A stretch of 64,000 nt of DNA from Streptomyces griseoviridis (GTDB lineage: Bacteria; Actinomycetota; Actinomycetes; Streptomycetales; Streptomycetaceae). Shown piece by piece: positions 1 through 64,000 of this stretch (positions are counted from its first letter, which is position 1; the number at the start of each line of letters is the position of its first letter). The stretch is from the NCBI RefSeq assembly GCF_005222485.1, contig NZ_CP029078.1, positions 3,128,001 to 3,192,000 on the forward strand. The letters run 5' to 3'. The notes beneath the pieces are model-generated. The model was not told the origin of the DNA and did not search any database. It was given only the letters and a program-made list of their open reading frames with translations. Position numbers and translations under genes: made by a program.

Positions 1-2
1 CC

Positions 3-1025
3 GTACGCGTGGTGGCCGCCGGCGACCACTTCGTCCTGCCCGCCCTGATCACTCGGGCGTTGACAGCCGAACTCCCCGAACCACCGCCCGATGTGCGGGA
101 GTTGATGCTCGGCTGGCCGCTCGAACCGTTCGGCCCGGTGGCCGAGGTGCGGGAGGCGAGCGACGCCGAGAACCCGCTGATCGACGCCCTGTCGGACGGC
201 CGCGAGGTGCTGGTCACCCAGATGGCGCCGGTCACCGAGCGGGTCCTCGCCGCCTCGCCCGGCCTGCGGCTCGTCGTGGTCTGCCGGGGCGGCCCGGTCA
301 ACGTCAACCTGGACGCGGCGCAACTCCACGACGTGCGCGTCTGCTACGCGCCCGGCCGCAACGCCGCCGCCACCGCCGAGTTCACCGTCGGACTGCTCCT
401 CGCGGCGCTGCGGCGCATCCCGCAGGCCCACGATCTCCTGGCCGGGCAGCGCAGTTGGCAGGGCGCGACCTACTACACCCACGAACACAGCGGCCTGGAA
501 CTGGAGGATCTTCCGGTCGGGCTGATCGGCTACGGCGCGGTCGGCAGCCGGGTGGCCCGCGCGCTCGCCGCGTTCGGCGCCCAGGTGATGGTGTACGACC
601 CGTACGCCCGGGGCGAGATCCACGGGCTGCGGATGCCGACCCTCGACGCCCTGCTGCGCCGCTCCCGGGTCATCACCCTGCACGCCCGCCTCACCCCGGA
701 GACGCGGGGCCTGATCGGCGCCCGTGAGCTGGCGCTGCTGCCGCGCGGCGCGGTCCTGGTGAACGCGGCCCGCGGTCCCCTCGTCGACGAGGAGGCGCTC
801 TGCGACGCGCTGGCCGACGGGACCCTGTCGGCGGCGGCCCTCGACACCTTCGCGCGGGAGCCGCTGCCCGCCGGGTCCCGGCTGTTCGGGCTGGCCGACC
901 GGGTCGTCCTCACCCCCCATCTGGGCGGCGCGAGCCAGGCGGTGGCGGAGAAGGCGGCGCGGATCGCGGCGGCGGAGGTGGGCCGCTGGGCCCGGGGCGA
1001 ACCGCCCGCGCACGCCCTGTGCTGA
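3..1025 (+). CDS. D-isomer-specific 2-hydroxyacid dehydrogenase, 5' partial
   Basis: NAD(P)-dependent oxidoreductase of the 2-hydroxyacid/phosphoglycerate dehydrogenase family, probably acting on a sugar-acid or 2-keto acid in the cytosol. Counting from the GTG at 9, the Rossmann motif GYGAVG lies at residues 174-179, and R255 (in NAARGPLVDEEAL), E284 and H304 (in TPHLGGAS) match the catalytic Arg-Glu-His triad. The reading frame is open to the window edge, reading VRVVAAGDHF, so the true start is most likely upstream; GTG 9 is only the first in-frame start visible here. The stop overlaps the first upstream in-frame codons of the sugar kinase that follows, so the two are probably one operon. 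The substrate cannot be told from sequence. Confidence 0.85.
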   Translation, partial: VRVVAAGDHFVLPALITRALTAELPEPPPDVRELMLGWPLEPFGPVAEVREASDAENPLIDALSDGREVLVTQMAPVTERVLAASPGLRLVVVCRGGPVNVNLDAAQLHDVRVCYAPGRNAAATAEFTVGLLLAALRRIPQAHDLLAGQRSWQGATYYTHEHSGLELEDLPVGLIGYGAVGSRVARALAAFGAQVMVYDPYARGEIHGLRMPTLDALLRRSRVITLHARLTPETRGLIGARELALLPRGAVLVNAARGPLVDEEALCDALADGTLSAAALDTFAREPLPAGSRLFGLADRVVLTPHLGGASQAVAEKAARIAAAEVGRWARGEPPAHALC

Positions 1026-1060
1026 CCCCCGCCACCGGCGACCCCGAGGAGAGCCACGCC

Positions 1061-2491
1061 GTGTTCATCGGTATCGACGTAGGAACATCCACCGTGAAGG
1101 CCGCCGCCTTCGACACCGCCGGCACCGAACTCGCCGTCGAGGCACGGCAGATCACCCTCTCGCTCGACGAGGGTGTGGTGGAGCAGGACATGGACGAGGT
1201 GTACGCGGCCGTCGTCGCCGTCCTCGACGCGCTCACCGCCCGGCTCCCCGGGCCCGTCGAACTGGCCGGACTCACCGGGCAGGGCGACGGCGTCTGGCTG
1301 GTGGACGCCGCGGGGCGCCCGGTGCGGGCCGCCGCCTCCTGGATGGACGGGCGGGCCCACGCCCTCGTCGACCGGTGGCTGGCGGACGGGACCTTCGAGG
1401 CGGTGTTCCGGCGGACCGGCGGCGCCTTGTTCCCGGGCAGCCCGGGACCGCTCCTCGCCTGGCTCGACCGGCACGAACCGGCCGCCCTCGACGCGGCGTC
1501 GGCCGCCCTGTGCTGCAAGGACATGGTGTTCGGGCGGCTCACCGGCGCCCCCGCCGGCACCGACGTCTCGGACGCCTCGATGCCGTTCCTCGACCCGCGC
1601 ACCCGGGCCTACGACGACGGCGTCGTCGAACTCCTCGGCCTCACCCACCGCAGGGCGCTGCTCGCGCCGGTCGGCGACCCGATCAGCACGGGCGAGGCGC
1701 GCGGTGAGGGGCTGCCGGCCGGCACCCGGCTCGCCAACGGCCCCTACGACCTGCCGGCCTGCGCGCTGGGCGCGGGGGTGCGGGCGCCCGGCGACGGGCT
1801 GCTGATCGTCGGGACGTGTCTGGCGAGCCTGGTCGCCACCACCGACCTCGATCTGAGCGGCGAACCCGCGGGCCTGTACATCTCGACCGACCGTCCCGGC
1901 CACCGGCTGCGCGCGATGCCCGCGATGGTCGGGACGGCGGCGCTCGACTGGGTGCTGTCGACGACGGGCGTCGCGCACGAGGAGGTCGACGCGCTGCTGG
2001 CCGCGACCCCGCCCGGCGCGCACGGCGTCAGGGTGCTGCCGTACTTCGCGCCGTCCGGTGAGCGGGCGCCGTTCGTGGAGCCCGGTCTGCGGGCCGAACT
2101 CAGCGGTGTGTCGCTGGAGTCGACGAAGGGCGACCTGATCCGGGCGACCTGCGAGGGCATCGGCTACGCGGCCCGGCACTGTCTGGAGGCGGCCGGTCTG
2201 ACCGGCTCGCTCGCGGTCTGCGGCGGCGGCACCCGCAGCCCCGCCTGGATGCGGCTGCTCGCCGACGTCCTGGGCCGTCCGCTGCGGGTGGTGGAGGGCG
2301 AAGTCGGGGCGCGGGGCGCGGTGCTGGCGGCGGCCGAGCGGTACGGGACCGCGCTGGACACGGCGCGCTGGACCCGTCCGACGGCGGTGGTGGAACCGGA
2401 CCCCGCGCGGGCGGCGCACTACACGGCGGGCTACGCGGCCCATCTCGCCCGCCTGGCGACGGCCCGCGAGCACGCCCGTGACCACGCCTGA
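1061..2491 (+). CDS. FGGY-family carbohydrate kinase
   Basis: ATP-dependent sugar kinase of the FGGY/xylulokinase superfamily (476 aa, close to the family's usual 480-500). The N-terminal phosphate loop reads FIGIDVGTSTVKA, and a second glycine-rich ATPase motif, AVCGGGTRSPAWMRLLADVL, lies in the C-terminal half. GTG 1061 was chosen because GAGGAG stands 9 nt upstream and the phosphate loop begins almost at the N-terminus, as in relatives; a start at 1019 would add an unlikely 14-residue extension. It follows the 2-hydroxyacid dehydrogenase by 35 nt, so the pair probably handles a pentose, pentulose or sugar acid. Which sugar cannot be told from sequence. Confidence 0.85.
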   Translation: MFIGIDVGTSTVKAAAFDTAGTELAVEARQITLSLDEGVVEQDMDEVYAAVVAVLDALTARLPGPVELAGLTGQGDGVWLVDAAGRPVRAAASWMDGRAHALVDRWLADGTFEAVFRRTGGALFPGSPGPLLAWLDRHEPAALDAASAALCCKDMVFGRLTGAPAGTDVSDASMPFLDPRTRAYDDGVVELLGLTHRRALLAPVGDPISTGEARGEGLPAGTRLANGPYDLPACALGAGVRAPGDGLLIVGTCLASLVATTDLDLSGEPAGLYISTDRPGHRLRAMPAMVGTAALDWVLSTTGVAHEEVDALLAATPPGAHGVRVLPYFAPSGERAPFVEPGLRAELSGVSLESTKGDLIRATCEGIGYAARHCLEAAGLTGSLAVCGGGTRSPAWMRLLADVLGRPLRVVEGEVGARGAVLAAAERYGTALDTARWTRPTAVVEPDPARAAHYTAGYAAHLARLATAREHARDHA

Positions 2492-2552
2492 ATTCACTTG
2501 TACGGAGAGCGAGTTCTCTTGTCTGGAGGGTGAGTTGCCTTGCCCGGAGAGG
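2490..2552 (+). repeat. 21-bp imperfect tandem repeat, three copies, each with an SD-like core
   Basis: Three adjacent 21-bp units (2490-2510, 2511-2531, 2532-2552) and a partial fourth fill the gap between the kinase stop and the phosphodiesterase start. Each begins GAATTC/GAGTTC/GAGTTG, has CTTG in the middle, and ends CGGAGAG, TGGAGGG or CGGAGAGG, which resembles a Shine-Dalgarno site. The last copy serves as the ribosome binding site of the next gene, 8 nt before ATG 2561. Confidence 0.8.
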
Positions 2553-2560
2553 AAGTTCGC

Positions 2561-3661
2561 ATGCGCACCGATCGTCGTTCCCTGCTGCTGGCGGCCGCCG
2601 CCGTCCCGCTGTGCGCGTCAGCGCCCGCCGCCGTCGCCGCGTCCGGAGCCCCGACGGCCGGGCGGCCCCTGGTCGTCGGGCACCGGGGCGCGGCCGGATG
2701 GCGGCCCGAGCACACGGTGGCCGCGTACACCTACGGCGTGCAGACCGGCGCCGACTGGATCGAACCCGACCTGGTGCCGACCCGCGACCACGTCCTGGTC
2801 GTCCGGCACGAGAACGACATCTCGCAGACCACGGACGTGGCCTCGCACCCGGAGTTCGCGGGGCGCAGGACCACGAAGACGGTGGACGGGCGGCCGGTGA
2901 CCGGTTGGTTCACCGAGGACTTCACGCTGGCGGAGCTGAAGACGCTGCGCGCGGTGGAGCGGCTGCCGGGCGTCCGGGACCGCAACACCGTCTTCGACGG
3001 CAGGCAGCGGGTGCTCACCTTCCAGGAGGTGATCGATCTGGCGCGGCGGCTGTCGCGGACCTATGGGCGGACCGTCGCCGTCTTCCCCGAGACCAAGCAC
3101 CCCACGTACTTCCGCTCGATCGGGCTGCCGCTGGAGCGGAAGCTGGCCGAGGCGGTGCGGCGCAACCGGCTGGGGCCGCGCGAGTGCGTGGTGCAGTCCT
3201 TCGAGCCGACGAGTCTGCGGCGGGTGGCGGCCGAGCGGCTCGGGCTGCCGCTGTGGCAGGCGCTCGGCACCTCGGGCGGGCCCTACGACCTGGTGGCGGC
3301 GGGCGATCCGACGACGTACGCGGAGCTGATGACCCCGGCGGGCCTCGCCGGGATCGCCCGGTACGCCGACTGGATCGGGCCGGACAAGTCGTCGCTGGTG
3401 CCGGTCGGCGCGGACGGCCGGCTCGGGACGCCCACCACGCTGCTGGCCGACGCGCACGCGGCGGGGCTGCGGGTGGGCCCGTACACCTTCCGCGCGGAGA
3501 ACCAGTTCCTGCCCGCCGACTTCCGGCGCGGGGCCGGACCGGACGACTTCGGTGACGCGTTCGCCGAGTACGCGCTGTACTACCGGCTGGGCGTGGACGC
3601 GGTGGTGACGGACTTCCCCGACCTGGCGGCGCTGGCCCGCGACGACCACGCGGGGCGGTGA
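2561..3661 (+). CDS. Secreted glycerophosphodiester phosphodiesterase
   Basis: Hydrolyses glycerophosphodiesters to glycerol-3-phosphate and an alcohol, probably outside the membrane, salvaging phospholipid or teichoic-acid fragments. The 366-aa protein starts with RTDRRSLLLAAAAVP and an Ala-rich h-region, a signal peptide of possible Tat type, cleaved near residue 28. The GDPD signature is clear: H41-R42 in HRGAAGWRPEHT, E68 and D70 in EPD, and H83. ATG 2561 is preceded by GAGAGGA; an upstream in-frame TTG at 2540 would put charged residues before the signal. The usual PENT motif is PEHT here. The gene is preceded by a 21-bp tandem repeat and followed by a hairpin. Confidence 0.9.
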   Translation: MRTDRRSLLLAAAAVPLCASAPAAVAASGAPTAGRPLVVGHRGAAGWRPEHTVAAYTYGVQTGADWIEPDLVPTRDHVLVVRHENDISQTTDVASHPEFAGRRTTKTVDGRPVTGWFTEDFTLAELKTLRAVERLPGVRDRNTVFDGRQRVLTFQEVIDLARRLSRTYGRTVAVFPETKHPTYFRSIGLPLERKLAEAVRRNRLGPRECVVQSFEPTSLRRVAAERLGLPLWQALGTSGGPYDLVAAGDPTTYAELMTPAGLAGIARYADWIGPDKSSLVPVGADGRLGTPTTLLADAHAAGLRVGPYTFRAENQFLPADFRRGAGPDDFGDAFAEYALYYRLGVDAVVTDFPDLAALARDDHAGR

Positions 3662-3688
3662 CGGCGGACGGGCCGCCGGCACCGCCGT
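3661..3688. terminator. Short hairpin between convergent genes
   Basis: ACGGCGG (3661-3667) pairs with CCGCCGT (3682-3688) between the phosphodiesterase and the convergent DsbA-like gene. There is no T-tract, so this is only a possible bidirectional terminator. Confidence 0.35.
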
Positions 3689-3695
3689 GGCGGGG

Positions 3696-4358
3696 TCAGA
3701 GGTTGCTGAAGTCCGGGCCCTTGGTGCGGGTGCGCTTCAGCTCGTAGAAGCCGGGGACCGAGGCGACCGCGAGGGTGCCGTCCCAGAGGCGGGCGGCCTG
3801 CTCGCCCTGCGGGGCGGGGGTGACGACCGGGCCGAAGAAGGCGACCTGCTCGCCGTCCGCGCCGGGCACCGCGATCACGGGGGTGCCGACCTCCTGGCCG
3901 ACGAGGTCGATGCCCTCCTTGTGTGAGGCGCGCAGCTCGGACTCGAACTCGAAGTCCTCCTGCTCGGCGTAGTCGATCAGGTCGGCGGGGAGTCCGGCGT
4001 CCGCGAGGGCGCCCGCGATGGCGTCGAGGGTGGGGCCCTCGCCGTTGTTGTGGAAGCGGGTGCCGAGCGCGGTGTACAGCGGGCCGAGGACGTCGGCGCC
4101 GTGCTTCTGCCAGGCGGCGGTGGCCACCCTGACCGGCTTCCACGCCTTGGTGGCGAGCATGTCCCGGTACTCCTCGGGCAGCTCGTCGACCCGGTCCTCG
4201 TTCAGGACGGCCAGGCTCATGATGTGCCAGCGGATCTCGATGTCACGGACCTTCTCCACCTCGAGCACCCACCGGGAGGTCATCCACGCCCAGGGGCAGA
4301 GCGGATCGAACCAGAAGTCGACGGGGGTCTTCACGGAGGTGGTCGCGTTCTCGGACAT
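3696..4358 (-). CDS. DsbA-family thioredoxin-fold protein (Rv2466c-like)
   Basis: A 220-aa cytosolic protein of the DsbA/FrnE-like thioredoxin fold, related to the mycothiol-dependent reductase Rv2466c. No signal peptide is present. The active-site motif is C21-P22-W23-A24: the first cysteine is kept but the resolving cysteine of the usual CPWC is alanine, which implies a monothiol mechanism that may use mycothiol. ATG 4358 was chosen because GAGGAG lies directly upstream on the minus strand; a start at 4388 would add ten residues with no obvious ribosome binding site. It diverges from the aminopeptidase N gene. Confidence 0.85.
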   Translation of the reverse strand: MSENATTSVKTPVDFWFDPLCPWAWMTSRWVLEVEKVRDIEIRWHIMSLAVLNEDRVDELPEEYRDMLATKAWKPVRVATAAWQKHGADVLGPLYTALGTRFHNNGEGPTLDAIAGALADAGLPADLIDYAEQEDFEFESELRASHKEGIDLVGQEVGTPVIAVPGADGEQVAFFGPVVTPAPQGEQAARLWDGTLAVASVPGFYELKRTRTKGPDFSNL

Positions 4359-4520
4359 GGCTCTCCTCGGGAACGAAGGCGTCTGCACAGCGTCGTCTCC
4401 TGTCGGAACACCGTCCGGCGCTCACCCCATTCCCGGGTACCCGCTGTCAGGGGCGCATGGCAGGATCGGTCCTGTCCGAACCTTGTCCCTCCACCCCACC
4501 ACCCAGAGGAAGTGCCGCCC

Positions 4521-7097
4521 GTGCCCGGTGAGAATCTGTCCCGTGACGAGGCCCGGGAGCGGGCCGCGCTGCTCTCCGTCGACGGCTACGAGGTCTCCCT
4601 CGACCTGCGCTCGGCGGTGGGCGACGACGCCGGGGAGGGGCCGCGCACGTTCCGCTCCCTGACCACGATCCGCTTCCGCTGCAACGAACCGGGCGCGGCG
4701 AGCTTCGCCGACCTGATCGCACCGAGCGTGACGGCCCTGTCGCTGAACGGACGCGACCTCGACCCGGGCGCGGTCTTCGACGGCACCCGCATCCTCCTGG
4801 AGGACCTGGCCGCGGAGAACGAGCTGGTGGTGGACGCGCGCTGCGCCTACTCCCGCACCGGCGAGGGCATGCACCGCTTCGTCGACCCGGAGGACGGCGA
4901 GGTCTACCTGTACACGCAGTACGAGCCGGCCGACGCCCGGCGGGTCTTCGCCAACTTCGAGCAGCCCGACCTGAAGGCCCCCTACCGCTTCGAGGTGCGG
5001 GCGCCGGAGGGGTGGACGGTCTGGTCGAACGGCGTGGGCACGCAGACCGACGGCGTGTGGCGGTTCGCGGAGACCAAGCCGATCTCGACGTACATCACCT
5101 GCGTGGTGGCGGGCCCGTACCACTGGGTGACGGACTCCTACGAGCGGACGCTCCCGGACGGCAGCCGCCTCGAGATCCCGCTCGGCGCGCTGTGCCGCAA
5201 GGGCCTGGCGCCCCACTTCGACGCCGACGACATCTTCCTCGTCACCAAGCAGGGCCTGGACTTCTTCCACGAGCACTTCGACTTCCCGTACCCGTTCGGG
5301 AAGTACGACCAGGCGTTCGTGCCCGAGTACAACCTCGGCGCGATGGAGAACCCGGGCCTGGTCACGTTCCGCGAGGAGTACATCTTCCGCGGGAAGGTGA
5401 CACGGTCGTCGTACGAGAGCCGGGCCAACGTCATCCTGCACGAGATGGCCCACATGTGGTTCGGCGACCTGGTCACCATGGAGTGGTGGGACGACCTGTG
5501 GCTCAAGGAGTCGTTCGCCGACTTCATGGGCGCGTTCGCGCTGGTCGGCGCGACCCGTTTCGAGGACGGCTGGATCACCTTCGCCAACCGCCGCAAGGCG
5601 TGGGCGTACCGCGCCGACCAGCTCCCCTCCACGCACCCGGTCACGGCGGACATCCGCGACCTCCAGGACGCCAAGCTCAACTTCGACGGCATCACCTACG
5701 CCAAGGGCGCGAGCGTCCTCAAGCAGCTCGTGGCGTACGTCGGCCAGGACGCGTTCCTGGAGGGCGCGCGCCGCTACTTCAAGCGGCACGCGTACGGCAA
5801 CACGCGCCTGTCTGACCTGCTGGCGGTGCTGGCGGAGACCAGCGGGCGCGACATGGGCGGCTGGGCGCGGTCCTGGCTCCAGACGGCCGGCGTCAACGCG
5901 CTCACCCCGCAGGTCGTGCTGGACGCGGACGGCCGGATCGGTGAGCTGGCGGTGCTCCAGGAGGCCGCCGAGTCGCACCCCGAGCTGCGCCCGCACCGGG
6001 TGGCGATCGGCCTGTACCGGGTCGAGGACGGCGCGCTGGTGCGGTACGCGCGCACCGAGACGGACGTCGACGGCCCGCGGACGGTGGTGGCGGAGCTGGC
6101 CGGACAGCCGGCGCCCGAGCTGGTCCTGGTCAACGACGACGACCTCACGTACTGCAAGACCCGCTTCGACGCGACGTCGCTCGCCACCCTGCGCGACCAC
6201 CTCGGTTCGATGAAGGACCCGCTGGCCCGCGCCCTGTGCTGGTCGGCGCTGTGGAACATGACGCGGGACGCGCTGCTGAGCGCGCCGGACTTCATCGACC
6301 TGGTGACGCGGTTCGCGCGCCGGGAGAGCGACATCGGCGTGCTCCAGATGCTGCACGCGTGGGCCGATTCGGCGCTGGTCAACTACGCGCCGCCGGCCTG
6401 GCGCGAGACCGGCGGGAAGCTGCTGACGGAGATCGCGCTGCGGGACCTGCGGGCCGCCGGGCCCGGCAGCGAGCAGCAGTTGGCGTGGGCGCGGTTCTAC
6501 GCGTCGGTGGCGTCGGCGCCGCAGGAGCTGGCGCTCCTCACGGCCCTGCTCGACGGCACCGAGAAGATCGACGGGCTCGATGTCGACCAGGAGCTGCGGT
6601 GGGTGTTCCTGGAGCCGCTGGCGTCGCACGGGCTGGCCGACGAGCGGACCCTCGCGGCGGAACTGGCGCGTGACGACACGGCGTCCGGCAAGCGCCACCA
6701 GGTGCGCTGTCTCGCCGCGCGGCCGTCGGCGGCGGTCAAGGCGCAGGCGTGGGCGCAGGTGGTGGAGTCGGAGGCGCTCTCCAACGCGCTGGTGGAGGCG
6801 ACGATCGCGGGCTTCGCGCAGCCGTCGCAGCGGGAGTTGACGGCTCCGTACACGGAGAAGTACTTCGCGGCGATCGAGGACGTGTGGTCGCGGCGCTCCA
6901 TCCAGATCGGGATGGACGTGGTGCGGGGCCTGTTCCCGTCGCACCCGACGCCGAAGGACGCGCGTGCCACGCTGGCGGCGACGGACGCGTGGCTGACGTC
7001 CCACGAGCAGGCGGCCCCGGCGCTGCGCAGGCTGGTCATCGAGGCACGCGACGACCTGGCACGGGCACTGCGGGCCCAGGAGGCGACGGAACTCTGA
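4521..7097 (+). CDS. pepN: Aminopeptidase N, M1 family (first copy)
   Basis: Zinc metallo-aminopeptidase that removes N-terminal residues from peptides in the cytosol; there is no signal sequence. The substrate-anchoring motif GAMEN is at residues 273-277, the zinc site HEMAH at 307-311, and the third ligand is E330. The 858-aa length is normal for actinobacterial PepN, and the C-terminal ERAP1-like helical domain is complete. GTG 4521 follows AGAGGAAG, and the resulting N-terminus (PGENLSRDEAR) aligns with that of the second copy at 25618 (PGTNLTREEAR). It differs from that copy in the GAMENPG context and in KESFADF, versus NESFATY, after the zinc ligand. Confidence 0.95.
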   Translation: MPGENLSRDEARERAALLSVDGYEVSLDLRSAVGDDAGEGPRTFRSLTTIRFRCNEPGAASFADLIAPSVTALSLNGRDLDPGAVFDGTRILLEDLAAENELVVDARCAYSRTGEGMHRFVDPEDGEVYLYTQYEPADARRVFANFEQPDLKAPYRFEVRAPEGWTVWSNGVGTQTDGVWRFAETKPISTYITCVVAGPYHWVTDSYERTLPDGSRLEIPLGALCRKGLAPHFDADDIFLVTKQGLDFFHEHFDFPYPFGKYDQAFVPEYNLGAMENPGLVTFREEYIFRGKVTRSSYESRANVILHEMAHMWFGDLVTMEWWDDLWLKESFADFMGAFALVGATRFEDGWITFANRRKAWAYRADQLPSTHPVTADIRDLQDAKLNFDGITYAKGASVLKQLVAYVGQDAFLEGARRYFKRHAYGNTRLSDLLAVLAETSGRDMGGWARSWLQTAGVNALTPQVVLDADGRIGELAVLQEAAESHPELRPHRVAIGLYRVEDGALVRYARTETDVDGPRTVVAELAGQPAPELVLVNDDDLTYCKTRFDATSLATLRDHLGSMKDPLARALCWSALWNMTRDALLSAPDFIDLVTRFARRESDIGVLQMLHAWADSALVNYAPPAWRETGGKLLTEIALRDLRAAGPGSEQQLAWARFYASVASAPQELALLTALLDGTEKIDGLDVDQELRWVFLEPLASHGLADERTLAAELARDDTASGKRHQVRCLAARPSAAVKAQAWAQVVESEALSNALVEATIAGFAQPSQRELTAPYTEKYFAAIEDVWSRRSIQIGMDVVRGLFPSHPTPKDARATLAATDAWLTSHEQAAPALRRLVIEARDDLARALRAQEATEL

Positions 7098-7272
7098 GCC
7101 GGGGCCCGGGGCTTGGGGCTTGGGCGGGAGTCCGGGGCCTGGGCTGGGGTCCGGGGCCTGGGCTGGGGTCCGGGGCCTGGGGACGGTGGTGAGCGGCGTG
7201 GCCGGTTTCGGAGCCTGGGCGGCGGTGAGCGGGGGTCCGGGGCCTGGGCGGCAGTGAGCGGCGTGGCCGGTT
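7098..7272 (+). repeat. G-rich tandem repeats downstream of pepN
   Basis: A 19-bp unit, CCGGGGCCTGGGCTGGGGT, occurs at 7132-7150 and 7151-7169, with a diverged third copy from 7170. A second 19-bp unit, GTGAGCGGCGTGGCCGGTT, occurs at 7189-7207 and 7254-7272. The strand is G-rich, with many GGGG runs. No gene was found in the 400-bp interval 7098-7497, which otherwise holds a terminator hairpin and the leader of the next gene. Confidence 0.75.
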
Positions 7273-7351
7273 CCGGGTCGGTTCCGCGCCGACCCCTGGC
7301 CAACGCTTAAGCCACCGGTAGCCGTTACCGAATCCGGTCATTCGCTCCCGT

Positions 7352-7386
7352 AACCCCTGGTCCACCCCGAAAGGACCAGGGGTTTT
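7352..7386 (+). terminator. Intrinsic terminator hairpin
   Basis: A perfect 12-bp stem, AACCCCTGGTCC (7352-7363) with GGACCAGGGGTT (7373-7384), has a 9-nt loop and is followed by TT then C. It stands downstream of pepN and the G-rich repeats, and 112 nt before the next start codon. Confidence 0.8.
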
Positions 7387-7497
7387 CGGTGCCTACTCGG
7401 CATCCGCCCGCGCACCCTTTAGCCCCTCCTTGTCCGTATGTGTCGACGAGCGTGTAACAGCGGTTACTTCGCGATTCGGACGCGGCATACCGGCTCC

Positions 7498-8559
7498 ATG
7501 ACCCAGAAACTCCCCCCGCCGCCCCCCGTCCCCCCGCGCCCCGCCCGCCACCTCTCCGGGGCGCGCCGAAGGGTTCTGACGGCGGCTCAGCTCCGGGCCC
7601 GCGGCATCCCGCCCGCCGAGGCCAACGCGCGGTGCCGGCCGGGCGGCCCCTGGCAGCGGCTCCTGCCGGGCGTGTTCCTGCTCCGCCCGGGGCCGCCGAC
7701 CGCCGAGGAGCGGCTGCACGCGGTGCTGCTGTACGCGGCGAAGGAGCAGCCGCCCGGCGTGCCGGCGCAGCCCGCGGCCGGTCCGCCGCACCGCGCGCTG
7801 TACCCGGAGGCCCAGATCACCGGCCTCGCGGCGCTCTCCCTGCACGGGTTCGGCAGCGCGCCCGCCCTGCTCTCCCTCACCCGGATCGACGTGCTGGTGC
7901 CGCGCAGGCGGCGGCTGCGCTCAACGGAGCTGGCCCGGGTGGTCCGCGCCGCGCAGCCGCCGACTCCCCTCCAGCGGGCGGGAGTTCCCGTCGCGCCGGT
8001 ACCGCGGGCCCTCGCGGACGCGGTGGCGGACCTGTCAGGCACCAGCGCGGGCGCGGAGACCGTACGGCTGCTGCTGACCGAGGCGGTGCGCGGCGGCCAC
8101 TGCGAACCGGCGGCGGTGGTGCGGGAGTTGACGGCGGCGAAGCTGCTGGGCCGGCCGCATGTGGTGGACGCGGTGGAGTCGCTGCTCGCGGAGGGCCGTT
8201 CCGTCGCCGAGGACCGTCTCTACCGGATGGTCAGGGAGTTCGGCCTGCCCGACCCGGTCTGGAACGTCGACCTGCGGATGCCAGGCGGCCCGCACCTGGG
8301 CGGCCTGGACGCGTACTGGCCCGACCAGGCGGTCGCGGTCGAACTCGACACCCGCGCACCGCGCCAGGACGAGGACGCCCTCTGGTCGGAGCACGCCAGG
8401 AAGAGGGAGCATCTGGAGCGGCTGGGGATCACCGTCGTCCATGTGACACCGAGGAAGCTCCGCGAGGCGATGGACCAGCAGGCGACGATCGTCCGCACCG
8501 CCCTGATGGCGGCCGACGACCGTGATCCGGCCGCGTATGTCGTGGTGCTGCCCCGGTAG
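7498..8559 (+). CDS. AbiEi-like N-terminal domain protein with DUF559/Vsr-like C-terminus
   Basis: Unnamed 353-aa protein. After a proline-rich start (KLPPPPPVPPRP), residues about 20-60 (VLTAAQLRARGI...WQRLLPGVFLL) resemble the winged-helix domain of AbiEi-type antitoxin-like proteins. The C-terminal 110 residues hold GGLDAYWPDQAVAVELD followed by a KREHLERLGITVVHVT segment, the D...ExD...K order of DUF559/very-short-patch-type nuclease folds. A DNA-related role is inferred from these two segments only. ATG 7498 was chosen because the longer in-frame start at 7438 would add a Cys/Arg-rich stretch not expected in this family. It stands alone, behind a terminator. Confidence 0.6.
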   Translation: MTQKLPPPPPVPPRPARHLSGARRRVLTAAQLRARGIPPAEANARCRPGGPWQRLLPGVFLLRPGPPTAEERLHAVLLYAAKEQPPGVPAQPAAGPPHRALYPEAQITGLAALSLHGFGSAPALLSLTRIDVLVPRRRRLRSTELARVVRAAQPPTPLQRAGVPVAPVPRALADAVADLSGTSAGAETVRLLLTEAVRGGHCEPAAVVRELTAAKLLGRPHVVDAVESLLAEGRSVAEDRLYRMVREFGLPDPVWNVDLRMPGGPHLGGLDAYWPDQAVAVELDTRAPRQDEDALWSEHARKREHLERLGITVVHVTPRKLREAMDQQATIVRTALMAADDRDPAAYVVVLPR

Positions 8560-8589
8560 TGACGGACGGGGGCGGCACCAGGAGGGGAG

Positions 8590-8622
8590 AGGAGGGGACC
8601 GCCGGGCCGGCGGTCCCCTCCT
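8590..8622. terminator. Bidirectional terminator hairpin
   Basis: A perfect 14-bp stem, AGGAGGGGACCGCC (8590-8603) with GGCGGTCCCCTCCT (8609-8622), has a 5-nt loop. It lies between the AbiEi-like gene and the convergent VOC gene, and its right arm ends at the VOC stop codon. Confidence 0.75.
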
Positions 8623-9041
8623 CAGCTCGCCGCGGGCTCGCGGCGCGCGTCGAGCCCGAACTTCTCCCGGGCGGCCGGGGTGACGGGGGTGAAGAGGTTC
8701 ACGAGGTTGCCGTCGGGGTCGCGCAGGAGCAGGGAGCGGTTGCCCCAGGGCATCGTGGTGGGCCCGGCGACCCGCTCGGTGCCGGTCAGCTCGCCGTGCG
8801 CGCGGTCCACGTCGTCGACGAGGAACTCGACGATCACGCTGTGGTTGTCCGCCGGGCGTGCCGAGCCGGGGGCGAACAGCGGGACGGTGCGGACACCCGC
8901 GACGGCCAGGGTGGCGCCGGGCGTGACGATCTCGGCGAAGTCCTCGGTGGCCCAGGCCGCCGGTACCCCGGTGACCCGCTCGTAGAAGGCGACGAGACGG
9001 GCGACGTCGGCGGTGATCACGCGGACGGAGACGAAGTTCAT
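8622..9041 (-). CDS. VOC (glyoxalase/dioxygenase) superfamily protein
   Basis: A small cytosolic vicinal-oxygen-chelate fold protein (139 aa), with the repeated beta-alpha-beta units typical of glyoxalase I and bleomycin-resistance relatives. Recognisable segments are RVITADVARLVAFYERVTG at the N-terminus and NRSLLLRDPDGNLVNLF near the C-terminus. The reaction cannot be assigned. The start is ATG 9041. It is transcribed divergently from a WYL-domain regulator, with only 105 bp between them containing a perfect inverted repeat, so that regulator probably controls it. Confidence 0.8.
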   Translation of the reverse strand: MNFVSVRVITADVARLVAFYERVTGVPAAWATEDFAEIVTPGATLAVAGVRTVPLFAPGSARPADNHSVIVEFLVDDVDRAHGELTGTERVAGPTTMPWGNRSLLLRDPDGNLVNLFTPVTPAAREKFGLDARREPAAS

Positions 9042-9102
9042 GGTGTCCTCCCGGACGGCAACGGTGACGCCGTGGTGGCGCCGTGCTCCGCAGGCTAGGA
9101 CG

Positions 9103-9129
9103 GATACCGGACAGAATCGGTCCGGTATC
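9103..9129. promoter_or_regulatory. Inverted repeat, candidate operator of the WYL regulator
   Basis: GATACCGGA (9103-9111) and its exact reverse complement TCCGGTATC (9121-9129) are separated by 9 nt, in the divergent intergenic region, 17 nt before the regulator's ATG. This is the expected position for an autoregulatory site shared by both genes. Confidence 0.65.
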
Positions 9130-9146
9130 GACGTTAGCCTTGGACC

Positions 9147-10151
9147 ATGTCCCGCCCCACCGGCCGCGTGCTGACCCTCCTCGACCTCCTCCAGTCCGGG
9201 GGCGTCCGCACCGTCGCCGAACTCGCCGAGCGGCTCGGCGTCGACGGCAGGACCGTGCGCAGGTACGTGGACCAGCTGATCGACCTCGACATCCCGGTGG
9301 AGACGGTGCGCGGCCGCTACGGCGGCTACCGGCTCGGCTCCGGATACCGGCTGCCGCCGCTCATGTTCAGCGACGACGAGGCGCTCGCCGTCCTGCTCGG
9401 CCTGCTCGCCGGCCGCCGCGCCGGCCTGACGACGGCGGCGGAGACGGCGAGCGAGACGGCCGCCGCCAAGATCCGCAGGGTGCTGCCCGCGCACGTCGCG
9501 CGCACGCTGGACACCGTCCTCGACTCCCTCTCCCTCACGGAGGGGCCCGGCGGCCCGCCGCGCCCGGACGCCGAGATCCTGCTCACCGTCGCCGACGCGG
9601 TCCGCCACCACCGTCCGCTGTCGATCCGGTACACCGACCGCGAGGGCCGCCGCGGCGAACGGCTGCTGCACGCGTACGGGATCGTCGCGCACGCGGGCCG
9701 GTGGTACGTCACCGGCACGGACCCGGGGATCGGCGAGGACCGCACGTTCCGGCTCGACCGGGTCACCGGCGCGCGCCCGCTGCCGGGTTCGTTCGAGGTC
9801 CCGGCCGGACTCGACCCGGCGGACCGGCTGCTCGCCGGGTTCGCCACCGCCGCCTACCGCCACGAGGTGACCCTGCGCGTCCACGGCACGCCCGAGCACG
9901 TCCGCTCCCGGCTCCCGGCGAGCGTCGCGCGCGTCGAGGAGACCGGCGAGGGACGGGACCGGGCGGGCGGGCGCTGGCTGCGGGTCGAGCTGCGCGCGGA
10001 GCGCCTCGACTGGCTGCCCCCGCTCCTCGCCGCGCTCGACCGCCCGTTCGTCGTCGAACGCCCCGACGAACTGCGCCACGAGGTGACGGCCTTCGCGGAA
10101 CGGTTCGCGAGACGGGCACGGGGGGACGACGGGACGGACGACGGCGAGTGA
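9147..10151 (+). CDS. HTH/WYL-domain transcriptional regulator (YafY type)
   Basis: A 334-aa one-component regulator. Residues 1-60 form a DeoR-like winged helix-turn-helix (SGGVRTVAELAERLGVDGRTVRRYVDQL), with the typical wing VRGRYGGYRLGSGYRLPPL. The middle carries a WYL-type ligand-binding domain (ERLLHAYGIVAHAGRWYVTG), followed by a C-terminal WCX-like region. WYL domains bind nucleotides or other small ligands. It diverges from the VOC gene and probably binds the inverted repeat at 9103-9129. Confidence 0.88.
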   Translation: MSRPTGRVLTLLDLLQSGGVRTVAELAERLGVDGRTVRRYVDQLIDLDIPVETVRGRYGGYRLGSGYRLPPLMFSDDEALAVLLGLLAGRRAGLTTAAETASETAAAKIRRVLPAHVARTLDTVLDSLSLTEGPGGPPRPDAEILLTVADAVRHHRPLSIRYTDREGRRGERLLHAYGIVAHAGRWYVTGTDPGIGEDRTFRLDRVTGARPLPGSFEVPAGLDPADRLLAGFATAAYRHEVTLRVHGTPEHVRSRLPASVARVEETGEGRDRAGGRWLRVELRAERLDWLPPLLAALDRPFVVERPDELRHEVTAFAERFARRARGDDGTDDGE

Positions 10152-10172
10152 GCCCTGCGCGCGGCGCGGCTC

Positions 10173-10247
10173 GGTTCCGTTCGGCGCGGCCCGGTTCCGT
10201 TCGGTGCGGCCCGGCTCGGCCCGGCTCGGCTCGGCTCGGCTCGGCTC
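10173..10247. repeat. 20-bp tandem duplication followed by a GGCTC microsatellite
   Basis: GGTTCCGTTCGGCGCGGCCC (10173-10192) is followed at once by a copy with one T-for-C change (10193-10212). Then come GGCTCGGCCC and five to six GGCTC units to 10247. It lies between the convergent WYL regulator and glycosyltransferase genes and ends 9 bp before the latter's stop. Confidence 0.85.
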
Positions 10248-10255
10248 TCAGGCGC

Positions 10256-11464
10256 TTATCCGCCGAGCCCCGGGCGGAGGCCGTCGCGGACGTCGTGGAC
10301 CACGCGGTCGAGCAGGTCCGCGTAGGCCGCGATCATCCTCGTCCTGCTGAAGCGCTCGCGGCTCGCCGTCAGCGCGCCGGTCAGGGCCGCCCGGTCGGCC
10401 ACCGCAGCCGACCAGGCGAAGGCGATCGCGTCGGGGTCGGGAGGCGTCACGAGACCCAGCCCCGAGACGATCGACGCGCTGTCGCCGACGTCCGTGGTGA
10501 CCGGGACGGCGCCGCACATCATGCCCTCGACGAGACAGAGCGGCGCGGCCTCGCCCCAGGACGAGGTGAGCGCGACGACATCGGCGGCCGCGTACACGGC
10601 CTCCATGTCCTGGCGCACCCCCAGCAGGTGCACGCGGCTCGCCAGGGCGCGGTCGGCGCCGAACACCGACGCGAGCTGCGCGGCCAGCCCCGCGTTGGCC
10701 GCCGTCATGCCCGCCCCGCACATCACGACGTGCCCGCGCCCCTCCCTGGCCAGCCACGAGCGGGCCGACCGCAGGAACAGCGGCACGTTCTTCATCGCGT
10801 CCCAGCGGGCCGCGAAGACGACCACGGGGGCCGTCGACGGGACGCCGAGCGCCGACCGCACCGCCAGTCGGCGGGCCGGATCGGGGCGGAACCTCAGCAG
10901 GTCGACACCGTTCGGTATGACGTGCAGCAGCGCCTCGGGGACACCGGCCGCCGCGTACGCGTCCCGTGTCGACTCGGCGCAGCAGACGCAGGCGGCCACC
11001 GTGCCGTCGGCGATGGCCGACTTCAGCTCGTCCAGGGCCCCGCCCTGGTTCTCCGGGTCGGAGCGGTGCAGGCAGACCACGACGGGACGGCGCGGCAGCC
11101 CCGCCTGGTTGAGCAGCCGCAGCGGCTGCTCCTTGAGGGACAGGATGACGTCGGCGTCCGCGGTCGCCCGCGCCGTGTCGGCGAGTTCGGGACCGGTGAA
11201 CGGCGCCGGGCCACCGCCGTCCCGCGCGCTGCGGCCCAGGGACGTGACCGTGATCCCGGCGCCGGTCAGCACCCGGTAGCAGGCGTCGTCCTCCATCCGC
11301 TGGCGGGTCGCCTCGCGGTGCACCTCGCCGTGGACGCTCAGCACCCGATGGTGCTGGCCGCCCTCCGCGAGGCCCAGCAGCACATCGCTGTGCACGATCC
11401 GGGCGCCCCCGGAGAAGAAACCGTCGTAGACCGACAGAACTCGCAGCCCGTGCCTCGTCCGCAC
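10256..11464 (-). CDS. Glycosyltransferase family 4
   Basis: A retaining, nucleotide-sugar-dependent glycosyltransferase with GT-B fold, cytosolic or peripheral to the membrane. The N-terminal domain begins LRVLSVYDGFFSGGARIVHSDVLLGL. The C-terminal domain has the acceptor/donor motifs HVIPNGVD, FAARWDAMKN and EAAPLCLVEGMMCGAVPV, the last being the E-x7-E signature of GT4. Acceptor and sugar are unknown, and no polysaccharide genes are adjacent. GTG 11464 gives 402 aa; an in-frame TTG at 11485 would add seven residues but lacks a ribosome binding site. Confidence 0.85.
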   Translation of the reverse strand: MRTRHGLRVLSVYDGFFSGGARIVHSDVLLGLAEGGQHHRVLSVHGEVHREATRQRMEDDACYRVLTGAGITVTSLGRSARDGGGPAPFTGPELADTARATADADVILSLKEQPLRLLNQAGLPRRPVVVCLHRSDPENQGGALDELKSAIADGTVAACVCCAESTRDAYAAAGVPEALLHVIPNGVDLLRFRPDPARRLAVRSALGVPSTAPVVVFAARWDAMKNVPLFLRSARSWLAREGRGHVVMCGAGMTAANAGLAAQLASVFGADRALASRVHLLGVRQDMEAVYAAADVVALTSSWGEAAPLCLVEGMMCGAVPVTTDVGDSASIVSGLGLVTPPDPDAIAFAWSAAVADRAALTGALTASRERFSRTRMIAAYADLLDRVVHDVRDGLRPGLGG

Positions 11465-11702
11465 ACGACCACCCGCCTCGCACAAGTGAGTAATGAGCCA
11501 TCCCCGTGAACTGCGGGTTAGGCGATATGAGGCAGCATGGACATTTCGGCGGAATGAACGCGGTGTCTCGCGCTCGGGTCCGGTTGGTTATCCACCGGTC
11601 AACAGGCCGGGGCGGCCGTGCGCCGAAGGCGGGCAGCGCGCCGCGCGCGGCTGCGCTACGGTACCGCCGGCCCGACACCCGCCGCGCACGAGAGTGGTGA
11701 CC

Positions 11703-11756
11703 ATGACCCGCCCCCTGCCCGACCGCGCCCCCGCCGTCTCCCCCGTCCGCCGGTGA
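11703..11756 (+). CDS. Possible 17-residue leader ORF overlapping the next start
   Basis: A 17-codon ORF (MTRPLPDRAPAVSPVRR), rich in Pro and Arg, runs from ATG 11703. Its TGA overlaps the GTG of the 143-aa gene as GTGA at 11753-11756, an arrangement that allows translational coupling. The ribosome binding site before ATG 11703 is weak. It could be a chance ORF. Confidence 0.3.
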   Translation: MTRPLPDRAPAVSPVRR

Positions 11757-12184
11757 GCGCCGACCAGGTGCTCGGACGGCGGGACGACGTCACCGCCGTC
11801 CGCGGCACGGAGCGCGCCGTCGCCGCGCTCACCTGGGCCCTCGACGCGCGCGCCGACGACCCGTCGCGCGCCTACCGCGTCACGGCGGACGGCCCCTGGG
11901 GCACCTCCGAGGGGCGCGGGTACGACCTCGTCGACGCCCTCGACCGGGTCCGGCGCGCGCTGGAGGGGGCGGGCTGGCTGCTGGCGGTCAACGCGGCCCG
12001 TCCCGATGTCGCCCAGAGCGGCATGCTCCGCGACTCAGGGAGCACCCGCGCGTACCTCCTGCGGGAGGGGCGGCGCGGCCGGCGCGAGGAGATGGTGAAC
12101 CTCTTCGACGACGCCCCGGCGGACGCGGTCACCACCCTGGACGCCCAGCAGGCCGCCCACCGGCGCTGGCTCGACTCCCTCTGA
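11753..12184 (+). CDS. Small conserved hypothetical protein, possible immunity partner
   Basis: A 143-aa cytosolic protein without signal or membrane segment, of no family I can name. Recognisable segments are RAYRVTADGPWGTSEGRGYD, DALDRVRRALEGAGWLLAVNAARPD, SGMLRDSGSTRAYLLREGR and VNLFDDAP, a pattern of short strands and one long helix. It lies 176 bp upstream of the ADP-ribosyltransferase fusion on the same strand. Size, acidity and position would suit a cognate immunity protein; that is inference from position only. GTG 11753 overlaps the stop of a 17-codon ORF. Confidence 0.6.
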   Translation: MSADQVLGRRDDVTAVRGTERAVAALTWALDARADDPSRAYRVTADGPWGTSEGRGYDLVDALDRVRRALEGAGWLLAVNAARPDVAQSGMLRDSGSTRAYLLREGRRGRREEMVNLFDDAPADAVTTLDAQQAAHRRWLDSL

Positions 12185-12360
12185 CAGCGCGCCAACGCCC
12201 TTGACCCCGGGCCCAGTTGATAGGTCCAGAGCATTGGGCCCGCGGTGGGCCCTGGGGCCCTGGGTCGGCACGGCGCCCCGCTCCTAGGCTGCCAGCGCTC
12301 GGGGGGAACGACGGACGCGAGCCGTCGTCCGGACGTCGAGCCGGATGCGAGGGCATCATC

Positions 12361-15093
12361 ATGGCCGAGCCACGAACGCCCGCGTCGGTGGGTGCCGTCC
12401 ATCTCCGGGGCGAGCGGCGAGAGTTGCCGCGGACCCTCGTCGCGGCCCGCGTCCTGCTGCGTCTGATGTTCGCCGTCACGGTGGTGGGCGGCGTCAAGGC
12501 GGTCGTCACGATGACCGGCCTGGGGCTGCTGCGGCCGTCACTGATCGTGCTGGCGGCGTACGCCGTCGCCCCGGGCGTTCTCGGCCTGGTGCTGGCACGG
12601 CAGTTGTGGACGGGCGGCCGACCGGCCTGGCTCGGCCTGATCAGCGTCCAGGCGGCGCTGGTGGCCGGCAGCGTGGTCAACCTGTACCGGGGATCGCCCC
12701 ACGGCTTCAGCCAACTCCTCCTCCCGGTGGCTCTGTTGCTCCTCGTCTGCGCGGGCGGCAGCCGCGCCTGGTTCGACCTGCCCGAGGCCGCGCGGGCGCC
12801 GCGGCCGCGCGGCTCCGTGGAACGGCTGCGCCGGCTCGCGGTGCCGTCCCTGCCGCATCTGATCCGCTGGCGCCGGGACCGCGGCCAGACGGCCGTCGAG
12901 TACCTGGGGCTCATCGCGGTGGTCGTGGCGCTCGTCGGGGCGATGGCCTTCGGCGGGGTGGGCGGCATCGTCGCGGACGGCCTGCGCTCCGCGGTCTGCG
13001 AGGTAACGGGGGACGAGGGCTGCCCCGGCGTGGTGACGGCGGGCGGCGAGGGGGACACGGGCGGAGGGACGAGCGGGGGCACGGCGGGCGGTGCGGCCGG
13101 GGGCGGCTCGTCGACGGGCGCCACCACGACCAGCGGCGGCACCTCGTCGACCGGCGGCGGCTCCAGCTCGGGCGACTCGACCGACGGCGGCGCGGCCGTG
13201 GGCGGCAGCTTCGGCGGGGGGTCGTCGGATGGGGGCTCGTCGGATGGGGGCTCGTCGGGCGGGAGTTCGACCACTGGCGGGAGTTCGACCACTGGCGGGG
13301 GTTCTGCCGGCGGGGGTTCTGCCGGCGGGGGTGCCGCGAACGGGGGTGCCGCGAACGGGGGTGCCGCGAACGGGGGTGCCGCGAGCGGAGAGTCCACCGA
13401 CGGGGGTCGGACTTCGGGAGGCGGCTCCAGCAGCGGTGGGACCTCGACCGACGGCGGGTCCTCCAACGGAGGTTCTTCCATTGGCGGTAGCGCAAGCTCG
13501 GGTGGATCGTCGGGCTCAGGAGGGTCCTCGGGCTCGGGAGGATCGTCGGGCTCGGGAGGGTCCTCGGGCCCGGGAGGGTCGAGCAACGGCGGTTCGTCCG
13601 GCGGGGGTTCCTCCAGCGGCGGCAGCTCCAGCGGACGCGATTCCAGCGGCGGGCTGATCGTCGGCGGCCTCACCACCGGCGGCTTCATCTACGGCGGCAC
13701 CTCCGGGTCCGGCGGGTCCAACTCGGGCGGGTCCAACTCAGGCGGCAGCTCCAGCGGAGGCGGCTCCTCAAGCTCCGGGGGCTCAAGTTCCGGCGGAAGC
13801 TCAAGCTCGGGTGGGTCCAACAGCTCAGGCGGGTCGTCCAGTTCCGGCGGGTCGAGCAACGGCGGCAACTCCAACGGCGGTTCCTCCAACGGCGGCAACT
13901 CCAGCGGAGGCCTCATCGTCGGCGGCCTCACCACCGGCGGCTTCATCTACGGCGGCACCTCCGGGTCCGGCGGGTCCAGCTCGGCCGGGTCCGACTCAGG
14001 CGGGTCCAGCTCGGCCGGGTCCGACTCAGGCGGCTCCAGCTCGGGCGGCAGTACCTCGGGCGGTTCCAGTTCCGGTGGTGAGGACCAGCCCGACCCCGAC
14101 GACAACGACCCGGACCACGAAGACCCCGACGGCAAGGACTGCGGGGAAGGGTCGCCGGTCACGTCGCAGTGGGCGGGTCAGCGTCCCGTCGTCTCCACGG
14201 CGGCGTTCCCCACCACGGCACGGGTCTCGACGACGACGGTCCTGATCGCCGGCGCCCGCTCGCGCCCGCTCGCCGTCGACACCCCCGCCGGGCCCCCGGA
14301 CGACGGCGGCGTCGGTGCGCTGATCGACGCCATGTCCTCGCTCACCCTCTCCGGCTTCGACACCTACGAGGAGGCCGAGGCGGCGGCCGAGGCCGCGTTC
14401 GGGGACGGCTCCGACACCGAGATGCAGGACGCGCCGGGCACCGTCGACACCCCGGACCCGCCCCGCACCGGTGAGGACCACCCGGCCGGCACCGCCGACG
14501 AGTGCGACCACCCGGGCCCCAACGGCACCACCGACCGGCCGGACCCGCGGGACGTGGCCGCCAACCCCCACATCAACTGGGACGGCATCCCCGACTACGT
14601 CGTCGACCGCACCTCGAACGAGCCGCTGTACCGCTCGGACAGCCGCGATCCCTCGGTCATCTTCAACCAGGGGTTCCAGCCGAAGAACCCGGCGGGCGCC
14701 GACCTGTGGACCTACGTGCTGACCAACCAGCCGGCGCAGTACGTCTCCACCACCACCTCGGACCACCTCAACTGGGGCCCGCAGTACGTCTACGACATCC
14801 GGGCGCCGGGCGGCATCGACATCAACGCCACCTACGGCAGCCACTCCCCCTACCCGGACCAGCAGGAGATCGCCTTCCCCGGCGGGATCAAGCCCGAGTA
14901 CATCAAGGGCGTGTGGCAGATGAACCCGGACGGCACGCACGGGCAGTACCTCCCCAACCCGAACTACGACCCGGCGGCGGGCGGGAACAACTCACCCCCG
15001 GTGGACCCGCCCGACTGGACCGACAGCGACGTCGACATGCCGGACGCCGACGAGCCGCTGCCCAGCAGCCCCGACCCGATGGACATCGACTAG
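12361..15093 (+). CDS. Pilin-like membrane protein with long Gly/Ser linker and C-terminal ADP-ribosyltransferase domain
   Basis: A 910-aa mosaic. Residues about 34-140 hold four hydrophobic segments. RGQTAVEYLGLIAVV (174-188) is the class III/Flp-pilin and TadE-like signal seen in actinobacterial secreted proteins. Residues about 226-573 are almost only Gly and Ser. An acidic, Cys-containing stretch follows. The C-terminus is a pierisin/Scabin-like mono-ADP-ribosyltransferase: R758 in LYRSDSRDP, S796-T797-T798 in YVSTTTSD, and Q834-x-E836 in QQEIAFPGG, matching the R-STS-QxE signature of toxins that modify guanine in DNA. A 26-residue acidic tail repeats D/P motifs. ATG 12361 is assumed. I infer a surface-displayed or released toxin. 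Confidence 0.8.
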   Translation: MAEPRTPASVGAVHLRGERRELPRTLVAARVLLRLMFAVTVVGGVKAVVTMTGLGLLRPSLIVLAAYAVAPGVLGLVLARQLWTGGRPAWLGLISVQAALVAGSVVNLYRGSPHGFSQLLLPVALLLLVCAGGSRAWFDLPEAARAPRPRGSVERLRRLAVPSLPHLIRWRRDRGQTAVEYLGLIAVVVALVGAMAFGGVGGIVADGLRSAVCEVTGDEGCPGVVTAGGEGDTGGGTSGGTAGGAAGGGSSTGATTTSGGTSSTGGGSSSGDSTDGGAAVGGSFGGGSSDGGSSDGGSSGGSSTTGGSSTTGGGSAGGGSAGGGAANGGAANGGAANGGAASGESTDGGRTSGGGSSSGGTSTDGGSSNGGSSIGGSASSGGSSGSGGSSGSGGSSGSGGSSGPGGSSNGGSSGGGSSSGGSSSGRDSSGGLIVGGLTTGGFIYGGTSGSGGSNSGGSNSGGSSSGGGSSSSGGSSSGGSSSSGGSNSSGGSSSSGGSSNGGNSNGGSSNGGNSSGGLIVGGLTTGGFIYGGTSGSGGSSSAGSDSGGSSSAGSDSGGSSSGGSTSGGSSSGGEDQPDPDDNDPDHEDPDGKDCGEGSPVTSQWAGQRPVVSTAAFPTTARVSTTTVLIAGARSRPLAVDTPAGPPDDGGVGALIDAMSSLTLSGFDTYEEAEAAAEAAFGDGSDTEMQDAPGTVDTPDPPRTGEDHPAGTADECDHPGPNGTTDRPDPRDVAANPHINWDGIPDYVVDRTSNEPLYRSDSRDPSVIFNQGFQPKNPAGADLWTYVLTNQPAQYVSTTTSDHLNWGPQYVYDIRAPGGIDINATYGSHSPYPDQQEIAFPGGIKPEYIKGVWQMNPDGTHGQYLPNPNYDPAAGGNNSPPVDPPDWTDSDVDMPDADEPLPSSPDPMDID
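13657..13978 (+). repeat. Exact 64-bp direct repeat inside the Gly/Ser linker
   Basis: Bases 13657-13720 and 13915-13978 are identical and lie 258 bp (86 codons) apart. Both encode IVGGLTTGGFIYGGTSGSGG, the only hydrophobic islands in the linker. The whole linker (about 13036-14079) is built of shorter GGS/SSGG codon repeats. Confidence 0.9.
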
Positions 15094-15169
15094 GACCCAA
15101 GGGCACGGAGGGTGCCGACTTGCCCCAGGGAATCGCCCGGAAGGCTCGCGGGGCGCGGGCCGCCCGGGT

Positions 15170-15201
15170 ATGTCACAGGCCGTCGACCCGCATGTCACAG
15201 G
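15170..15201. promoter_or_regulatory. Direct repeat ATGTCACAGG upstream of the lipoprotein gene
   Basis: ATGTCACAGG occurs at 15170-15179 and 15192-15201, two helical turns (22 bp) apart, in the 221-bp gap before the DUF4232 gene. A regulator or sigma-factor site is possible; no function is known. Confidence 0.4.
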
Positions 15202-15314
15202 GGCGTCCTCGTCGCCGGCGCGGGCCAACGCACTTCCCGGTGGTGGCTGTCCTACGGGGCGACATCACCCGCTCGCCCCGGCGCAGCGGGACGGACACCG
15301 CCCGAGGAGTACCC

Positions 15315-16043
15315 GTGCACGTCAAGAAGCTCACCGTCGCAGCCGCCGTCGTCGCCGCCGGTCTCTCCCTGACCGCCTGCGGCAGCGGCGGCTCGGGCGG
15401 AACCTCCGCCGCGTCCAACGCGTCCAGCGCGTCCGCCGGATCGAGCGCGACGAGCGCGAGCAGCGGGTCGAGCGGGTCCGCGCCGGACGGTTCGTCGGGG
15501 GGTTCGTCGGGCGGGTCGTCGGGCGGGTCCAACGCGCACGGCACGCTCTCCGGCGGGAGCCGGTCGGCGTCCTCGACGGCCGGCGGGGCCGCCGGGTCGG
15601 CGGGCTCCGCGACGTCCGCCAGGCCCGCCTGTGACGCCGACCATCTCGACCTCGGCGTCTCCCGCACGGGGACCGCGAACGAGATCGCCGTCAGCATGAA
15701 GAACACCGCTTCCCGTACCTGCGCCATGCGCGGCTTCCCCGGCGTCCAACTGGTGGGCCCCGACGGGCTCGGCGACCTCGGCCCCGACGCCGCCCGCACG
15801 GAGGCGAAGGGCCCCGCGGTCACCCTCGCGCACGGCGAGGAGACCCGGTTCCTGCTGCGCTACCTCCCCGACACCAGCGGCTCGGGCAAGAAGTACACCC
15901 GGCTCTCCGTGACCCCGCCGAACGAGCGGGTCTCGGAGATCGTCGACCTCGGCCGGCTCGCCATCACCGTCTCCCCCGAGTCGGGACACGCCCCGGACGT
16001 CTACGTCGACCCGGTCGGCTACCACGTCGGCTACGGCAAGTAG
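15315..16043 (+). CDS. DUF4232 lipoprotein
   Basis: A 242-aa lipoprotein with lipobox LTAC (Cys22), anchored to the outer face of the membrane. Residues about 23-105 are a Ser/Gly/Ala-rich spacer (GSGGSGGTSAASNASSASAG and similar). The DUF4232 domain starts at ARPACDADHLDLGVSRTG and includes MKNTASRTCAMRGFPGVQLV, with two conserved cysteines that probably form a disulfide. Function is unknown; the family is common in streptomycetes. GTG 15315 is supported by GAGGAG 5 nt upstream. It follows the ADP-ribosyltransferase fusion on the same strand but has its own 221-bp upstream region. Confidence 0.85.
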   Translation: MHVKKLTVAAAVVAAGLSLTACGSGGSGGTSAASNASSASAGSSATSASSGSSGSAPDGSSGGSSGGSSGGSNAHGTLSGGSRSASSTAGGAAGSAGSATSARPACDADHLDLGVSRTGTANEIAVSMKNTASRTCAMRGFPGVQLVGPDGLGDLGPDAARTEAKGPAVTLAHGEETRFLLRYLPDTSGSGKKYTRLSVTPPNERVSEIVDLGRLAITVSPESGHAPDVYVDPVGYHVGYGK

Positions 16044-16063
16044 CCGCAACCGGTGGCCGCCGG

Positions 16064-17815
16064 TCAGCCCTTCTTCAGTACGAGTTCGGTGTTGCGGTCG
16101 GCCGGGTCGCCGCCCAGCGTGGTGCTGGCGCCGGGGGCGTTGAAGGACAACTCCCGGTAGAGGGCGGCGAGTCCGGTCTGGGAGAGGTCGGCGAAGTCCG
16201 TGCGGTGCGGGGCCGCCGACTCGACGAGCGTGGTGAACAGCGAGACCGTGCCGTCCTTGTTGTCCACCACCTCGATGATCCGGGCGAGTTGGGGGAAGTC
16301 GACGTGCGAGGCCGTGGAGATCTCCCAGAAGGAGCGGCCGTCGGGCGCCGCGTGCGGGGTGATGTCGTTGCGGTGGATGTGGCCGTTCACCCAGGCGAGG
16401 ACATTGCGGTGGCTGCCGAGGAGCGCCACGACCTCCTGGCCGTTGTGCCTGCGCTCGGTCGGGCGGGCCGGGTCGGCGTGGCTGGTGTTGGTCATCGTCT
16501 TGCTGGTGTGGTGGCTGAAGACGATGACGTGGCCGTCCTTGTTGTCCCGCAGTTGCTTGTCCAGCCACTTCAACTGGGCGGTGCCGATTGACCCTTCGTA
16601 GTGGCCGCCCGGGTCGGTGGTGTCGAGGCTGATGCCGACGACGTCGTCCGAGATGCGGAAGGCGTAGTACTGGGTGCCCGCGGCGAGGTTCGCGGAGGAG
16701 TAGCCGTGGCCGACCGGGCCGAGGCCGCGGTGGGCCGGGTCCAGGTGCGCCCTGAGGTAGTCGGCCGGGGTGTAGGGGGCGCGGCGTTCGTCGGGGGTGA
16801 CCGCGCGCATGGAGCGGGTGTGCGCCTTGAGCATGTCGCGGAACGCCTTGCCCTGCGGGTCCTTGCCGCCCTTGATGGCGTTCTGGAGCTTCTTCGCGTC
16901 GGCCGCGGGCAGAGCCATCAGCTTCCTGCCGCCGACGGCGTACTCGGCGAGCCAGGAGTCGCCGTGGCCGTAGCAGCCGAGCGGCATCGCGTCGTGGTTG
17001 CCGACCGTGGAGTACCAGGGCAGGTTGAGGCCGGGGCTGCGGACCTCGCGGGTGGCGGCGGCGAGGAAGCCCGCCAGGTGCGGGAACCCGGCCTGCTTGT
17101 CGGCGTCCCTGACGGTCGAGTCGGGCTGCCAGTACTGCGTGAGCCCGCTGTTCTGGACGCCCTCGTAGTGGCGGGGGTCCCCGGAGCCTGGGGTGATCCG
17201 GCCGCCGCTCATGATGGTGAGGAACCAGTCGAGTTCGGTCCTGGCGTTGTTGTCGGTGTTGTCGCCCGTCGTCATCGCGAAGTGCAACGGCGAGCCGGTG
17301 ACGGGTGCCCCGCGCAGCGCGTTGACCCGCTCGACCAGCGACACCGCGCCCTGCACGGTCAGCGCCTCGTGGGGGCGCCAGGCGTGCCGGTCGGTGGAGC
17401 GCAGGTACTCCAGGCGCATCGGGTGCTGGCTGTCGATCAGGTGCAGGTCGGTGAGTTGTACGAACGCGGCGAGCGCGGTGCGGCGGGCGGCGCGGCCGGA
17501 CTTCGCGGCGGCCAGTTCACCGCGCACCACCCGCTTCCAGCCGGGTCCCTCGCCGAGGCGGCGGTAGCCGGTGGAGGTGCGGGGCGCGGCGACGGCCGCC
17601 AGGGTGGTGCCCTTGGTGTAGGGGGCGAGGGGCGCGGCGGGCGCCTTGCGGGACTGGGCCACGACCCGGGTCTCGGCGGTGGTGGCGGCCTGGCTTTCGG
17701 TGGGCCGCAGGGCGTAGCCGACGCCCGCGGAGACGGCCGCCGCGCCGGTGGCGGCGAGAACGGTACGACGGTTGATGCCCAGCACGGAGCTGGCGACAGA
17801 GCGTGTGCGCGACAT
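16064..17815 (-). CDS. Tat-exported metallophosphoesterase
   Basis: A 583-aa exported calcineurin-like phosphoesterase. The N-terminus NRRTVLAATGAAAVSAGVGYA is a twin-arginine signal. The metal-binding set runs VQLTDLHLIDSQ (D-x-H), MTTGDNTDNN, STVGNHDAM (GNHD), VIVFSHHTSK and WVNGHIHRND (GHxH), so the dinuclear site looks complete. The substrate is unknown; the long insert between GDN and GNHD is typical of the actinobacterial TIGR03767-type proteins. ATG 17815 lies behind GGGGAG with an 8-nt spacer. It converges on the DUF4232 gene with only 20 bp between stops. Confidence 0.85.
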   Translation of the reverse strand: MSRTRSVASSVLGINRRTVLAATGAAAVSAGVGYALRPTESQAATTAETRVVAQSRKAPAAPLAPYTKGTTLAAVAAPRTSTGYRRLGEGPGWKRVVRGELAAAKSGRAARRTALAAFVQLTDLHLIDSQHPMRLEYLRSTDRHAWRPHEALTVQGAVSLVERVNALRGAPVTGSPLHFAMTTGDNTDNNARTELDWFLTIMSGGRITPGSGDPRHYEGVQNSGLTQYWQPDSTVRDADKQAGFPHLAGFLAAATREVRSPGLNLPWYSTVGNHDAMPLGCYGHGDSWLAEYAVGGRKLMALPAADAKKLQNAIKGGKDPQGKAFRDMLKAHTRSMRAVTPDERRAPYTPADYLRAHLDPAHRGLGPVGHGYSSANLAAGTQYYAFRISDDVVGISLDTTDPGGHYEGSIGTAQLKWLDKQLRDNKDGHVIVFSHHTSKTMTNTSHADPARPTERRHNGQEVVALLGSHRNVLAWVNGHIHRNDITPHAAPDGRSFWEISTASHVDFPQLARIIEVVDNKDGTVSLFTTLVESAAPHRTDFADLSQTGLAALYRELSFNAPGASTTLGGDPADRNTELVLKKG

Positions 17816-18122
17816 GGCGCGGTCTCCCCGAGTGCGAACGCGTCGGCTGTGGTCGCGGGCGATCGCTTCCGCGAACATTCCCGCTCGCTCTGGATGCTTG
17901 GCATCGGGGATGACCTGTGCGTGAACGAGGCGGCAACGCGCAACACCGATCACCGTACGTGGATCTTGGGCCACCCTGCGCGTCCACGGCCGCTCCTCGA
18001 ACGGCCGGGATTCGGTCACTCCGTGTTCATCTGCGGGGGTAGGGAAGCCGTGCGGGGCGGCCCGCGGAGGCGGCTTCCCGCGCGGGCGCGGCCCCTCGGG
18101 GCGGCTGTCCCCGGGGCTTCGG
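17816..18122. other. 307-bp intergenic region upstream of the phosphoesterase
   Basis: No gene was found. The right part holds a hairpin downstream of the NUDIX gene (listed separately); the left part presumably carries the phosphoesterase promoter on the minus strand, but no clear -35/-10 pair could be picked. Confidence 0.5.
18042..18079 (-). terminator. Hairpin downstream of the NUDIX gene
   Basis: GGGAAGCCG (18042-18050) pairs with CGGCTTCCC (18071-18079), with an inner GCGGG/CCCGC pairing in the loop. It lies about 45 bp past the NUDIX stop. There is no T-run. Confidence 0.5.
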
Positions 18123-18602
18123 CTATCCCTCCGGGTCGGGGTGTGCGAGCCGTCCGGTGGCGGGGCGCTGCCGCCACAGGGCGAGCGCGATGTCGACGGC
18201 GTCGGAGCGGTGCAGGTCCGGTACCTCGGCGAGCGGGTGCCAGGCGGCCCGGTCGGTGGAGCCGCCGATCTCGTCGCGCAGGTCGCCGCCGGTGATCCGG
18301 CCCTCGTACAGGACGCGCACGGCGTGCCCGTCGACACCGCGGCGGAGGCGGCGGGGCGAGAGGCGGGGCGGGGTGAGCCGGCGGGCGGCGCCGACGCCCA
18401 GCAGCGCGGTGACGTCCATGAGGTAGCCGGTCTCCTCCTCGACCTCGCGGCGTACCGCGTCGTAGGGGTCCTCGCCGTGTTCGAGGCCGCCGCCCGGCAG
18501 GGTCCACAGGGGCGGTCCGTCGCCCGCGACCCAGCGGGCCATCAGGAGGTGATCGTCGCGGACGCACACGGCGTAGGCCGCCACCCTCAGCTTCTTCCGC
18601 AT
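18123..18602 (-). CDS. NUDIX hydrolase
   Basis: A 159-aa cytosolic NUDIX-fold pyrophosphohydrolase acting on a nucleoside diphosphate-X compound. The NUDIX box is complete: G38-x5-E44-x7-R52-E53-V-x-E56-E57-x-G59. The specific substrate cannot be read from sequence. ATG 18602 gives the compact MRKKLRVAAYAV start usual for the family; ten upstream residues from a GTG look spurious. It diverges from the secreted subtilase. Confidence 0.88.
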   Translation of the reverse strand: MRKKLRVAAYAVCVRDDHLLMARWVAGDGPPLWTLPGGGLEHGEDPYDAVRREVEEETGYLMDVTALLGVGAARRLTPPRLSPRRLRRGVDGHAVRVLYEGRITGGDLRDEIGGSTDRAAWHPLAEVPDLHRSDAVDIALALWRQRPATGRLAHPDPEG

Positions 18603-18920
18603 GACAGGACGGTAGACGGCGGCCCCGGCCACCGGGCGGGCAGGGCGCCCTCCGGTGGGGCCTGCGGGATCCGTGGGACGGCCCGTGCGACCGCCCGCGA
18701 GATGTCCCGCCGGGCGTCTTTCCGGTCATCTCCCGTGCCCCGCGGTCCGATTGGGCGCATTCGTCCGTAAAGGGGATCGCGGGTTTTCCCCATACGTCCA
18801 TATCTTTTCGGTCAACACTCGCCAAACAACTGCCTCTTGAGTAAAGCTGAGCGCTCGTCCGACCGGAGCCGATCGGCTCCGGTCGATCCACGTTCGTTCC
18901 TTTACGTACAAGGGATGCCG
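18603..18920. other. 318-bp divergent intergenic region of the NUDIX and subtilase genes
   Basis: No gene. It contains a locally AT-richer stretch around 18770-18840 (TTTTCCCCATACGTCCATATC and TCTTGAGTAAAG), likely promoter sequence of the subtilase, and a 26-bp perfect palindrome listed separately. Confidence 0.5.
18860..18885. promoter_or_regulatory. 26-bp perfect palindrome upstream of the subtilase
   Basis: The half-site CGACCGGAGCCGA (18860-18872) is followed with no spacer by its exact reverse complement (18873-18885). It ends 35 nt before ATG 18921. It could be an operator, or a hairpin in the mRNA leader. Confidence 0.7.
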
Positions 18921-21900
18921 ATGACCTTCACCCCCCAGCGCGAACCGATATCGGGCGCGAGACGCACGGCACGCATATCCGTGGCCGCCGGACTGGTGGC
19001 CGCGCTCTGCGCGGCGGGGCCGATACCCCTGGCCCTCGCCGCCGACGGTCCCACCGCCACCGCCCCGGCGGCCGGCGCCGTCAAGTCCGCGCACGACAAG
19101 CTGGGCAGCGACGACGCCGATCTGCTCGCCGAGGCCAAGGCCGACGGCGACGCCACCGTCACGATGATGATCGCCACCGCGCCCGGCGCGACCGCCCAGG
19201 TCTCCGACCAGCTGGACGCGGTCAAGGGCGGCTCGGTCGGCAAGACGTACGACAAGCTCGGCTACGTCCGCGCCACCGTCCCCACCGCGAAGGCGGACTC
19301 GGCCATCGCCGCCGCCACGAAGCTCTCCTCCGTGCAGGGCATCGACCTGCGCAAGGACATCCCGCTCGACGACCCGAGCCCCGCGGGCGGCTCCACCAAG
19401 TCGTCCGGCGTGAAGGCGAGTTACCCGGCCCCGGACAAGAAGACCCCGGCCGAGAACCCGTACAACCCGTCGTTCGAGACGGGCGCCGTCGACTTCGTGA
19501 AGGACAACCCGAAGGCCGACGGCCGCGGTGTCACCATCGGCATCCTCGACTCGGGCGTGGACCTCGGCCACCCGGCGCTGCAGAAGACCACCACGGGCGA
19601 GCGGAAGATCGTCGACTGGGTGACGGCGACCGACCCGCTGGTCGACAGCGACCGCACCTGGCGTCCGATGCTCACCTCGGTCTCCGGTCCGGCGTTCAGC
19701 TACGGCGGCAAGACCTGGAAGGCGCCCTCGGGTTCCTACCAGATCAGCACCTTCCTCGAGTCGTACACGGTCGGCGGCGACGCGGCGGGCGACGCGAACC
19801 GCGACGGTGACACCACCGACAGCTGGGGCGTGCTGTACGACGCGAAGGCCGGCACGGTCCGCGTCGACCTGAACAACAACAACGACTTCGGTGACGACGA
19901 GCCGATGAAGCCGTACAAGGACGGCTTCCAGGTCGGCTACTTCGGCACCGACGACCCGGCCACCGACGTCGTGGAGCGGCAGCCGTTCGTCGTCGAGATC
20001 CGCAAGGACGTCGTCTACAACGCGGCGGGCGCGAAGGCCGACTTCGTCAACATCGGTCTGATCGAGTCCGAGCACGGCACGCACGTGGCCGGCATCACCG
20101 CCGCCAACGGCCTGTTCGGCGGCAAGATGAACGGCGCGGCCCCGGGCGCGAAGATCGTCTCCTCGCGGGCCTGCACCTGGACCGGCGGCTGCACCAACGT
20201 CGCGCTCACCGAGGGCATGGCCGACCTGGTGATCAACCGCGGGGTCGACATCGTCAACATGTCGATCGGCGGGCTGCCCGCGCTCAACGACGGCAACAAC
20301 GTCCGCGCGCTGATGTACACGCGGCTCATCGACACCTACGGCGTCCAGCTGGTCATCTCGGCCGGCAACTCAGGGCCCGGCGCCAACACGATCGGCGACC
20401 CCGGGCTCGCCGACAAGGTGATCTCGGTCGGCGCGACCATCTCCAAGCAGACCTGGGCCGCCAACTACGGCTCGGTCGTGGAGAAGAAGTACGCGATGAT
20501 GCCCTTCTCCTCGCGCGGTCCGCGTGAGGACGGCGGCTTCACGCCGACCCTGTCGGCGCCCGGCGCCGCGATCAACACCACGCAGACCTGGCTGCCCGGC
20601 GGTCCTGTCGCCGAGGCGGGCTACTCGCTGCCGGCCGGCTACTCGATGCTCCAGGGCACCTCGATGGCGTCCCCGCAGGCCGCCGGCGCCTCGGCGCTGC
20701 TGATCTCGGCCGCCAAGCAGAAGCACATCGAGCTGACCCCGGCGACCCTGCGCACCGCCCTCACCTCGACCGCCGACCACGTCAAGGGCGTGCAGGCGTA
20801 CGAGGAGGGCGCGGGCCTCATCAACATCCCGGACGCCTGGAAGTCCATCCGCAAGGGTGCGACCGCCCACGAGTACACGGTCAAGGCGCCGGTCGACACG
20901 GCGATCGACTACGCCCTGAAGACGCCGGGCTTCGGCACCGGCCTCTACGACCGCGAGGGCGGCCTCAAGGCCGGGCAGAAGAAGACCTACGACATCACGA
21001 TCACCCGTACCACCGGTGCGGACAAGGCGATCCGGCACGAGCTGCACTTCGAGAACAACGCCGGGAAGACCTTCAAGATCGTCGGCTCGGACGAGGTCAA
21101 GCTCGGCCTCAACCAGCCGGTGACCGTCAAGGTGCAGGCCAACCCGGAGTCGGCGGGCCTCAAGAGCGCGATCCTGGAGGTCGACGACCCGAAGACCGAG
21201 GGCCTCGACAAGCAGATCCTCACCACGGTCGTCGTCTCCGAGCCGCTCAAGTACAGCTACTCGGCGTCGAGTTCGGTGCAGCGCAACAGCACCCAGTCGT
21301 ACTTCGTGACGGTGCCCGAGGGCGCCACCTCCCTCGAGGTCGCGATCGGCGGCCTGAAGGACAAGAGCCAGACCCGGTTCATCTCGATCCACCCGTACGG
21401 CGTCCCGGTCGACAACACCTCAACCCCGTACTGCTACAACAACTACCTCGACGGCAACGGCTGCAAGCCCGACGTGCGCGCGTACCCGAGCCCGCAGGCC
21501 GGCGTCTGGGAGATCGAGGTCGAGTCGCGCCGCACCTCGCCGCTGCTCGACAACCCGTACAAGCTGGACGTCGCCGTCCTCGGCGCGGCCTTCGACCCGG
21601 CAACCGTGACGGTCCCCGAGGTCAAGGCGGGCACCCCGACCGCCGTCACCTGGAAGGCGACGAACAAGTTCGCCGCCCTCGACGGCCACCTGGTCGGCGG
21701 CCCGCTGGGCTCGGCCAAGGCGGCCCGCCCGACCATCGCGCAGGGTGACACCCAGGTCACCACGGTGGAGGTGCCCGCGGGCGCCGCGTCGCTCGACGTC
21801 GCCATCGGCAACGTCTCCGACACCGCCGCCGACCTGGACCTGGTGGTGTACAACGCGGCGGGCGCGGTCGTCGGCCAGTCGGCCGACGGTGACTCGGAGG

Positions 21901-22211
21901 AGGCGGTCTCGATCGCGTCGCCTGCCGCCGGAACGTACACGATCGAGGTCGACGGCTACTCGGTCCCGGCCGGTACCACCGCCTACGACTACCAGGACGT
22001 GTTCTTCTCGGCCGCGCTCGGCACGATCGGCGTCGACCAGTCCGCGTCGGTCAAGCTCGGCACCGGCCAGTCGGCCACGTTCTCCGGCACGGTGACCGCC
22101 AACGCGGCGGCCCCCGCGGGCCGTGAGTTCTTCGGCCGGGTCCAGCTGGTGAACGCCCGCGGCTCGGTCGCGGGCACCGGCAGCGTGCAGATCGGGAAGG
22201 TCACGCCGTGA
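18921..22211 (+). CDS. Large secreted S8 subtilisin-like serine peptidase
   Basis: A 1096-aa secreted endopeptidase. Signal peptide: RRTARISVAAGLVAALCAAG with cleavage near ALAADG. A propeptide-like region follows to about residue 150. The catalytic triad is D210 (GILDSGVD), H385 (EHGTHVAG) and S581 (QGTSMASPQAAG). The catalytic domain holds a large insert between D and H (GGDAAGDANRDGDTTDSW, an Asp-rich possible calcium site). The C-terminal 450 residues contain beta-sandwich domains of the pre-peptidase kind (VEVPAGAASLDVAIGNVSDT). ATG 18921 has AAGGG 6 nt upstream; ATG 18915 would leave no spacer. A palindrome sits in its leader. Confidence 0.93.
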   Translation: MTFTPQREPISGARRTARISVAAGLVAALCAAGPIPLALAADGPTATAPAAGAVKSAHDKLGSDDADLLAEAKADGDATVTMMIATAPGATAQVSDQLDAVKGGSVGKTYDKLGYVRATVPTAKADSAIAAATKLSSVQGIDLRKDIPLDDPSPAGGSTKSSGVKASYPAPDKKTPAENPYNPSFETGAVDFVKDNPKADGRGVTIGILDSGVDLGHPALQKTTTGERKIVDWVTATDPLVDSDRTWRPMLTSVSGPAFSYGGKTWKAPSGSYQISTFLESYTVGGDAAGDANRDGDTTDSWGVLYDAKAGTVRVDLNNNNDFGDDEPMKPYKDGFQVGYFGTDDPATDVVERQPFVVEIRKDVVYNAAGAKADFVNIGLIESEHGTHVAGITAANGLFGGKMNGAAPGAKIVSSRACTWTGGCTNVALTEGMADLVINRGVDIVNMSIGGLPALNDGNNVRALMYTRLIDTYGVQLVISAGNSGPGANTIGDPGLADKVISVGATISKQTWAANYGSVVEKKYAMMPFSSRGPREDGGFTPTLSAPGAAINTTQTWLPGGPVAEAGYSLPAGYSMLQGTSMASPQAAGASALLISAAKQKHIELTPATLRTALTSTADHVKGVQAYEEGAGLINIPDAWKSIRKGATAHEYTVKAPVDTAIDYALKTPGFGTGLYDREGGLKAGQKKTYDITITRTTGADKAIRHELHFENNAGKTFKIVGSDEVKLGLNQPVTVKVQANPESAGLKSAILEVDDPKTEGLDKQILTTVVVSEPLKYSYSASSSVQRNSTQSYFVTVPEGATSLEVAIGGLKDKSQTRFISIHPYGVPVDNTSTPYCYNNYLDGNGCKPDVRAYPSPQAGVWEIEVESRRTSPLLDNPYKLDVAVLGAAFDPATVTVPEVKAGTPTAVTWKATNKFAALDGHLVGGPLGSAKAARPTIAQGDTQVTTVEVPAGAASLDVAIGNVSDTAADLDLVVYNAAGAVVGQSADGDSEEAVSIASPAAGTYTIEVDGYSVPAGTTAYDYQDVFFSAALGTIGVDQSASVKLGTGQSATFSGTVTANAAAPAGREFFGRVQLVNARGSVAGTGSVQIGKVTP

Positions 22212-22228
22212 CCCGGTGAGCTGACCTG

Positions 22229-22262
22229 AAGGGGCGGGTGTCCTCGCGGACGCCCGCCCCTT
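22229..22262. terminator. Bidirectional terminator hairpin
   Basis: AAGGGGCGGGTGTCC (22229-22243) pairs with GGACGCCCGCCCCTT (22248-22262) with one G-T pair and a 4-nt loop. It lies between the subtilase and the convergent anti-sigma gene, with A and T residues at the stem foot. Confidence 0.75.
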
Positions 22263-22288
22263 CGCCGTTCCCGCGCGCGACACCCCCG

Positions 22289-23137
22289 TCACCGCGCGCA
22301 GGACATCCCGGCCGCCCGGGGCAGCGCCCCGGCGGCGGCGGCCCCCTCCCTGGCCACGGCCGCCGCGCCGACGGCCGCGTACCCGGCGGCCGACCCGTCG
22401 GCGGGCACCCCGACGAGCAGCACGTCGCCCCGCCTGACGTCCCGCGGCACGGCGCCCCGGTCCAGGAAAAAGCCGACCTCCCGCCCCTCCGCTCCGGCGG
22501 GCTTGTAGGAGCGGGTCACGGTGAGGGAGACCCGCCAGGCGCCGTCGGCCGTCCGCGCCACCGCCGTCACCTCGCCCGCGACGACCTGCCGGGCGCAGGC
22601 CAGGTAGGCGGGGTCGCCGAAGGGGGCCACCGGCGCGGTCACGGACTTGTCGGAGGCGCCGCCCGCCTGCGACGCGGCGCCTCCGCCCGGGGCGTGCGCC
22701 AGCAGCCAGGCCGTCCCCGACAGCGCGCATCCGGCGACGGCGACGGCGACCGCCCCGACCGCGAACCGCCGCCCCCGCCGCCGCCCGCCAGGCGGCTGGA
22801 GGCCCGGTCCAGGTGCCGGCTCGGGCCGCGGCGCGCGGCGCGGCCCGGGTGCGGTCGCCAGCGCGTCCCCGATGGCCTTGAGCCGCTCCCCCAGCAGCGC
22901 GACGTCCGCCTCGGCCGCGCGATGGGCGGCCAGCGCGGCGGCGTCGGCACCGGGCGGCGGGCCGGCTCCGACGATCGCGGCCAGCAGTCCGTCGTCACCG
23001 TCGCAACCGCAGCCGTCGTCGTAGCCGCAGCCGTCGTCGTAGCCGCAGCCGTCGTCGCCGGGTGCGGCGTGCGGGTCATGTCCGCCGCGTCCGGCGCGTT
23101 CATCGTGATTGTCGCGTTTGTCGTGTCCGGCGGTCAT
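22289..23137 (-). CDS. Putative membrane anti-sigma factor with Cys/Asp-rich N-terminal repeats
   Basis: A 282-aa protein predicted to hold the adjacent ECF sigma factor inactive. Its N-terminal cytosolic part carries a tandem DDGCGY/DDGCGY/DDGCGC repeat and a His-rich stretch (GHDKRDNHDERAGRGGHDPH). One membrane segment follows (FAVGAVAVAVAGCALSGTAW), then an extracytoplasmic domain with two cysteines (YLACARQVVAGEVTAVAR ... GMSCAR), the pattern of a tissue-inhibitor-like fold. There is no canonical zf-HC2 motif; the assignment rests on position. Its ATG lies 1 nt after the sigma stop, so translation is coupled. Confidence 0.65.
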   Translation of the reverse strand: MTAGHDKRDNHDERAGRGGHDPHAAPGDDGCGYDDGCGYDDGCGCDGDDGLLAAIVGAGPPPGADAAALAAHRAAEADVALLGERLKAIGDALATAPGPRRAPRPEPAPGPGLQPPGGRRRGRRFAVGAVAVAVAGCALSGTAWLLAHAPGGGAASQAGGASDKSVTAPVAPFGDPAYLACARQVVAGEVTAVARTADGAWRVSLTVTRSYKPAGAEGREVGFFLDRGAVPRDVRRGDVLLVGVPADGSAAGYAAVGAAAVAREGAAAAGALPRAAGMSCAR

Positions 23138-23138
23138 G

Positions 23139-23666
23139 TCACACCACCTCGTCCTCGTGCAGACGGGCGCGCAGGGCCCGTACCGCCGTGTGCAGGCGGC
23201 TCTTGACCGTGCCCTCGGGGACGCCCAGCTCCTCGGCGATCGAGCGCACCGGCAGGTCGGCGTAGAAGCGCAGGACGACCACCTGCCGCTGGGTGTGCGG
23301 GAGTTGGTCCAGGCCCTGGGCGACCGCGAGGGACAGCACGCTGGTGTCCTCGCCCGAGGGCTGGTCGAGGGCGCGCAGCGCGGAGAGCCGCTCGCCGACC
23401 CGCTCCTGGCGCCGCTTCGCCCGGTGCCAGTCCATCGCCAGGTTCGAGGCGACGACGGCCGCCCAGGCGGAGACGTCACGGGGCGCCTCGTGACCGTTCG
23501 CCGTGCGCTCCAGCAGCCGCAGCCGCACCTGCTGGACCCCGTCGGGCAGGTCGGACTGGGGCACCCCGCCCAGCGCGAGCACCGCCCGCACCCGGCGCTC
23601 CTGGACCGCGTCCAGCGGATCACCGCGCTCGTCCGCGCGGGCACGGCGGACCCTTCTGCCCAGCAC
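23139..23666 (-). CDS. ECF-family RNA polymerase sigma factor
   Basis: A 175-aa group IV sigma factor that directs RNA polymerase to stress promoters. Region 2 includes WAAVVASNLAMDWHRAKRRQER. Region 4 is the helix-turn-helix LPVRSIAEELGVPEGTVKSRLHTAVRALRARL. GTG 23666 is preceded by GGGGGGAT on the minus strand. It forms an operon with the membrane protein just downstream, the usual sigma/anti-sigma arrangement. Confidence 0.92.
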   Translation of the reverse strand: MLGRRVRRARADERGDPLDAVQERRVRAVLALGGVPQSDLPDGVQQVRLRLLERTANGHEAPRDVSAWAAVVASNLAMDWHRAKRRQERVGERLSALRALDQPSGEDTSVLSLAVAQGLDQLPHTQRQVVVLRFYADLPVRSIAEELGVPEGTVKSRLHTAVRALRARLHEDEVV

Positions 23667-25505
<1,839 letters not shown>

Positions 25506-25617
25506 GGCTCCACGGTGACGCGCGGGCCGCCAGGTCACCGGCGGGTTCACGACATCGCCATCGGCGCGGGTCGCGTGGAAGGATGGCGCAACCCACACAT
25601 AACGAGGAGATGACCGC

Positions 25618-28191
25618 GTGCCTGGCACAAACCTGACTCGCGAAGAGGCGCGGCAGCGAGCGAAGCTGCTGACCGTTGACTCGTACGAGATCGACCTCGA
25701 CCTCTCGGGGGCGCAGGAGGGCGGGACCTACAGGTCCACGACCACGGTGCGCTTCGACGTCGCCGAGGGCGGCGGCGAGACCTTCATCGACCTGGTCGCC
25801 CCGGCGGTCCACGAGGTGGTCCTGAACGGCGACCCGCTCACCCCCGAGGACGTCTTCCAGGACTCCCGGATCGCGCTGGCCGGTCTGCCGCAGGGCCCGA
25901 ACGTCCTGCGGGTGGTCGCCGACTGCGCGTACACCAACACCGGTGAGGGCCTGCACCGGTTCGTCGACCCGGTCGACGACCAGGCCTATCTGTACACGCA
26001 GTTCGAGGTGCCCGACGCCCGCCGGGTGTTCGCGTCCTTCGAGCAGCCCGACCTCAAGGCCACCTTCCAGTTCACCGTGAAGGCGCCGGGCGGCTGGACC
26101 GTCGTGTCGAACTCGCCGACGCCCGAACCCCGCGACGACGTCTGGGTCTTCGAGCCGACGCCGCGCATCTCGACGTACATCACGGCCCTGATCGTCGGCC
26201 CGTACCACTCGGTGCACAGCGCCTACGAGAAGGACGGCCAGTCGGTGCCGCTCGGCATCTACTGCCGGCCCTCGCTCGCCGAACACCTCGACTCCGACGC
26301 CATCTTCGAGGTGACCAGGCAGGGCTTCGAGTGGTTCCAGGAGAAGTTCGACTACGCGTACCCGTTCGGCAAGTACGACCAGCTGTTCGTGCCCGAGTTC
26401 AACGCGGGCGCGATGGAGAACGCGGGCGCGGTCACCATCCGCGACCAGTACGTGTTCCGCTCGAAGGTGACGGACGCGTCGTACGAGCTGCGCGCCGAGA
26501 CCATCCTGCACGAGCTGGCCCACATGTGGTTCGGCGACCTGGTCACCATGGAGTGGTGGAACGACCTGTGGCTGAACGAGTCGTTCGCCACCTACACCTC
26601 CATCGCCTGCCAGGCCCACCACCCCGACTCGCGGTGGCCGCACTCGTGGACGACGTTCGCCAACTCCATGAAGACCTGGGCGTACCGGCAGGACCAACTG
26701 CCGTCCACGCACCCGATCATGGCCGAGATCGGCGACCTGGACGACGTCCTCGTCAACTTCGACGGCATCACCTACGCCAAGGGCGCCAGCGTCCTGAAGC
26801 AGCTGGTGGCGTACGTCGGGATGGACGAGTTCTTCGCGGGCGTCCAGGCGTACTTCAAGCGCCACGCCTTCGGCAACACCCGCCTCTCGGACCTGCTCGG
26901 CGCGCTGGAGGAGACCTCCGGACGTGACCTGAAAACCTGGTCGACGAAGTGGCTGGAGACCGCGGGCATCAACGTCCTGCGCCCGGAGATCGAGACCGAC
27001 GCCGACGGCGTCATCACCTCGTTCGCGATCCGCCAGGAGGCCCCGGCGCTGCCCGCGGGCGCCAAGGGCGAGCCCACGCTGCGCCCGCACCGGGTCGCGG
27101 TCGGCCTGTACGACCTCGACGCGGACAGCGGCAAGCTGGTGCGCGGCGAGCGCGTCGAGCTGGACGTCGACGGCGAGCTGACGGCCGTCCCGCAGCTCGT
27201 CGGCGTCCGCCGTCCCGACGTCGTGCTGCTCAACGACGACGACCTGTCGTACGCCAAGGTCCGTCTGGACGAGGCGTCGCTCGCGTTCGTCACCGAGCAC
27301 CTGGGGGACTTCGAGTCGTCGCTGCCGCGCGCGCTGTGCTGGGCGTCGGCGTGGGACATGACCCGGGACGCGGAGCTGGCCACCCGGGACTACCTCTCGC
27401 TGGTGCTGTCCGGCATCGGCAAGGAGTCGGACATCGGTGTGGTGCAGTCCCTGCAACGGCAGGTGAAGCTCGCCATCGAGCTGTACGCCGACCCGAACAG
27501 CCGCGAGGCGCTGCTGACCCGTTGGACCGACGCCACGCTGGCGCACCTGCGGTCGGCCGAGGCCGGCGGCGACCACCAGCTGGCGTGGGCGCGGGCGTTC
27601 GCGGTGACCGCCCGTACCCCGGAGCAACTGGACCTGCTCGAAGCCCTGTTGGACGGCGCGCAGACCATCGAGGGGCTGGCGGTCGACACCGAACTGCGCT
27701 GGGCGCTGGTGCAGCGGCTGGCCGCGGTCGGCCGGTTCGACGAGGCGGAGATCGCCGCCGAGTACGAGCGCGACCGCACGGCCGCGGGTGAGCGGCACGC
27801 GGCCAGCGCCCGCGCCGCCCGGCCTACCGCCGAGGCGAAGGCGGAGGCCTGGGCGTCGGTCGTGGAGTCCGACAAGCTGCCGAACGCGGTGCAGGAATCC
27901 GTCATCGGCGGCTTCGTCCAGACCGACCAGCGGGAGCTGCTCGCGCCGTACACGGAGCGGTACTTCGAGGTCCTCAAGGACGCGTGGGACGCCCGGTCGC
28001 ACGAGATGGCCCAGCAGATCGCCGTCGGTCTCTACCCGGGGATCCAGGTCTCCCAGGAGACGCTCGACCTGACGGACGCCTGGCTGGCAGGCGCCGAGCC
28101 GAACGCGGCCCTGCGCCGCCTGGTCTCGGAGTCCCGCTCGGGTGTGGAGCGCGCGCTGCGCGCCCAGGAGGCGGACGCGCGCCACGCGTAA
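25618..28191 (+). CDS. pepN: Aminopeptidase N, M1 family (second copy)
   Basis: Zinc aminopeptidase, 857 aa, paralogous to the gene at 4521. GAMEN is at residues 264-268, HELAH at 298-302 and the third ligand is E321 in LNESFAT. It keeps the standard GAMENAG context and reads like the housekeeping copy. GTG 25618 follows GAGGAG. The C-terminal helical domain is complete. It is monocistronic, ending at a strong intrinsic terminator. Confidence 0.96.
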   Translation: MPGTNLTREEARQRAKLLTVDSYEIDLDLSGAQEGGTYRSTTTVRFDVAEGGGETFIDLVAPAVHEVVLNGDPLTPEDVFQDSRIALAGLPQGPNVLRVVADCAYTNTGEGLHRFVDPVDDQAYLYTQFEVPDARRVFASFEQPDLKATFQFTVKAPGGWTVVSNSPTPEPRDDVWVFEPTPRISTYITALIVGPYHSVHSAYEKDGQSVPLGIYCRPSLAEHLDSDAIFEVTRQGFEWFQEKFDYAYPFGKYDQLFVPEFNAGAMENAGAVTIRDQYVFRSKVTDASYELRAETILHELAHMWFGDLVTMEWWNDLWLNESFATYTSIACQAHHPDSRWPHSWTTFANSMKTWAYRQDQLPSTHPIMAEIGDLDDVLVNFDGITYAKGASVLKQLVAYVGMDEFFAGVQAYFKRHAFGNTRLSDLLGALEETSGRDLKTWSTKWLETAGINVLRPEIETDADGVITSFAIRQEAPALPAGAKGEPTLRPHRVAVGLYDLDADSGKLVRGERVELDVDGELTAVPQLVGVRRPDVVLLNDDDLSYAKVRLDEASLAFVTEHLGDFESSLPRALCWASAWDMTRDAELATRDYLSLVLSGIGKESDIGVVQSLQRQVKLAIELYADPNSREALLTRWTDATLAHLRSAEAGGDHQLAWARAFAVTARTPEQLDLLEALLDGAQTIEGLAVDTELRWALVQRLAAVGRFDEAEIAAEYERDRTAAGERHAASARAARPTAEAKAEAWASVVESDKLPNAVQESVIGGFVQTDQRELLAPYTERYFEVLKDAWDARSHEMAQQIAVGLYPGIQVSQETLDLTDAWLAGAEPNAALRRLVSESRSGVERALRAQEADARHA

Positions 28192-28199
28192 CGTGCGGA

Positions 28200-28235
28200 C
28201 GAGGGCGTCCGGTGCGACCACACCGGACGCCCTCG
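28200..28235 (+). terminator. Strong terminator hairpin after the second pepN
   Basis: A perfect 15-bp stem, CGAGGGCGTCCGGTG (28200-28214) with CACCGGACGCCCTCG (28221-28235), has loop CGACCA. It starts 8 nt past the stop. It also lies just beyond the stop of the convergent transporter. Confidence 0.85.
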
Positions 28236-28259
28236 CGCAGGCGCGCCGCCCGACGTCGA

Positions 28260-29375
28260 CTAGCGGTGTTCGCGGGCCAGTTGGGCGGGAGGTCCGGCGG
28301 GAGCGAGAGGCCCGGCGGGAGCGGCGGGAGCGAGAGGCCCGGCGGGAGCGGCGGGAGCCGGAGGCCCGGCGGGACGAGCGGGAGCCGGAGGCCCGGCGGG
28401 ACGAGCGGGAGCCAGTGGTCCGGCGGGTCCGGCCTGGACGGCGGGGCCGGTCGCGCCGGGCGATCGCACCCTCCCGTCACCGACCCCGCTCCCTCTCCTG
28501 CCCGCGCCTGCGCCTGCTCCGCCGCCGCCCCGCCCCAGCTGTCCCGCCACCGTGGCCCCGAACGCCAGGGCCATGCCGGTGAGTTGGAGCGGGGTGAGGG
28601 TCTCGTCCAGGGCCGCCCAGCCGACGACCGCGGCGGTCAGCGGGGAGAGCGGGCCGAGGAAGGTGACCTGGGTGGCGGTGAGCCGGCCGATGCCGCGGAA
28701 CCAGAGCCAGTACGCGACGGCGGTGTTGGCGAGGGCGAGATAGAGGTAGCCGCCGACGGCACGGGCGTCGAGCGCGGGCGGGGCGCCCTCGACGGCCAGG
28801 GCGAGCGGGGCGATCAGCAGGCCGCCCGCGGTGAGCTGCCAGCCGGTGAGCGCCAGCGGGCCCACACCTTCGGGGCGGCCCCACTTCTTGGTGAGCACCG
28901 TGCCGGTCGACATCGACGCGGTCGAGGCGAGCGCGGCCAGCACGCCGACGGTGTCGAGCGACCCGGCCGCCTTCAGGACGACGAGACTGACGCCGAACGC
29001 GGCGACCGCCCCGGCTGTCAGCGCCCGCGCCGTGGGCCGCCGTCCCAGCAGCAGCGCCGAGAGGCCGATCACCAGCAGCGGTCCGACCGACCCGACGACC
29101 GCCGCCGTCCCGCCGGGCAGCCGGTAGGCGGACAGGAACAGCAGCGGGAAGAACGCGCCGATGTTGAGCGCGCCGAGCACCGCGGACCGCCACCACCAGG
29201 CGCCGCGCGGCAGCACCCGGGCGAGCGCGAGCAGTCCGAGCCCGGCGGGGAGCGCCCTGGCCAGGGCGGTGAACAGGGGGCGGTCCGCGGGCAGGAACGC
29301 GGTGGTGACGGCGTAGGTGGTGCCCCAGGAGACCGGGGCGAGGGCGGTGAGCAGTACGGTCGCCGACCGCTTCAT
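28260..29375 (-). CDS. EamA/DMT-family transporter with repeat tail
   Basis: A 371-aa inner-membrane exporter of the drug/metabolite transporter superfamily with two EamA halves, about ten hydrophobic segments in residues 1-285 (e.g. PGGTAAVVGSVGPLLVIGLS and FLGPLSPLTAAVVGWAALDE, the typical final EamA motif). The C-terminal 85 residues are unusual: a Gly/Ala-rich stretch followed by five nonapeptides of type PLAPARPAG, encoded by a 27-bp tandem repeat at about 28270-28435. ATG 29375 follows AGAGAGG with an 8-nt spacer. It is divergent from a MarR regulator, which probably controls it. The substrate is unknown. Confidence 0.85.
   Translation of the reverse strand: MKRSATVLLTALAPVSWGTTYAVTTAFLPADRPLFTALARALPAGLGLLALARVLPRGAWWWRSAVLGALNIGAFFPLLFLSAYRLPGGTAAVVGSVGPLLVIGLSALLLGRRPTARALTAGAVAAFGVSLVVLKAAGSLDTVGVLAALASTASMSTGTVLTKKWGRPEGVGPLALTGWQLTAGGLLIAPLALAVEGAPPALDARAVGGYLYLALANTAVAYWLWFRGIGRLTATQVTFLGPLSPLTAAVVGWAALDETLTPLQLTGMALAFGATVAGQLGRGGGGAGAGAGRRGSGVGDGRVRSPGATGPAVQAGPAGPLAPARPAGPPAPARPAGPPAPAAPAGPLAPAAPAGPLAPAGPPAQLAREHR
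28270..28435 (-). repeat. 27-bp tandem repeat coding for PLAPARPAG units
   Basis: About five copies of a 27-bp unit (GGAGCGAGAGGCCCGGCGGG core) are in frame at the 3' end of the transporter gene and give a Pro/Ala-rich cytosolic or periplasmic tail. Confidence 0.8.
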
Positions 29376-29443
29376 GACAGGCACCTCTCTAGGAACTCCC
29401 CCGGGCCTCTCGGATCGCTCGAATCTCCGGGATCTCGCCGACC

Positions 29444-29485
29444 CCTCGGCTCGGATTCCTCGGCTCGGATTCCTCGACTCGGATC
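29444..29485. repeat. 14-bp tandem repeat, three copies
   Basis: CCTCGGCTCGGATT at 29444-29457 and 29458-29471, with a two-mismatch copy at 29472-29485, then two TCGCGGATC units. It lies in the leader region of the transporter, between it and the MarR-site palindrome. Confidence 0.8.
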
Positions 29486-29545
29486 TCGCGGATCTCGCGG
29501 ATCCCTCCCGGGTGGAGGCGCCCGTCCCGAACGAGCACATCGATA

Positions 29546-29559
29546 GCTTAGCGCTAAGC
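29546..29559. promoter_or_regulatory. 14-bp palindrome, candidate MarR operator
   Basis: GCTTAGCGCTAAGC is a perfect palindrome in the 241-bp divergent region, 57 bp upstream of the MarR ATG. The locally AT-rich surroundings (CGATAGCTTAG, CAACTTATCG) suggest overlapping promoters. Confidence 0.65.
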
Positions 29560-29616
29560 AACTTATCGTCAAGCCACTTTCTTGCGGGCAAGCCGTCCCG
29601 GTCGGATACTCACCGC

Positions 29617-30123
29617 ATGAGCGGACACAGCGGCGACTCCGTCGACGCGATCATCGAGCAGTGGGCGGCCGTGCGGCCGGACCTCGACACCCGGGCCATG
29701 GAGGTCTTCGGACGGATCTTCCAGCTGGCCCGCACGATGGGCGACGACATGGAGCAGGCGTACGTGCCCTACGGGATCGCCCGCGGCGAGTTCGACGTCC
29801 TCGCCGCGCTGCGCAGGTCGGGCGAGCCCTACACCCTCTCGCCGCGCCAGCTCTCGGCCACACTGATGCTCACCACGGGCGGTATGACCGGGCGCCTCGA
29901 CAAGCTGGAGCGGGCCGCGCTGCTGCGCCGCTCCCCCGACCCGCACGACCGCCGGGGCCTGCATGTCACCCTGACGCCCGAGGGGTTGGCGCTCATCGAC
30001 CGGGCCGTCGGCGCGGGACTGGCGGCCCAGACGGCCGCGCTGTCCGCCCTCGACGACGAACAGGCCGGCCAACTGGCCGACCTGCTCAGGACGTTGCTCG
30101 CCGGAACGCCCGGCGGCCGTTAG
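29617..30123 (+). CDS. MarR-family transcriptional regulator
   Basis: A 168-aa winged-helix regulator, dimeric by family. The DNA-binding part is LSPRQLSATLMLTTGGMTGRLDKLERAALLRRSPDPHDRRGLHVTLT, including the DxR wing. ATG 29617 was chosen; longer in-frame starts run through the palindrome and repeats. It probably represses the divergent DMT exporter through the site at 29546-29559. Its stop overlaps the stop of the convergent monooxygenase by 2 bp. Confidence 0.9.
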   Translation: MSGHSGDSVDAIIEQWAAVRPDLDTRAMEVFGRIFQLARTMGDDMEQAYVPYGIARGEFDVLAALRRSGEPYTLSPRQLSATLMLTTGGMTGRLDKLERAALLRRSPDPHDRRGLHVTLTPEGLALIDRAVGAGLAAQTAALSALDDEQAGQLADLLRTLLAGTPGGR

Positions 30124-31616
30124 GCGACGGCGCCCTCGGGGCTCGGGGCTGTCCGGCCCAGGTGGGCGGTGACGGCCGCCTCGATCTCCCGGGGGTCCGC
30201 CGTGTCCGACGCCCAGGCCGTGTAGCCGTCGGGCCGCACCAGCAGCGCCGTCGACCGCCCGCTCACCCAACTCGCCACCGCCAAGCGATCCTTGTGGGCG
30301 TCCAGGCCCTGGCAGCCTTGCGATCCGCGCGGGGTGACCAGCACGAACCGGCCGCCGCGCAGCGCCTCGTGGAGGCGGCCGGTGCTCAACGCGACGTCCG
30401 GGACGCGCCGTCCGGTCAGCCGGTGGGCGCCCCGGGGCGCGGGGTAGCGGAAGCCGATGCCGGTGAGCTCGCCGACGGCCGCGCGCCTGGCCGGGGCGAC
30501 CGCCGAGACACAGCGGGTCAGCGCCGCGCCGGCCTCAAGGGTCAGGCGGTGCTTGGCCATGGCGAGCCGGATGATGCCGCCGCTGCTGCGCAGCACCGCC
30601 TTGCCGACCGGGTGCCGTTCGGCCTGGTAGCTGTCGAGCAGGGCGTCGTCCGCGTGGCCGCGCAGCACGGCGGCGAGCTTCCAGCCGAGGTTGGCGGCGT
30701 CCTGGAGCCCGGTGTTCATGCCCTGCCCGCCCGCCGGGGTGTGCACATGGGCGGCGTCCCCCGCGAGCAGGACGCGGCCCACCCGGTAGGCGGGCGCCTG
30801 GCGTTCGTCGCTGTGGAAGCGGGACATCCACCGCACGTCGTGCATCCCGTAGTCCGTCCCGAACACCAGCCGGACGATCGACCGCAGTTCGTCGAGGCCG
30901 ACGGGCTCGCTGTCGGCGACGTCCCGGTCGTGGCGCCAGCCGATGACCCGGTGGTAGCCGTCCCCGAAGGACGCCAGGAACGCGAACGCCCCGCCGACGG
31001 CGTTGCCGGTGAGCAGTTCGGCCGGCTGCTCGGTCAGCCGCACGTCCGCGAGGACCACGGAGCGGATCACCGACCGCCCGGGGAACGGCAGCCCCACCGC
31101 GCGGCGCACCACGCTCCGCATCCCGTCGGCGCCGACCACGTACCGGGCCCGCAGCCGCTCCGTCGCCCCGCCGGGGCCGCGGGTCTCGACGGTGACACCG
31201 TCGGCGTCCTGCGCGAGGCCCGTCACCTCGGTCTCGTACCGGAACTCGACGCCCGCCCGGACCGCCCACCGCTCCAGCACCCCTTCCACCTCGTACTGCG
31301 GGGTGACGAGGACGTGGTTGAAGCGGGACGGCAGCGTGTCGAGCCTGACGGTCAGCCCACCGACGAGCTGGAGCGCGCCGAGGGGCGTGCCGACCGCCTC
31401 CAGGTCGTCGGCGAGCCCCCGGGCGTCGAGCTGCTCCAGGGTGCGGGCGTGCACGGCGAAGGCCCGGGACAGGTTGTTGACCTGGTGCCTGCGCTTTTCG
31501 AGGACGGTGACGGGGACGCCCGCGACGGCGAGGTCCCCGGCCAGCAGCAGCCCGGTGGGACCCGAGCCGACGACGATCACGGGGTGAGTGGTGTGGGTGT
31601 TGCCGGTGCCGACCAT
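30120..31616 (-). CDS. FAD-dependent aromatic monooxygenase
   Basis: A 498-aa class A flavoprotein hydroxylase (PheA/TfdB-type, as in rifampicin or polyketide hydroxylases), NAD(P)H-dependent and cytosolic. The dinucleotide motif VVGSGPTGLLLAGDLAVAG is at the N-terminus, the DG motif is VVGADGMRSVVRRAVG, and the GD motif is LLAGDAAHVHTPAGGQGMNT. The C-terminal thioredoxin-like domain is present. ATG 31616. It is divergent from a TetR regulator whose likely operators fill the 128-bp gap, so it may act in detoxification or tailoring of an aromatic compound. Confidence 0.9.
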   Translation of the reverse strand: MVGTGNTHTTHPVIVVGSGPTGLLLAGDLAVAGVPVTVLEKRRHQVNNLSRAFAVHARTLEQLDARGLADDLEAVGTPLGALQLVGGLTVRLDTLPSRFNHVLVTPQYEVEGVLERWAVRAGVEFRYETEVTGLAQDADGVTVETRGPGGATERLRARYVVGADGMRSVVRRAVGLPFPGRSVIRSVVLADVRLTEQPAELLTGNAVGGAFAFLASFGDGYHRVIGWRHDRDVADSEPVGLDELRSIVRLVFGTDYGMHDVRWMSRFHSDERQAPAYRVGRVLLAGDAAHVHTPAGGQGMNTGLQDAANLGWKLAAVLRGHADDALLDSYQAERHPVGKAVLRSSGGIIRLAMAKHRLTLEAGAALTRCVSAVAPARRAAVGELTGIGFRYPAPRGAHRLTGRRVPDVALSTGRLHEALRGGRFVLVTPRGSQGCQGLDAHKDRLAVASWVSGRSTALLVRPDGYTAWASDTADPREIEAAVTAHLGRTAPSPEGAVA

Positions 31617-31682
31617 GAGGGGCCTCCTGACGCCAACGCTTGTTGACGACGATACGAGGGTCTCCCACGGGAGTCAACAACC

Positions 31683-31730
31683 GTTGGCAAACGAATGTTG
31701 GCACACCCTTGTTGGCCAACAACTGTTGGC
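31683..31730. promoter_or_regulatory. Four GTTGGC boxes at exact 14-bp spacing with a 14-bp palindrome
   Basis: GTTGGC occurs at 31683, 31697, 31711 and 31725. The third box lies inside the perfect palindrome TTGTTGGCCAACAA (31709-31722). The array ends 14 nt before the TetR ATG. Further half-sites (CTTGTTGACG near 31634 and GTCAACAACC near 31674) extend toward the monooxygenase. This looks like a multi-site operator controlling both genes. Confidence 0.75.
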
Positions 31731-31744
31731 CTAAACTCGCGAAC

Positions 31745-32416
31745 ATGACCGAAAAACCCACCCCCACACCCGCGTCAGGACCCGCACCCGCATCAGGGCC
31801 CGCAGCCGCGTCAGGGCCCGCGTCGGAGTCCGCACCCGCGTCAGAGTCCGCGTCCGCCCCGCCCCGGCGTCGCTCCGACGGCACCCGGGAGGCGATCCTC
31901 GTCGCCGCGCGCGAACGCTTCGCCGCCGACGGCTACGAACGCGCCACCATCCGCGCCATCGCCAAGGACGCCAGGATCGACCCGTCGATGGTGATGCGCT
32001 ACTACGGCAGCAAGGAGGGCCTGTTCGCGGCGGCCGTCTCGGTGGACCTGCGGCTGCCCGACCTCGGCGCGCTGCGCCGGGAGGAGGTCGGCGAGGCGCT
32101 GGTGACGCATCTGTTCGGGCTCTGGGAGTCCAGCGACGTGCTCACGGCGATGCTGCGGGTCGCGACGGCGGGTCCTGCCGGGGCGGAGCGGATGCAGGAG
32201 ACGTTCCGTGAGCAGTTGCTGCCGGCCGCGCGGCAGGCGTGCCCCGACCCGGAGCAGGTGCCGACGCGGGCGGCGCTCGCCGCGTCGCAGTTGCTCGGGT
32301 TCGCGCTGACCCGGTATGTGCTGCGGCTGCCGCCGTCAGTGGCGCTCAGCCGCGCGGAGATCGTGGCGTGGCTCGGCCCCACGGTCCAGCGCTATCTGAC
32401 CGCGCCGAGCCCGTGA
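31745..32416 (+). CDS. TetR-family transcriptional regulator
   Basis: A 223-aa repressor-type regulator. The N-terminal 38 residues are a low-complexity Pro/Ala/Ser/Glu stretch (PASGPAPASGPAAASGPASE) encoded by short repeats. The TetR helix-turn-helix follows, TREAILVAARERFAADGYER then TIRAIAKDARIDPSMVMRYYGSKEGLF. The C-terminal ligand domain resembles the TetR_C_17 type. ATG 31745. It probably represses the divergent FAD monooxygenase and itself. Confidence 0.92.
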   Translation: MTEKPTPTPASGPAPASGPAAASGPASESAPASESASAPPRRRSDGTREAILVAARERFAADGYERATIRAIAKDARIDPSMVMRYYGSKEGLFAAAVSVDLRLPDLGALRREEVGEALVTHLFGLWESSDVLTAMLRVATAGPAGAERMQETFREQLLPAARQACPDPEQVPTRAALAASQLLGFALTRYVLRLPPSVALSRAEIVAWLGPTVQRYLTAPSP

Positions 32417-32545
32417 CCCGGGCGGAGCGGCACGGGCCTGAACGCGCCGAGGGCGCCGTCCCGTTCGCGTACGGCGGCGCGGATGCGCGTACGCGGACGG
32501 GGCGGCGCCCTCGGCGGAAGGGGGTGGGGTGCGGGCGGGCCGCTG

Positions 32546-32803
32546 TCAGGCCTCCGCCTTCACCTTGGTCTTCGGCGCGCGGTCCTTCGACTTGTCCAGG
32601 ACCATCACCAGACCCGCGATGACCGCGAACAGGACGAGCGGGCAGAGCACGTAGAGGCCGAGCGTCTCGATGACGCTCAGACCCGGGCCCGGGTCGTCGC
32701 CGTCGTCACGCGTCAGCGCGAGCGCGGGGGACGACATCAGCAGCATCATCAGCGTCGTACCGGCGGCCAGGGCGCCGGCGCGCAGGGCGTTCTTGTTGTC
32801 CAC
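32546..32803 (-). CDS. Small membrane protein
   Basis: An 85-aa protein with two hydrophobic segments: residues about 8-30 (GALAAGTTLMMLLMSSPALALT, which could also be a signal peptide) and about 43-70 (LSVIETLGLYVLCPLVLFAV onward), then a basic tail (DKSKDRAPKTKVKAEA). Function is unknown. GTG 32803 is the likeliest start, though no clear Shine-Dalgarno precedes it. The 248 bp upstream are low-complexity. Confidence 0.7.
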   Translation of the reverse strand: MDNKNALRAGALAAGTTLMMLLMSSPALALTRDDGDDPGPGLSVIETLGLYVLCPLVLFAVIAGLVMVLDKSKDRAPKTKVKAEA

Positions 32804-32956
32804 GGTGCCAAAAGTATCGAACGCCGGATACGGGCGCTCGTCCGGGGGTGCCGTACGAGGCGCGACGCCCCCGCGGCCCTTGGGAACGCCGGGCTCCCGG
32901 AAGCCCGGGAGCCTCGGAGCCGAGAGTCCGAGAAGAGTCGAGAGATCAGGAAACCC

Positions 32957-33030
32957 CGGAAACCCGGCACCCCCGCGCCCCGCGCCCCGCGCGCCACGGA
33001 AACCCGGCGTCCCCGCGCCCCGGCGCCCCC
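32957..33030. repeat. Imperfect direct repeat with 40-bp period
   Basis: CGGAAACCCGGC followed by CCCCGCGCCCC occurs from 32957 and again from 32997, in the 248-bp gap between malQ and the small membrane protein. No gene was found in this gap. Confidence 0.6.
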
Positions 33031-33051
33031 GGAAGCCAGGAGCCCCCCGTC

Positions 33052-35148
33052 TCACCCCTCGCCCCGCAGCACCTTCATCAGCGCGTGCAGGCGTGGTGCG
33101 GCGGCCAGTTCCTCCAGGGTGACCGGGCGGCCCGTCGGATCGGCGACGGGCAGCCGCCAGTTCGGGTAGGCGTCGGAGGTGCCGGGGAGGTTCTGCGGGC
33201 GGCGGTCGCCGATGGCGTCGGGGAGCCAGACGCCGACCAGTCGGGCCGGGGTGCGCAGCAGGAACCGGTGGACGGCCTGCACCTCGGCCTCCTCCTGGGA
33301 GGAGCCCGGGGTGGCGGCGGGCAGCAGGCCGAGCCGGGTGAGGACGGCGAGCCACTCCCCGATGTCGGCCTCGGCCTCGGCGCGTTCGGTGGCGAGGGGG
33401 CGGGTGGCGAGGCCGAGCCGGTCGCGGAGGTCGACGTGTTCGCCGGTGAGCCGGGCCGCGGTGGGCGGCAGGTCGTGGGTGGTGGCGGTGGCGAGGCAGT
33501 CCGCGCGCCAGGACTCGGGCGGCAGCGGTGCGCCGTCGCCCTCCCAGTCCCGTTCGAACCAGAGGACGGACGTGCCGAGCACCCCGCGTTCGCGCAGCCG
33601 CTCGCGTACCCCGGGTTCGACGGTGCCCAGGTCCTCGCCGATGACGAAGGACCCGGCGCGGGCGGCTTCGAGGACCAGCACGGCGAGCATGGCCTCGGCG
33701 TCGTAGCGGACGTAGGTGCCCTCGGTGGGCGGTTCGCCCTGCGGGACCCACCAGAGCCGGAACAGGCCCATGACGTGGTCGATGCGCAGGGCGCCCGCGG
33801 AGCGGAACAGGGCGCGCAGGAGCCGCCGGTAGGGGGCGTAGCCGGAGGCGGCGAGGCGGTCGGGGCGCCAGGGCGGCAGACCCCAGTCCTGGCCGCGGGA
33901 GTTGAAGGCGTCCGGTGGTGCGCCGACCGACATCCCGGCGGCGAAGAAGGGCTGTTGGGCCCAGGCGTCGGCGCCTTCGGGGTGCACGCCGACGGCGAGG
34001 TCGTGGATGATCCCGACCGGCATGCCGGCCTCGCGGGCGGCGCGCTGGGCGGCGGTGAGCTGGGTGTCGGTGAGCCAGGCGAGCCTGCGGTGGAACTCGA
34101 CGCGGCCCGCGGCGTCGCGGCGGGCCGCGGCGGTCCCGTCGGAGCGGGGGTCGCGCAGGGCGGTGGGCCAGCGGCGCCAGTCGGAGCCGTGCAGTTCGGC
34201 GAGGGCGTTCCAGGTGGCGTGGTCGTCGAGGGCCTGGCCCTGGTCGGCGACGAAGGCGGCGAAGGCGGCGGCGCGGCCGGGTCCGAGGGGGACGGCGGCG
34301 ACCAGTTCGAGCGCCTCCCGTTTCAGCTCCCACACCGCGTCCCGGTCGATCAGGGCGCCGTCGGCGAGGACGGAGGCGCGCAGCCGGTCGGCGCGGTCGA
34401 GGAGGGCGTGGATCCGGTCGGGGGCGCGGACGTCGGCCCATTCGGGGACGTCCTGGACGCGGAGGTAGACCGGGTCGGGGAAGCGGCGGGAGGAGGGCCG
34501 GTAGGGGGACGGGTCGGTGGGGGCGCCGGGTACGGCCGCGTGCAGCGGGTTGACCTGGAGGAATCCGGTGCCGAGCGCGCGTCCGGCCCAGGAGGCGAGT
34601 TCGGAGAGGTCACCGAGGTCGCCGATGCCCCAGGAGCGGGTGGAGAGGAGGGAGTAGAGCTGGACGAGGAGTCCGTGGGAGCGGCCCTCGGGGGTGGGCA
34701 GCCGGGCCGGGGCGACCACCAGGTGGGTCTCGCCGGTGCGGCCGTCTGGCGTGGTGGCGGTCAGGCGGTGGACGCCCGGCGGGATGTCCGGCGGGAGTGT
34801 GGTGCCGGTGCGGGTGGCGCCGTCCTCGTCGTGGACGCGCAGGCGGGTGCCGGGCGGGAGGGCGGCGAGGGCCGGTGGGACGGGCGGGTCGTCGCCGCCG
34901 GTCCAGTGGACGACCGTGGGCGGCAGCAGCCGCCGCGCCAGCTCCTCTTCGCGGGCGGCCAGGGCGGCGGCGGTGGCCTCGGGGGTGACCGCGTCGACGT
35001 CGAGGGCGGCCAGGACGCGGGTGACGGCGGTGGCGGAGGCGGGGACCGCGCGGTCCGGGGAGGGGCGGTAGGAGGTGGCCACGCCGTGCAGTTCGGCGAG
35101 CCGGGTGAGGTCGTCGGAGAGCGGCCCGGCCGGCCGCCGCCCCGCCAC
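33052..35148 (-). CDS. malQ: 4-alpha-glucanotransferase
   Basis: Cytosolic amylomaltase (698 aa, GH77) that transfers alpha-1,4-glucan segments between maltodextrins, in maltose and glycogen metabolism. The GH77 signatures are present: SYLLSTRSWGIGDLGDL-like N-terminal motif (LYSLLSTRSWGIGDLGDLSE), NPLHAAVPG, GALRIDHVMGLFRLWWVP with the nucleophile Asp, and VIGEDLGTV with the acid/base Glu. A 150-residue N-terminal beta domain precedes the barrel, as usual for actinobacteria. GTG 35148 overlaps the last base of the stop of the small acidic protein upstream, so translation is probably coupled. Confidence 0.95.
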   Translation of the reverse strand: MAGRRPAGPLSDDLTRLAELHGVATSYRPSPDRAVPASATAVTRVLAALDVDAVTPEATAAALAAREEELARRLLPPTVVHWTGGDDPPVPPALAALPPGTRLRVHDEDGATRTGTTLPPDIPPGVHRLTATTPDGRTGETHLVVAPARLPTPEGRSHGLLVQLYSLLSTRSWGIGDLGDLSELASWAGRALGTGFLQVNPLHAAVPGAPTDPSPYRPSSRRFPDPVYLRVQDVPEWADVRAPDRIHALLDRADRLRASVLADGALIDRDAVWELKREALELVAAVPLGPGRAAAFAAFVADQGQALDDHATWNALAELHGSDWRRWPTALRDPRSDGTAAARRDAAGRVEFHRRLAWLTDTQLTAAQRAAREAGMPVGIIHDLAVGVHPEGADAWAQQPFFAAGMSVGAPPDAFNSRGQDWGLPPWRPDRLAASGYAPYRRLLRALFRSAGALRIDHVMGLFRLWWVPQGEPPTEGTYVRYDAEAMLAVLVLEAARAGSFVIGEDLGTVEPGVRERLRERGVLGTSVLWFERDWEGDGAPLPPESWRADCLATATTHDLPPTAARLTGEHVDLRDRLGLATRPLATERAEAEADIGEWLAVLTRLGLLPAATPGSSQEEAEVQAVHRFLLRTPARLVGVWLPDAIGDRRPQNLPGTSDAYPNWRLPVADPTGRPVTLEELAAAPRLHALMKVLRGEG

Positions 35149-35393
35149 TACGGCCTCGTGTCGTCCGGCTCGGGGGCGGCGGACTCGCTGGTCAGGGGCG
35201 CGGCGTCGGCGAGGGGTGGTTCGCTGGTGAGGGGCTCGGCGTCGGGCAGCGGGGGTTCGCTGGTGAGGGGGGCCTCGGTGCAGGCGCTCTCCGAGCTGAA
35301 GACGCAGAGGTCGTCGTCGAGGTCGACCTCCGCCTCGGCGAGCGCCACGTGTTTGGAGAGGGCCGGGAGCAGAAGGTGTGCCGGTGCGGCCAC
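35148..35393 (-). CDS. Small acidic repeat protein coupled to malQ
   Basis: An 81-aa protein of no family I recognise. GTG 35393 has a perfect AAGGAGG with a 6-nt spacer, so translation is well supported. The N-terminus LLLPALSKHVALAEAEVDL may form an amphipathic helix. Then come DDDLC, a C30-x7-C38 pair (DLCVFSSESACTEAP) and three 12-residue repeats, LTSEPPLPDAEP, LTSEPPLADAAP and LTSESAAPEP. It is strongly acidic. The leader-like helix, acidic DDD and Ser/Cys core recall a ribosomal peptide precursor, but no modifying enzyme is nearby; it could equally be a small regulator of malQ. Its TAG overlaps the malQ GTG. Confidence 0.65.
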   Translation of the reverse strand: MAAPAHLLLPALSKHVALAEAEVDLDDDLCVFSSESACTEAPLTSEPPLPDAEPLTSEPPLADAAPLTSESAAPEPDDTRP

Positions 35394-35715
35394 GGGGGGC
35401 CTCCTTGTCGAATACGGCGAGCAGGCTGCGGTTGTCGCAGCCCTACCCCGTGGGCGCCGTGGCAGACGTCCGCAGCGGGAGATCGTGCCTCTCGTCACAT
35501 TCTGTTCGGGGCCAATCTCTCCAGAGTGCGACAAAGTGGACGGGCCGTCCAGTTTTTCGAACATTGGTTCGGTGGTTGCCGTGGGAGCCGTCCCCGCGGC
35601 GCGAGGGCACGCCCGCCCGTCGGCGCGGCGCCGTCGGGTCCCGGGAGCGCGGCGGACTCCCGGGCCCTGCCCCGCCGGTCCACGCGCGGGGTGCGGACAT
35701 GCGAAGGCCCGGACG
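35394..35715. other. 322-bp intergenic region upstream of the malQ operon
   Basis: No gene. Just upstream of the Shine-Dalgarno at 35400-35406 is a 7-bp stem hairpin (GGCTGCG 35424-35430, CGCAGCC 35436-35442), part of the likely leader. The far end carries a possible terminator of the HNH gene: CCCGGGAG (35640-35647) with CTCCCGGG (35657-35664). Confidence 0.5.
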
Positions 35716-36252
35716 TCAGGCTGAGATGCCGTCGATCCGGGCCATGGCGTCGTCCGCGCCGAAGGGTTGCAAGTACGGCAGCCAGCGCGGGTCCCGATGT
35801 CCGGTCCCGATGATGCGCCAGGCGAGACCGGTGGGCGGGGCGGGTTTGTGGCGCAGCCGCCAGCCGATCTCGAAGAGGTGCCGGTCGGCCTTCACGTGGT
35901 TGCAGCGGCGGCAGGACGCCACGACGTTGTCCCAGACGTGCTGTCCCCCGCGGCTGCGCGGGATGACGTGGTCGACGCTGGTTGCGACGCCACCGCAGTA
36001 CATGCACCGGCCGCCGTCCCGCGCGAAGAGCGCGCGGCGAGTGAGAGGAACGGGCCCCCGGTAGGGGACCCGCACGAATCGCTTGAGCCGGACCACGCTC
36101 GGGGCGGGGACTGTGACGGTCGCGCTGTGCATGAAGGCGCCGGATTCCTCCAGGCACACGGCCTTGTTCTCCAGAACGAGGATGAGCGCGCGGCGGAGCG
36201 GTACGACGCCGAGTGGCTCGTACGACGCGTTGAGGACCAGGACATGCGGCAC
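35716..36252 (-). CDS. HNH endonuclease
   Basis: A 178-aa HNH-fold nuclease of a type common in actinobacterial genomes outside restriction loci. C83-x2-C86 (RCMYCGG), D94-H95 (DHVIPRSRGG), N109 and C114-x2-C117-N118 (CRRCNHVKADR) form the HNH active site plus a structural zinc site. A 60-residue N-terminal domain (HVLVLNASYEPLGVVPLRRA) is typical. GTG 36252 has a perfect AAGGAGG with a 5-nt spacer. Biological role unknown. Confidence 0.9.
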   Translation of the reverse strand: MPHVLVLNASYEPLGVVPLRRALILVLENKAVCLEESGAFMHSATVTVPAPSVVRLKRFVRVPYRGPVPLTRRALFARDGGRCMYCGGVATSVDHVIPRSRGGQHVWDNVVASCRRCNHVKADRHLFEIGWRLRHKPAPPTGLAWRIIGTGHRDPRWLPYLQPFGADDAMARIDGISA

Positions 36253-36553
36253 GGATGCCTCCTTGGGCGTCGGCGGCGCGTGGCTCGCGCCGGGACGATC
36301 TGCGTTCAGTCTCCCCTCATGGCTGGTCGTCGCGCCACCATCTCCCGGTAACGGGCTGGGAGTGTTTTCGACCACACCGGGCGGGCCGCGCGCGCCCCGG
36401 GCCTCCCAGTCCCAGGTGAGCACCGTCTCTCCTCCGTCCGTCCGTCCGGTCGCCACACGATGCCCCGTTAGTGTGGTCACCCTGTCCCGCGGTGACCTTT
36501 CCGTGACCTTGACCGCCGACCGGGGGACAGTGCCGCACCTGGAGGTACCCGCC
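36253..36553. other. 301-bp divergent region of the HNH and MscS genes
   Basis: No gene. It contains an inverted repeat, GGTCACC (36475-36481) with GGTGACC (36491-36497), followed by a further TGACCTT at 36504-36510 that repeats part of the right arm. This lies about 60 bp upstream of the MscS start and may be its promoter or operator. Confidence 0.45.
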
Positions 36554-37645
36554 GTGTCCCTGTCCGCCGCCCTGCCGACCGCCGGTCCGTCGCCGTCCCC
36601 CTCGGAGACGACGACGGGGTCGGTCCCCACGTTCCAGGACGCGCAGGAGAGCGCGACGAACGCGGCGAGCTGGGTCGAGCAGAACTGGTCGACCTGGCTG
36701 GCGATCGGGCTCCAGATCCTGCTGATCGTGGTGATCGCGGGGGTGCTGCGGGTGGCGGTCAGGCGGGCGATCACCAAGCTGATCGACCGGATGAACCGGA
36801 CCGCGCAGGCCGTCGACGGGACGGCGCTCGGCGGGCTGCTGGTGAACGTGGAGCGGCGCAGGCAGCGCTCGCAGGCGATCGGTTCCGTGCTGCGGTCGGT
36901 GGCGTCGTTCCTGATCCTGGGCACGGCGGCGCTGATGATCCTGGGCACCTTCGAGATCAATCTGGCCCCGCTGCTCGCGTCGGCGGGGGTCGCGGGTGTC
37001 GCGATCGGTTTCGGCGCCCGCAACCTCGTCACGGACTTCCTCTCCGGTGTCTTCATGATCCTGGAGGACCAGTACGGCGTCGGCGACACGATCGACGCGG
37101 GGGTGGCGTCGGGCGAGGTGATCGAGGTCGGGCTGCGGGTGACGAAGCTGCGCGGCGACCACGGTGAGATCTGGTACGTCCGCAACGGCGAGGTCAAGCG
37201 GATCGGCAACCTCTCGCAGGGCTGGGCGACGGCCGGTGTCGACGTGACCGTGCGGGCCTCGGAGGACCTGGACCGGGTCCGCGCGACGCTGGACGAGGTC
37301 GCCGAGCAGATGACCAAGGCGGAGCCCTGGAACGAGCTGCTGTGGGGCCCGATCGAGGTGCTCGGCCTCGACAGCGTGCTGCTGGACTCGATGGTGGTGC
37401 GGGTCACCGCGAAGACCATGCCGGGCAAGGCCCTGACCGTGGAGCGTGAGCTGCGCTGGCGGATCAAGCGGGCGTTCGACGCGGCCGACATCCGGATCGT
37501 GGGCGGCGCGACGGCCGCCATCGAGGAGGACGAGGTGCCCGACCCGACGGCGTCGGTGGCGGCCCCTTCCGTGTACGCCAACGCCGCCTCCCCGCAGCAC
37601 CAGGCCGCAAGCCCGCTCACCCAGACACCGCCGCCCGCCAAGTAG
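36554..37645 (+). CDS. MscS-family mechanosensitive ion channel
   Basis: A 363-aa membrane channel that opens on hypo-osmotic shock. A periplasmic Ser/Pro-rich start is followed by three membrane segments: WLAIGLQILLIVVIAGVLRV, SVASFLILGTAALMILG, and the pore helix INLAPLLASAGVAGVAIGFG leading into ARNLVTDFLSGVFMILEDQY, the MscS signature. The cytosolic beta domain (GEVIEVGLRVTKLRGDHGEIWYVRNGEVKRIGN) is complete. GTG 36554 follows GGAGG with an 8-nt spacer. Confidence 0.92.
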   Translation: MSLSAALPTAGPSPSPSETTTGSVPTFQDAQESATNAASWVEQNWSTWLAIGLQILLIVVIAGVLRVAVRRAITKLIDRMNRTAQAVDGTALGGLLVNVERRRQRSQAIGSVLRSVASFLILGTAALMILGTFEINLAPLLASAGVAGVAIGFGARNLVTDFLSGVFMILEDQYGVGDTIDAGVASGEVIEVGLRVTKLRGDHGEIWYVRNGEVKRIGNLSQGWATAGVDVTVRASEDLDRVRATLDEVAEQMTKAEPWNELLWGPIEVLGLDSVLLDSMVVRVTAKTMPGKALTVERELRWRIKRAFDAADIRIVGGATAAIEEDEVPDPTASVAAPSVYANAASPQHQAASPLTQTPPPAK

Positions 37646-37710
37646 CCGCCCCGGCGCCCCGATCGACGGGCGCCGCCCTCTCCCGCGCGGGAGAGCGGGC
37701 CCGGCACGCA

Positions 37711-37756
37711 CCGCCCCCGAGGTAACGAACCTGTTGCCTCGGGGGCGGTTTCTCTT
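37711..37756 (+). terminator. Intrinsic terminator after the MscS gene
   Basis: CCGCCCCCGAGG (37711-37722) pairs perfectly with CCTCGGGGGCGG (37737-37748), followed by TTTCTCTT. A smaller palindrome, CTCTCCCGCGCGGGAGAG, lies shortly before it. Confidence 0.9.
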
Positions 37757-37784
37757 GACGCCTCCTTCGCCTCGGGCTTACGTT
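37755..37784 (+). promoter_or_regulatory. Candidate promoter of csnR
   Basis: TTGACG (37755-37760), 18 nt, then TACGTT (37779-37784): a reasonable match to the housekeeping sigma consensus of streptomycetes, about 120 bp before the csnR start and directly upstream of the operator. Confidence 0.55.
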
Positions 37785-37797
37785 CCCTTCCAGCCAA

Positions 37798-37812
37798 TAG
37801 GAAACTTTCCTA
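37798..37812. promoter_or_regulatory. CsnR-type operator
   Basis: TAGGAAACTTTCCTA is an inverted repeat with a 1-nt centre. It matches the AGGAAA-x-TTTCCT operator described for the ROK repressor CsnR of Streptomyces lividans. It lies just downstream of the candidate -10 box, a repressing and autoregulatory position. Confidence 0.8.
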
Positions 37813-37901
37813 ACAGTGAACGACGGGACAGTGCCCGGCGGGTGGACCCCGCGCCCGGGTACCTGAGAAGCTGAGCAGTCGAAAGGCAGGTGTCGACCCC
37901 C

Positions 37902-39116
37902 ATGGCAGGAACCGCCGGAACGCCGGGCACCCCGCGCGTCCTGCGCGCCATGAACGACCGGGCCGCACTGGACCTGCTGCTGGAGCACGGCCCGCTGTCC
38001 CGCACCCGGATCGGCAAGCTCACCGGCCTCTCCAAACCCACCGCCTCGCAGCTGCTCGCCCGTCTGGAGGCCGCAGGACTCGTCCTGCAGACCGGCACCA
38101 CCGAGGGCAGACCCGGCCCCAACGCCCAGCTCTACGAGGTCGATCCGAGCGCCGCGTACGCGGCGGGCGTCGACGTCTCCCCCGAGCGGGTGCTGGCCGC
38201 CGTCGCCGACGTCACCGGCCGCACCGTCGGCCGCTTCGAACTGCCCACCCCCGGCCGCCGCCCCGACCGGCCGGTCGTCCAGCAGGTCACCGACGCGCTC
38301 GCCGGCGCCGTCAAGGCCGCCGGGCTCACCGGGGACGACGTGCACCGCCTGGTCATCGGCACCCCGGGCGCCTTCGACCCCACCACGGGCCGGCTGCGCT
38401 ACGCCTCCCACCTGCCCGGCTGGCACGCCCCGAGCCTCCTCGACGAACTCGCCGCCGCGCTGCCGATGCCGGTGGAGTACGAGAACGACGTCAACCTCGT
38501 CGCGGTGGCCGAGCAGCGGCTCGGCGCGGCCCGCGGGCACGCCGATTTCGTGCTGCTGTGGAACGAGGGCGGCCTCGGCGCCGCCCTGGTCCTCGGCGGC
38601 CGGCTGCACCGGGGCTGGACCGGCGGCGCGGGCGAGGTCGGGTTCCTTCCGGTGCCGGGCGCCCCGCTGGTGCGCCAGGTCACCCGCGCCAACAGCGGCG
38701 GCTACCAGGAACTGGCCGGCTCCCAGGCGCTGCCCGCGCTCGCCCGCGAACTGGGCGTCGAGGACGTCCCGTCGGGCCCGTACGCGGAGGTCGCCGCCGC
38801 CCTGGTGGCGCGGGCCGCGGCGAGCGAGGGCGAGGGGCCGCTCCAGCGGCTCCTGGAGACGTACGCGACCCGCCTCGCCACCGGTCTGGCCTCGCTGGTC
38901 TCCGTCCTCGACCCCGAACTCGTCGTCCTCAGCGGCTCCGCGCTGACCGCGGGCGGCGAGAGGCTGCGCGCCCTGGTCCAGTCCGAGCTGGCGGAGCTGG
39001 CCGCCTCCCGCCCGCGTCTCGTCGTCGGTGACGTACCCGAACACCCCGTGCTGCGCGGCGCGTTGGAGAGCGCGCTCGCCACCACCCGCGACGAGGTCTT
39101 CGACACCTCCCGCTGA
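37902..39116 (+). CDS. csnR: ROK-family repressor of chitosan-oligosaccharide genes
   Basis: A 404-aa cytosolic ROK repressor. The N-terminal winged helix (LLLEHGPLSRTRIGKLTGLS then KPTASQLLARLEAAGL) precedes a sugar-kinase-like ROK domain with AAGVDVSPERVLAAVADVTG and VEYENDVNLVAVAEQRLGAA, while the zinc-binding CxCGxxGC motif of ROK kinases is absent. CsnR in S. lividans represses chitosanase and the csnEFGHK transport operon and is released by chitosan oligomers. The symbol is given from the operator upstream and the matching gene order downstream. A GTG at 37890 is an alternative start. Confidence 0.88.
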   Translation: MAGTAGTPGTPRVLRAMNDRAALDLLLEHGPLSRTRIGKLTGLSKPTASQLLARLEAAGLVLQTGTTEGRPGPNAQLYEVDPSAAYAAGVDVSPERVLAAVADVTGRTVGRFELPTPGRRPDRPVVQQVTDALAGAVKAAGLTGDDVHRLVIGTPGAFDPTTGRLRYASHLPGWHAPSLLDELAAALPMPVEYENDVNLVAVAEQRLGAARGHADFVLLWNEGGLGAALVLGGRLHRGWTGGAGEVGFLPVPGAPLVRQVTRANSGGYQELAGSQALPALARELGVEDVPSGPYAEVAAALVARAAASEGEGPLQRLLETYATRLATGLASLVSVLDPELVVLSGSALTAGGERLRALVQSELAELAASRPRLVVGDVPEHPVLRGALESALATTRDEVFDTSR

Positions 39117-39225
39117 CCCTCTCCGCACCTCCCGCCCCACCCACGTTCCGCAACACCCCGCACCTCGCGCATCCCTCGTTCTCTCTCACCTCATTCACCC
39201 CAGCCCGCCCTTGGGAGACCTCGCC

Positions 39226-40563
39226 ATGCCCGGAATGTCACGAAAAGCGGCCGTCGCGCTCGCCGCGTCCGCCTCGCTCGCCCTCCTCGCCACCGCCTGC
39301 ACCGGCCAGTCGGGTTCGGCCGGCGACGACGACGCGTCCCAGGAGACGACCCTCAACTTCTGGCACGCCTGGAGCGCGCCCGCCGAGGTGAAGGCCGTAC
39401 GGAAACTGGTCGCCGGGTTCGAGAAGGCGCACCCGAACATCCATGTGAACGTCGTCGGCAACATGACCGACGACAAGATCAACCAGGCGCTGCGCAGCGG
39501 CGGCGGCCGGGCGCCCGACGTCATCTCGTCGTTCACCACCAACAACGTCGGCAAGTTCTGTTCGTCGGGCGCGCTGGTCGACCTCGACCCGTACTTCGAG
39601 AAGGCGGGCATCGACCCCGGGACGACGTTCCCGAAGGCGATGAACGAGTACACCCGGTTCGACGGCGACCGCTGCACGGTGCCGCTGCTCGGCGACGCAT
39701 ACGGCCTCTACTACAACAAGACGGCGTTCGAGAAGGCCGGCATCACCAGCCCGCCGAAGACCTGGTCCCAGTTCAAGAAGGACGCCCAGAAGCTGACGAT
39801 CACCGACGGCGACAGCTACCGGCAACTCGGCTTCATGCCCGACTACCACGGCTGGGAGACGACCACCGAGCACTACCTCGCCCAGTTCTCACCGACCTAC
39901 TTCGGCAAGGACGGCGCCTCCCGGCTCGCCACCGACCCCGCCTTCGAAGCCGGGTTCAGGATGCAGAAGGACCTCGTCGACGGGCTCGGCGGCTTCAAGA
40001 AACTGGAGACCTACCGCGCCAAGCTGGGCGACGAATGGGGCCCCAAGCACCCCTTCCACACCGGCCAGGTGGCCATGCAGCTGGACGGCGAGTGGCGGCT
40101 CGGCATGGCCCTCGAAGCCAAGCCCGGCTTCGAGATAGGCGTCGCCCCGCTGCCCGTCCCCGACGACCAGGCAGACCAGTACGGCAAGGGCTACATCACC
40201 GGCACCATCGCCGGCATCGCCGCCACCAGCCACAAGCGCAACGCGGCCTGGGAGCTGGTGAAGTACATGACCACCGACACCGACGCGGTCGTCGGCTTCT
40301 CCAACGACCTGCACAACGTGCCCTCCACGCTCGCGGCTCTGAAGTCCCCGAAGCTGACCTACGACCCGCGCTTCAAGACGTTCCTCGACATCGCCGCCGA
40401 CCCGAACTCGACGACGTCGCCCGCCTCCGTCAACGGCGGTGTCTACCTGACCACGATCCAGCAGCTCGGCTACGACTACGAGAGCGGCAAGGTCACCGAT
40501 CTGAAGGCGGCGCTGAAGAAGACCGCCGCGCAGATCGACACGGACATCGCGCAGGCGGAGTAG
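39226..40563 (+). CDS. csnE: Sugar ABC transporter substrate-binding lipoprotein
   Basis: A 445-aa family 1 extracellular solute-binding lipoprotein; lipobox LLATAC with Cys24. The mature part begins with the usual LNFWHAWSAPAEVKAVRKLV, and later YTRFDGDRCTVPLLGDAYGL and GQVAMQLDGEWRLG mark the sugar-binding fold. By gene order it is CsnE, which binds glucosamine oligosaccharides from chitosan outside the cell. ATG 39226 follows GGGAGA with a 7-nt spacer. There is no ATPase in the operon; the shared MsiK ATPase of streptomycetes is the likely energiser. No second AGGAAA operator was seen in the 109-bp gap after csnR. Confidence 0.88.
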   Translation: MPGMSRKAAVALAASASLALLATACTGQSGSAGDDDASQETTLNFWHAWSAPAEVKAVRKLVAGFEKAHPNIHVNVVGNMTDDKINQALRSGGGRAPDVISSFTTNNVGKFCSSGALVDLDPYFEKAGIDPGTTFPKAMNEYTRFDGDRCTVPLLGDAYGLYYNKTAFEKAGITSPPKTWSQFKKDAQKLTITDGDSYRQLGFMPDYHGWETTTEHYLAQFSPTYFGKDGASRLATDPAFEAGFRMQKDLVDGLGGFKKLETYRAKLGDEWGPKHPFHTGQVAMQLDGEWRLGMALEAKPGFEIGVAPLPVPDDQADQYGKGYITGTIAGIAATSHKRNAAWELVKYMTTDTDAVVGFSNDLHNVPSTLAALKSPKLTYDPRFKTFLDIAADPNSTTSPASVNGGVYLTTIQQLGYDYESGKVTDLKAALKKTAAQIDTDIAQAE

Positions 40564-40569
40564 GCCGCG

Positions 40570-41511
40570 ATGAGCACCCTCACCCTGGCGTCGAAGCGCC
40601 GCAGGTCGGCGCTGCGCACCCTCGCCTTCATGTCGCCGTGGCTGATCGGCTTCGCGGTGTTCTTCGCGTACCCGCTGCTGTCCACCGTCTACTTCTCGTT
40701 CATGCACTACGACGGCTTCAGGCCGCCGGCCTGGAGCGGCACCAAGAACTGGACGTACGTCTTCGCGCACTACCCCTACTTCTGGCCCGCGCTGCGCAAC
40801 ACCCTGTGGCTGGTCCTGGTGATGGTGACGCTGCGGGTGCTGTTCGGGCTCGGCGTCGGCCTGCTGATCACCCGGATCAGGACGGCGACCGGAGTCTTCC
40901 GCACCCTCTTCTACCTGCCCTACCTGGCCCCGCCGGTGGCCGCGACGATGGCGTTCGCCTTCCTCCTCAACCCCGGCACCGGACCCGTCAACTCGATCCT
41001 GGAGAAGGCCGGCCTGCCGGCCCCCGGCTGGTTCAACGACCCGACCTGGTCCAAGCCCGCCCTCACCCTGCTCGCCCTGTGGGGCATCGGCGACCTGATG
41101 GTCATCTTCATGGCGGCGCTGCTCGACGTGCCCACCGAGCAGTACGAGGCGGCCGAGCTGGACGGCGCCTCGGCCTGGCAGCGGTTCCGGTACGTCACGC
41201 TGCCCACCATCGCGCCGATCGTGATGTTCGCGGTGGTCACCGGCGTCATCCAGACGATGCAGTACTACACGCAGCCGCTCATCGCGGGGAAGGTCGCCTC
41301 CGGTGTCATCCAGGGCGCCGGCACCCAGTTCGAGCCCGGCTACCCGGACAAGTCCACGCTCACCCTCCCCCAACTCGTCTACAACCTCGGCTTCCAGCGC
41401 TTCGACTACGGCTCCGCGTGTGTCGTCGCCCTCGTCCTCTTCGCCCTGTCGATGGCGTTCACCGCGTTCCTGATGCGGCGCCGGGGCGGCCTCATCCAGG
41501 CAGGTGACTGA
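40570..41511 (+). CDS. csnF: Sugar ABC transporter permease (MalF type)
   Basis: A 313-aa inner-membrane permease with six membrane segments. It starts KRRRSALRTLAFMSPWLIGFAVFF, and the EAA motif contacting the ATPase is QYEAAELDGASAWQRFRYVTLP. It follows csnE by 6 nt and precedes csnG by 2 nt. It forms the transmembrane channel for chitosan oligosaccharides with CsnG. Confidence 0.9.
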   Translation: MSTLTLASKRRRSALRTLAFMSPWLIGFAVFFAYPLLSTVYFSFMHYDGFRPPAWSGTKNWTYVFAHYPYFWPALRNTLWLVLVMVTLRVLFGLGVGLLITRIRTATGVFRTLFYLPYLAPPVAATMAFAFLLNPGTGPVNSILEKAGLPAPGWFNDPTWSKPALTLLALWGIGDLMVIFMAALLDVPTEQYEAAELDGASAWQRFRYVTLPTIAPIVMFAVVTGVIQTMQYYTQPLIAGKVASGVIQGAGTQFEPGYPDKSTLTLPQLVYNLGFQRFDYGSACVVALVLFALSMAFTAFLMRRRGGLIQAGD

Positions 41512-41513
41512 CC

Positions 41514-42410
41514 ATGGCCCGACTCCTCGGCACGGCCGCCGCACCGCGCGTCGCGTCCGGCTCCCCCGCCGAACGCGACGCCCGCCACCGGGCGTTGCTC
41601 GAATGGATCGCCGTGCACGCCCTCGGCGTCGCGGCGGCGCTGTTCTTCACCCTGCCGTTCGTGTTCGTGTTCCTGACCTCGCTGATGAGCGACACCCAGG
41701 CACTCAGCCGGGACCTGATCCCGCACACCTGGGAGTGGTCCAACTACCGCCGGGTGTTCGCCACCCCCGGCTTCCTCACCTGGTGGAGGAACACCCTGCT
41801 CTACGCGGGCCTCGGGACCGTCCTGACCGTCGGGTCGTCGATCCCGGTGGCGTACGCGCTCGCCAAGTTCCGCTTCCGGGGCCGCAACCTCTCCCTCATG
41901 CTGGTCATCTCGATGATGATGCTGCCGCCGCAGGTCGTCGTCATCCCGATGTATCTCTTCTGGGCGAAGCAGCTCGACCTGTCGGGCTCGCTGTGGCCGC
42001 TGATCATCCCGATGGCGTTCGGCGACGCGTTCTCCATCTTCCTGCTGCGCCAGTTCCTGATGACGATCCCGAACGAGTACCTGGACGCGGCCCGCGTCGA
42101 CGGCTGCGGCGATCTGCGCACCCTCCTCAGAGTCGTGCTGCCGATGGCGAGACCCGGCATCGCGGCCGTCGCCCTCTTCCAGTTCTTCTACGCCTGGAAC
42201 GACTACTTCGGCCCGCAGATCTACGCCTCCGAGAACCCGGGCGCGTGGACGCTGAGTTACGGCCTGGAATCGTTCAAGGGAGCGCACCACACCGACTGGA
42301 ACCTCACCATGGCCGCCACCGTTCTGGTCATGGCCCCCGTGATCCTCGTGTTCTTCTTCGCCCAGAAGGCGTTCGTCGAAGGTGTCACGCTCACCGGAGT
42401 GAAGGGTTAA
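41514..42410 (+). CDS. csnG: Sugar ABC transporter permease (MalG type)
   Basis: A 298-aa inner-membrane permease, MalG-like, with six membrane segments and the EAA-like loop EYLDAARVDGCGDLRTLLRVVLP. ATG 41514 lies 2 nt after the csnF stop, so translation is probably coupled. It pairs with CsnF. The C-terminus FFFAQKAFVEGVTLTGVKG is typical of the family. Confidence 0.9.
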   Translation: MARLLGTAAAPRVASGSPAERDARHRALLEWIAVHALGVAAALFFTLPFVFVFLTSLMSDTQALSRDLIPHTWEWSNYRRVFATPGFLTWWRNTLLYAGLGTVLTVGSSIPVAYALAKFRFRGRNLSLMLVISMMMLPPQVVVIPMYLFWAKQLDLSGSLWPLIIPMAFGDAFSIFLLRQFLMTIPNEYLDAARVDGCGDLRTLLRVVLPMARPGIAAVALFQFFYAWNDYFGPQIYASENPGAWTLSYGLESFKGAHHTDWNLTMAATVLVMAPVILVFFFAQKAFVEGVTLTGVKG

Positions 42411-42417
42411 CCACTCA

Positions 42418-43683
42418 ATGAAACTGACCGTGGTCGGCGGAGGCTCGACCTACACCCCCGAACTCATCGACGGCTTCGCCCGGTTGCGGGACACCCTGCC
42501 CGTCGAGGAACTCGTGCTGGTCGACCCGGCCGCCGACCGCCTCGCACTGGTCGGCGGTCTCGCCCGGCGCATCTTCGCCCGGCAGGGCCACCCGGGGCGC
42601 GTCGTCACCACCTCCGACCTGGACGCGGGCGTCGAAGGCGCCGACGCCGTGCTGCTGCAACTGCGCGTCGGCGGCCAGGCAGCCCGCCAGCAGGACGAGA
42701 CCTGGCCGCTGGAATGCGGCTGCGTCGGCCAGGAGACCACCGGCGCGGGCGGCCTCGCCAAGGCGCTGCGCACCGTCCCCGTCGTCCTCGACATCGCCGA
42801 ACGGGTCCGCCGCGCCAACCCCGAGGCCTGGATCATCGACTTCACCAACCCGGTCGGCATCGTCACCCGCGCCCTGCTCCAGGCCGGCCACAAGGCGGTG
42901 GGTCTCTGCAACGTCGCGATCGGCTTCCAGCGGAAGTTCGCCGCGCTGCTCGACGTCACACCGGCCGACGTCCACCTCGACCACATCGGCCTCAACCACC
43001 TCACCTGGGAGACCGGGGTGCGCCTCGGCGGCCCCGAGGGCGAGAACGTGCTGCCCAGGCTGCTGGCCGAGCACGGCGACACGATCGCCGCCGACCTGCG
43101 GCTGGAGCGCCCGCTCCTCGACCGGCTCGGCGTGGTCCCGTCGTACTACCTGCGCTACTTCTACGACCACGACGCGGTCGTGGCGGAGCTGCGCACCAAG
43201 CCGTCCAGGGCCGCCGAGGTCGCCGCGATGGAGCGCCAACTGCTGGAGATGTACGGCGACCCCGCGCTCGACGAGAAGCCCGCGCTGCTCGCCAAACGCG
43301 GCGGCGCCTACTACTCGGAGGCCGCCGTCGACCTGGCCGCCGCGCTGCTCGGCGGGGGCGGCAGCCCCTACCAGGTGGTCAACACCCTCAACCGGGGCAC
43401 CCTGCCGTTTTTGCCCGCCGACGCGGTCGTCGAGGTGCAGGCCGCGGTCGGGCCCAAGGGCCCCGTGCCGCTGCCGGTGGCGCCGGTCGACCCGCTGTAC
43501 GCGGGCCTGACGGCCCAGGTCACCGCCTACGAGGACCTGGCCCTCGAAGCGGCCCTGCGCGGCGGCCGCGACCGGGTGTTCCGGGCGCTGCTCGCCCACC
43601 CGCTGATCGGCCAGTACCCGGCCGCCGAGGCCCTGACCGACCGACTGATCGCACACAACCGGGAGCACCTCGCGTGGGCCTGA
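42418..43683 (+). CDS. csnH: GH4 glycosidase (6-phospho-beta-glycosidase type)
   Basis: A 421-aa cytosolic family 4 glycoside hydrolase that works by NAD+-dependent oxidation/elimination with Mn2+. The N-terminal NAD motif is VVGGGSTYTPELIDGF; FTNPVGIVTRAL, VGLCNVAIGFQR (metal-binding Cys) and LDHIGLNHLTW (metal-binding His) are conserved. As CsnH it probably splits imported chitosan oligosaccharides, perhaps after phosphorylation by the kinase encoded next. ATG 42418 is 7 nt after csnG. Its end overlaps csnK by 10 nt. Confidence 0.88.
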   Translation: MKLTVVGGGSTYTPELIDGFARLRDTLPVEELVLVDPAADRLALVGGLARRIFARQGHPGRVVTTSDLDAGVEGADAVLLQLRVGGQAARQQDETWPLECGCVGQETTGAGGLAKALRTVPVVLDIAERVRRANPEAWIIDFTNPVGIVTRALLQAGHKAVGLCNVAIGFQRKFAALLDVTPADVHLDHIGLNHLTWETGVRLGGPEGENVLPRLLAEHGDTIAADLRLERPLLDRLGVVPSYYLRYFYDHDAVVAELRTKPSRAAEVAAMERQLLEMYGDPALDEKPALLAKRGGAYYSEAAVDLAAALLGGGGSPYQVVNTLNRGTLPFLPADAVVEVQAAVGPKGPVPLPVAPVDPLYAGLTAQVTAYEDLALEAALRGGRDRVFRALLAHPLIGQYPAAEALTDRLIAHNREHLAWA

Positions 43684-44645
43684 CCGCACCCGTCCTCGCC
43701 GTCGACGCCGGCAACAGCAAGACCGACGTCGCGGTCGTGGCGGCCGACGGCACCGTCCTCGCCACCGCCCGCGGCGGCGGGTTCCGCCCCCAGGCGGTGG
43801 GGGTGCGGGCCGCGGTGGACGCCGTCGCCGAGGCCGTGGACCGCGCCTTCGCCGCCGCCGGGGTGACCTCCGTCGACCAGGTCTCCGCGTGTCTCGCCAA
43901 CGCCGACTTCCCGGTGGAGGAGGAGCGGCTCGCGGCCGCGATAGAGGCACGCGGCTGGGGCGGCGCCGTCCGGGTCCGCAACGACACCTTCGCCATCCTG
44001 CGGGCCGGGATCCCCGAGCCGCGCGGGGTCGCCGTGGTGTGCGGCGCGGGCATCAACTGCGTCGGCATGCGCCCGGACGGCCGCACCGCCCGCTTCCCCG
44101 CGATCGGCAGGATCTCCGGTGACTGGGGCGGCGGTTGGGGCCTCGCCGAGGAGGCCCTGTGGCACGCGGCCCGCGGCGAGGACGGCCGCGGCGAGGCGAC
44201 GGAACTCTCCCGCGCCCTGCCCGCGCACTTCGGCCACCCCACCATGCTCGCCCTGATCGAGGCCCTGCACCTGGAGCACATCGCGCACGCCCGCCGCTAC
44301 GAACTGACCCCGGTCCTGTTCGCGACGGCGGCGGCGGGCGACGGCGTCGCCCGCGCGCTCGTGGACCGGCTGGCGCACGAGGTGGTCGCCATGGCGACCG
44401 TCGCCCTGACCCGTCTCGACCTCCTCACCGAGGAGACCCCGGTGCTCCTCGGCGGCGGCGTCCTCGCGGCCCGCCACCCCCAACTCGACGACGGGGTGCG
44501 GGACCTGCTCGCGATCCGGGCGCCGAAGGCGGTACCGAGGGTGGTGCAGGCGAGCCCGGTCCTGGGCGCGGCCCTGCTCGGCCTCGACCTGGTGGAGGCG
44601 GACCGGGAGGCGCAGGAGAGACTGCGGGGCTTCTTCCCGGGCTGA
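43674..44645 (+). CDS. csnK: BadF/BadG-type sugar kinase, GlcNAc/glucosamine kinase-like
   Basis: A 323-aa ASKHA-fold kinase of the BadF/BcrA/N-acetylglucosamine kinase group. PVLAVDAGNSKTDVAVVAAD is the first phosphate motif, VCGAGINCVGM and GDWGGGWGLAEEALWHAARG follow, and LLGGGVLAARHPQ is the adenosine motif. It lies last in the operon, overlapping csnH; GTG 43674 is supported by GGGAG 8 nt upstream. In the csn system it presumably phosphorylates glucosamine or its oligomers after import. Confidence 0.85.
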   Translation: MGLTAPVLAVDAGNSKTDVAVVAADGTVLATARGGGFRPQAVGVRAAVDAVAEAVDRAFAAAGVTSVDQVSACLANADFPVEEERLAAAIEARGWGGAVRVRNDTFAILRAGIPEPRGVAVVCGAGINCVGMRPDGRTARFPAIGRISGDWGGGWGLAEEALWHAARGEDGRGEATELSRALPAHFGHPTMLALIEALHLEHIAHARRYELTPVLFATAAAGDGVARALVDRLAHEVVAMATVALTRLDLLTEETPVLLGGGVLAARHPQLDDGVRDLLAIRAPKAVPRVVQASPVLGAALLGLDLVEADREAQERLRGFFPG

Positions 44646-45292
44646 ACGACAAGGGCGTGCGGGCGTCGGCGGGCGGGGTGATCGGCCGGGGTGAACACGC
44701 GGACGCCCGCGCGGTCAAGGCGCGGGACCGGCTTCCCTTTCGTCCGGCGGGTGAGCAGGTCGTGGTGGGCGTCGGCGGCACGCGCCGCCGAACCTCCCGA
44801 GACCGCACGGCACGCGCGCGGGGGTCCACGGCCGGCCGTCCGGTGACGGCCGCGCTCGATCCGCTCGGACGCCGCCGGACCCCGCGCGTCCTGGGGAGCC
44901 GAGCCGGACACCGACCGGCTTCCGCGCGCCGCGACGCCGTCGCGAGGGCCTGTCCTCCAGCGTGCTCGGCACCCGCCTCGACGAGTTGACCGGCGCACGC
45001 CTGCTCACCCTGCGCGCCGACGGCCACCACCTCACGCCCCTCGGCCAGGAACGCGTCGAGGCGCCGAGCCCGCTGGACGCCTGGAGCCGCGGACGGGCGG
45101 CGGAGACGGACACCACCAGCGCCGACGGCCGACGTCGCGCACCCCGCCAGGAACCAACCGGATTCTCCCGGCGTATACATGGGCAGGGGTGACGCGGGAC
45201 CACGATCCCGGCAAGATCCAGCCGGGGCCGGTGCGGATGTCGGTCCCGGCAGCGATACTTGCGGCGACGGAGGACCACGGGGGAGGTCGAAA
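44646..45292. other. 647-bp region after the csn operon
   Basis: It holds only a degenerate HxlR-type regulator remnant (listed separately) and the leader of the next operon. No intact gene on either strand and no clear terminator were seen. Confidence 0.5.
44900..45120 (+). pseudogene. Remnant of an HxlR-type winged-helix regulator
   Basis: In the frame of GTG 44962 the text reads GLSSSVLGTRLDELTGARLL then HHLTPLGQERVEAPSPLDAW, the second half of an HxlR-family helix-turn-helix with its usual LTPLG and LxPLDAWSR ending. The upstream half (GFRAPRRRREG before GLSSS) has lost the recognisable FxELRRAxxGLS pattern and no start or N-terminal domain remains; a small frameshift may explain it. The downstream part runs on in a non-conserved tail to 45192. 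Confidence 0.5.
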
Positions 45293-46732
45293 GTGACACA
45301 GACGCCGAGAAGCAGCGGCGCGCCGCCGGTCACGGGCGCGCCGCCGGTGCCGGCCGTCCCGCCGCAGCAGGGCCGTCCCGCGCCCGCCGTGCCGATCGAA
45401 CCGCCCGCCCCGCCGCGCCGCACGGCGTTCGCCGAGGGCGCCGACCGGCTGCGCGCGGCGGCCACCACCGAGCCGGGCAGGCTGCGTGCCATCGGCGCCC
45501 TGCTGGCCGCGCTGGTGGTGGCCTTCGGCGCCGTCACCGCCTGGCAGTTGACGGACCGGGCGGCCGCCGCCGACGACGTCCTCACCAGCAGCCAGCCGCT
45601 CAGCTCCGACGCGGCCGACATCTACCGCAGCCTCGCGGACGCCAACACGGCCGCCACCGGCGGCTATCTGGCCGGCCTCCAGGAGAAGCCGGCGACACGG
45701 GAGCGCTACGAGGCCGACATACGCACGGCCGCGTCGAAGCTGGTCACGGCCGCCGCCAACTCCGACCCCGGCTCCGAGTCCGCGAAGATCATCGCGCGGT
45801 TGAACGACCTGCTGCCGGTGTACAAGGGCCTGGTCGAGACGGCCCGCGCCAACAACCGGCAGGGCTACCCGGTCGGCGGCGCCTATCTGCGCACCGCCGA
45901 CGACACCATGCAGCGGCAGATGCTGCCGGCGGCCGAGCGGCTCTACCAGAACGAGAACGGACGGCTGCGCGCCGACTACGCGGACGCCAAGTCGTTCCCG
46001 TGGCTCGCCGCCCTCCTCGGCCTGGCCGCGCTCGCCGCGCTCGGCTGGGCCCAGCGCCGCATGTACCTGCGCACCAACCGGGTCCTCAACCGCGGCCTGG
46101 TCACCGCGTCGGCGGCGACCGCGGTGGTGCTGCTGTGGCTGGTCGTCGGGCACACCGTCGCCCGCGCGGGCCTCACCAGCTCCTACGACCACGGGGTGCG
46201 CTCCCTCGACGTCCTGCACGACGCCCGGATCGCGTCCCTGACGGCCCGCAGCGACGAGAACCTGGTGCTGGTCAGCAGGGGCGCCGAGACGAAGACGGTC
46301 GACGGCAAGGTCGTCGACGCCTTCGACGCGGGCTACGACAAGGAGATCGACCGGCTGGCCGCCGCGCTGGCGAAGGCCAAGCAGCTCGCCGACGACGACG
46401 CGGGCCGCAAGCCCGTCGCCGACGCCGACACCGCGGTGAAGCAGTGGCGGCAACGGCACGCGCTGGCCCGCGCGGACAACGACTCGGGCAACTACCAGGC
46501 GGCGCGGGACCGGGTCATCGGCGCCTCGAAGGACCCGACGAGCGTCTGCTTCGACAGCGTCGACGCCGCCCTGAAGACGGCGCTCGCGCACGAGCAGGAC
46601 GAGTTCAAGCGGGCCGCGCGCGACGGCCGGGGCGCGCTCACCGGTCTCCCGGCGGGCGCCGCGCTCCTCGCGGTGCTCGGCGCGGCGGGCGCGGTGGGCG
46701 GCATCGGACGCAGGCTCTCGGAGTACCGGTGA
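45293..46732 (+). CDS. glnX: GlnX-like membrane protein of the PknG pathway
   Basis: A 479-aa membrane protein. A Pro-rich cytosolic start (residues 1-45) is followed by TM1 about 65-86, an extracytoplasmic helical domain, TM2/TM3 about 236-289, a second helical outer domain and TM4 about 452-475. In mycobacteria and corynebacteria the glnX-glnH-pknG cluster senses amino acids outside and signals to PknG inside; the same order is seen here, which is the basis of the name. GTG 45293 follows GGGAGG with a 6-nt spacer. Its TGA overlaps an upstream alternative start of glnH. Confidence 0.8.
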   Translation: MTQTPRSSGAPPVTGAPPVPAVPPQQGRPAPAVPIEPPAPPRRTAFAEGADRLRAAATTEPGRLRAIGALLAALVVAFGAVTAWQLTDRAAAADDVLTSSQPLSSDAADIYRSLADANTAATGGYLAGLQEKPATRERYEADIRTAASKLVTAAANSDPGSESAKIIARLNDLLPVYKGLVETARANNRQGYPVGGAYLRTADDTMQRQMLPAAERLYQNENGRLRADYADAKSFPWLAALLGLAALAALGWAQRRMYLRTNRVLNRGLVTASAATAVVLLWLVVGHTVARAGLTSSYDHGVRSLDVLHDARIASLTARSDENLVLVSRGAETKTVDGKVVDAFDAGYDKEIDRLAAALAKAKQLADDDAGRKPVADADTAVKQWRQRHALARADNDSGNYQAARDRVIGASKDPTSVCFDSVDAALKTALAHEQDEFKRAARDGRGALTGLPAGAALLAVLGAAGAVGGIGRRLSEYR

Positions 46733-46755
46733 ACGACGTGGAAGGGGGCGTGCCG

Positions 46756-47796
46756 ATGAACGCACGGCGGCTGCGGGCCAGGCTCCGCTCCAGCCTGCGC
46801 GGATGGGGCGGGGTGGGCGCGATGGCGGCCCTGTGCGCCCTGGCGGTGGTCTGCGCGCTGCTGCTGCCCCTGACCCAGCCCCCAGGCCCCGACGACGCCG
46901 CGGCGTCCACGCTCACCCGCGGCCTCCAGACGCGCGCCGAGACCTGCGAGAACCCGCAGGACCAGAGCCTCGACCCGGCCGGCGGGAGCGGGAGTACGCC
47001 GACGCTCGACGCCATCAAGGCCCGCAAGGACCGGCGGCTGATCGTGGGCGTCGACCAGAACAGCTACCGCTGGGGCTACCTCGACCCGAACAACGAGAGC
47101 GGCGCCCTGGAGGGCTTCGACATCGACCTGGTGCACCGGATAGCGCAGGATCTGCTCGGCGACCCGGACGCGGTCCAGTTCAAGGCCATCCCGACCAGCC
47201 GCCGTATCGACGCGGTGCGCGGCGGCGAGGTCGACATGGTCGTGCGGACCATGACCATCTCCTGCTCGCGCCTCGCCGAGGTCGCCTTCTCCGCGCCCTA
47301 CTTCAGGACCGGGCAGCAGGTCCTCGCCCCCAAGAACTCGTCGGTCACCGGGTACGACACGTCGCTCGCGGGCAAGCGGGTCTGCTCGGCGGACGGCTCC
47401 ACCGCGCACGACGCGCTGGCCGCCGACCGCACCTCCGGCAGGCTGCCCGCCTCGACCGACATCCGCACGACCGTCCCCAACCAGCTCGACTGCCTGGTGA
47501 AGCTCCAGCTCGGCCAGGTCGACGCGGTGGTCACCGACGGCGCGCTCGCCGCGAGCCAGGCCGCCCAGGACCCCACGGTGGAGCTGAAGGGCGGCCTGTT
47601 CACCGACGAGTACTACGGCGTGGCGATGAAGCGCGGCGCCGACGACCTGGTGCGCGAGGTCAACGGCACCCTCCGGGACTACCTCAAGGACCCCGACGGC
47701 TGGCGGGCGTCCTACACCAGATGGCTGCACCCGACGATGGACCAGGGCGGCCGGAAGTCGGCGTCGGCGACCCCGCCCGCCGCCCACTACCAGTGA
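46756..47796 (+). CDS. glnH: GlnH-like periplasmic amino acid-binding protein
   Basis: A 346-aa solute-binding protein family 3 member, held by an N-terminal membrane segment (GAMAALCALAVVCALLLPLT). The binding fold is seen in RLIVGVDQNSYRWGYLDPNN, LEGFDIDLVHRIAQDLLGD, VDMVVRTMTISCSRLAEVAF and AVVTDGALAASQAA. By homology to GlnH it binds aspartate, glutamate or glutamine and reports to GlnX/PknG rather than to a transporter; no ABC permease is present. ATG 46756 has AAGGGGG 7 nt upstream; GTG 46729, overlapping the glnX stop, is an alternative adding nine residues. Confidence 0.85.
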   Translation: MNARRLRARLRSSLRGWGGVGAMAALCALAVVCALLLPLTQPPGPDDAAASTLTRGLQTRAETCENPQDQSLDPAGGSGSTPTLDAIKARKDRRLIVGVDQNSYRWGYLDPNNESGALEGFDIDLVHRIAQDLLGDPDAVQFKAIPTSRRIDAVRGGEVDMVVRTMTISCSRLAEVAFSAPYFRTGQQVLAPKNSSVTGYDTSLAGKRVCSADGSTAHDALAADRTSGRLPASTDIRTTVPNQLDCLVKLQLGQVDAVVTDGALAASQAAQDPTVELKGGLFTDEYYGVAMKRGADDLVREVNGTLRDYLKDPDGWRASYTRWLHPTMDQGGRKSASATPPAAHYQ

Positions 47797-47878
47797 CCGG
47801 CCACCGGGCCCGGTGGCCGGACGGCCGGGGAAGAGACCGGACGGACAGCGCAGGACCGACAGCAGCGAGAGGTGATCG

Positions 47879-49183
47879 ATGGGCGTCACGGACCCCGCCG
47901 GGCCGGTGATGGACCGGGACGAGGTGGACCGTGCGCTGGCGCGGCTCGGCGCGGAGCACGAGGCGATCGAGACGTCCCTGCTCGCCCTCCAGGACCACGC
48001 GGGCCGCAGACTCCTCGAAGGCGCCGAGCTGACCGGTCTCACCAAGGACCGCTGGGCGGGCACGGACACGGCGATCACCCTGCTGTGGGCGTACTTCGAC
48101 GCGTACAGCGGCGCGCTGCGCTCGGCCCGCGCGATCAGGGGCCGCCGCCGCTGGTCGAGCCGCGAGGACCTGGTGGAGCTGACGGAGCTGCTGCGCGGCG
48201 AGTCGGTCACCGTCCCGGGTTCCACCACCGGCTCCCCCGCGCTGCTCAGCGAGCGGTTCTCGCTGGAGTCGCTGGTCGACCGGATGAACGACCTGTACGC
48301 GGCGGGCCTCGACCTGGTGGTCGCGGCGGACGCCGTCTGGTCGGCGCTGCCCGCCCGGATCGACCTGCTCGCCGCCGAGCTGCGGCGCACCCGCGCCCTC
48401 GCCCACTCGGTGGGCGTCCGCCCCGGCGAACACCCGGCCGGCGACGACCTGGAGCGCATCACCCGCACCCTGACGTCGCTGCGCGAGCGGGTGGTGTCCG
48501 ATCCGCTGGCGTACTGGGCGCCGGCGTCCGGGAGTTCGGCGCCCGGCGGCGGCCGACCCGACACCACCGTGTACGACCGTGAGGCGCGCGCCCTGGAGGA
48601 CGTGCGGCGGGAGATCGACGCGGTGCTCACCGTGCGGCAGGACGCCGAACATCGGCTGGCGCGGGTGCGGGACGTGCTGAGCCGGGCCGACCGCACGCTC
48701 GCCGAGGCGCGGACGGCGCGCGGTGAGGTCCTCGCGAAGATAGCGGCCACCGAGGTGCCGGTGGTCGGCGGTCCGCCGACCGCGCTCCAGGAGCAGTTGG
48801 CGACGGCGTCCGAGTACCGCAGGCACGCCCAGTGGCACCGCCTCTCGCCGCTCCTGGAGTCCCTGGAGCGGCAGGCGGAGGACGAACTGCTGCGGGCCCG
48901 CGAGTCGTTGACGGCGGTGACGGCGCCGCTCGCGGTCCGCGCCGAGCTGCGCGGCAGGCTCGACGCGTACCGGGCGAAGGTGACCAGGCACGGGCTGGCC
49001 GAGGACCCGTTCCTGATCGAGCGGTACGACGCGGCCCGGCGGATGCTGTGGAGCGCGCCCTGCGATCTGCGGGTGGCGGAGCAGGCGGTGCTGCGCTATC
49101 AGCGGGCGGCGGCCGAACTGCTCGGCGGCCCGGCGGCACCCGGCCGGGACGGCGCGGGCAACGGTGGGGAGGAGTCCCGATGA
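47879..49183 (+). CDS. Helical/coiled-coil protein of the PknG cluster
   Basis: A 434-aa cytosolic protein, almost all helical, with no catalytic motif that I recognise. Long heptad-rich stretches occur at about 240-290 (DVRREIDAVLTVRQDAEHRL) and 300-380 (LQEQLATASEYRRHAQWHRL). It lies between glnH and pknG and overlaps pknG by 4 bp (ATGA), so it is made together with the kinase and is a candidate scaffold or adaptor. ATG 47879 follows GAGAGG. Confidence 0.7.
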   Translation: MGVTDPAGPVMDRDEVDRALARLGAEHEAIETSLLALQDHAGRRLLEGAELTGLTKDRWAGTDTAITLLWAYFDAYSGALRSARAIRGRRRWSSREDLVELTELLRGESVTVPGSTTGSPALLSERFSLESLVDRMNDLYAAGLDLVVAADAVWSALPARIDLLAAELRRTRALAHSVGVRPGEHPAGDDLERITRTLTSLRERVVSDPLAYWAPASGSSAPGGGRPDTTVYDREARALEDVRREIDAVLTVRQDAEHRLARVRDVLSRADRTLAEARTARGEVLAKIAATEVPVVGGPPTALQEQLATASEYRRHAQWHRLSPLLESLERQAEDELLRARESLTAVTAPLAVRAELRGRLDAYRAKVTRHGLAEDPFLIERYDAARRMLWSAPCDLRVAEQAVLRYQRAAAELLGGPAAPGRDGAGNGGEESR

Positions 49184-51738
49184 GTCAGGCACAGCAGCCC
49201 TGTCAGCGACCCGACTGCGAGGGCGCCTACGAGGACGTCGGCGGCGGCGAACTGTACTGCGACACCTGCGGGTTGGCGCCGGTGGTGTCCTCGACGGGCA
49301 TGGTCGGCTCACCGGCCACCGGGATGACGGTGGGCGCCAGGGGCTCGGCGAGCGCGGCGAGCGCGCGGAGCGGTTCAGGCGCGTCGTCACGGACGTCGCA
49401 GTCGTCGAGGTCGCGGCGCTCGGTGTCGGGCCGTCTCTCCCGCTCCCTGTCCGGCCGGTCCACCAACCGTTCGGTGTCGGTGCGCAGTTCGGGCTCGGGG
49501 ACGAGCACGGGTTCGCGGGGCAGGCTGGGCGCGGGTCTGGTCCAGGTGCCCGACGTGCCGCGTCCCGACCCGCGGGCGATGGTCCTCGCCGACCCGGAGG
49601 TCCCTGAGCGCAAGCGGTTCTGCTCGCGCTCCGACTGCGGTGCCCCGGTGGGGCGTTCGCGCGGCGGCAACGCCGGGCGCACGGAGGGGTTCTGCACCAA
49701 GTGCGGCCACCCGTACTCCTTCGTGCCGAAGCTGGCCGCCGGGGACGTGGTGCACGGCCAGTACGAGGTGGCGGGCTGCCTGGCGCACGGCGGCCTCGGC
49801 TGGGTGTATCTCGCGGTCGACCGGGCGGTGTCGGACCGCTGGGTGGTCCTCAAGGGGCTGCTGGACACCGGTGACCAGGACGCGATGGAGGCGGCGATCT
49901 CCGAGCGGCGCTTCCTCGCCGAGATCGAGCACGCCAACATCGTGCGGATCTACAACTTCGTCGAGCACCTCGACCAGCGCACCGGCTCCCTCGACGGCTA
50001 CATCGTCATGGAGTACGTGGGCGGCAAGTCGCTGAAGGAGATCGCCAACTCCCGCCGCACGGAGGCGGGCAGGCGGGATCCGCTGCCGGTGGAGCAGGCG
50101 TGCGCGTACGGCATCGAGGCGCTGGAGGCGCTCGGCCATCTGCACAGCCGCAACCTGCTGTACTGCGATTTCAAGGTCGACAACGCGATACAGACCGAGG
50201 ACCAGCTGAAGCTGATCGACATGGGCGCGGTGCGCCGCATGGACGACGACGTGTCGGCGATCTACGGCACGGTCGGCTACCAGGCGCCCGAGGTCGCCGA
50301 GGTCGGCCCGTCGGTCGCCTCCGACCTGTACACGGTGGCGCGCACGCTGGCCGTCCTGACCTTCGACTTCCAGGGCTACACCAACGTCTTCGCGGACTCG
50401 CTGCCCGACCCGGAGCACATCGAGGTGTTCCGGCGCTACGAGTCGTTCTACCGGCTCCTGGTGCGGGCCACCGACCCCGATCCGGCGCGCCGGTTCGCCT
50501 CCGCGCAGGAGATGGCCGAGCAGTTGACGGGCGTGCTGCGGGAGGTCGTCTCGCTCCAGTCGGGGCGGGCGAGGCCGGCCCTCTCGACGCTGTTCGGGCC
50601 CGAGGTGCGGGTCACGGACACGGAGTTGTTCCCGAAGCTGGAGGGTGACGTGTCGCGGCTCGGGGCCCGCGCCGTGCGCGCCGCCCGGACGCGCCGTCGG
50701 GCGCCGGCGCCGCCCGCGCTGCCCCCGGTGCCGCCGGCCGTGCCGCCCGCCGTCCCGGCCCCCGACACCACCGCCTCCGGCTCCGGCTCCGGCATCGTGA
50801 AGGCCGTCGACGCCTCCGCCGCGGGGCTCGCCCTGCCGGTGCCGCGGGTCGACCCGGGCGACCCCAACGCCGGTTTCCTGGCCGGGCTGATGACGACCGC
50901 ACCCGCCGAACTCCTCGGCGCGCTCGCGGCGGCCCCGGCGTCCTCCGTGGAGACACGGCTGCGGCAGATCCGCGCCTGGCTGGAGAACGGCGACCTCGCG
51001 GCCGCCGTCAACGCGCTGCGGGCCCTCGAGAACGAACGGCCCGACGACTGGCGGGTGGTCTGGTACCGGGGGGTGGCCGCGCTGGTCACCGGCGACCAGG
51101 AGGGCGCCGCGCTCGCCTTCGACGCGATCTACGACGCCTTCCCCGGCGAGACGGCGCCGAAGCTGGCGCTCGGCCTGTGCGCCGAGCTGCTCGGCCAGTT
51201 GGACAACGCGGCCGAGTACTACCGGCTGGTCTGGTCGACGGACCCCAGCTATGTGAGCGCCGCCTTCGGCCTGGCCCGCGTCCAGTTGGCGAGCGGCGGC
51301 CGGGCGGCGGCCGTCCTGACCCTGGAGTCCGTCCCCGAGTCGTCGATCCACTGCACGGCCGCCCGGGTGGCCGCGGTGCGGGCCCGGCTGCGGGGGCGTC
51401 AACGGACCGCCGCCACCGACGACGTACCCTTCCTTGACGACCTGAGCGCCTCGGCGGGGCAGGTCGAGGCGCTCGACGCGTACGGTCTCGACCCGGCCCG
51501 CCGGGAGCAGTTGTCGGCCGAGGTGCTCGGGTGCGCGCTGGACTGGATACTCTCCGGTGGCCAGGGCTCAGGCCCGGCGGCACAGCGGGTGCTGCTCGGC
51601 AGCGCGCTGGACGAGCGGGGACTCCGCTTCGGTCTTGAGCGTTCGTACCGCACGCTGGCCCGGTTGGCGCGGGGCGGCGAGGAGAGGATCGACCTGGTGG
51701 AACGTGCCAATCGTTACCGCCCCCGGACGTGGGTGTAG
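49180..51738 (+). CDS. pknG: PknG-like serine/threonine protein kinase with zinc ribbons and TPR domain
   Basis: An 852-aa soluble kinase. Two N-terminal zinc knuckles are seen: CQRPDC...YCDTCG (residues about 8-31) and FCSRSDCG...FCTKCG (about 147-174), with a Ser-rich linker between. The kinase domain has a Gly-rich loop (GCLAHGGLGWVY), ATP-binding K225, catalytic D330 (YCDFKVDN) and D347-M-G in place of DFG; the lack of HRD and DFG is normal for PknG. The C-terminal 250 residues are TPR-like (WLENGDLAAAVNALRALENE). PknG in relatives phosphorylates FHA proteins to control 2-oxoglutarate dehydrogenase. It is preceded by glnX/glnH and followed by a phosphatase. Confidence 0.92.
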   Translation: MSQAQQPCQRPDCEGAYEDVGGGELYCDTCGLAPVVSSTGMVGSPATGMTVGARGSASAASARSGSGASSRTSQSSRSRRSVSGRLSRSLSGRSTNRSVSVRSSGSGTSTGSRGRLGAGLVQVPDVPRPDPRAMVLADPEVPERKRFCSRSDCGAPVGRSRGGNAGRTEGFCTKCGHPYSFVPKLAAGDVVHGQYEVAGCLAHGGLGWVYLAVDRAVSDRWVVLKGLLDTGDQDAMEAAISERRFLAEIEHANIVRIYNFVEHLDQRTGSLDGYIVMEYVGGKSLKEIANSRRTEAGRRDPLPVEQACAYGIEALEALGHLHSRNLLYCDFKVDNAIQTEDQLKLIDMGAVRRMDDDVSAIYGTVGYQAPEVAEVGPSVASDLYTVARTLAVLTFDFQGYTNVFADSLPDPEHIEVFRRYESFYRLLVRATDPDPARRFASAQEMAEQLTGVLREVVSLQSGRARPALSTLFGPEVRVTDTELFPKLEGDVSRLGARAVRAARTRRRAPAPPALPPVPPAVPPAVPAPDTTASGSGSGIVKAVDASAAGLALPVPRVDPGDPNAGFLAGLMTTAPAELLGALAAAPASSVETRLRQIRAWLENGDLAAAVNALRALENERPDDWRVVWYRGVAALVTGDQEGAALAFDAIYDAFPGETAPKLALGLCAELLGQLDNAAEYYRLVWSTDPSYVSAAFGLARVQLASGGRAAAVLTLESVPESSIHCTAARVAAVRARLRGRQRTAATDDVPFLDDLSASAGQVEALDAYGLDPARREQLSAEVLGCALDWILSGGQGSGPAAQRVLLGSALDERGLRFGLERSYRTLARLARGGEERIDLVERANRYRPRTWV

Positions 51739-51741
51739 TTG

Positions 51742-52962
51742 ATGTCGCAGATGCCCCAGCTGTCCGCGTGCCCGAGCTGCGAGTGGCCGCTCGAATCGGG
51801 CGACCGCTTCTGCGGTGCGTGCGGATACGACCTGTCGGCGGTCCCCGCCCGTCCTGACGACCATCCGACGGTCGCCCTGAACGGCGTGGTCCCGCCACCC
51901 CCCGAGGAACCGCCACGGCCCGCCGCCGCGGTCCCCGCGCCCGGCACCGGGGTGCGGTTCGACCGCGCGCCCGCGCCCGACGACTACCCGTTGCAGGCGC
52001 CCGAGCCGCCGCCCGCCGAGGGCGCCGAACTCCCCGCCGCCGCCGACCAGAAGGTCTGTGTGGCCTGCCGGGCCGGCCGGGTCGACCAGGACGGCTACTG
52101 CGAGAACTGCGGGCACGCCCAGCCGCGCGAGCGCGACCACATGGAGCAGGAGGCGGGCCAGGTCGCCGCCGTCAGCGACCGGGGTCTGCGCCACCACCGC
52201 AACGAGGACGCGTTCGCCATCGCGGCCTGCGCGCTGCCCGACGGCTCCCCGGTCTCCGTCGCGATCGTCTGCGACGGCGTCTCCTCGGCGACCCGCCCCG
52301 ACGACGCGTCCCTGGCCGCCTCCCGCGCCGCGAGCCGGTCGCTGCTCGCCGCGCTGCCCCTCGGTACCCATCCGCAGCAGGCGATGCACGAGGCCATCGT
52401 CGCCGCCTCGCACGCGGTCGACGCGCTGGCCGCCGAGCCCGCCACCGCCCGCGAGCAGGCCCCGCACCAGAACGCGCCGGCCTGCACGCTGGTCGGCGCG
52501 ATCGTCACCGGCGGGCTGCTGACCGTCGGCTGGGTCGGTGACAGTCGCGTCTACTGGGTGCCGGTGGACCGCTCGTCGCCGCCCGCCCGGCTCACCGAGG
52601 ACGACTCGTGGGCCGCGCAGATGGTCGCGGCGGGCCTGATGAACGAGGCCGAGGCGTACGCCGACGAACGCGCCCACGCGATCACCGGCTGGCTCGGCGC
52701 CGACGCCTACGAACTGGAGCCGCACACCGCGTCGTTCAAGCCGGACCGGCCCGGCGTGGTGGTGGTGTGCACGGACGGGCTGTGGAACTACGCGGAGGGC
52801 GCCGAGGAGATGGCCGAGGCCGTCCCCGCGGACGCGGCCCTGCGGCCGCTGCACAGCGCCCGGGTGCTGGTGGGTCACGCCCTGGACGGCGGGGGCCACG
52901 ACAACGTAACAGTGGCCGTCGTGCCGTTCCCCGCCGTGGCGCAGGGGGCAGGATCGGCCTGA
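51742..52962 (+). CDS. PP2C-family protein phosphatase with two zinc ribbons
   Basis: A 406-aa PPM-type Ser/Thr phosphatase, probably opposing the adjacent kinase. Zinc ribbon 1 is C10-x2-C13...C24-x2-C27; ribbon 2 is CVACRAG...YCENCG at about 98-117. The PP2C metal and phosphate motifs are SDRGLRHHRNEDAF, VCDGVSS, GWVGDSRVYW, VVVCTDGLWNY and GGHDNVTVAVV, all conserved. ATG 51742 lies 3 nt after the pknG stop, so the two are translated together; the ribosome binding site is weak, which fits coupling. Confidence 0.92.
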   Translation: MSQMPQLSACPSCEWPLESGDRFCGACGYDLSAVPARPDDHPTVALNGVVPPPPEEPPRPAAAVPAPGTGVRFDRAPAPDDYPLQAPEPPPAEGAELPAAADQKVCVACRAGRVDQDGYCENCGHAQPRERDHMEQEAGQVAAVSDRGLRHHRNEDAFAIAACALPDGSPVSVAIVCDGVSSATRPDDASLAASRAASRSLLAALPLGTHPQQAMHEAIVAASHAVDALAAEPATAREQAPHQNAPACTLVGAIVTGGLLTVGWVGDSRVYWVPVDRSSPPARLTEDDSWAAQMVAAGLMNEAEAYADERAHAITGWLGADAYELEPHTASFKPDRPGVVVVCTDGLWNYAEGAEEMAEAVPADAALRPLHSARVLVGHALDGGGHDNVTVAVVPFPAVAQGAGSA

Positions 52963-53063
52963 AGGGCCGCGCACGGGGAAGCAGCCGCGGGACGGTGGGG
53001 ACCGGCCCGCGGCCCAGGGACGCCCTGTCCGATCAGGGCCTCACGAGGGGGAAGTGAGCAGGC

Positions 53064-54410
53064 ATGGCCAATTTCTCGAAGGCGCACGTGCCGCAGTTCT
53101 CGGTCGACGTGTACCAGAACGAGTACCTGCCGGAGGGCGGGCGCGAGGTCAGCGCGATCGTGACGGTCACCGCCACCGGCGGCGGCACGACCGGCACGGC
53201 GCCGCACCTCCACCCGGCGGGAGCGCCGGGAGCGGGTCCGTCGGCGGCGGTGGCGCTGATGGTGGACTGCTCCGGCTCGATGGACTACCCGCCGGCCAAG
53301 ATGCGCAACGCCCGGGACGCGACGGCCGCCGCCGTCGACGCCCTGCGCGACGGTGTGCACTTCGCGGTGATCGGCGGCACGCACGTCGCCAAGGAGGTCT
53401 ACCCGGGCGGCGGGCGGCTCGCGGTCGCCGACGCGACCACCCGGGAGCAGGCCAAGTTCGCGCTGCGCAAGCTGTCCGCGGGCGGCGGCACGGCCATCGG
53501 CACCTGGCTGCGGCTGGCCGACCGGCTGCTGTCGTCGGCCGACGTGGCGATCCGGCACGGCATCCTGCTGACCGACGGCCGCAACGAGCACGAGGCGCCC
53601 GAGGATCTGAAGGCGGCCCTCGAAAGCTGCGCGGGCCGGTTCACCTGCGACGCCCGCGGGGTCGGCACCGACTGGGAAGTGAAAGAAGTCACAGCCGTCG
53701 CGTCGGCGCTGCTCGGCACCGCGGACATCGTCGCCGATCCGGCCGGTCTCGCCGCCGACTTCACCGGGATGATGGAGAAGACGATGGGCAAGGAGGTCGC
53801 CGACGTCGCGCTCCGGGTGTGGACGCCGGTCGGCACCGCCATCAAGTTCGTCAAGCAAGTCGCGCCGACGGTGACGGAGTTGACCGACCGGCGGACCGAG
53901 GCGGGGCCGCGCGCGGGCGACTACCCCACCGGTTCCTGGGGGGACGAGTCCCGTGACTACCACGTCTGCGTGGAGGTCCCGGCCGCCCATCTGGGCCAGG
54001 AGATGCTCGCCGCGCGGGTGTCCCTGGTGATCCCGCAACCCGACGGCTCCGCGCGGAACTTGGGCGCGCAGGGTCTGGTGCGGGCGGTGTGGACGGACGA
54101 CATGGCCGCCTCGACGTCGATCAATCCGCAGGTCGCCCACTACACGGGACAGGCCGAACTGGCACAGGTCATCCAACAGGGCCTGGATCTGCGCAAAGCG
54201 GGTGATTTCGACGGAGCAACGGCCAAACTGGGCCGGGCCGTTCAGCTGGCGGGCGCTTCCGGGAACGCGGATACTGCGAAACTGCTTTCGAAGGTGGTGG
54301 ACGTGGTCGACGCCGCGACCGGTACTGTGCGACTGAAGGCGAAGGTCGCGGAGGCCGACGAGATGACTCTCGAGACCCGGTCCACCAAGACCGTCCGCGT
54401 GAAGAAGTGA
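53064..54410 (+). CDS. VWA-domain protein
   Basis: A 448-aa cytosolic protein with a von Willebrand factor A domain. The MIDAS motif is D68-C-S70-G-S72, with a second Thr/Asp contact near GGGTAIGTWL and ILLTDGRNEHE. After the VWA domain come beta strands and a helical C-terminus (AELAQVIQQGLDLRKAGDFD) ending in a coiled coil (KAKVAEADEMTLETRSTKTV). VWA proteins usually assemble complexes. ATG 53064 follows GAGGGGGAAG. It sits between the phosphatase and the FHA gene. Confidence 0.88.
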   Translation: MANFSKAHVPQFSVDVYQNEYLPEGGREVSAIVTVTATGGGTTGTAPHLHPAGAPGAGPSAAVALMVDCSGSMDYPPAKMRNARDATAAAVDALRDGVHFAVIGGTHVAKEVYPGGGRLAVADATTREQAKFALRKLSAGGGTAIGTWLRLADRLLSSADVAIRHGILLTDGRNEHEAPEDLKAALESCAGRFTCDARGVGTDWEVKEVTAVASALLGTADIVADPAGLAADFTGMMEKTMGKEVADVALRVWTPVGTAIKFVKQVAPTVTELTDRRTEAGPRAGDYPTGSWGDESRDYHVCVEVPAAHLGQEMLAARVSLVIPQPDGSARNLGAQGLVRAVWTDDMAASTSINPQVAHYTGQAELAQVIQQGLDLRKAGDFDGATAKLGRAVQLAGASGNADTAKLLSKVVDVVDAATGTVRLKAKVAEADEMTLETRSTKTVRVKK

Positions 54411-54454
54411 CCGAGCCGCCCAGACAGGCTTGACAGAGAGGGGGAAGCGCCGAC

Positions 54455-55978
54455 ATGCCGACCTGCCCGAACGGACACCAGTCGGGTTCCGACGACTGGT
54501 GCGAGGTCTGCGGTCACCGCATGGCCGGTGCCGTACCCCCGCCGCCTCCGCCGCCCCCGCCCGGTGGCGGCTACGGCTTCCCGCCGCCGCAGAGCGGGCG
54601 CCACCAGTCCTCGGGTCCCGGACAGGACCCGGAGCTGTGCCCGCAGTGCCGCACGCCCCGCGAGGGCGGCGCCCCGTTCTGCGAGGAGTGCCGGTGGAAC
54701 TTCCTGACGAACACGGCGACCTCGTACACCCCGGCCGCGCCGCGCCCGCAGGCGCCCGGCCAGGGCGCCCCGCGCTTCCAGCAGCCGCCGGGACCCACGT
54801 ACGGCGGCGCTGACCCGTACGAGTACCAGGGCTCGCGCCCCTCGCAGGTGAACCGGCCGGCCGAGCCGATCCCGTCGTTCGGCGGCGACCCCTCGCGCCC
54901 CGACCCGTCGGGACCGCCGGACTTCGGCGGCCGGCCGGGACCGCCCGCCTTCGGCACCCAGCCGGGCCGCCCCGACCAGCAGAGCCCGCCGCCCTTCGGC
55001 ACCCAGCCGGGCCGCCCGCCGTTCGGCGCCGACCAGGACCAGCAGAGCCGCCCGCCCTTCGGGAACGAACCCGACCAGCAGGGCCGCCCCCGCTTCGGCG
55101 AGGGCTCCGACCAGCAGGGCTCCCCGAACTTCGGCAGCGGCCCCGGCGGGCCCGACCCGTCGGGACCGCCGCCGTTCGGCAACGCGCCGGGCCGTCCCGA
55201 CCAGCAGGGCCGGCCGAACTTCGGCGGCGGCCCGTCCGGCTACGGCCCCGACCCGTCGCGGCCCGTGCCGCCCCCGCCAGGGCCGACGCCGCCCGCGGGG
55301 CCCGGCGGTCCGCAGGGGTTCCAGCAGCAGGCGGGACCGCCCGCCCCGCCCGCGTTCCCGCAGCGGGAGACCGGCCGCCCGCACCAGGGCGGCCAGGGCT
55401 TCGGCGGCGGTGAGGACGACTGGGTGATCTCCCCGCCCGCCCACGGCCCCGGCGGACCGGGCGGCGCACCCGCCCAGGGCGGCCAGGGCGGCTACGGCTA
55501 CCCGGGTCCCGGCGCCCACCAGTCCCCGCAGGGCCCCGGCTACCCGCAGGCACCCCAGGCGCCGCGCGGCCCGGTCACCTGGACGGCGACCATCGGCCCC
55601 GACCGCGAGTACTTCATGGCGATGATGCAGCGCTCGGGCCCCGAGGCCACCGGGCTCAACCTGCCCGCGTACTCGCCCGAGCAGCAGCGCACGCTCAGCG
55701 GCAACCAGGTCACCATCGGCCGCCGCAGGCACTCCACGGGCGACACCCCGGACATCGACCTCGCGGTGCCGCCCGAGGACCCGGGCGTCTCCCACCAGCA
55801 CGCGGTGCTGGTGCAGCAGGCGGACGGCAACTGGGCGGTCGTCGACCAGAACTCGACGAACGGCACCACCGTCAACGGCGGCGAGGAGCCGATCCAGCCG
55901 TTCGTGCCGGTCCCGCTCCAGGACGGCGACCGGGTGCACGTCGGCGCCTGGACGACGATCACGGTCCGACGCGGCTGA
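54455..55978 (+). CDS. FHA-domain protein with zinc ribbons and Pro/Gly/Gln linker
   Basis: A 507-aa cytosolic protein. Two zinc knuckles lead: CPNGHQSGSDDWCEVCG (residues 4-20) and CPQCRTPREG...FCEECR (about 66-85). Residues about 95-370 are a Pro/Gly/Gln/Phe-rich linker with repeats such as FGTQPGRPDQQSPPPF. The C-terminal FHA domain has VTIGRRRHSTGDTPDIDLAV, VSHQHAVLVQ and NSTNGTTVNGG, the residues that read phospho-threonine. It is the likely substrate or reader for the PknG-like kinase. ATG 54455. Confidence 0.92.
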   Translation: MPTCPNGHQSGSDDWCEVCGHRMAGAVPPPPPPPPPGGGYGFPPPQSGRHQSSGPGQDPELCPQCRTPREGGAPFCEECRWNFLTNTATSYTPAAPRPQAPGQGAPRFQQPPGPTYGGADPYEYQGSRPSQVNRPAEPIPSFGGDPSRPDPSGPPDFGGRPGPPAFGTQPGRPDQQSPPPFGTQPGRPPFGADQDQQSRPPFGNEPDQQGRPRFGEGSDQQGSPNFGSGPGGPDPSGPPPFGNAPGRPDQQGRPNFGGGPSGYGPDPSRPVPPPPGPTPPAGPGGPQGFQQQAGPPAPPAFPQRETGRPHQGGQGFGGGEDDWVISPPAHGPGGPGGAPAQGGQGGYGYPGPGAHQSPQGPGYPQAPQAPRGPVTWTATIGPDREYFMAMMQRSGPEATGLNLPAYSPEQQRTLSGNQVTIGRRRHSTGDTPDIDLAVPPEDPGVSHQHAVLVQQADGNWAVVDQNSTNGTTVNGGEEPIQPFVPVPLQDGDRVHVGAWTTITVRRG

Positions 55979-55986
55979 GGCACGGA

Positions 55987-56007
55987 CCGGCCGGAGACAC
56001 CGGCCGG
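55987..56007. terminator. Bidirectional hairpin between FHA and methyltransferase genes
   Basis: CCGGCCGG (55987-55994), loop AGACA, CCGGCCGG (56000-56007). It sits 9 nt past the FHA stop and 10 nt past the stop of the convergent gene. No T-run. Confidence 0.55.
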
Positions 56008-56016
56008 ACGGGCGGG

Positions 56017-57006
56017 TCACTCCCGCAGGGGCCAGCGGTACCGGCCCCGCGGCCGGTCGAGCCACGCCCACTGCCGGTCGCCCTCGACGCTCACGCCGTA
56101 CCGTTCCCGCACCGGGCGGCCCTCGCGCTCCCACAGGGCGTGGGCCGCGCGCGGGTCGAGGGTGGCGGCGGTGAGGGCGAACAGGAAGCGCAGCCGTTCG
56201 TCGTCGGCGGCCGGGCGCGGCACCCCGTCCGGCGGATGCGGCCCGGCCGGCCGGTGGCCCGCTCCGCGCAGCGGCACGAAGTAGGCGGGCGTGTGCAGGA
56301 ACCGCCCCTCGGCATGGTCCGCGTCCCGCACGGTCAGCGTGAGCAGCCCGGTGGCGACCGGCGCGAGGACGCGGGCCCCTGGCACGCACTGGGCGAGCCA
56401 GGCGTGCGGCACCGAGGTCAGGGCGCAGGTGGCGATGATCCGGTCGAAGGGGGCGCGTTCCCGGACGCCCCGCGCGCCGTCCCCGGTGACGACGGCCGGG
56501 CGGTACCCCGCGGCGGCCAGGTGCCGGCGGGCGCTCTCGGTGATCTCCGGTTCCAGGTCGACGGTGGTGACGAGCGCGTCGTCGCCGAGCCGGTGGGCGA
56601 GCAGGGCCGCGTTGTAGCCGGTGCCCGCGCCGACCTCGAGGACCCGGTCGCCGTCGCGCACCCGCAGCTCGGCGAGCATCGCCGCCATCAGGGACGGCTG
56701 GCTGCTGGAGGAGACCAGGTCGCCGTCGCGCAGCCGGGTCGCCAGCGGGACGTCCTCGTACACCCCGCGCAGCCAGCGGGCGCGGGCGAGCGGGTCGGGG
56801 TCGGCGCCCCAGCGCCGCTCATGGCCTCCGGCGACGGGAACGTAGTAGTACGGCACGAAGAGGTGGCGCGGGACGGCTCCGAACGCCTCCCGCCACACCG
56901 GGTCGCCGGCCCAGACGCCGGTGGCGTCGATCTCCCGCACCAGCGCGTCCCGCGCCGCCTCGGCGGCGGCCGCGGCCGGTTCCGTGCCGGGATCAGGGAC
57001 GCCCAT
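56017..57006 (-). CDS. Protein-L-isoaspartate O-methyltransferase-like protein
   Basis: A 329-aa SAM-dependent methyltransferase of the PCMT group. The N-terminal region has AFGAVPRHLFVPYYYVP, the PCMT-like start. LVSSSSQPSLMAAMLAEL is the substrate loop, and DRVLEVGAGTGYNAALLAHRL is the SAM motif. Canonical PCMT repairs isoaspartyl residues; the 100-residue C-terminal extension (FLFALTAATLDPRAAHALWE) is typical of the actinobacterial variants, whose substrate may differ. ATG 57006. It diverges from the globin. Confidence 0.88.
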   Translation of the reverse strand: MGVPDPGTEPAAAAAEAARDALVREIDATGVWAGDPVWREAFGAVPRHLFVPYYYVPVAGGHERRWGADPDPLARARWLRGVYEDVPLATRLRDGDLVSSSSQPSLMAAMLAELRVRDGDRVLEVGAGTGYNAALLAHRLGDDALVTTVDLEPEITESARRHLAAAGYRPAVVTGDGARGVRERAPFDRIIATCALTSVPHAWLAQCVPGARVLAPVATGLLTLTVRDADHAEGRFLHTPAYFVPLRGAGHRPAGPHPPDGVPRPAADDERLRFLFALTAATLDPRAAHALWEREGRPVRERYGVSVEGDRQWAWLDRPRGRYRWPLRE

Positions 57007-57102
57007 GGTTCCACTGTGCGGCCCCCGCGCCCCGGGTGCGAGCGCCCGAACAGGAGTCCTAGGCCGGGGGTCCTGGTCCGTGCCGTCTGAGACCATGGGG
57101 GT

Positions 57103-57507
57103 GTGAACGAGATTCGGCGCGGGACGCTTCAGCAGCAGACCTTCTACGAGCAGGTCGGCGGGGAGGAGACGTTCCGCCGGCTCGTCCACCGGTTCTACGA
57201 GGGGGTGGCCGACGACCCGGTGCTGCGGCCGATGTACCCGGAGGAGGACCTGGGCCCCGCCGAGGAGCGCCTGGTGCTGTTCCTGATGCAGTACTGGGGC
57301 GGCCCGACCACGTACAGCGACAACCGGGGCCACCCCCGGCTGCGGATGCGGCACGCGCCCTTCACCGTGAACCGCGAGGCGCACGACGCCTGGCTGAGGC
57401 ACATGCGGGACGCCGTGGACGAGCTGGGCCTGTCCGAGGAGCACGAGCAGACGCTGTGGAAGTACCTGACGTACGCGGCGGCGTCGATGGTGAACGCCCC
57501 GGACTGA
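57103..57507 (+). CDS. glbO: Group II truncated hemoglobin
   Basis: A 134-aa cytosolic heme protein with 2/2 globin fold, handling oxygen, nitric oxide or peroxide. TFYEQVGGEETFRRLVHRFY is the usual start; the proximal His is in MRHAPFTVNREAHDAWLRHM, the distal pocket includes YWGGPTTYSDNRGHPRLRMR, and the group II Trp G8 is in DAWLRHM. GTG 57103. The promoter must lie in the 96-bp divergent gap. Confidence 0.93.
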   Translation: MNEIRRGTLQQQTFYEQVGGEETFRRLVHRFYEGVADDPVLRPMYPEEDLGPAEERLVLFLMQYWGGPTTYSDNRGHPRLRMRHAPFTVNREAHDAWLRHMRDAVDELGLSEEHEQTLWKYLTYAAASMVNAPD

Positions 57508-57512
57508 CCGGG

Positions 57513-57529
57513 GACGGGCGGCGCCCGTC
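57513..57529. terminator. Short hairpin after the globin gene
   Basis: GACGGGC (57513-57519), loop GGC, GCCCGTC (57523-57529), in the 51-bp gap between the convergent globin and hypothetical genes. Confidence 0.5.
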
Positions 57530-57558
57530 TCTCCGGATCGGTGGCCGCTCGGCGGTCC

Positions 57559-58227
57559 TCAGCGGACGCTGACGTCCAGCGCCCCGAGTCCCGCGCGGCG
57601 GACGGCGATCGAGCCGTAGGGGGTGCGCAGCCGCAGCCAGGCGCCGGTGGCGACCAGCACCACCGGGACCCCGGGCCGCAGGAAGCCGAGCGACTGCGCC
57701 GCGTGCACGGCCCGCACCGGAAGGCGGGTGCGGCCGACCGTGCGGGACCAGATCTCCCGCCCGATCCGGTCGAGTTCGGCGCGGGTGCGCCCTTCCGGCG
57801 CCAACTCCTGGGTGCGGGAGCGGAATTCGGTGACCCCGGCGCGGACCAGCGCGCGCAGCGCGTCCGGTGCGGGCAGCCCGTTCTCGGCCCGCCAGCCGCC
57901 GCGCGGCGGCAGCACCCCGGCCCACGGCGGCCCGGTCACGGCCGTCGGGACGCCCGCCGTGGCCGCCGACTCCTCGACGGACTCCAGGAGTTCACCGGCG
58001 GAGACGGTCACGTCGAGGGTGGCGTCGAGGCCGTTCTCGTACGGCTTGGCGAGGCGGACGGCGCGGACCGCGAGCACCTCGAAGGACGGCGGTCTGCCGA
58101 AGACGGCGAGCGCGGTGCCGACCGCCTGGAGGCGCACCGCGGCCCCGCGGTCGTAGTGGATCAGCCGGGAGAGGAAGGCCGCGAGGTCCGCCGCCTCCCC
58201 CTCGTCGGCGAGGTGGAGGGCCGTCAT
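57559..58227 (-). CDS. Conserved hypothetical protein of the ettA-thioesterase operon
   Basis: A 222-aa cytosolic protein I cannot place in a named family. It starts MTALHLADEGEAADLAAFLSRLIHYDRGAAVRL and ends with a beta-rich stretch (VPVVLVATGAWLRLRTPYGS). No catalytic motif is evident. It overlaps the thioesterase by 4 bp (ATGA), so it is the last gene of the operon. Confidence 0.7.
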   Translation of the reverse strand: MTALHLADEGEAADLAAFLSRLIHYDRGAAVRLQAVGTALAVFGRPPSFEVLAVRAVRLAKPYENGLDATLDVTVSAGELLESVEESAATAGVPTAVTGPPWAGVLPPRGGWRAENGLPAPDALRALVRAGVTEFRSRTQELAPEGRTRAELDRIGREIWSRTVGRTRLPVRAVHAAQSLGFLRPGVPVVLVATGAWLRLRTPYGSIAVRRAGLGALDVSVR

Positions 58228-58634
58228 GCGGCGACGGCCTCCTCCTTGTCGTCCCGGTACTCCGCCAGGAACTCCCGTTCCTCAGCGGTGATCCGCCGCG
58301 GGCGCTGGGTCTGGAAGTCGAACGGCACGATGACCGTCGCGGCCTTCACATAGACCTGGTCGCCGTCCTTCACCTCGTAGCGGATGGTGAAGGACGCCGC
58401 CCTGATCTCGGTGACCCACAGCTCGATGTCCACGGGCGCGTGCCGGTGGACGAGCTGCCGCTTGTAGTCGATCTCATGGCGTGCCACCACCGACCCCTGC
58501 TGGAAGTCCTTCTCGGGACGGAACAGGAAGTCGATACGGGCTTCCTCCAGGTAGCGGAGGAAGACCACGTTGTTGACGTGGCCGTACGCGTCCATGTCCG
58601 CCCAGCGCAGTGGGCAGCGGTAGATGTGCCGCAA
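58224..58634 (-). CDS. Acyl-CoA thioesterase (4HBT hot-dog fold)
   Basis: A 136-aa hot-dog thioesterase that splits acyl-CoA in the cytosol. The 4HBT signature is RWADMDAYGHVNNVVFLRYLEEARIDF, with the catalytic Asp in the ADMDAYGHVNN segment. TTG 58634 gives the family-typical RHIYRCPLRWADMD start, 6 nt after the ettA stop; no separate ribosome binding site is seen, so it is probably coupled to ettA. Confidence 0.9.
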   Translation of the reverse strand: MRHIYRCPLRWADMDAYGHVNNVVFLRYLEEARIDFLFRPEKDFQQGSVVARHEIDYKRQLVHRHAPVDIELWVTEIRAASFTIRYEVKDGDQVYVKAATVIVPFDFQTQRPRRITAEEREFLAEYRDDKEEAVAA

Positions 58635-58640
58635 GATCGA

Positions 58641-60305
<1,665 letters not shown>

Positions 60306-60366
60306 GAGAAACCGTCCGGCAGCTTGAAATCAGGCAAGGGCAGATACACCCCATCTTGCCGTACGT

Positions 60367-60380
60367 CCACCCTTGGGTGG
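60367..60380. promoter_or_regulatory. Inverted repeat upstream of ettA
   Basis: CCACCCTTGGGTGG in the 137-bp gap between ettA and the Ser-triplet gene, 62 bp before the ettA start. It may be an operator or the terminator of the gene upstream. Confidence 0.4.
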
Positions 60381-60442
60381 TAACCCGTGCGGGCTAGCTT
60401 GCCTGAGCTGGGGCCTGTCCGGGCCGGACGAGGGGCCGGCGG

Positions 60443-60904
60443 TCAGGGGCGCGTCGCTCGCCTGACCAGCAGCGTCGCGGCCACCGCCACCGCCCCGACC
60501 AGGCCCGCGACACCCACGGCGCCCGCCGCGCCCCTCGTGCGCGTCCCGCCCGGCACCCTCGCCGTGCCCGCCGCCGCGGCCGATCGGAGCGCGTGGGAGG
60601 AGCGCCAGGACAGGACCGAGCGGTGGGACTGGGCCGAGAGCAGGGAGCCGTTGCTCTGCCAGGAGCCCGCGGACAGGGACGACAGGGCCGAGCCGATCGA
60701 ACCGACGGACAGTGCGCTGCCGATCGAACCGGCCGAGAGCGCGCTGCCGATCGAACCGACCGACAGGACCGAACCGACCGAGCCGATGGACAGCACCGAG
60801 CCCACCGAGCCGATCGACAGGACCGAGTCCCGCGACCAGAGGGACAGGGCGGACCCCGTGCCGGGGCCTGGCGTCGGGGTCGTGGGCTTCGCCGGCTTCG
60901 TCAT
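60443..60904 (-). CDS. Ser-triplet repeat protein with C-terminal membrane anchor
   Basis: A 153-aa protein of no named family that I know. From residue 18 to about 104 a serine falls at almost every third position; the core (27-71) is five nonapeptides of type SVLSIGSVG, ending in SALSVGSIG. This strict S-x-x period would suit a beta-solenoid or a triangular helix. Residues 126-148 are a membrane segment (GAAGAVGVAGLVGAVAVAAT) followed by RRATRP, so the C-terminus is tail-anchored. ATG 60904; no clear Shine-Dalgarno. Encoded by 27-bp repeats. Confidence 0.7.
   Translation of the reverse strand: MTKPAKPTTPTPGPGTGSALSLWSRDSVLSIGSVGSVLSIGSVGSVLSVGSIGSALSAGSIGSALSVGSIGSALSSLSAGSWQSNGSLLSAQSHRSVLSWRSSHALRSAAAAGTARVPGGTRTRGAAGAVGVAGLVGAVAVAATLLVRRATRP
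60692..60826 (-). repeat. 27-bp tandem repeat coding the nonapeptide units
   Basis: Five in-frame copies within the Ser-triplet gene, built around GATCGAACCGACCGACAG and GAACCGACC elements on the + strand. Copies differ mostly at I/V/A codons, so the protein repeat is under selection or recently expanded. Confidence 0.75.
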
Positions 60905-61128
60905 GAGGCCATTGTGCCCAGCCCGACGGAGCGCGTCCCAGCCGAACCCATCGCCCGACCCGCGCCGGCCCGCCCCGACCCGACCCGCGCGGACCGGCTC
61001 CGACCGGTCTCAACCGGTCCTGTCGGCCCCGACCGTCCCCTAGGGTCCCGCCGGGCGCCGCCGGGTGCCATCGGACGCCGTCGGGTGCCGCCGGGCAGGA
61101 CCGACCGGGCACCATCGGGCGCCGTCGG

Positions 61129-62553
61129 TCAGCCTTCCCGGGCCGCTTCCTCGCGCTTGCGCATCACGACCAGGGCCGCTCCGCCGATCACGACGAAGGC
61201 GATGGCGACGCCCGCGATCAGCGGGGTCGGGGAGGTGCTGCCGGTCGCCGCGAGGTTGGTGTGCTCGGCGACCCCGCCCACCGTGGCGGGGCTGGGCTCG
61301 CTGAGGGTCTGGACGGCCGCGCCGCCCTCCTCGCTGCTCTGCGTCCTGCAGTCGAGCACCCCGGTGAACCGCTTCGCGAGCCCGCCGGGCCCGGTGATGG
61401 TGAAGTCGTACGCCTGGTCCTCCCGCAACGGGACCGTCACCGTGCGCGACTCCCCCGCCGGGATGCTGTAGTCGGTGCCCATCAACGAGAACGCGAAGGC
61501 CTCGTCGCCCTGGTTGGCCGCGGTGATGTCGAGGCTGCCCTTGACGCAGTTCAGCTCGGAGGACAGGGCCGGTACGGCGCCCTGCCCGCCCCAGGTCGCG
61601 CTCGCCGTCGCGGAGACCGTCGACTCGCTCGACCCGGCCAGGATCTGCGTCTGGCTGCGGCTGTCGGAGACCAGCGCCCGGCCGACCGGCACGGTGGTCG
61701 ACGCCTGGACGGTCAGGTCGGCCGAGCCGTCCGCCGCGTCCGCCGGGACGTCGAAGAAGACCTTGCTGCCGTCGGTGGCGTCGGTGATCTCCTCGCCGTC
61801 CTTGCCGACGATCCGGACACCGCTGGTCACCGCGTCGGCGGGCGGGGTGAGCGTCACCCCGCCGGCGTTGGTGCGCACGGTGACCGGGCCGAGCAGCTCA
61901 CCCGGGTGACCGGAGACCGCGGGCGGGTCGAGCGTCAGGGAAGCAGTCGGTTCGGCGAGAGCGGCCGCGTTCCTCTCCAGGTAGTCCGCGAGCTTCTCGG
62001 CGCGCGGCTCGACCGCGTCGACGTCGGCGGCGTCGGCGCTCTCCGAGTAGCGCCAGATGGCCACCTGGGTGCCGGCCGCCGCGTCCTGCTCGGTCAGGCC
62101 GCCCTTGACGCCCGCTCTGGCGGCGAGCGCGGCGAGGTCGTTGACCTGCGGGTAGGAGTTCTGCAGGATCCAACGGATCTTGCCTGCCTGCTTGTTGGCG
62201 GCCAGCGAGGTGCCGCTCCAGGCCGTCTCGTGGTAGCGGGCGTCACGCTGGGTGGGGTTGTGCAGGTCGATGCAGTACGTCTGGAGGGTGCCGCCGCCGT
62301 CGACGGACATCTCGAACAGGCCCGCCGAGACCTGCTGGTCACCCGACTCGTCGTGGATCACGGCGGCGCCGTACGTCTTGAGCCCGCCTATCGTGGCGGT
62401 CACCCCGCCCTGGCCCGCTGCCGTCTGGTCCGCCACCGCCGTACCGGCTCCGGCCAGCGCCCCGGCGGTGAGGAGTCCTGAGGCCAGGGTCAGGGCGGCG
62501 AGCCGGGCGGCGGCCCGCCTGCGCGCGGACGGCAGAGAGAACACAGAAAGCAC
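61129..62553 (-). CDS. LAXTG-anchored surface protein with Cys-Gln thioester domain
   Basis: A 474-aa cell-wall protein. The signal peptide is ARLAALTLASGLLTAGALAG, with cleavage near AVAD. The thioester domain has C94 (TYCIDLHNPTQRD) and Q163 (GTQVAIWRYS), which in this family form an internal thioester able to bind a surface amine covalently. Ig-like beta domains follow. The C-terminus is a sorting signal: LAATG at 434-438, a membrane segment and KREEAAREG; LAXTG is the motif used by class E sortases of streptomycetes. GTG 62553 follows AAGGGGA. Two related surface features: Ser/Thr-rich stretches and two Cys in the last domain. Confidence 0.9.
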   Translation of the reverse strand: MLSVFSLPSARRRAAARLAALTLASGLLTAGALAGAGTAVADQTAAGQGGVTATIGGLKTYGAAVIHDESGDQQVSAGLFEMSVDGGGTLQTYCIDLHNPTQRDARYHETAWSGTSLAANKQAGKIRWILQNSYPQVNDLAALAARAGVKGGLTEQDAAAGTQVAIWRYSESADAADVDAVEPRAEKLADYLERNAAALAEPTASLTLDPPAVSGHPGELLGPVTVRTNAGGVTLTPPADAVTSGVRIVGKDGEEITDATDGSKVFFDVPADAADGSADLTVQASTTVPVGRALVSDSRSQTQILAGSSESTVSATASATWGGQGAVPALSSELNCVKGSLDITAANQGDEAFAFSLMGTDYSIPAGESRTVTVPLREDQAYDFTITGPGGLAKRFTGVLDCRTQSSEEGGAAVQTLSEPSPATVGGVAEHTNLAATGSTSPTPLIAGVAIAFVVIGGAALVVMRKREEAAREG

Positions 62554-62818
62554 CAAATTCCCCTTCGAGCAGGACCCTTTGACGTGGGGGTGTGGTCCCA
62601 CCAGCAGAATCAGAAGCCCCGAGAGCTATGCCCGGCATCCTAGGTAGGCGCTTGCACCGCCCTTCCCGGTCATACGGTCGGACAACGGATCCGACTTTCA
62701 ATCGTTATCGCCACGACCCTTGGTGAGCAGGGCTTATCGACAAATCCACCGAATGGCTCGGAGTGGATCGGCCGATAAGCCGCACTCAGGTCAGCTCGGG
62801 GCACGACATGACATCACG

Positions 62819-63547
62819 TCACGTCACCGCGAGCGGTTCGGACTCAGGTTGGCCGGCGAGGGCGGAGGAACCCGCCGACCCGGACGGTTCCGCGGAGCCG
62901 GAGGAGTCCGCTGGCTCGCCGGAACCCGCGATACCGGCGGAATGCGCGGGCCCCGAACGGCCTGTGGCTCCCGCGCGGCCTGTGGCACCTGAGCGCCCTG
63001 CGGCACCCGCGCGGCCTGTGACGCCTGAGCGCCCTGTGGCACCCGAGCGACCATTGGTGTCCGTACGGCCCGTGGTGTCCGCGGCGCCCGTGGTGTCCGT
63101 GGTGTCCGCGCCGCCCGTCGGCGGCTCCGAAGTGGGCGTCGGCGTCTCCCAGTTGGGTTCCGGCCTGGTGGGCCGCGCCGCCGTCTCCGGTTTGTTCGCC
63201 CGGCGGAACGCCGAGGTGCCGCGGGCGAGATCGTGGCCGATCGTCACCGCGTCCAGGTCGGCCGAGGTCCAGCTCTGCCCCTCGCGCACCTCCGTGCGCA
63301 CCCGCAACCGGCCCTGCACGACGACCGGGTCGCCGACGCTGAGCGACGCCGCCGCGTTCGTGGCGAGCTGGCGGTTGGCCCACACCGTGAAGAAGTTGGT
63401 GTGCCCGTCCGTCCAGGTGTTCTTCTCCCGGTCCCAGTACCGCGAGGTGACCGCCAGCCGGAACCGCGCCGACGGACCCGCCGCCAACTCCCGGTACACC
63501 GGCTGGGTCGCCACGTTCCCGACGGCGCAGATGATCGTCTCGTTCAT
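62819..63547 (-). CDS. ssbB: Single-stranded DNA-binding protein, SsbB-like, with long repeat tail
   Basis: A 242-aa OB-fold protein binding single-stranded DNA. The OB domain is residues 1-110: NETIICAVGNVATQPVYREL, RFRLAVTSRYWDREKNTWTD and VVVQGRLRVRTEVREGQSW. The tail (about 125-242) is low-complexity, with units such as GRSGATGRSGVTGRAG, and ends PESEPLAVT; the acidic DDDIPF tip of SsbA that recruits partners is missing. SsbB of streptomycetes has a short tail and acts in chromosome segregation at sporulation; the assignment to SsbB is from this and from my memory of its position. ATG 63547. Confidence 0.88.
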   Translation of the reverse strand: MNETIICAVGNVATQPVYRELAAGPSARFRLAVTSRYWDREKNTWTDGHTNFFTVWANRQLATNAAASLSVGDPVVVQGRLRVRTEVREGQSWTSADLDAVTIGHDLARGTSAFRRANKPETAARPTRPEPNWETPTPTSEPPTGGADTTDTTGAADTTGRTDTNGRSGATGRSGVTGRAGAAGRSGATGRAGATGRSGPAHSAGIAGSGEPADSSGSAEPSGSAGSSALAGQPESEPLAVT

Positions 63548-63814
63548 GGTTCGCCCCTCCCCGCCCGGCCTCTCGGACCGGGCGGACACGCCTACGGGCC
63601 CGTCCCGTACGGCGGCTGTCGACTTCCGTGGCGACCGCGTCCACCGCGATCGCCGCGAAGCCAGACTGCCTCCGCCGAGCCGAGCCCGCTGAGCCCTGTG
63701 GACCACCGCCCGCCTGTGGAAAACCCCATCACCCGGACGAGCGACCCCGCGTCCCGCCCCCGGTTCCCCTCTGCCCTCCCCTGCCTCCCTCCCCTCCCGT
63801 CTCCCACCCCCGTC
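63548..63814. other. 267-bp gap upstream of ssbB
   Basis: No gene. It must hold the ssbB promoter; the part around 63750-63810 is a C/T-rich tract (CCTCCCCTGCCTCCCTCCCC) without a gene. Confidence 0.4.
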
Positions 63815-64000
63815 TCACCCGGCCCCGACACCGACCCCGGCCGTCGCCCCCACCCCTGTGACCCGCGCGTACTGCTCCCGCACCTCCCGGTAGCGCAGCA
63901 GCTCCGCCGCCACCGGGTCCAGGACGCGGGCCCGGCCGCAGCCCGCCGCCGCCTCCCGCAGCCGCCGTTCCGCGTCCGTGCCGTAGCGGCGGGCCGGGCC
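63815..64000 (-). CDS. 3' end of a gene cut by the right edge
   Basis: The minus strand is open from the window edge to TGA at 63817-63815, 61 codons with streptomycete codon use. It reads ARRYGTDAERRLREAAAG, then VLDPVAAELLRYREVREQYARV and a Gly/Ala/Val tail. The helical end has no family I recognise. The start lies outside the window. Confidence 0.55.
   Translation of the reverse strand, partial: GPARRYGTDAERRLREAAAGCGRARVLDPVAAELLRYREVREQYARVTGVGATAGVGVGAG

What the first reader, a model, noticed from the sequence alone, without database searches (positions are those of the whole stretch)
12361..15093. Pilin-like membrane protein carrying a pierisin/Scabin-like ADP-ribosyltransferase at the end of a 350-residue Gly/Ser arm
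One gene encodes four membrane segments, a class III/Flp-pilin-like signal (RGQTAVEYLGLIAVV), about 350 residues of almost pure Gly/Ser, and a C-terminal domain with R758, S796-T797-T798 and Q834-x-E836. The R-STS-QxE set is that of pierisin-type toxins (pierisin, Scabin, ScARP), which ADP-ribosylate guanine in DNA or nucleotides. Known bacterial members are short secreted proteins; a long flexible arm on a membrane/pilin-like base is unlike them and suggests a tethered, contact-delivered or released toxin.
Basis: partly seen in the sequence, partly recalled or inferred. Interest (0 to 1): 0.85.

Follow-up and report, generated by a model that had tools for sequence, protein, structure and literature searches.

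The report
Pilin-anchored ADP-ribosylating polymorphic toxin with immunity
This Streptomyces gene encodes a toxin enzyme at the end of a long flexible arm on a pilin-like membrane base, next to a gene that looks like its antidote, and the same base carries many different toxins in other strains, which points to a little-described way in which soil bacteria may deliver toxins to each other.

The parts
11753..12184 (+). putative immunity gene (143 aa), TriX/TriTu-like predicted fold, no Pfam or NCBIfam match
12361..15093 (+). toxin gene, 910 aa
12430..12777 (+). four-helix membrane part of the carrier module (residues 24-139)
   Evidence: AlphaFold2 helices 24-53, 59-81, 87-109, 114-129, 132-139; hydropathy
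12871..12903 (+). class III (Flp-type) prepilin motif RRDRG/QTAVEY, residues 171-181, predicted cut after G175
   Evidence: the rule for the cut is recalled
12904..12960 (+). pilin-like fifth membrane segment (residues 182-200)
12997..13023 (+). conserved cysteine pair C213...C221 just after the fifth segment, possible disulfide
   Evidence: 98/98 and 97/98 family members
13039..14079 (+). Gly/Ser-rich arm, residues 227-573
   Evidence: present in ortholog L197
14299..14409 (+). pre-toxin segment with a DT[YF][QE] motif, shared with 6 of the 7 other long-arm ART members examined (not L070)
14626..14967 (+). Scabin-like ADP-ribosyltransferase domain (residues 756-869; R758, S796-T797-T798, Q834-x-E836)
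10256..11464 (-). flanking glycosyltransferase, left border of the accessory insertion (not part of the system)
16064..17785 (-). flanking metallophosphoesterase-like gene, right border (not part of the system)
   Evidence: (Metallophos 20.6 bits, cut-off 21.5)

Best explanation
An interbacterial polymorphic toxin with its own immunity protein. Residues 1-225 are a carrier: four membrane helices, then a Flp-type prepilin segment whose basic start lies in the cytoplasm and whose helix runs outwards, so that the Gly/Ser arm and the ART domain end up outside and the arm can reach through the thick cell wall (topology inferred). The prepilin motif would let the genome's prepilin peptidase cut after G175 and free the pilin-arm-toxin piece from the four-helix part (inferred); whether the Tad machinery then pushes it out or it only stays as a membrane spike is open. 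In a target bacterium the ART uses NAD+ to modify an essential molecule: a guanine nucleotide or nucleic acid, or a protein such as EF-Tu (inferred). Kin are protected by the 143-aa protein, which by its predicted fold should bind and block the ART as TriX/TriTu do (inferred). Shown here by sequence: architecture, modular exchange, toxin/immunity linkage, predicted immunity fold, accessory insertion, Tad genes in the same genome.
Against: Immunity relatives were found in only 2 of the 4 module-bearing Scabin ART loci of the survey (window, L070); L066 and L072 have none in the fetched stretch. Seven of 29 immunity hits have no ART in the 1.5 kb flank and are not tandem copies. The gene order here and in L197 (immunity first) is the reverse of the 20 linked loci. 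The Flp_Fap profile is below its cut-off. The gene is not in the Tad cluster, and the peptidase gene lies about 0.5 Mb from that cluster. No evidence of secretion, cleavage, activity or killing exists.
Confidence: 0.72

Rival explanations
1. Delivery is not pilin-like: the fifth segment is a plain signal-anchor, never cut by a prepilin peptidase; the toxin is displayed on the arm and freed by a protease or acts by contact.
Against: G-x4-EY is kept in 97 or more of 98 members, more than a simple anchor needs; near identity of the segment's first half to the own Flp pilin; a second group of Streptomyces toxins, whose match to the module covers only the pilin part, keeps the same kind of leader; in another family the four-helix part and the prepilin-led toxin are separate neighbouring genes (L226, L227).
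Confidence: 0.35
2. It is an anti-eukaryotic, guanine-modifying toxin like Scabin, aimed at plants, insects or fungi.
For: Closest solved enzyme is Scabin; QxE present in the window and in ortholog L197.
Against: A linked immunity protein is expected only if the target exists in the producer or its kin; the predicted immunity fold is that of Rhs ART systems; most aligned relatives are ExE; the carrier otherwise bears nuclease-type and other polymorphic-toxin domains.
Confidence: 0.12
3. A surface-tethered housekeeping or developmental ADP-ribosyltransferase, as proposed in print for the secreted enzyme ScARP.
For: ScARP loss affects differentiation and antibiotic production (passage of PMC11833690 citing a 2012 paper); the genome has its own short Scabin-like enzyme as well.
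Against: The locus is accessory, missing between the same flanking genes in three relatives; it has a linked candidate immunity gene; exchange of C-termini is typical of weapons.
Confidence: 0.08

Closest known systems
Scabin (S. scabies) and ScARP (S. coelicolor), secreted pierisin-family ARTs
   Same: R-STT/STS-QxE motif, domain homology (Scabin chains E=2.5e-28, 5zj4/5zj5 2.1e-24)
   Different: Short proteins without this carrier, arm or immunity gene; ARTT aromatic is Tyr here instead of Trp; the genome's own Scabin-like enzyme is not the nearest branch to this domain in the tree (FastTree, no support values shown)
TreX/TriX and TreTu/TriTu, Rhs ART toxin and immunity pairs
   Different: Carrier is a prepilin-like membrane module rather than Rhs; Streptomyces; the immunity protein has no family match by sequence
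Vorin/VorinI of Erwinia amylovora (PMC7764402)
   Same: CT/pierisin-like ART with a neighbouring immunity protein that neutralises it (passages)
   Different: Rhs/T6SS carrier and ExE motif; relation of VorinI to the present protein not tested
T7SS-type Scabin-like toxins, e.g. P0010 of Streptomyces sp. CBMA152
   Same: ART 50% identical over 131 columns and an immunity homologue 54% identical directly after it
   Different: T7SS-type N-terminus (PF21725) instead of the prepilin module; ExE
Polymorphic toxins reported with Flp pilin parts (CD38-like ARC toxins, PMC12605009)
   Same: Flp pilins are listed there among elements joined to ARC toxin domains (passage)
   Different: One mention in the text; no four-helix module, Scabin ART, arm or immunity as here in the passages seen
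Kil/Tad-like contact-killing apparatus of Myxococcus (PMC8460266)
   Same: Tad-type pilins needed for contact killing (passages)
   Different: No toxin fused to the pilin is described in the passages seen; predatory myxobacterium

Membership tests
Scabin-like / pierisin-type R-S-E ADP-ribosyltransferase | homology over the whole domain | tested here: met
   PF22596 119.6 bits, cut-off 27, profile 1-130/130
Scabin-like / pierisin-type R-S-E ADP-ribosyltransferase | R, STT/STS and Q/E-x-E residues aligned with those of solved relatives | tested here: met
   alignment to Scabin, positions, family table
Scabin-like / pierisin-type R-S-E ADP-ribosyltransferase | ART fold with the motif residues around one pocket | not tested
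   no model of this domain was made; rests on homology to crystal structures
guanine-specific ART (ScARP, Scabin, pierisin) | Gln at the sixth ARTT position and an aromatic (Trp in ScARP) at the first | tested here: inconclusive
   Q834 present, aromatic is Y831; 38 of 42 readable rows are ExE; roles from passage of PMC7827354
guanine-specific ART (ScARP, Scabin, pierisin) | transfer of ADP-ribose to guanine | not testable with these tools
   needs enzyme assay
polymorphic toxin | one carrier, many C-terminal toxin domains | tested here: met
   98 ORFs, 8 C-terminal types among 92 classifiable
polymorphic toxin | candidate immunity gene beside the toxin | tested here: met
   21 of 29 immunity-family hits beside a Scabin-like ART; function untested
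polymorphic toxin | toxin cassette exchanged between carriers | tested here: met
   related ART/immunity pairs with a T7SS carrier (L198) and with the prepilin carrier (window, L070, L197)
TriX/TriTu immunity fold | same fold over nearly the whole protein | tested here: met
Flp/Tad prepilin | G-x4-E-Y class III motif before a hydrophobic helix, basic residues in front | tested here: met
Flp/Tad prepilin | match to Pfam Flp_Fap above cut-off | tested here: not met
   14.0 bits against 32.2, so it is called prepilin-like, not a Flp pilin
Flp/Tad prepilin | processing by prepilin peptidase and assembly | not testable with these tools
   peptidase and Tad genes exist in the genome

The most novel reading that the evidence does not exclude
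A distinct toxin-delivery route of Gram-positive bacteria: 'pilin-toxins', polymorphic toxins made as giant Flp-type prepilins, held by a four-helix membrane part, cut by the prepilin peptidase and pushed through the thick wall by the Tad machinery, with the Gly/Ser arm as the spacer that carries the enzyme to a neighbouring cell.
Probability: 0.28. Interest if true: 0.9.

Novelty: new variant of a known kind. Interest (0 to 1): 0.74.

Why it matters
It joins three things usually seen apart: a pierisin-type ART, a prepilin-like carrier used by many toxins, and an immunity protein family that matched nothing in Pfam or NCBIfam but whose predicted fold is that of Rhs immunity proteins. It makes a testable case that Streptomyces use pilin-type signals to display or send toxins, and it gives a candidate antidote for carrier-borne Scabin-like enzymes. 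In the passages that I read, a related Rhs enzyme (Vorin) has an immunity protein and general reversing enzymes (NADAR) are named, but none describes an immunity gene beside a Scabin-like gene of Streptomyces.

Tried and rejected

Rows dropped: three listed module matches on short contigs (G199:C536, G194:C332, G329:C162) were not fetched; L075 gave no ORF of 100 bits; six truncated or broken members are among the 98 but not the 92. truncates its list of weaker matches, and its list of places. L072 and P0028 missed the motif pattern that built the alignment; L072 reads ExE in the sequence printed. Some rows repeat one gene (L168/L070, L198/P0010, the terminal copies L186/L195, two pieces of L171). 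That prepilins are cut after the G, and that the basic side stays inside, is recalled, not from a call. An earlier count gave G174 for the motif glycine; G175 is right.

Full report
What is in the sequence. Window 12361-15093 (+) encodes a 910-residue protein. Hydropathy shows four membrane segments (centres 40, 70, 99, 124) and a fifth at 191, preceded by R171-R-D-R-G175/Q-T-A-V-E180-Y181. Residues 227-573 are 74% Gly+Ser (257 of 347). The C-terminus matches Pfam Scabin-like over the whole profile, E=1e-34, and by sequence Scabin crystal structures (2.5e-28), 5zj4/5zj5 (2.1e-24; ScARP), mosquitocidal toxin (3e-17), pierisin-1 (1.7e-15) and Rhs toxin TreX (2e-14). The genome, G000 (8.96 Mb, one contig), is unnamed; its close relative L197 is a Streptomyces.

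The N-terminus is a carrier. A search with residues 1-225 alone found eight proteins (of 7995 candidates scored, within a length limit), all with Tox-REase-5; seven are named Streptomyces and the eighth is called 'Flp pilus assembly pilin Flp' by its source. The module profile was scanned in 392 genomes of the genus. I fetched 95 regions and recovered 98 ORFs of 100 bits or more, the window's included, in 70 genomes. Clustering of the last 180 residues, with names from representatives, gave Tox-REase-5 (49), Abhydrolase_8 (15), an L084 type without Pfam match (14), Scabin ART (4), ADPrib_exo_Tox (4), two unnamed types (3 and 2) and an XOO_2897-like deaminase (1); six further ORFs are truncated or broken. 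Of the 70 genomes, 23 hold more than one of the eight types. G175, Q176, E180, G183 and C213 occur in 98 of 98, Y181 and C221 in 97 of 98. A class-wide scan of 296 genomes had matches in 11; one (G149) covers only the pilin part, four lie in the same genus and six in one other family. There, in L226 and L227, the four-helix part and a prepilin-led, HINT-like (by reading) toxin are separate neighbouring genes, a split that supports a working link between the two halves. A further group of Streptomyces ORFs matches only the pilin part of the module: 19 of 20 fetched loci gave an open frame of over 350 residues with the motif, and 8 of the 10 scanned carry a PT-HINT domain.

Carrier structure. 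AlphaFold2 with 41 sequences gives a confident four-helix part (block means 87-97) and a less confident pilin helix (mean pLDDT of the whole 83.6). No PDB relative stands out. The charge pattern (11 K/R against 4 D/E in residues 134-174; 1 against 4 in 200-226) fits an inside position of the motif and an outside position of the arm and ART (inference). The same genome has a Tad cluster at 5.66-5.67 Mb with a T2SSE-family ATPase, two TadB/C-like genes, a Flp pilin and a TadE-like gene (names other than T2SSE by my reading), and one Peptidase_A24 match above cut-off at 5.19 Mb. The toxin's pilin segment aligns without gaps to that Flp pilin over 47 residues.

The arm. The eight intact ART-bearing members have arms of 299-464 residues; the Tox-REase-5, Abhydrolase_8 and L084-type members have at most 147. 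The eight and the truncated L068 form one branch of the module tree (support 0.83), so the arm may follow ancestry.

Exchange and insertion. In Streptomyces sp. CBMA152 (L198) a 54% identical immunity gene lies directly after a T7SS-type protein (P0010) whose ART is 50% identical over 131 columns to the window's. In Streptomyces sp. SolWspMP-5a-2 (L197) immunity and toxin lie between the same glycosyltransferase and phosphoesterase-like gene as here. In L233 and L238 these two genes are about 0.3-0.4 kb apart, and in L236 about 1.3 kb, with no toxin or immunity match between. The other relatives fetched did not show the glycosyltransferase within the flank and are uninformative.

Target. In the alignment (44 rows, 42 readable), the residue two before the catalytic Glu is Glu in 38 and Gln in 4: the window, L197, P0022 and the genome's own short enzyme. 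In ScARP that Gln and a Trp recognise guanine, and MTX acts on EF-Tu although it resembles pierisin (passages of PMC7827354); TreTu modifies EF-Tu (passages of PMC10469887). The window enzyme (Tyr at the aromatic place, Gln at the sixth) could belong to either; I give about 0.4 each to a guanine and a protein target.

Novelty. PMC12605009 lists Flp pilins among elements joined to ARC toxin domains (passage), so the general idea has been touched in print. PMC3482391, the large 2012 survey, has no 'pilin' or 'Flp' in the part of its text that is held (300,000 of 357,715 characters). My searches (open-access papers only, long lists seen in part) showed no description of the four-helix prepilin module, of its toxin series, or of this immunity family. 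I file it as a new variant of polymorphic toxins. Step probabilities (my judgement): toxin/immunity pair 0.9; outward display 0.75; prepilin cleavage 0.5; use of the Tad machine 0.28.

Noticed in passing
G000:C1:6096390-6096905 (L002): The same genome carries a second, short Scabin-like enzyme with an apparent secretion signal (by reading), QVE motif and Trp in the ARTT loop.
   Followed up: partly
L202-L221: A second set of Streptomyces ORFs begins with a prepilin-like segment, mostly with a nearby Cys pair, and matches only the pilin part of the module; 8 of 10 scanned have PT-HINT.
   Followed up: partly
L226, L227: Four-helix protein and prepilin-led toxin encoded as two neighbouring genes in another family of the class.
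   Followed up: partly
L066 (G360): Two long-arm module toxins in tandem, one Scabin-like, one ADPrib_exo_Tox type.
   Followed up: no
P0135: One 275-residue ORF joins a Scabin-like ART and the immunity family.
   Followed up: no
L185, L186, L188, L190: Some immunity relatives carry an extra hydrophobic C-terminal tail, perhaps membrane-bound.
   Followed up: no
window 15315-16043: A Ser/Gly-rich lipoprotein-like gene between toxin and phosphoesterase-like gene; no room for it in L197, where these two genes are about 15 bases apart.
   Followed up: partly
window 18126-18602: NUDIX hydrolase gene near the locus; no link to ADP-ribose chemistry tested.
   Followed up: no
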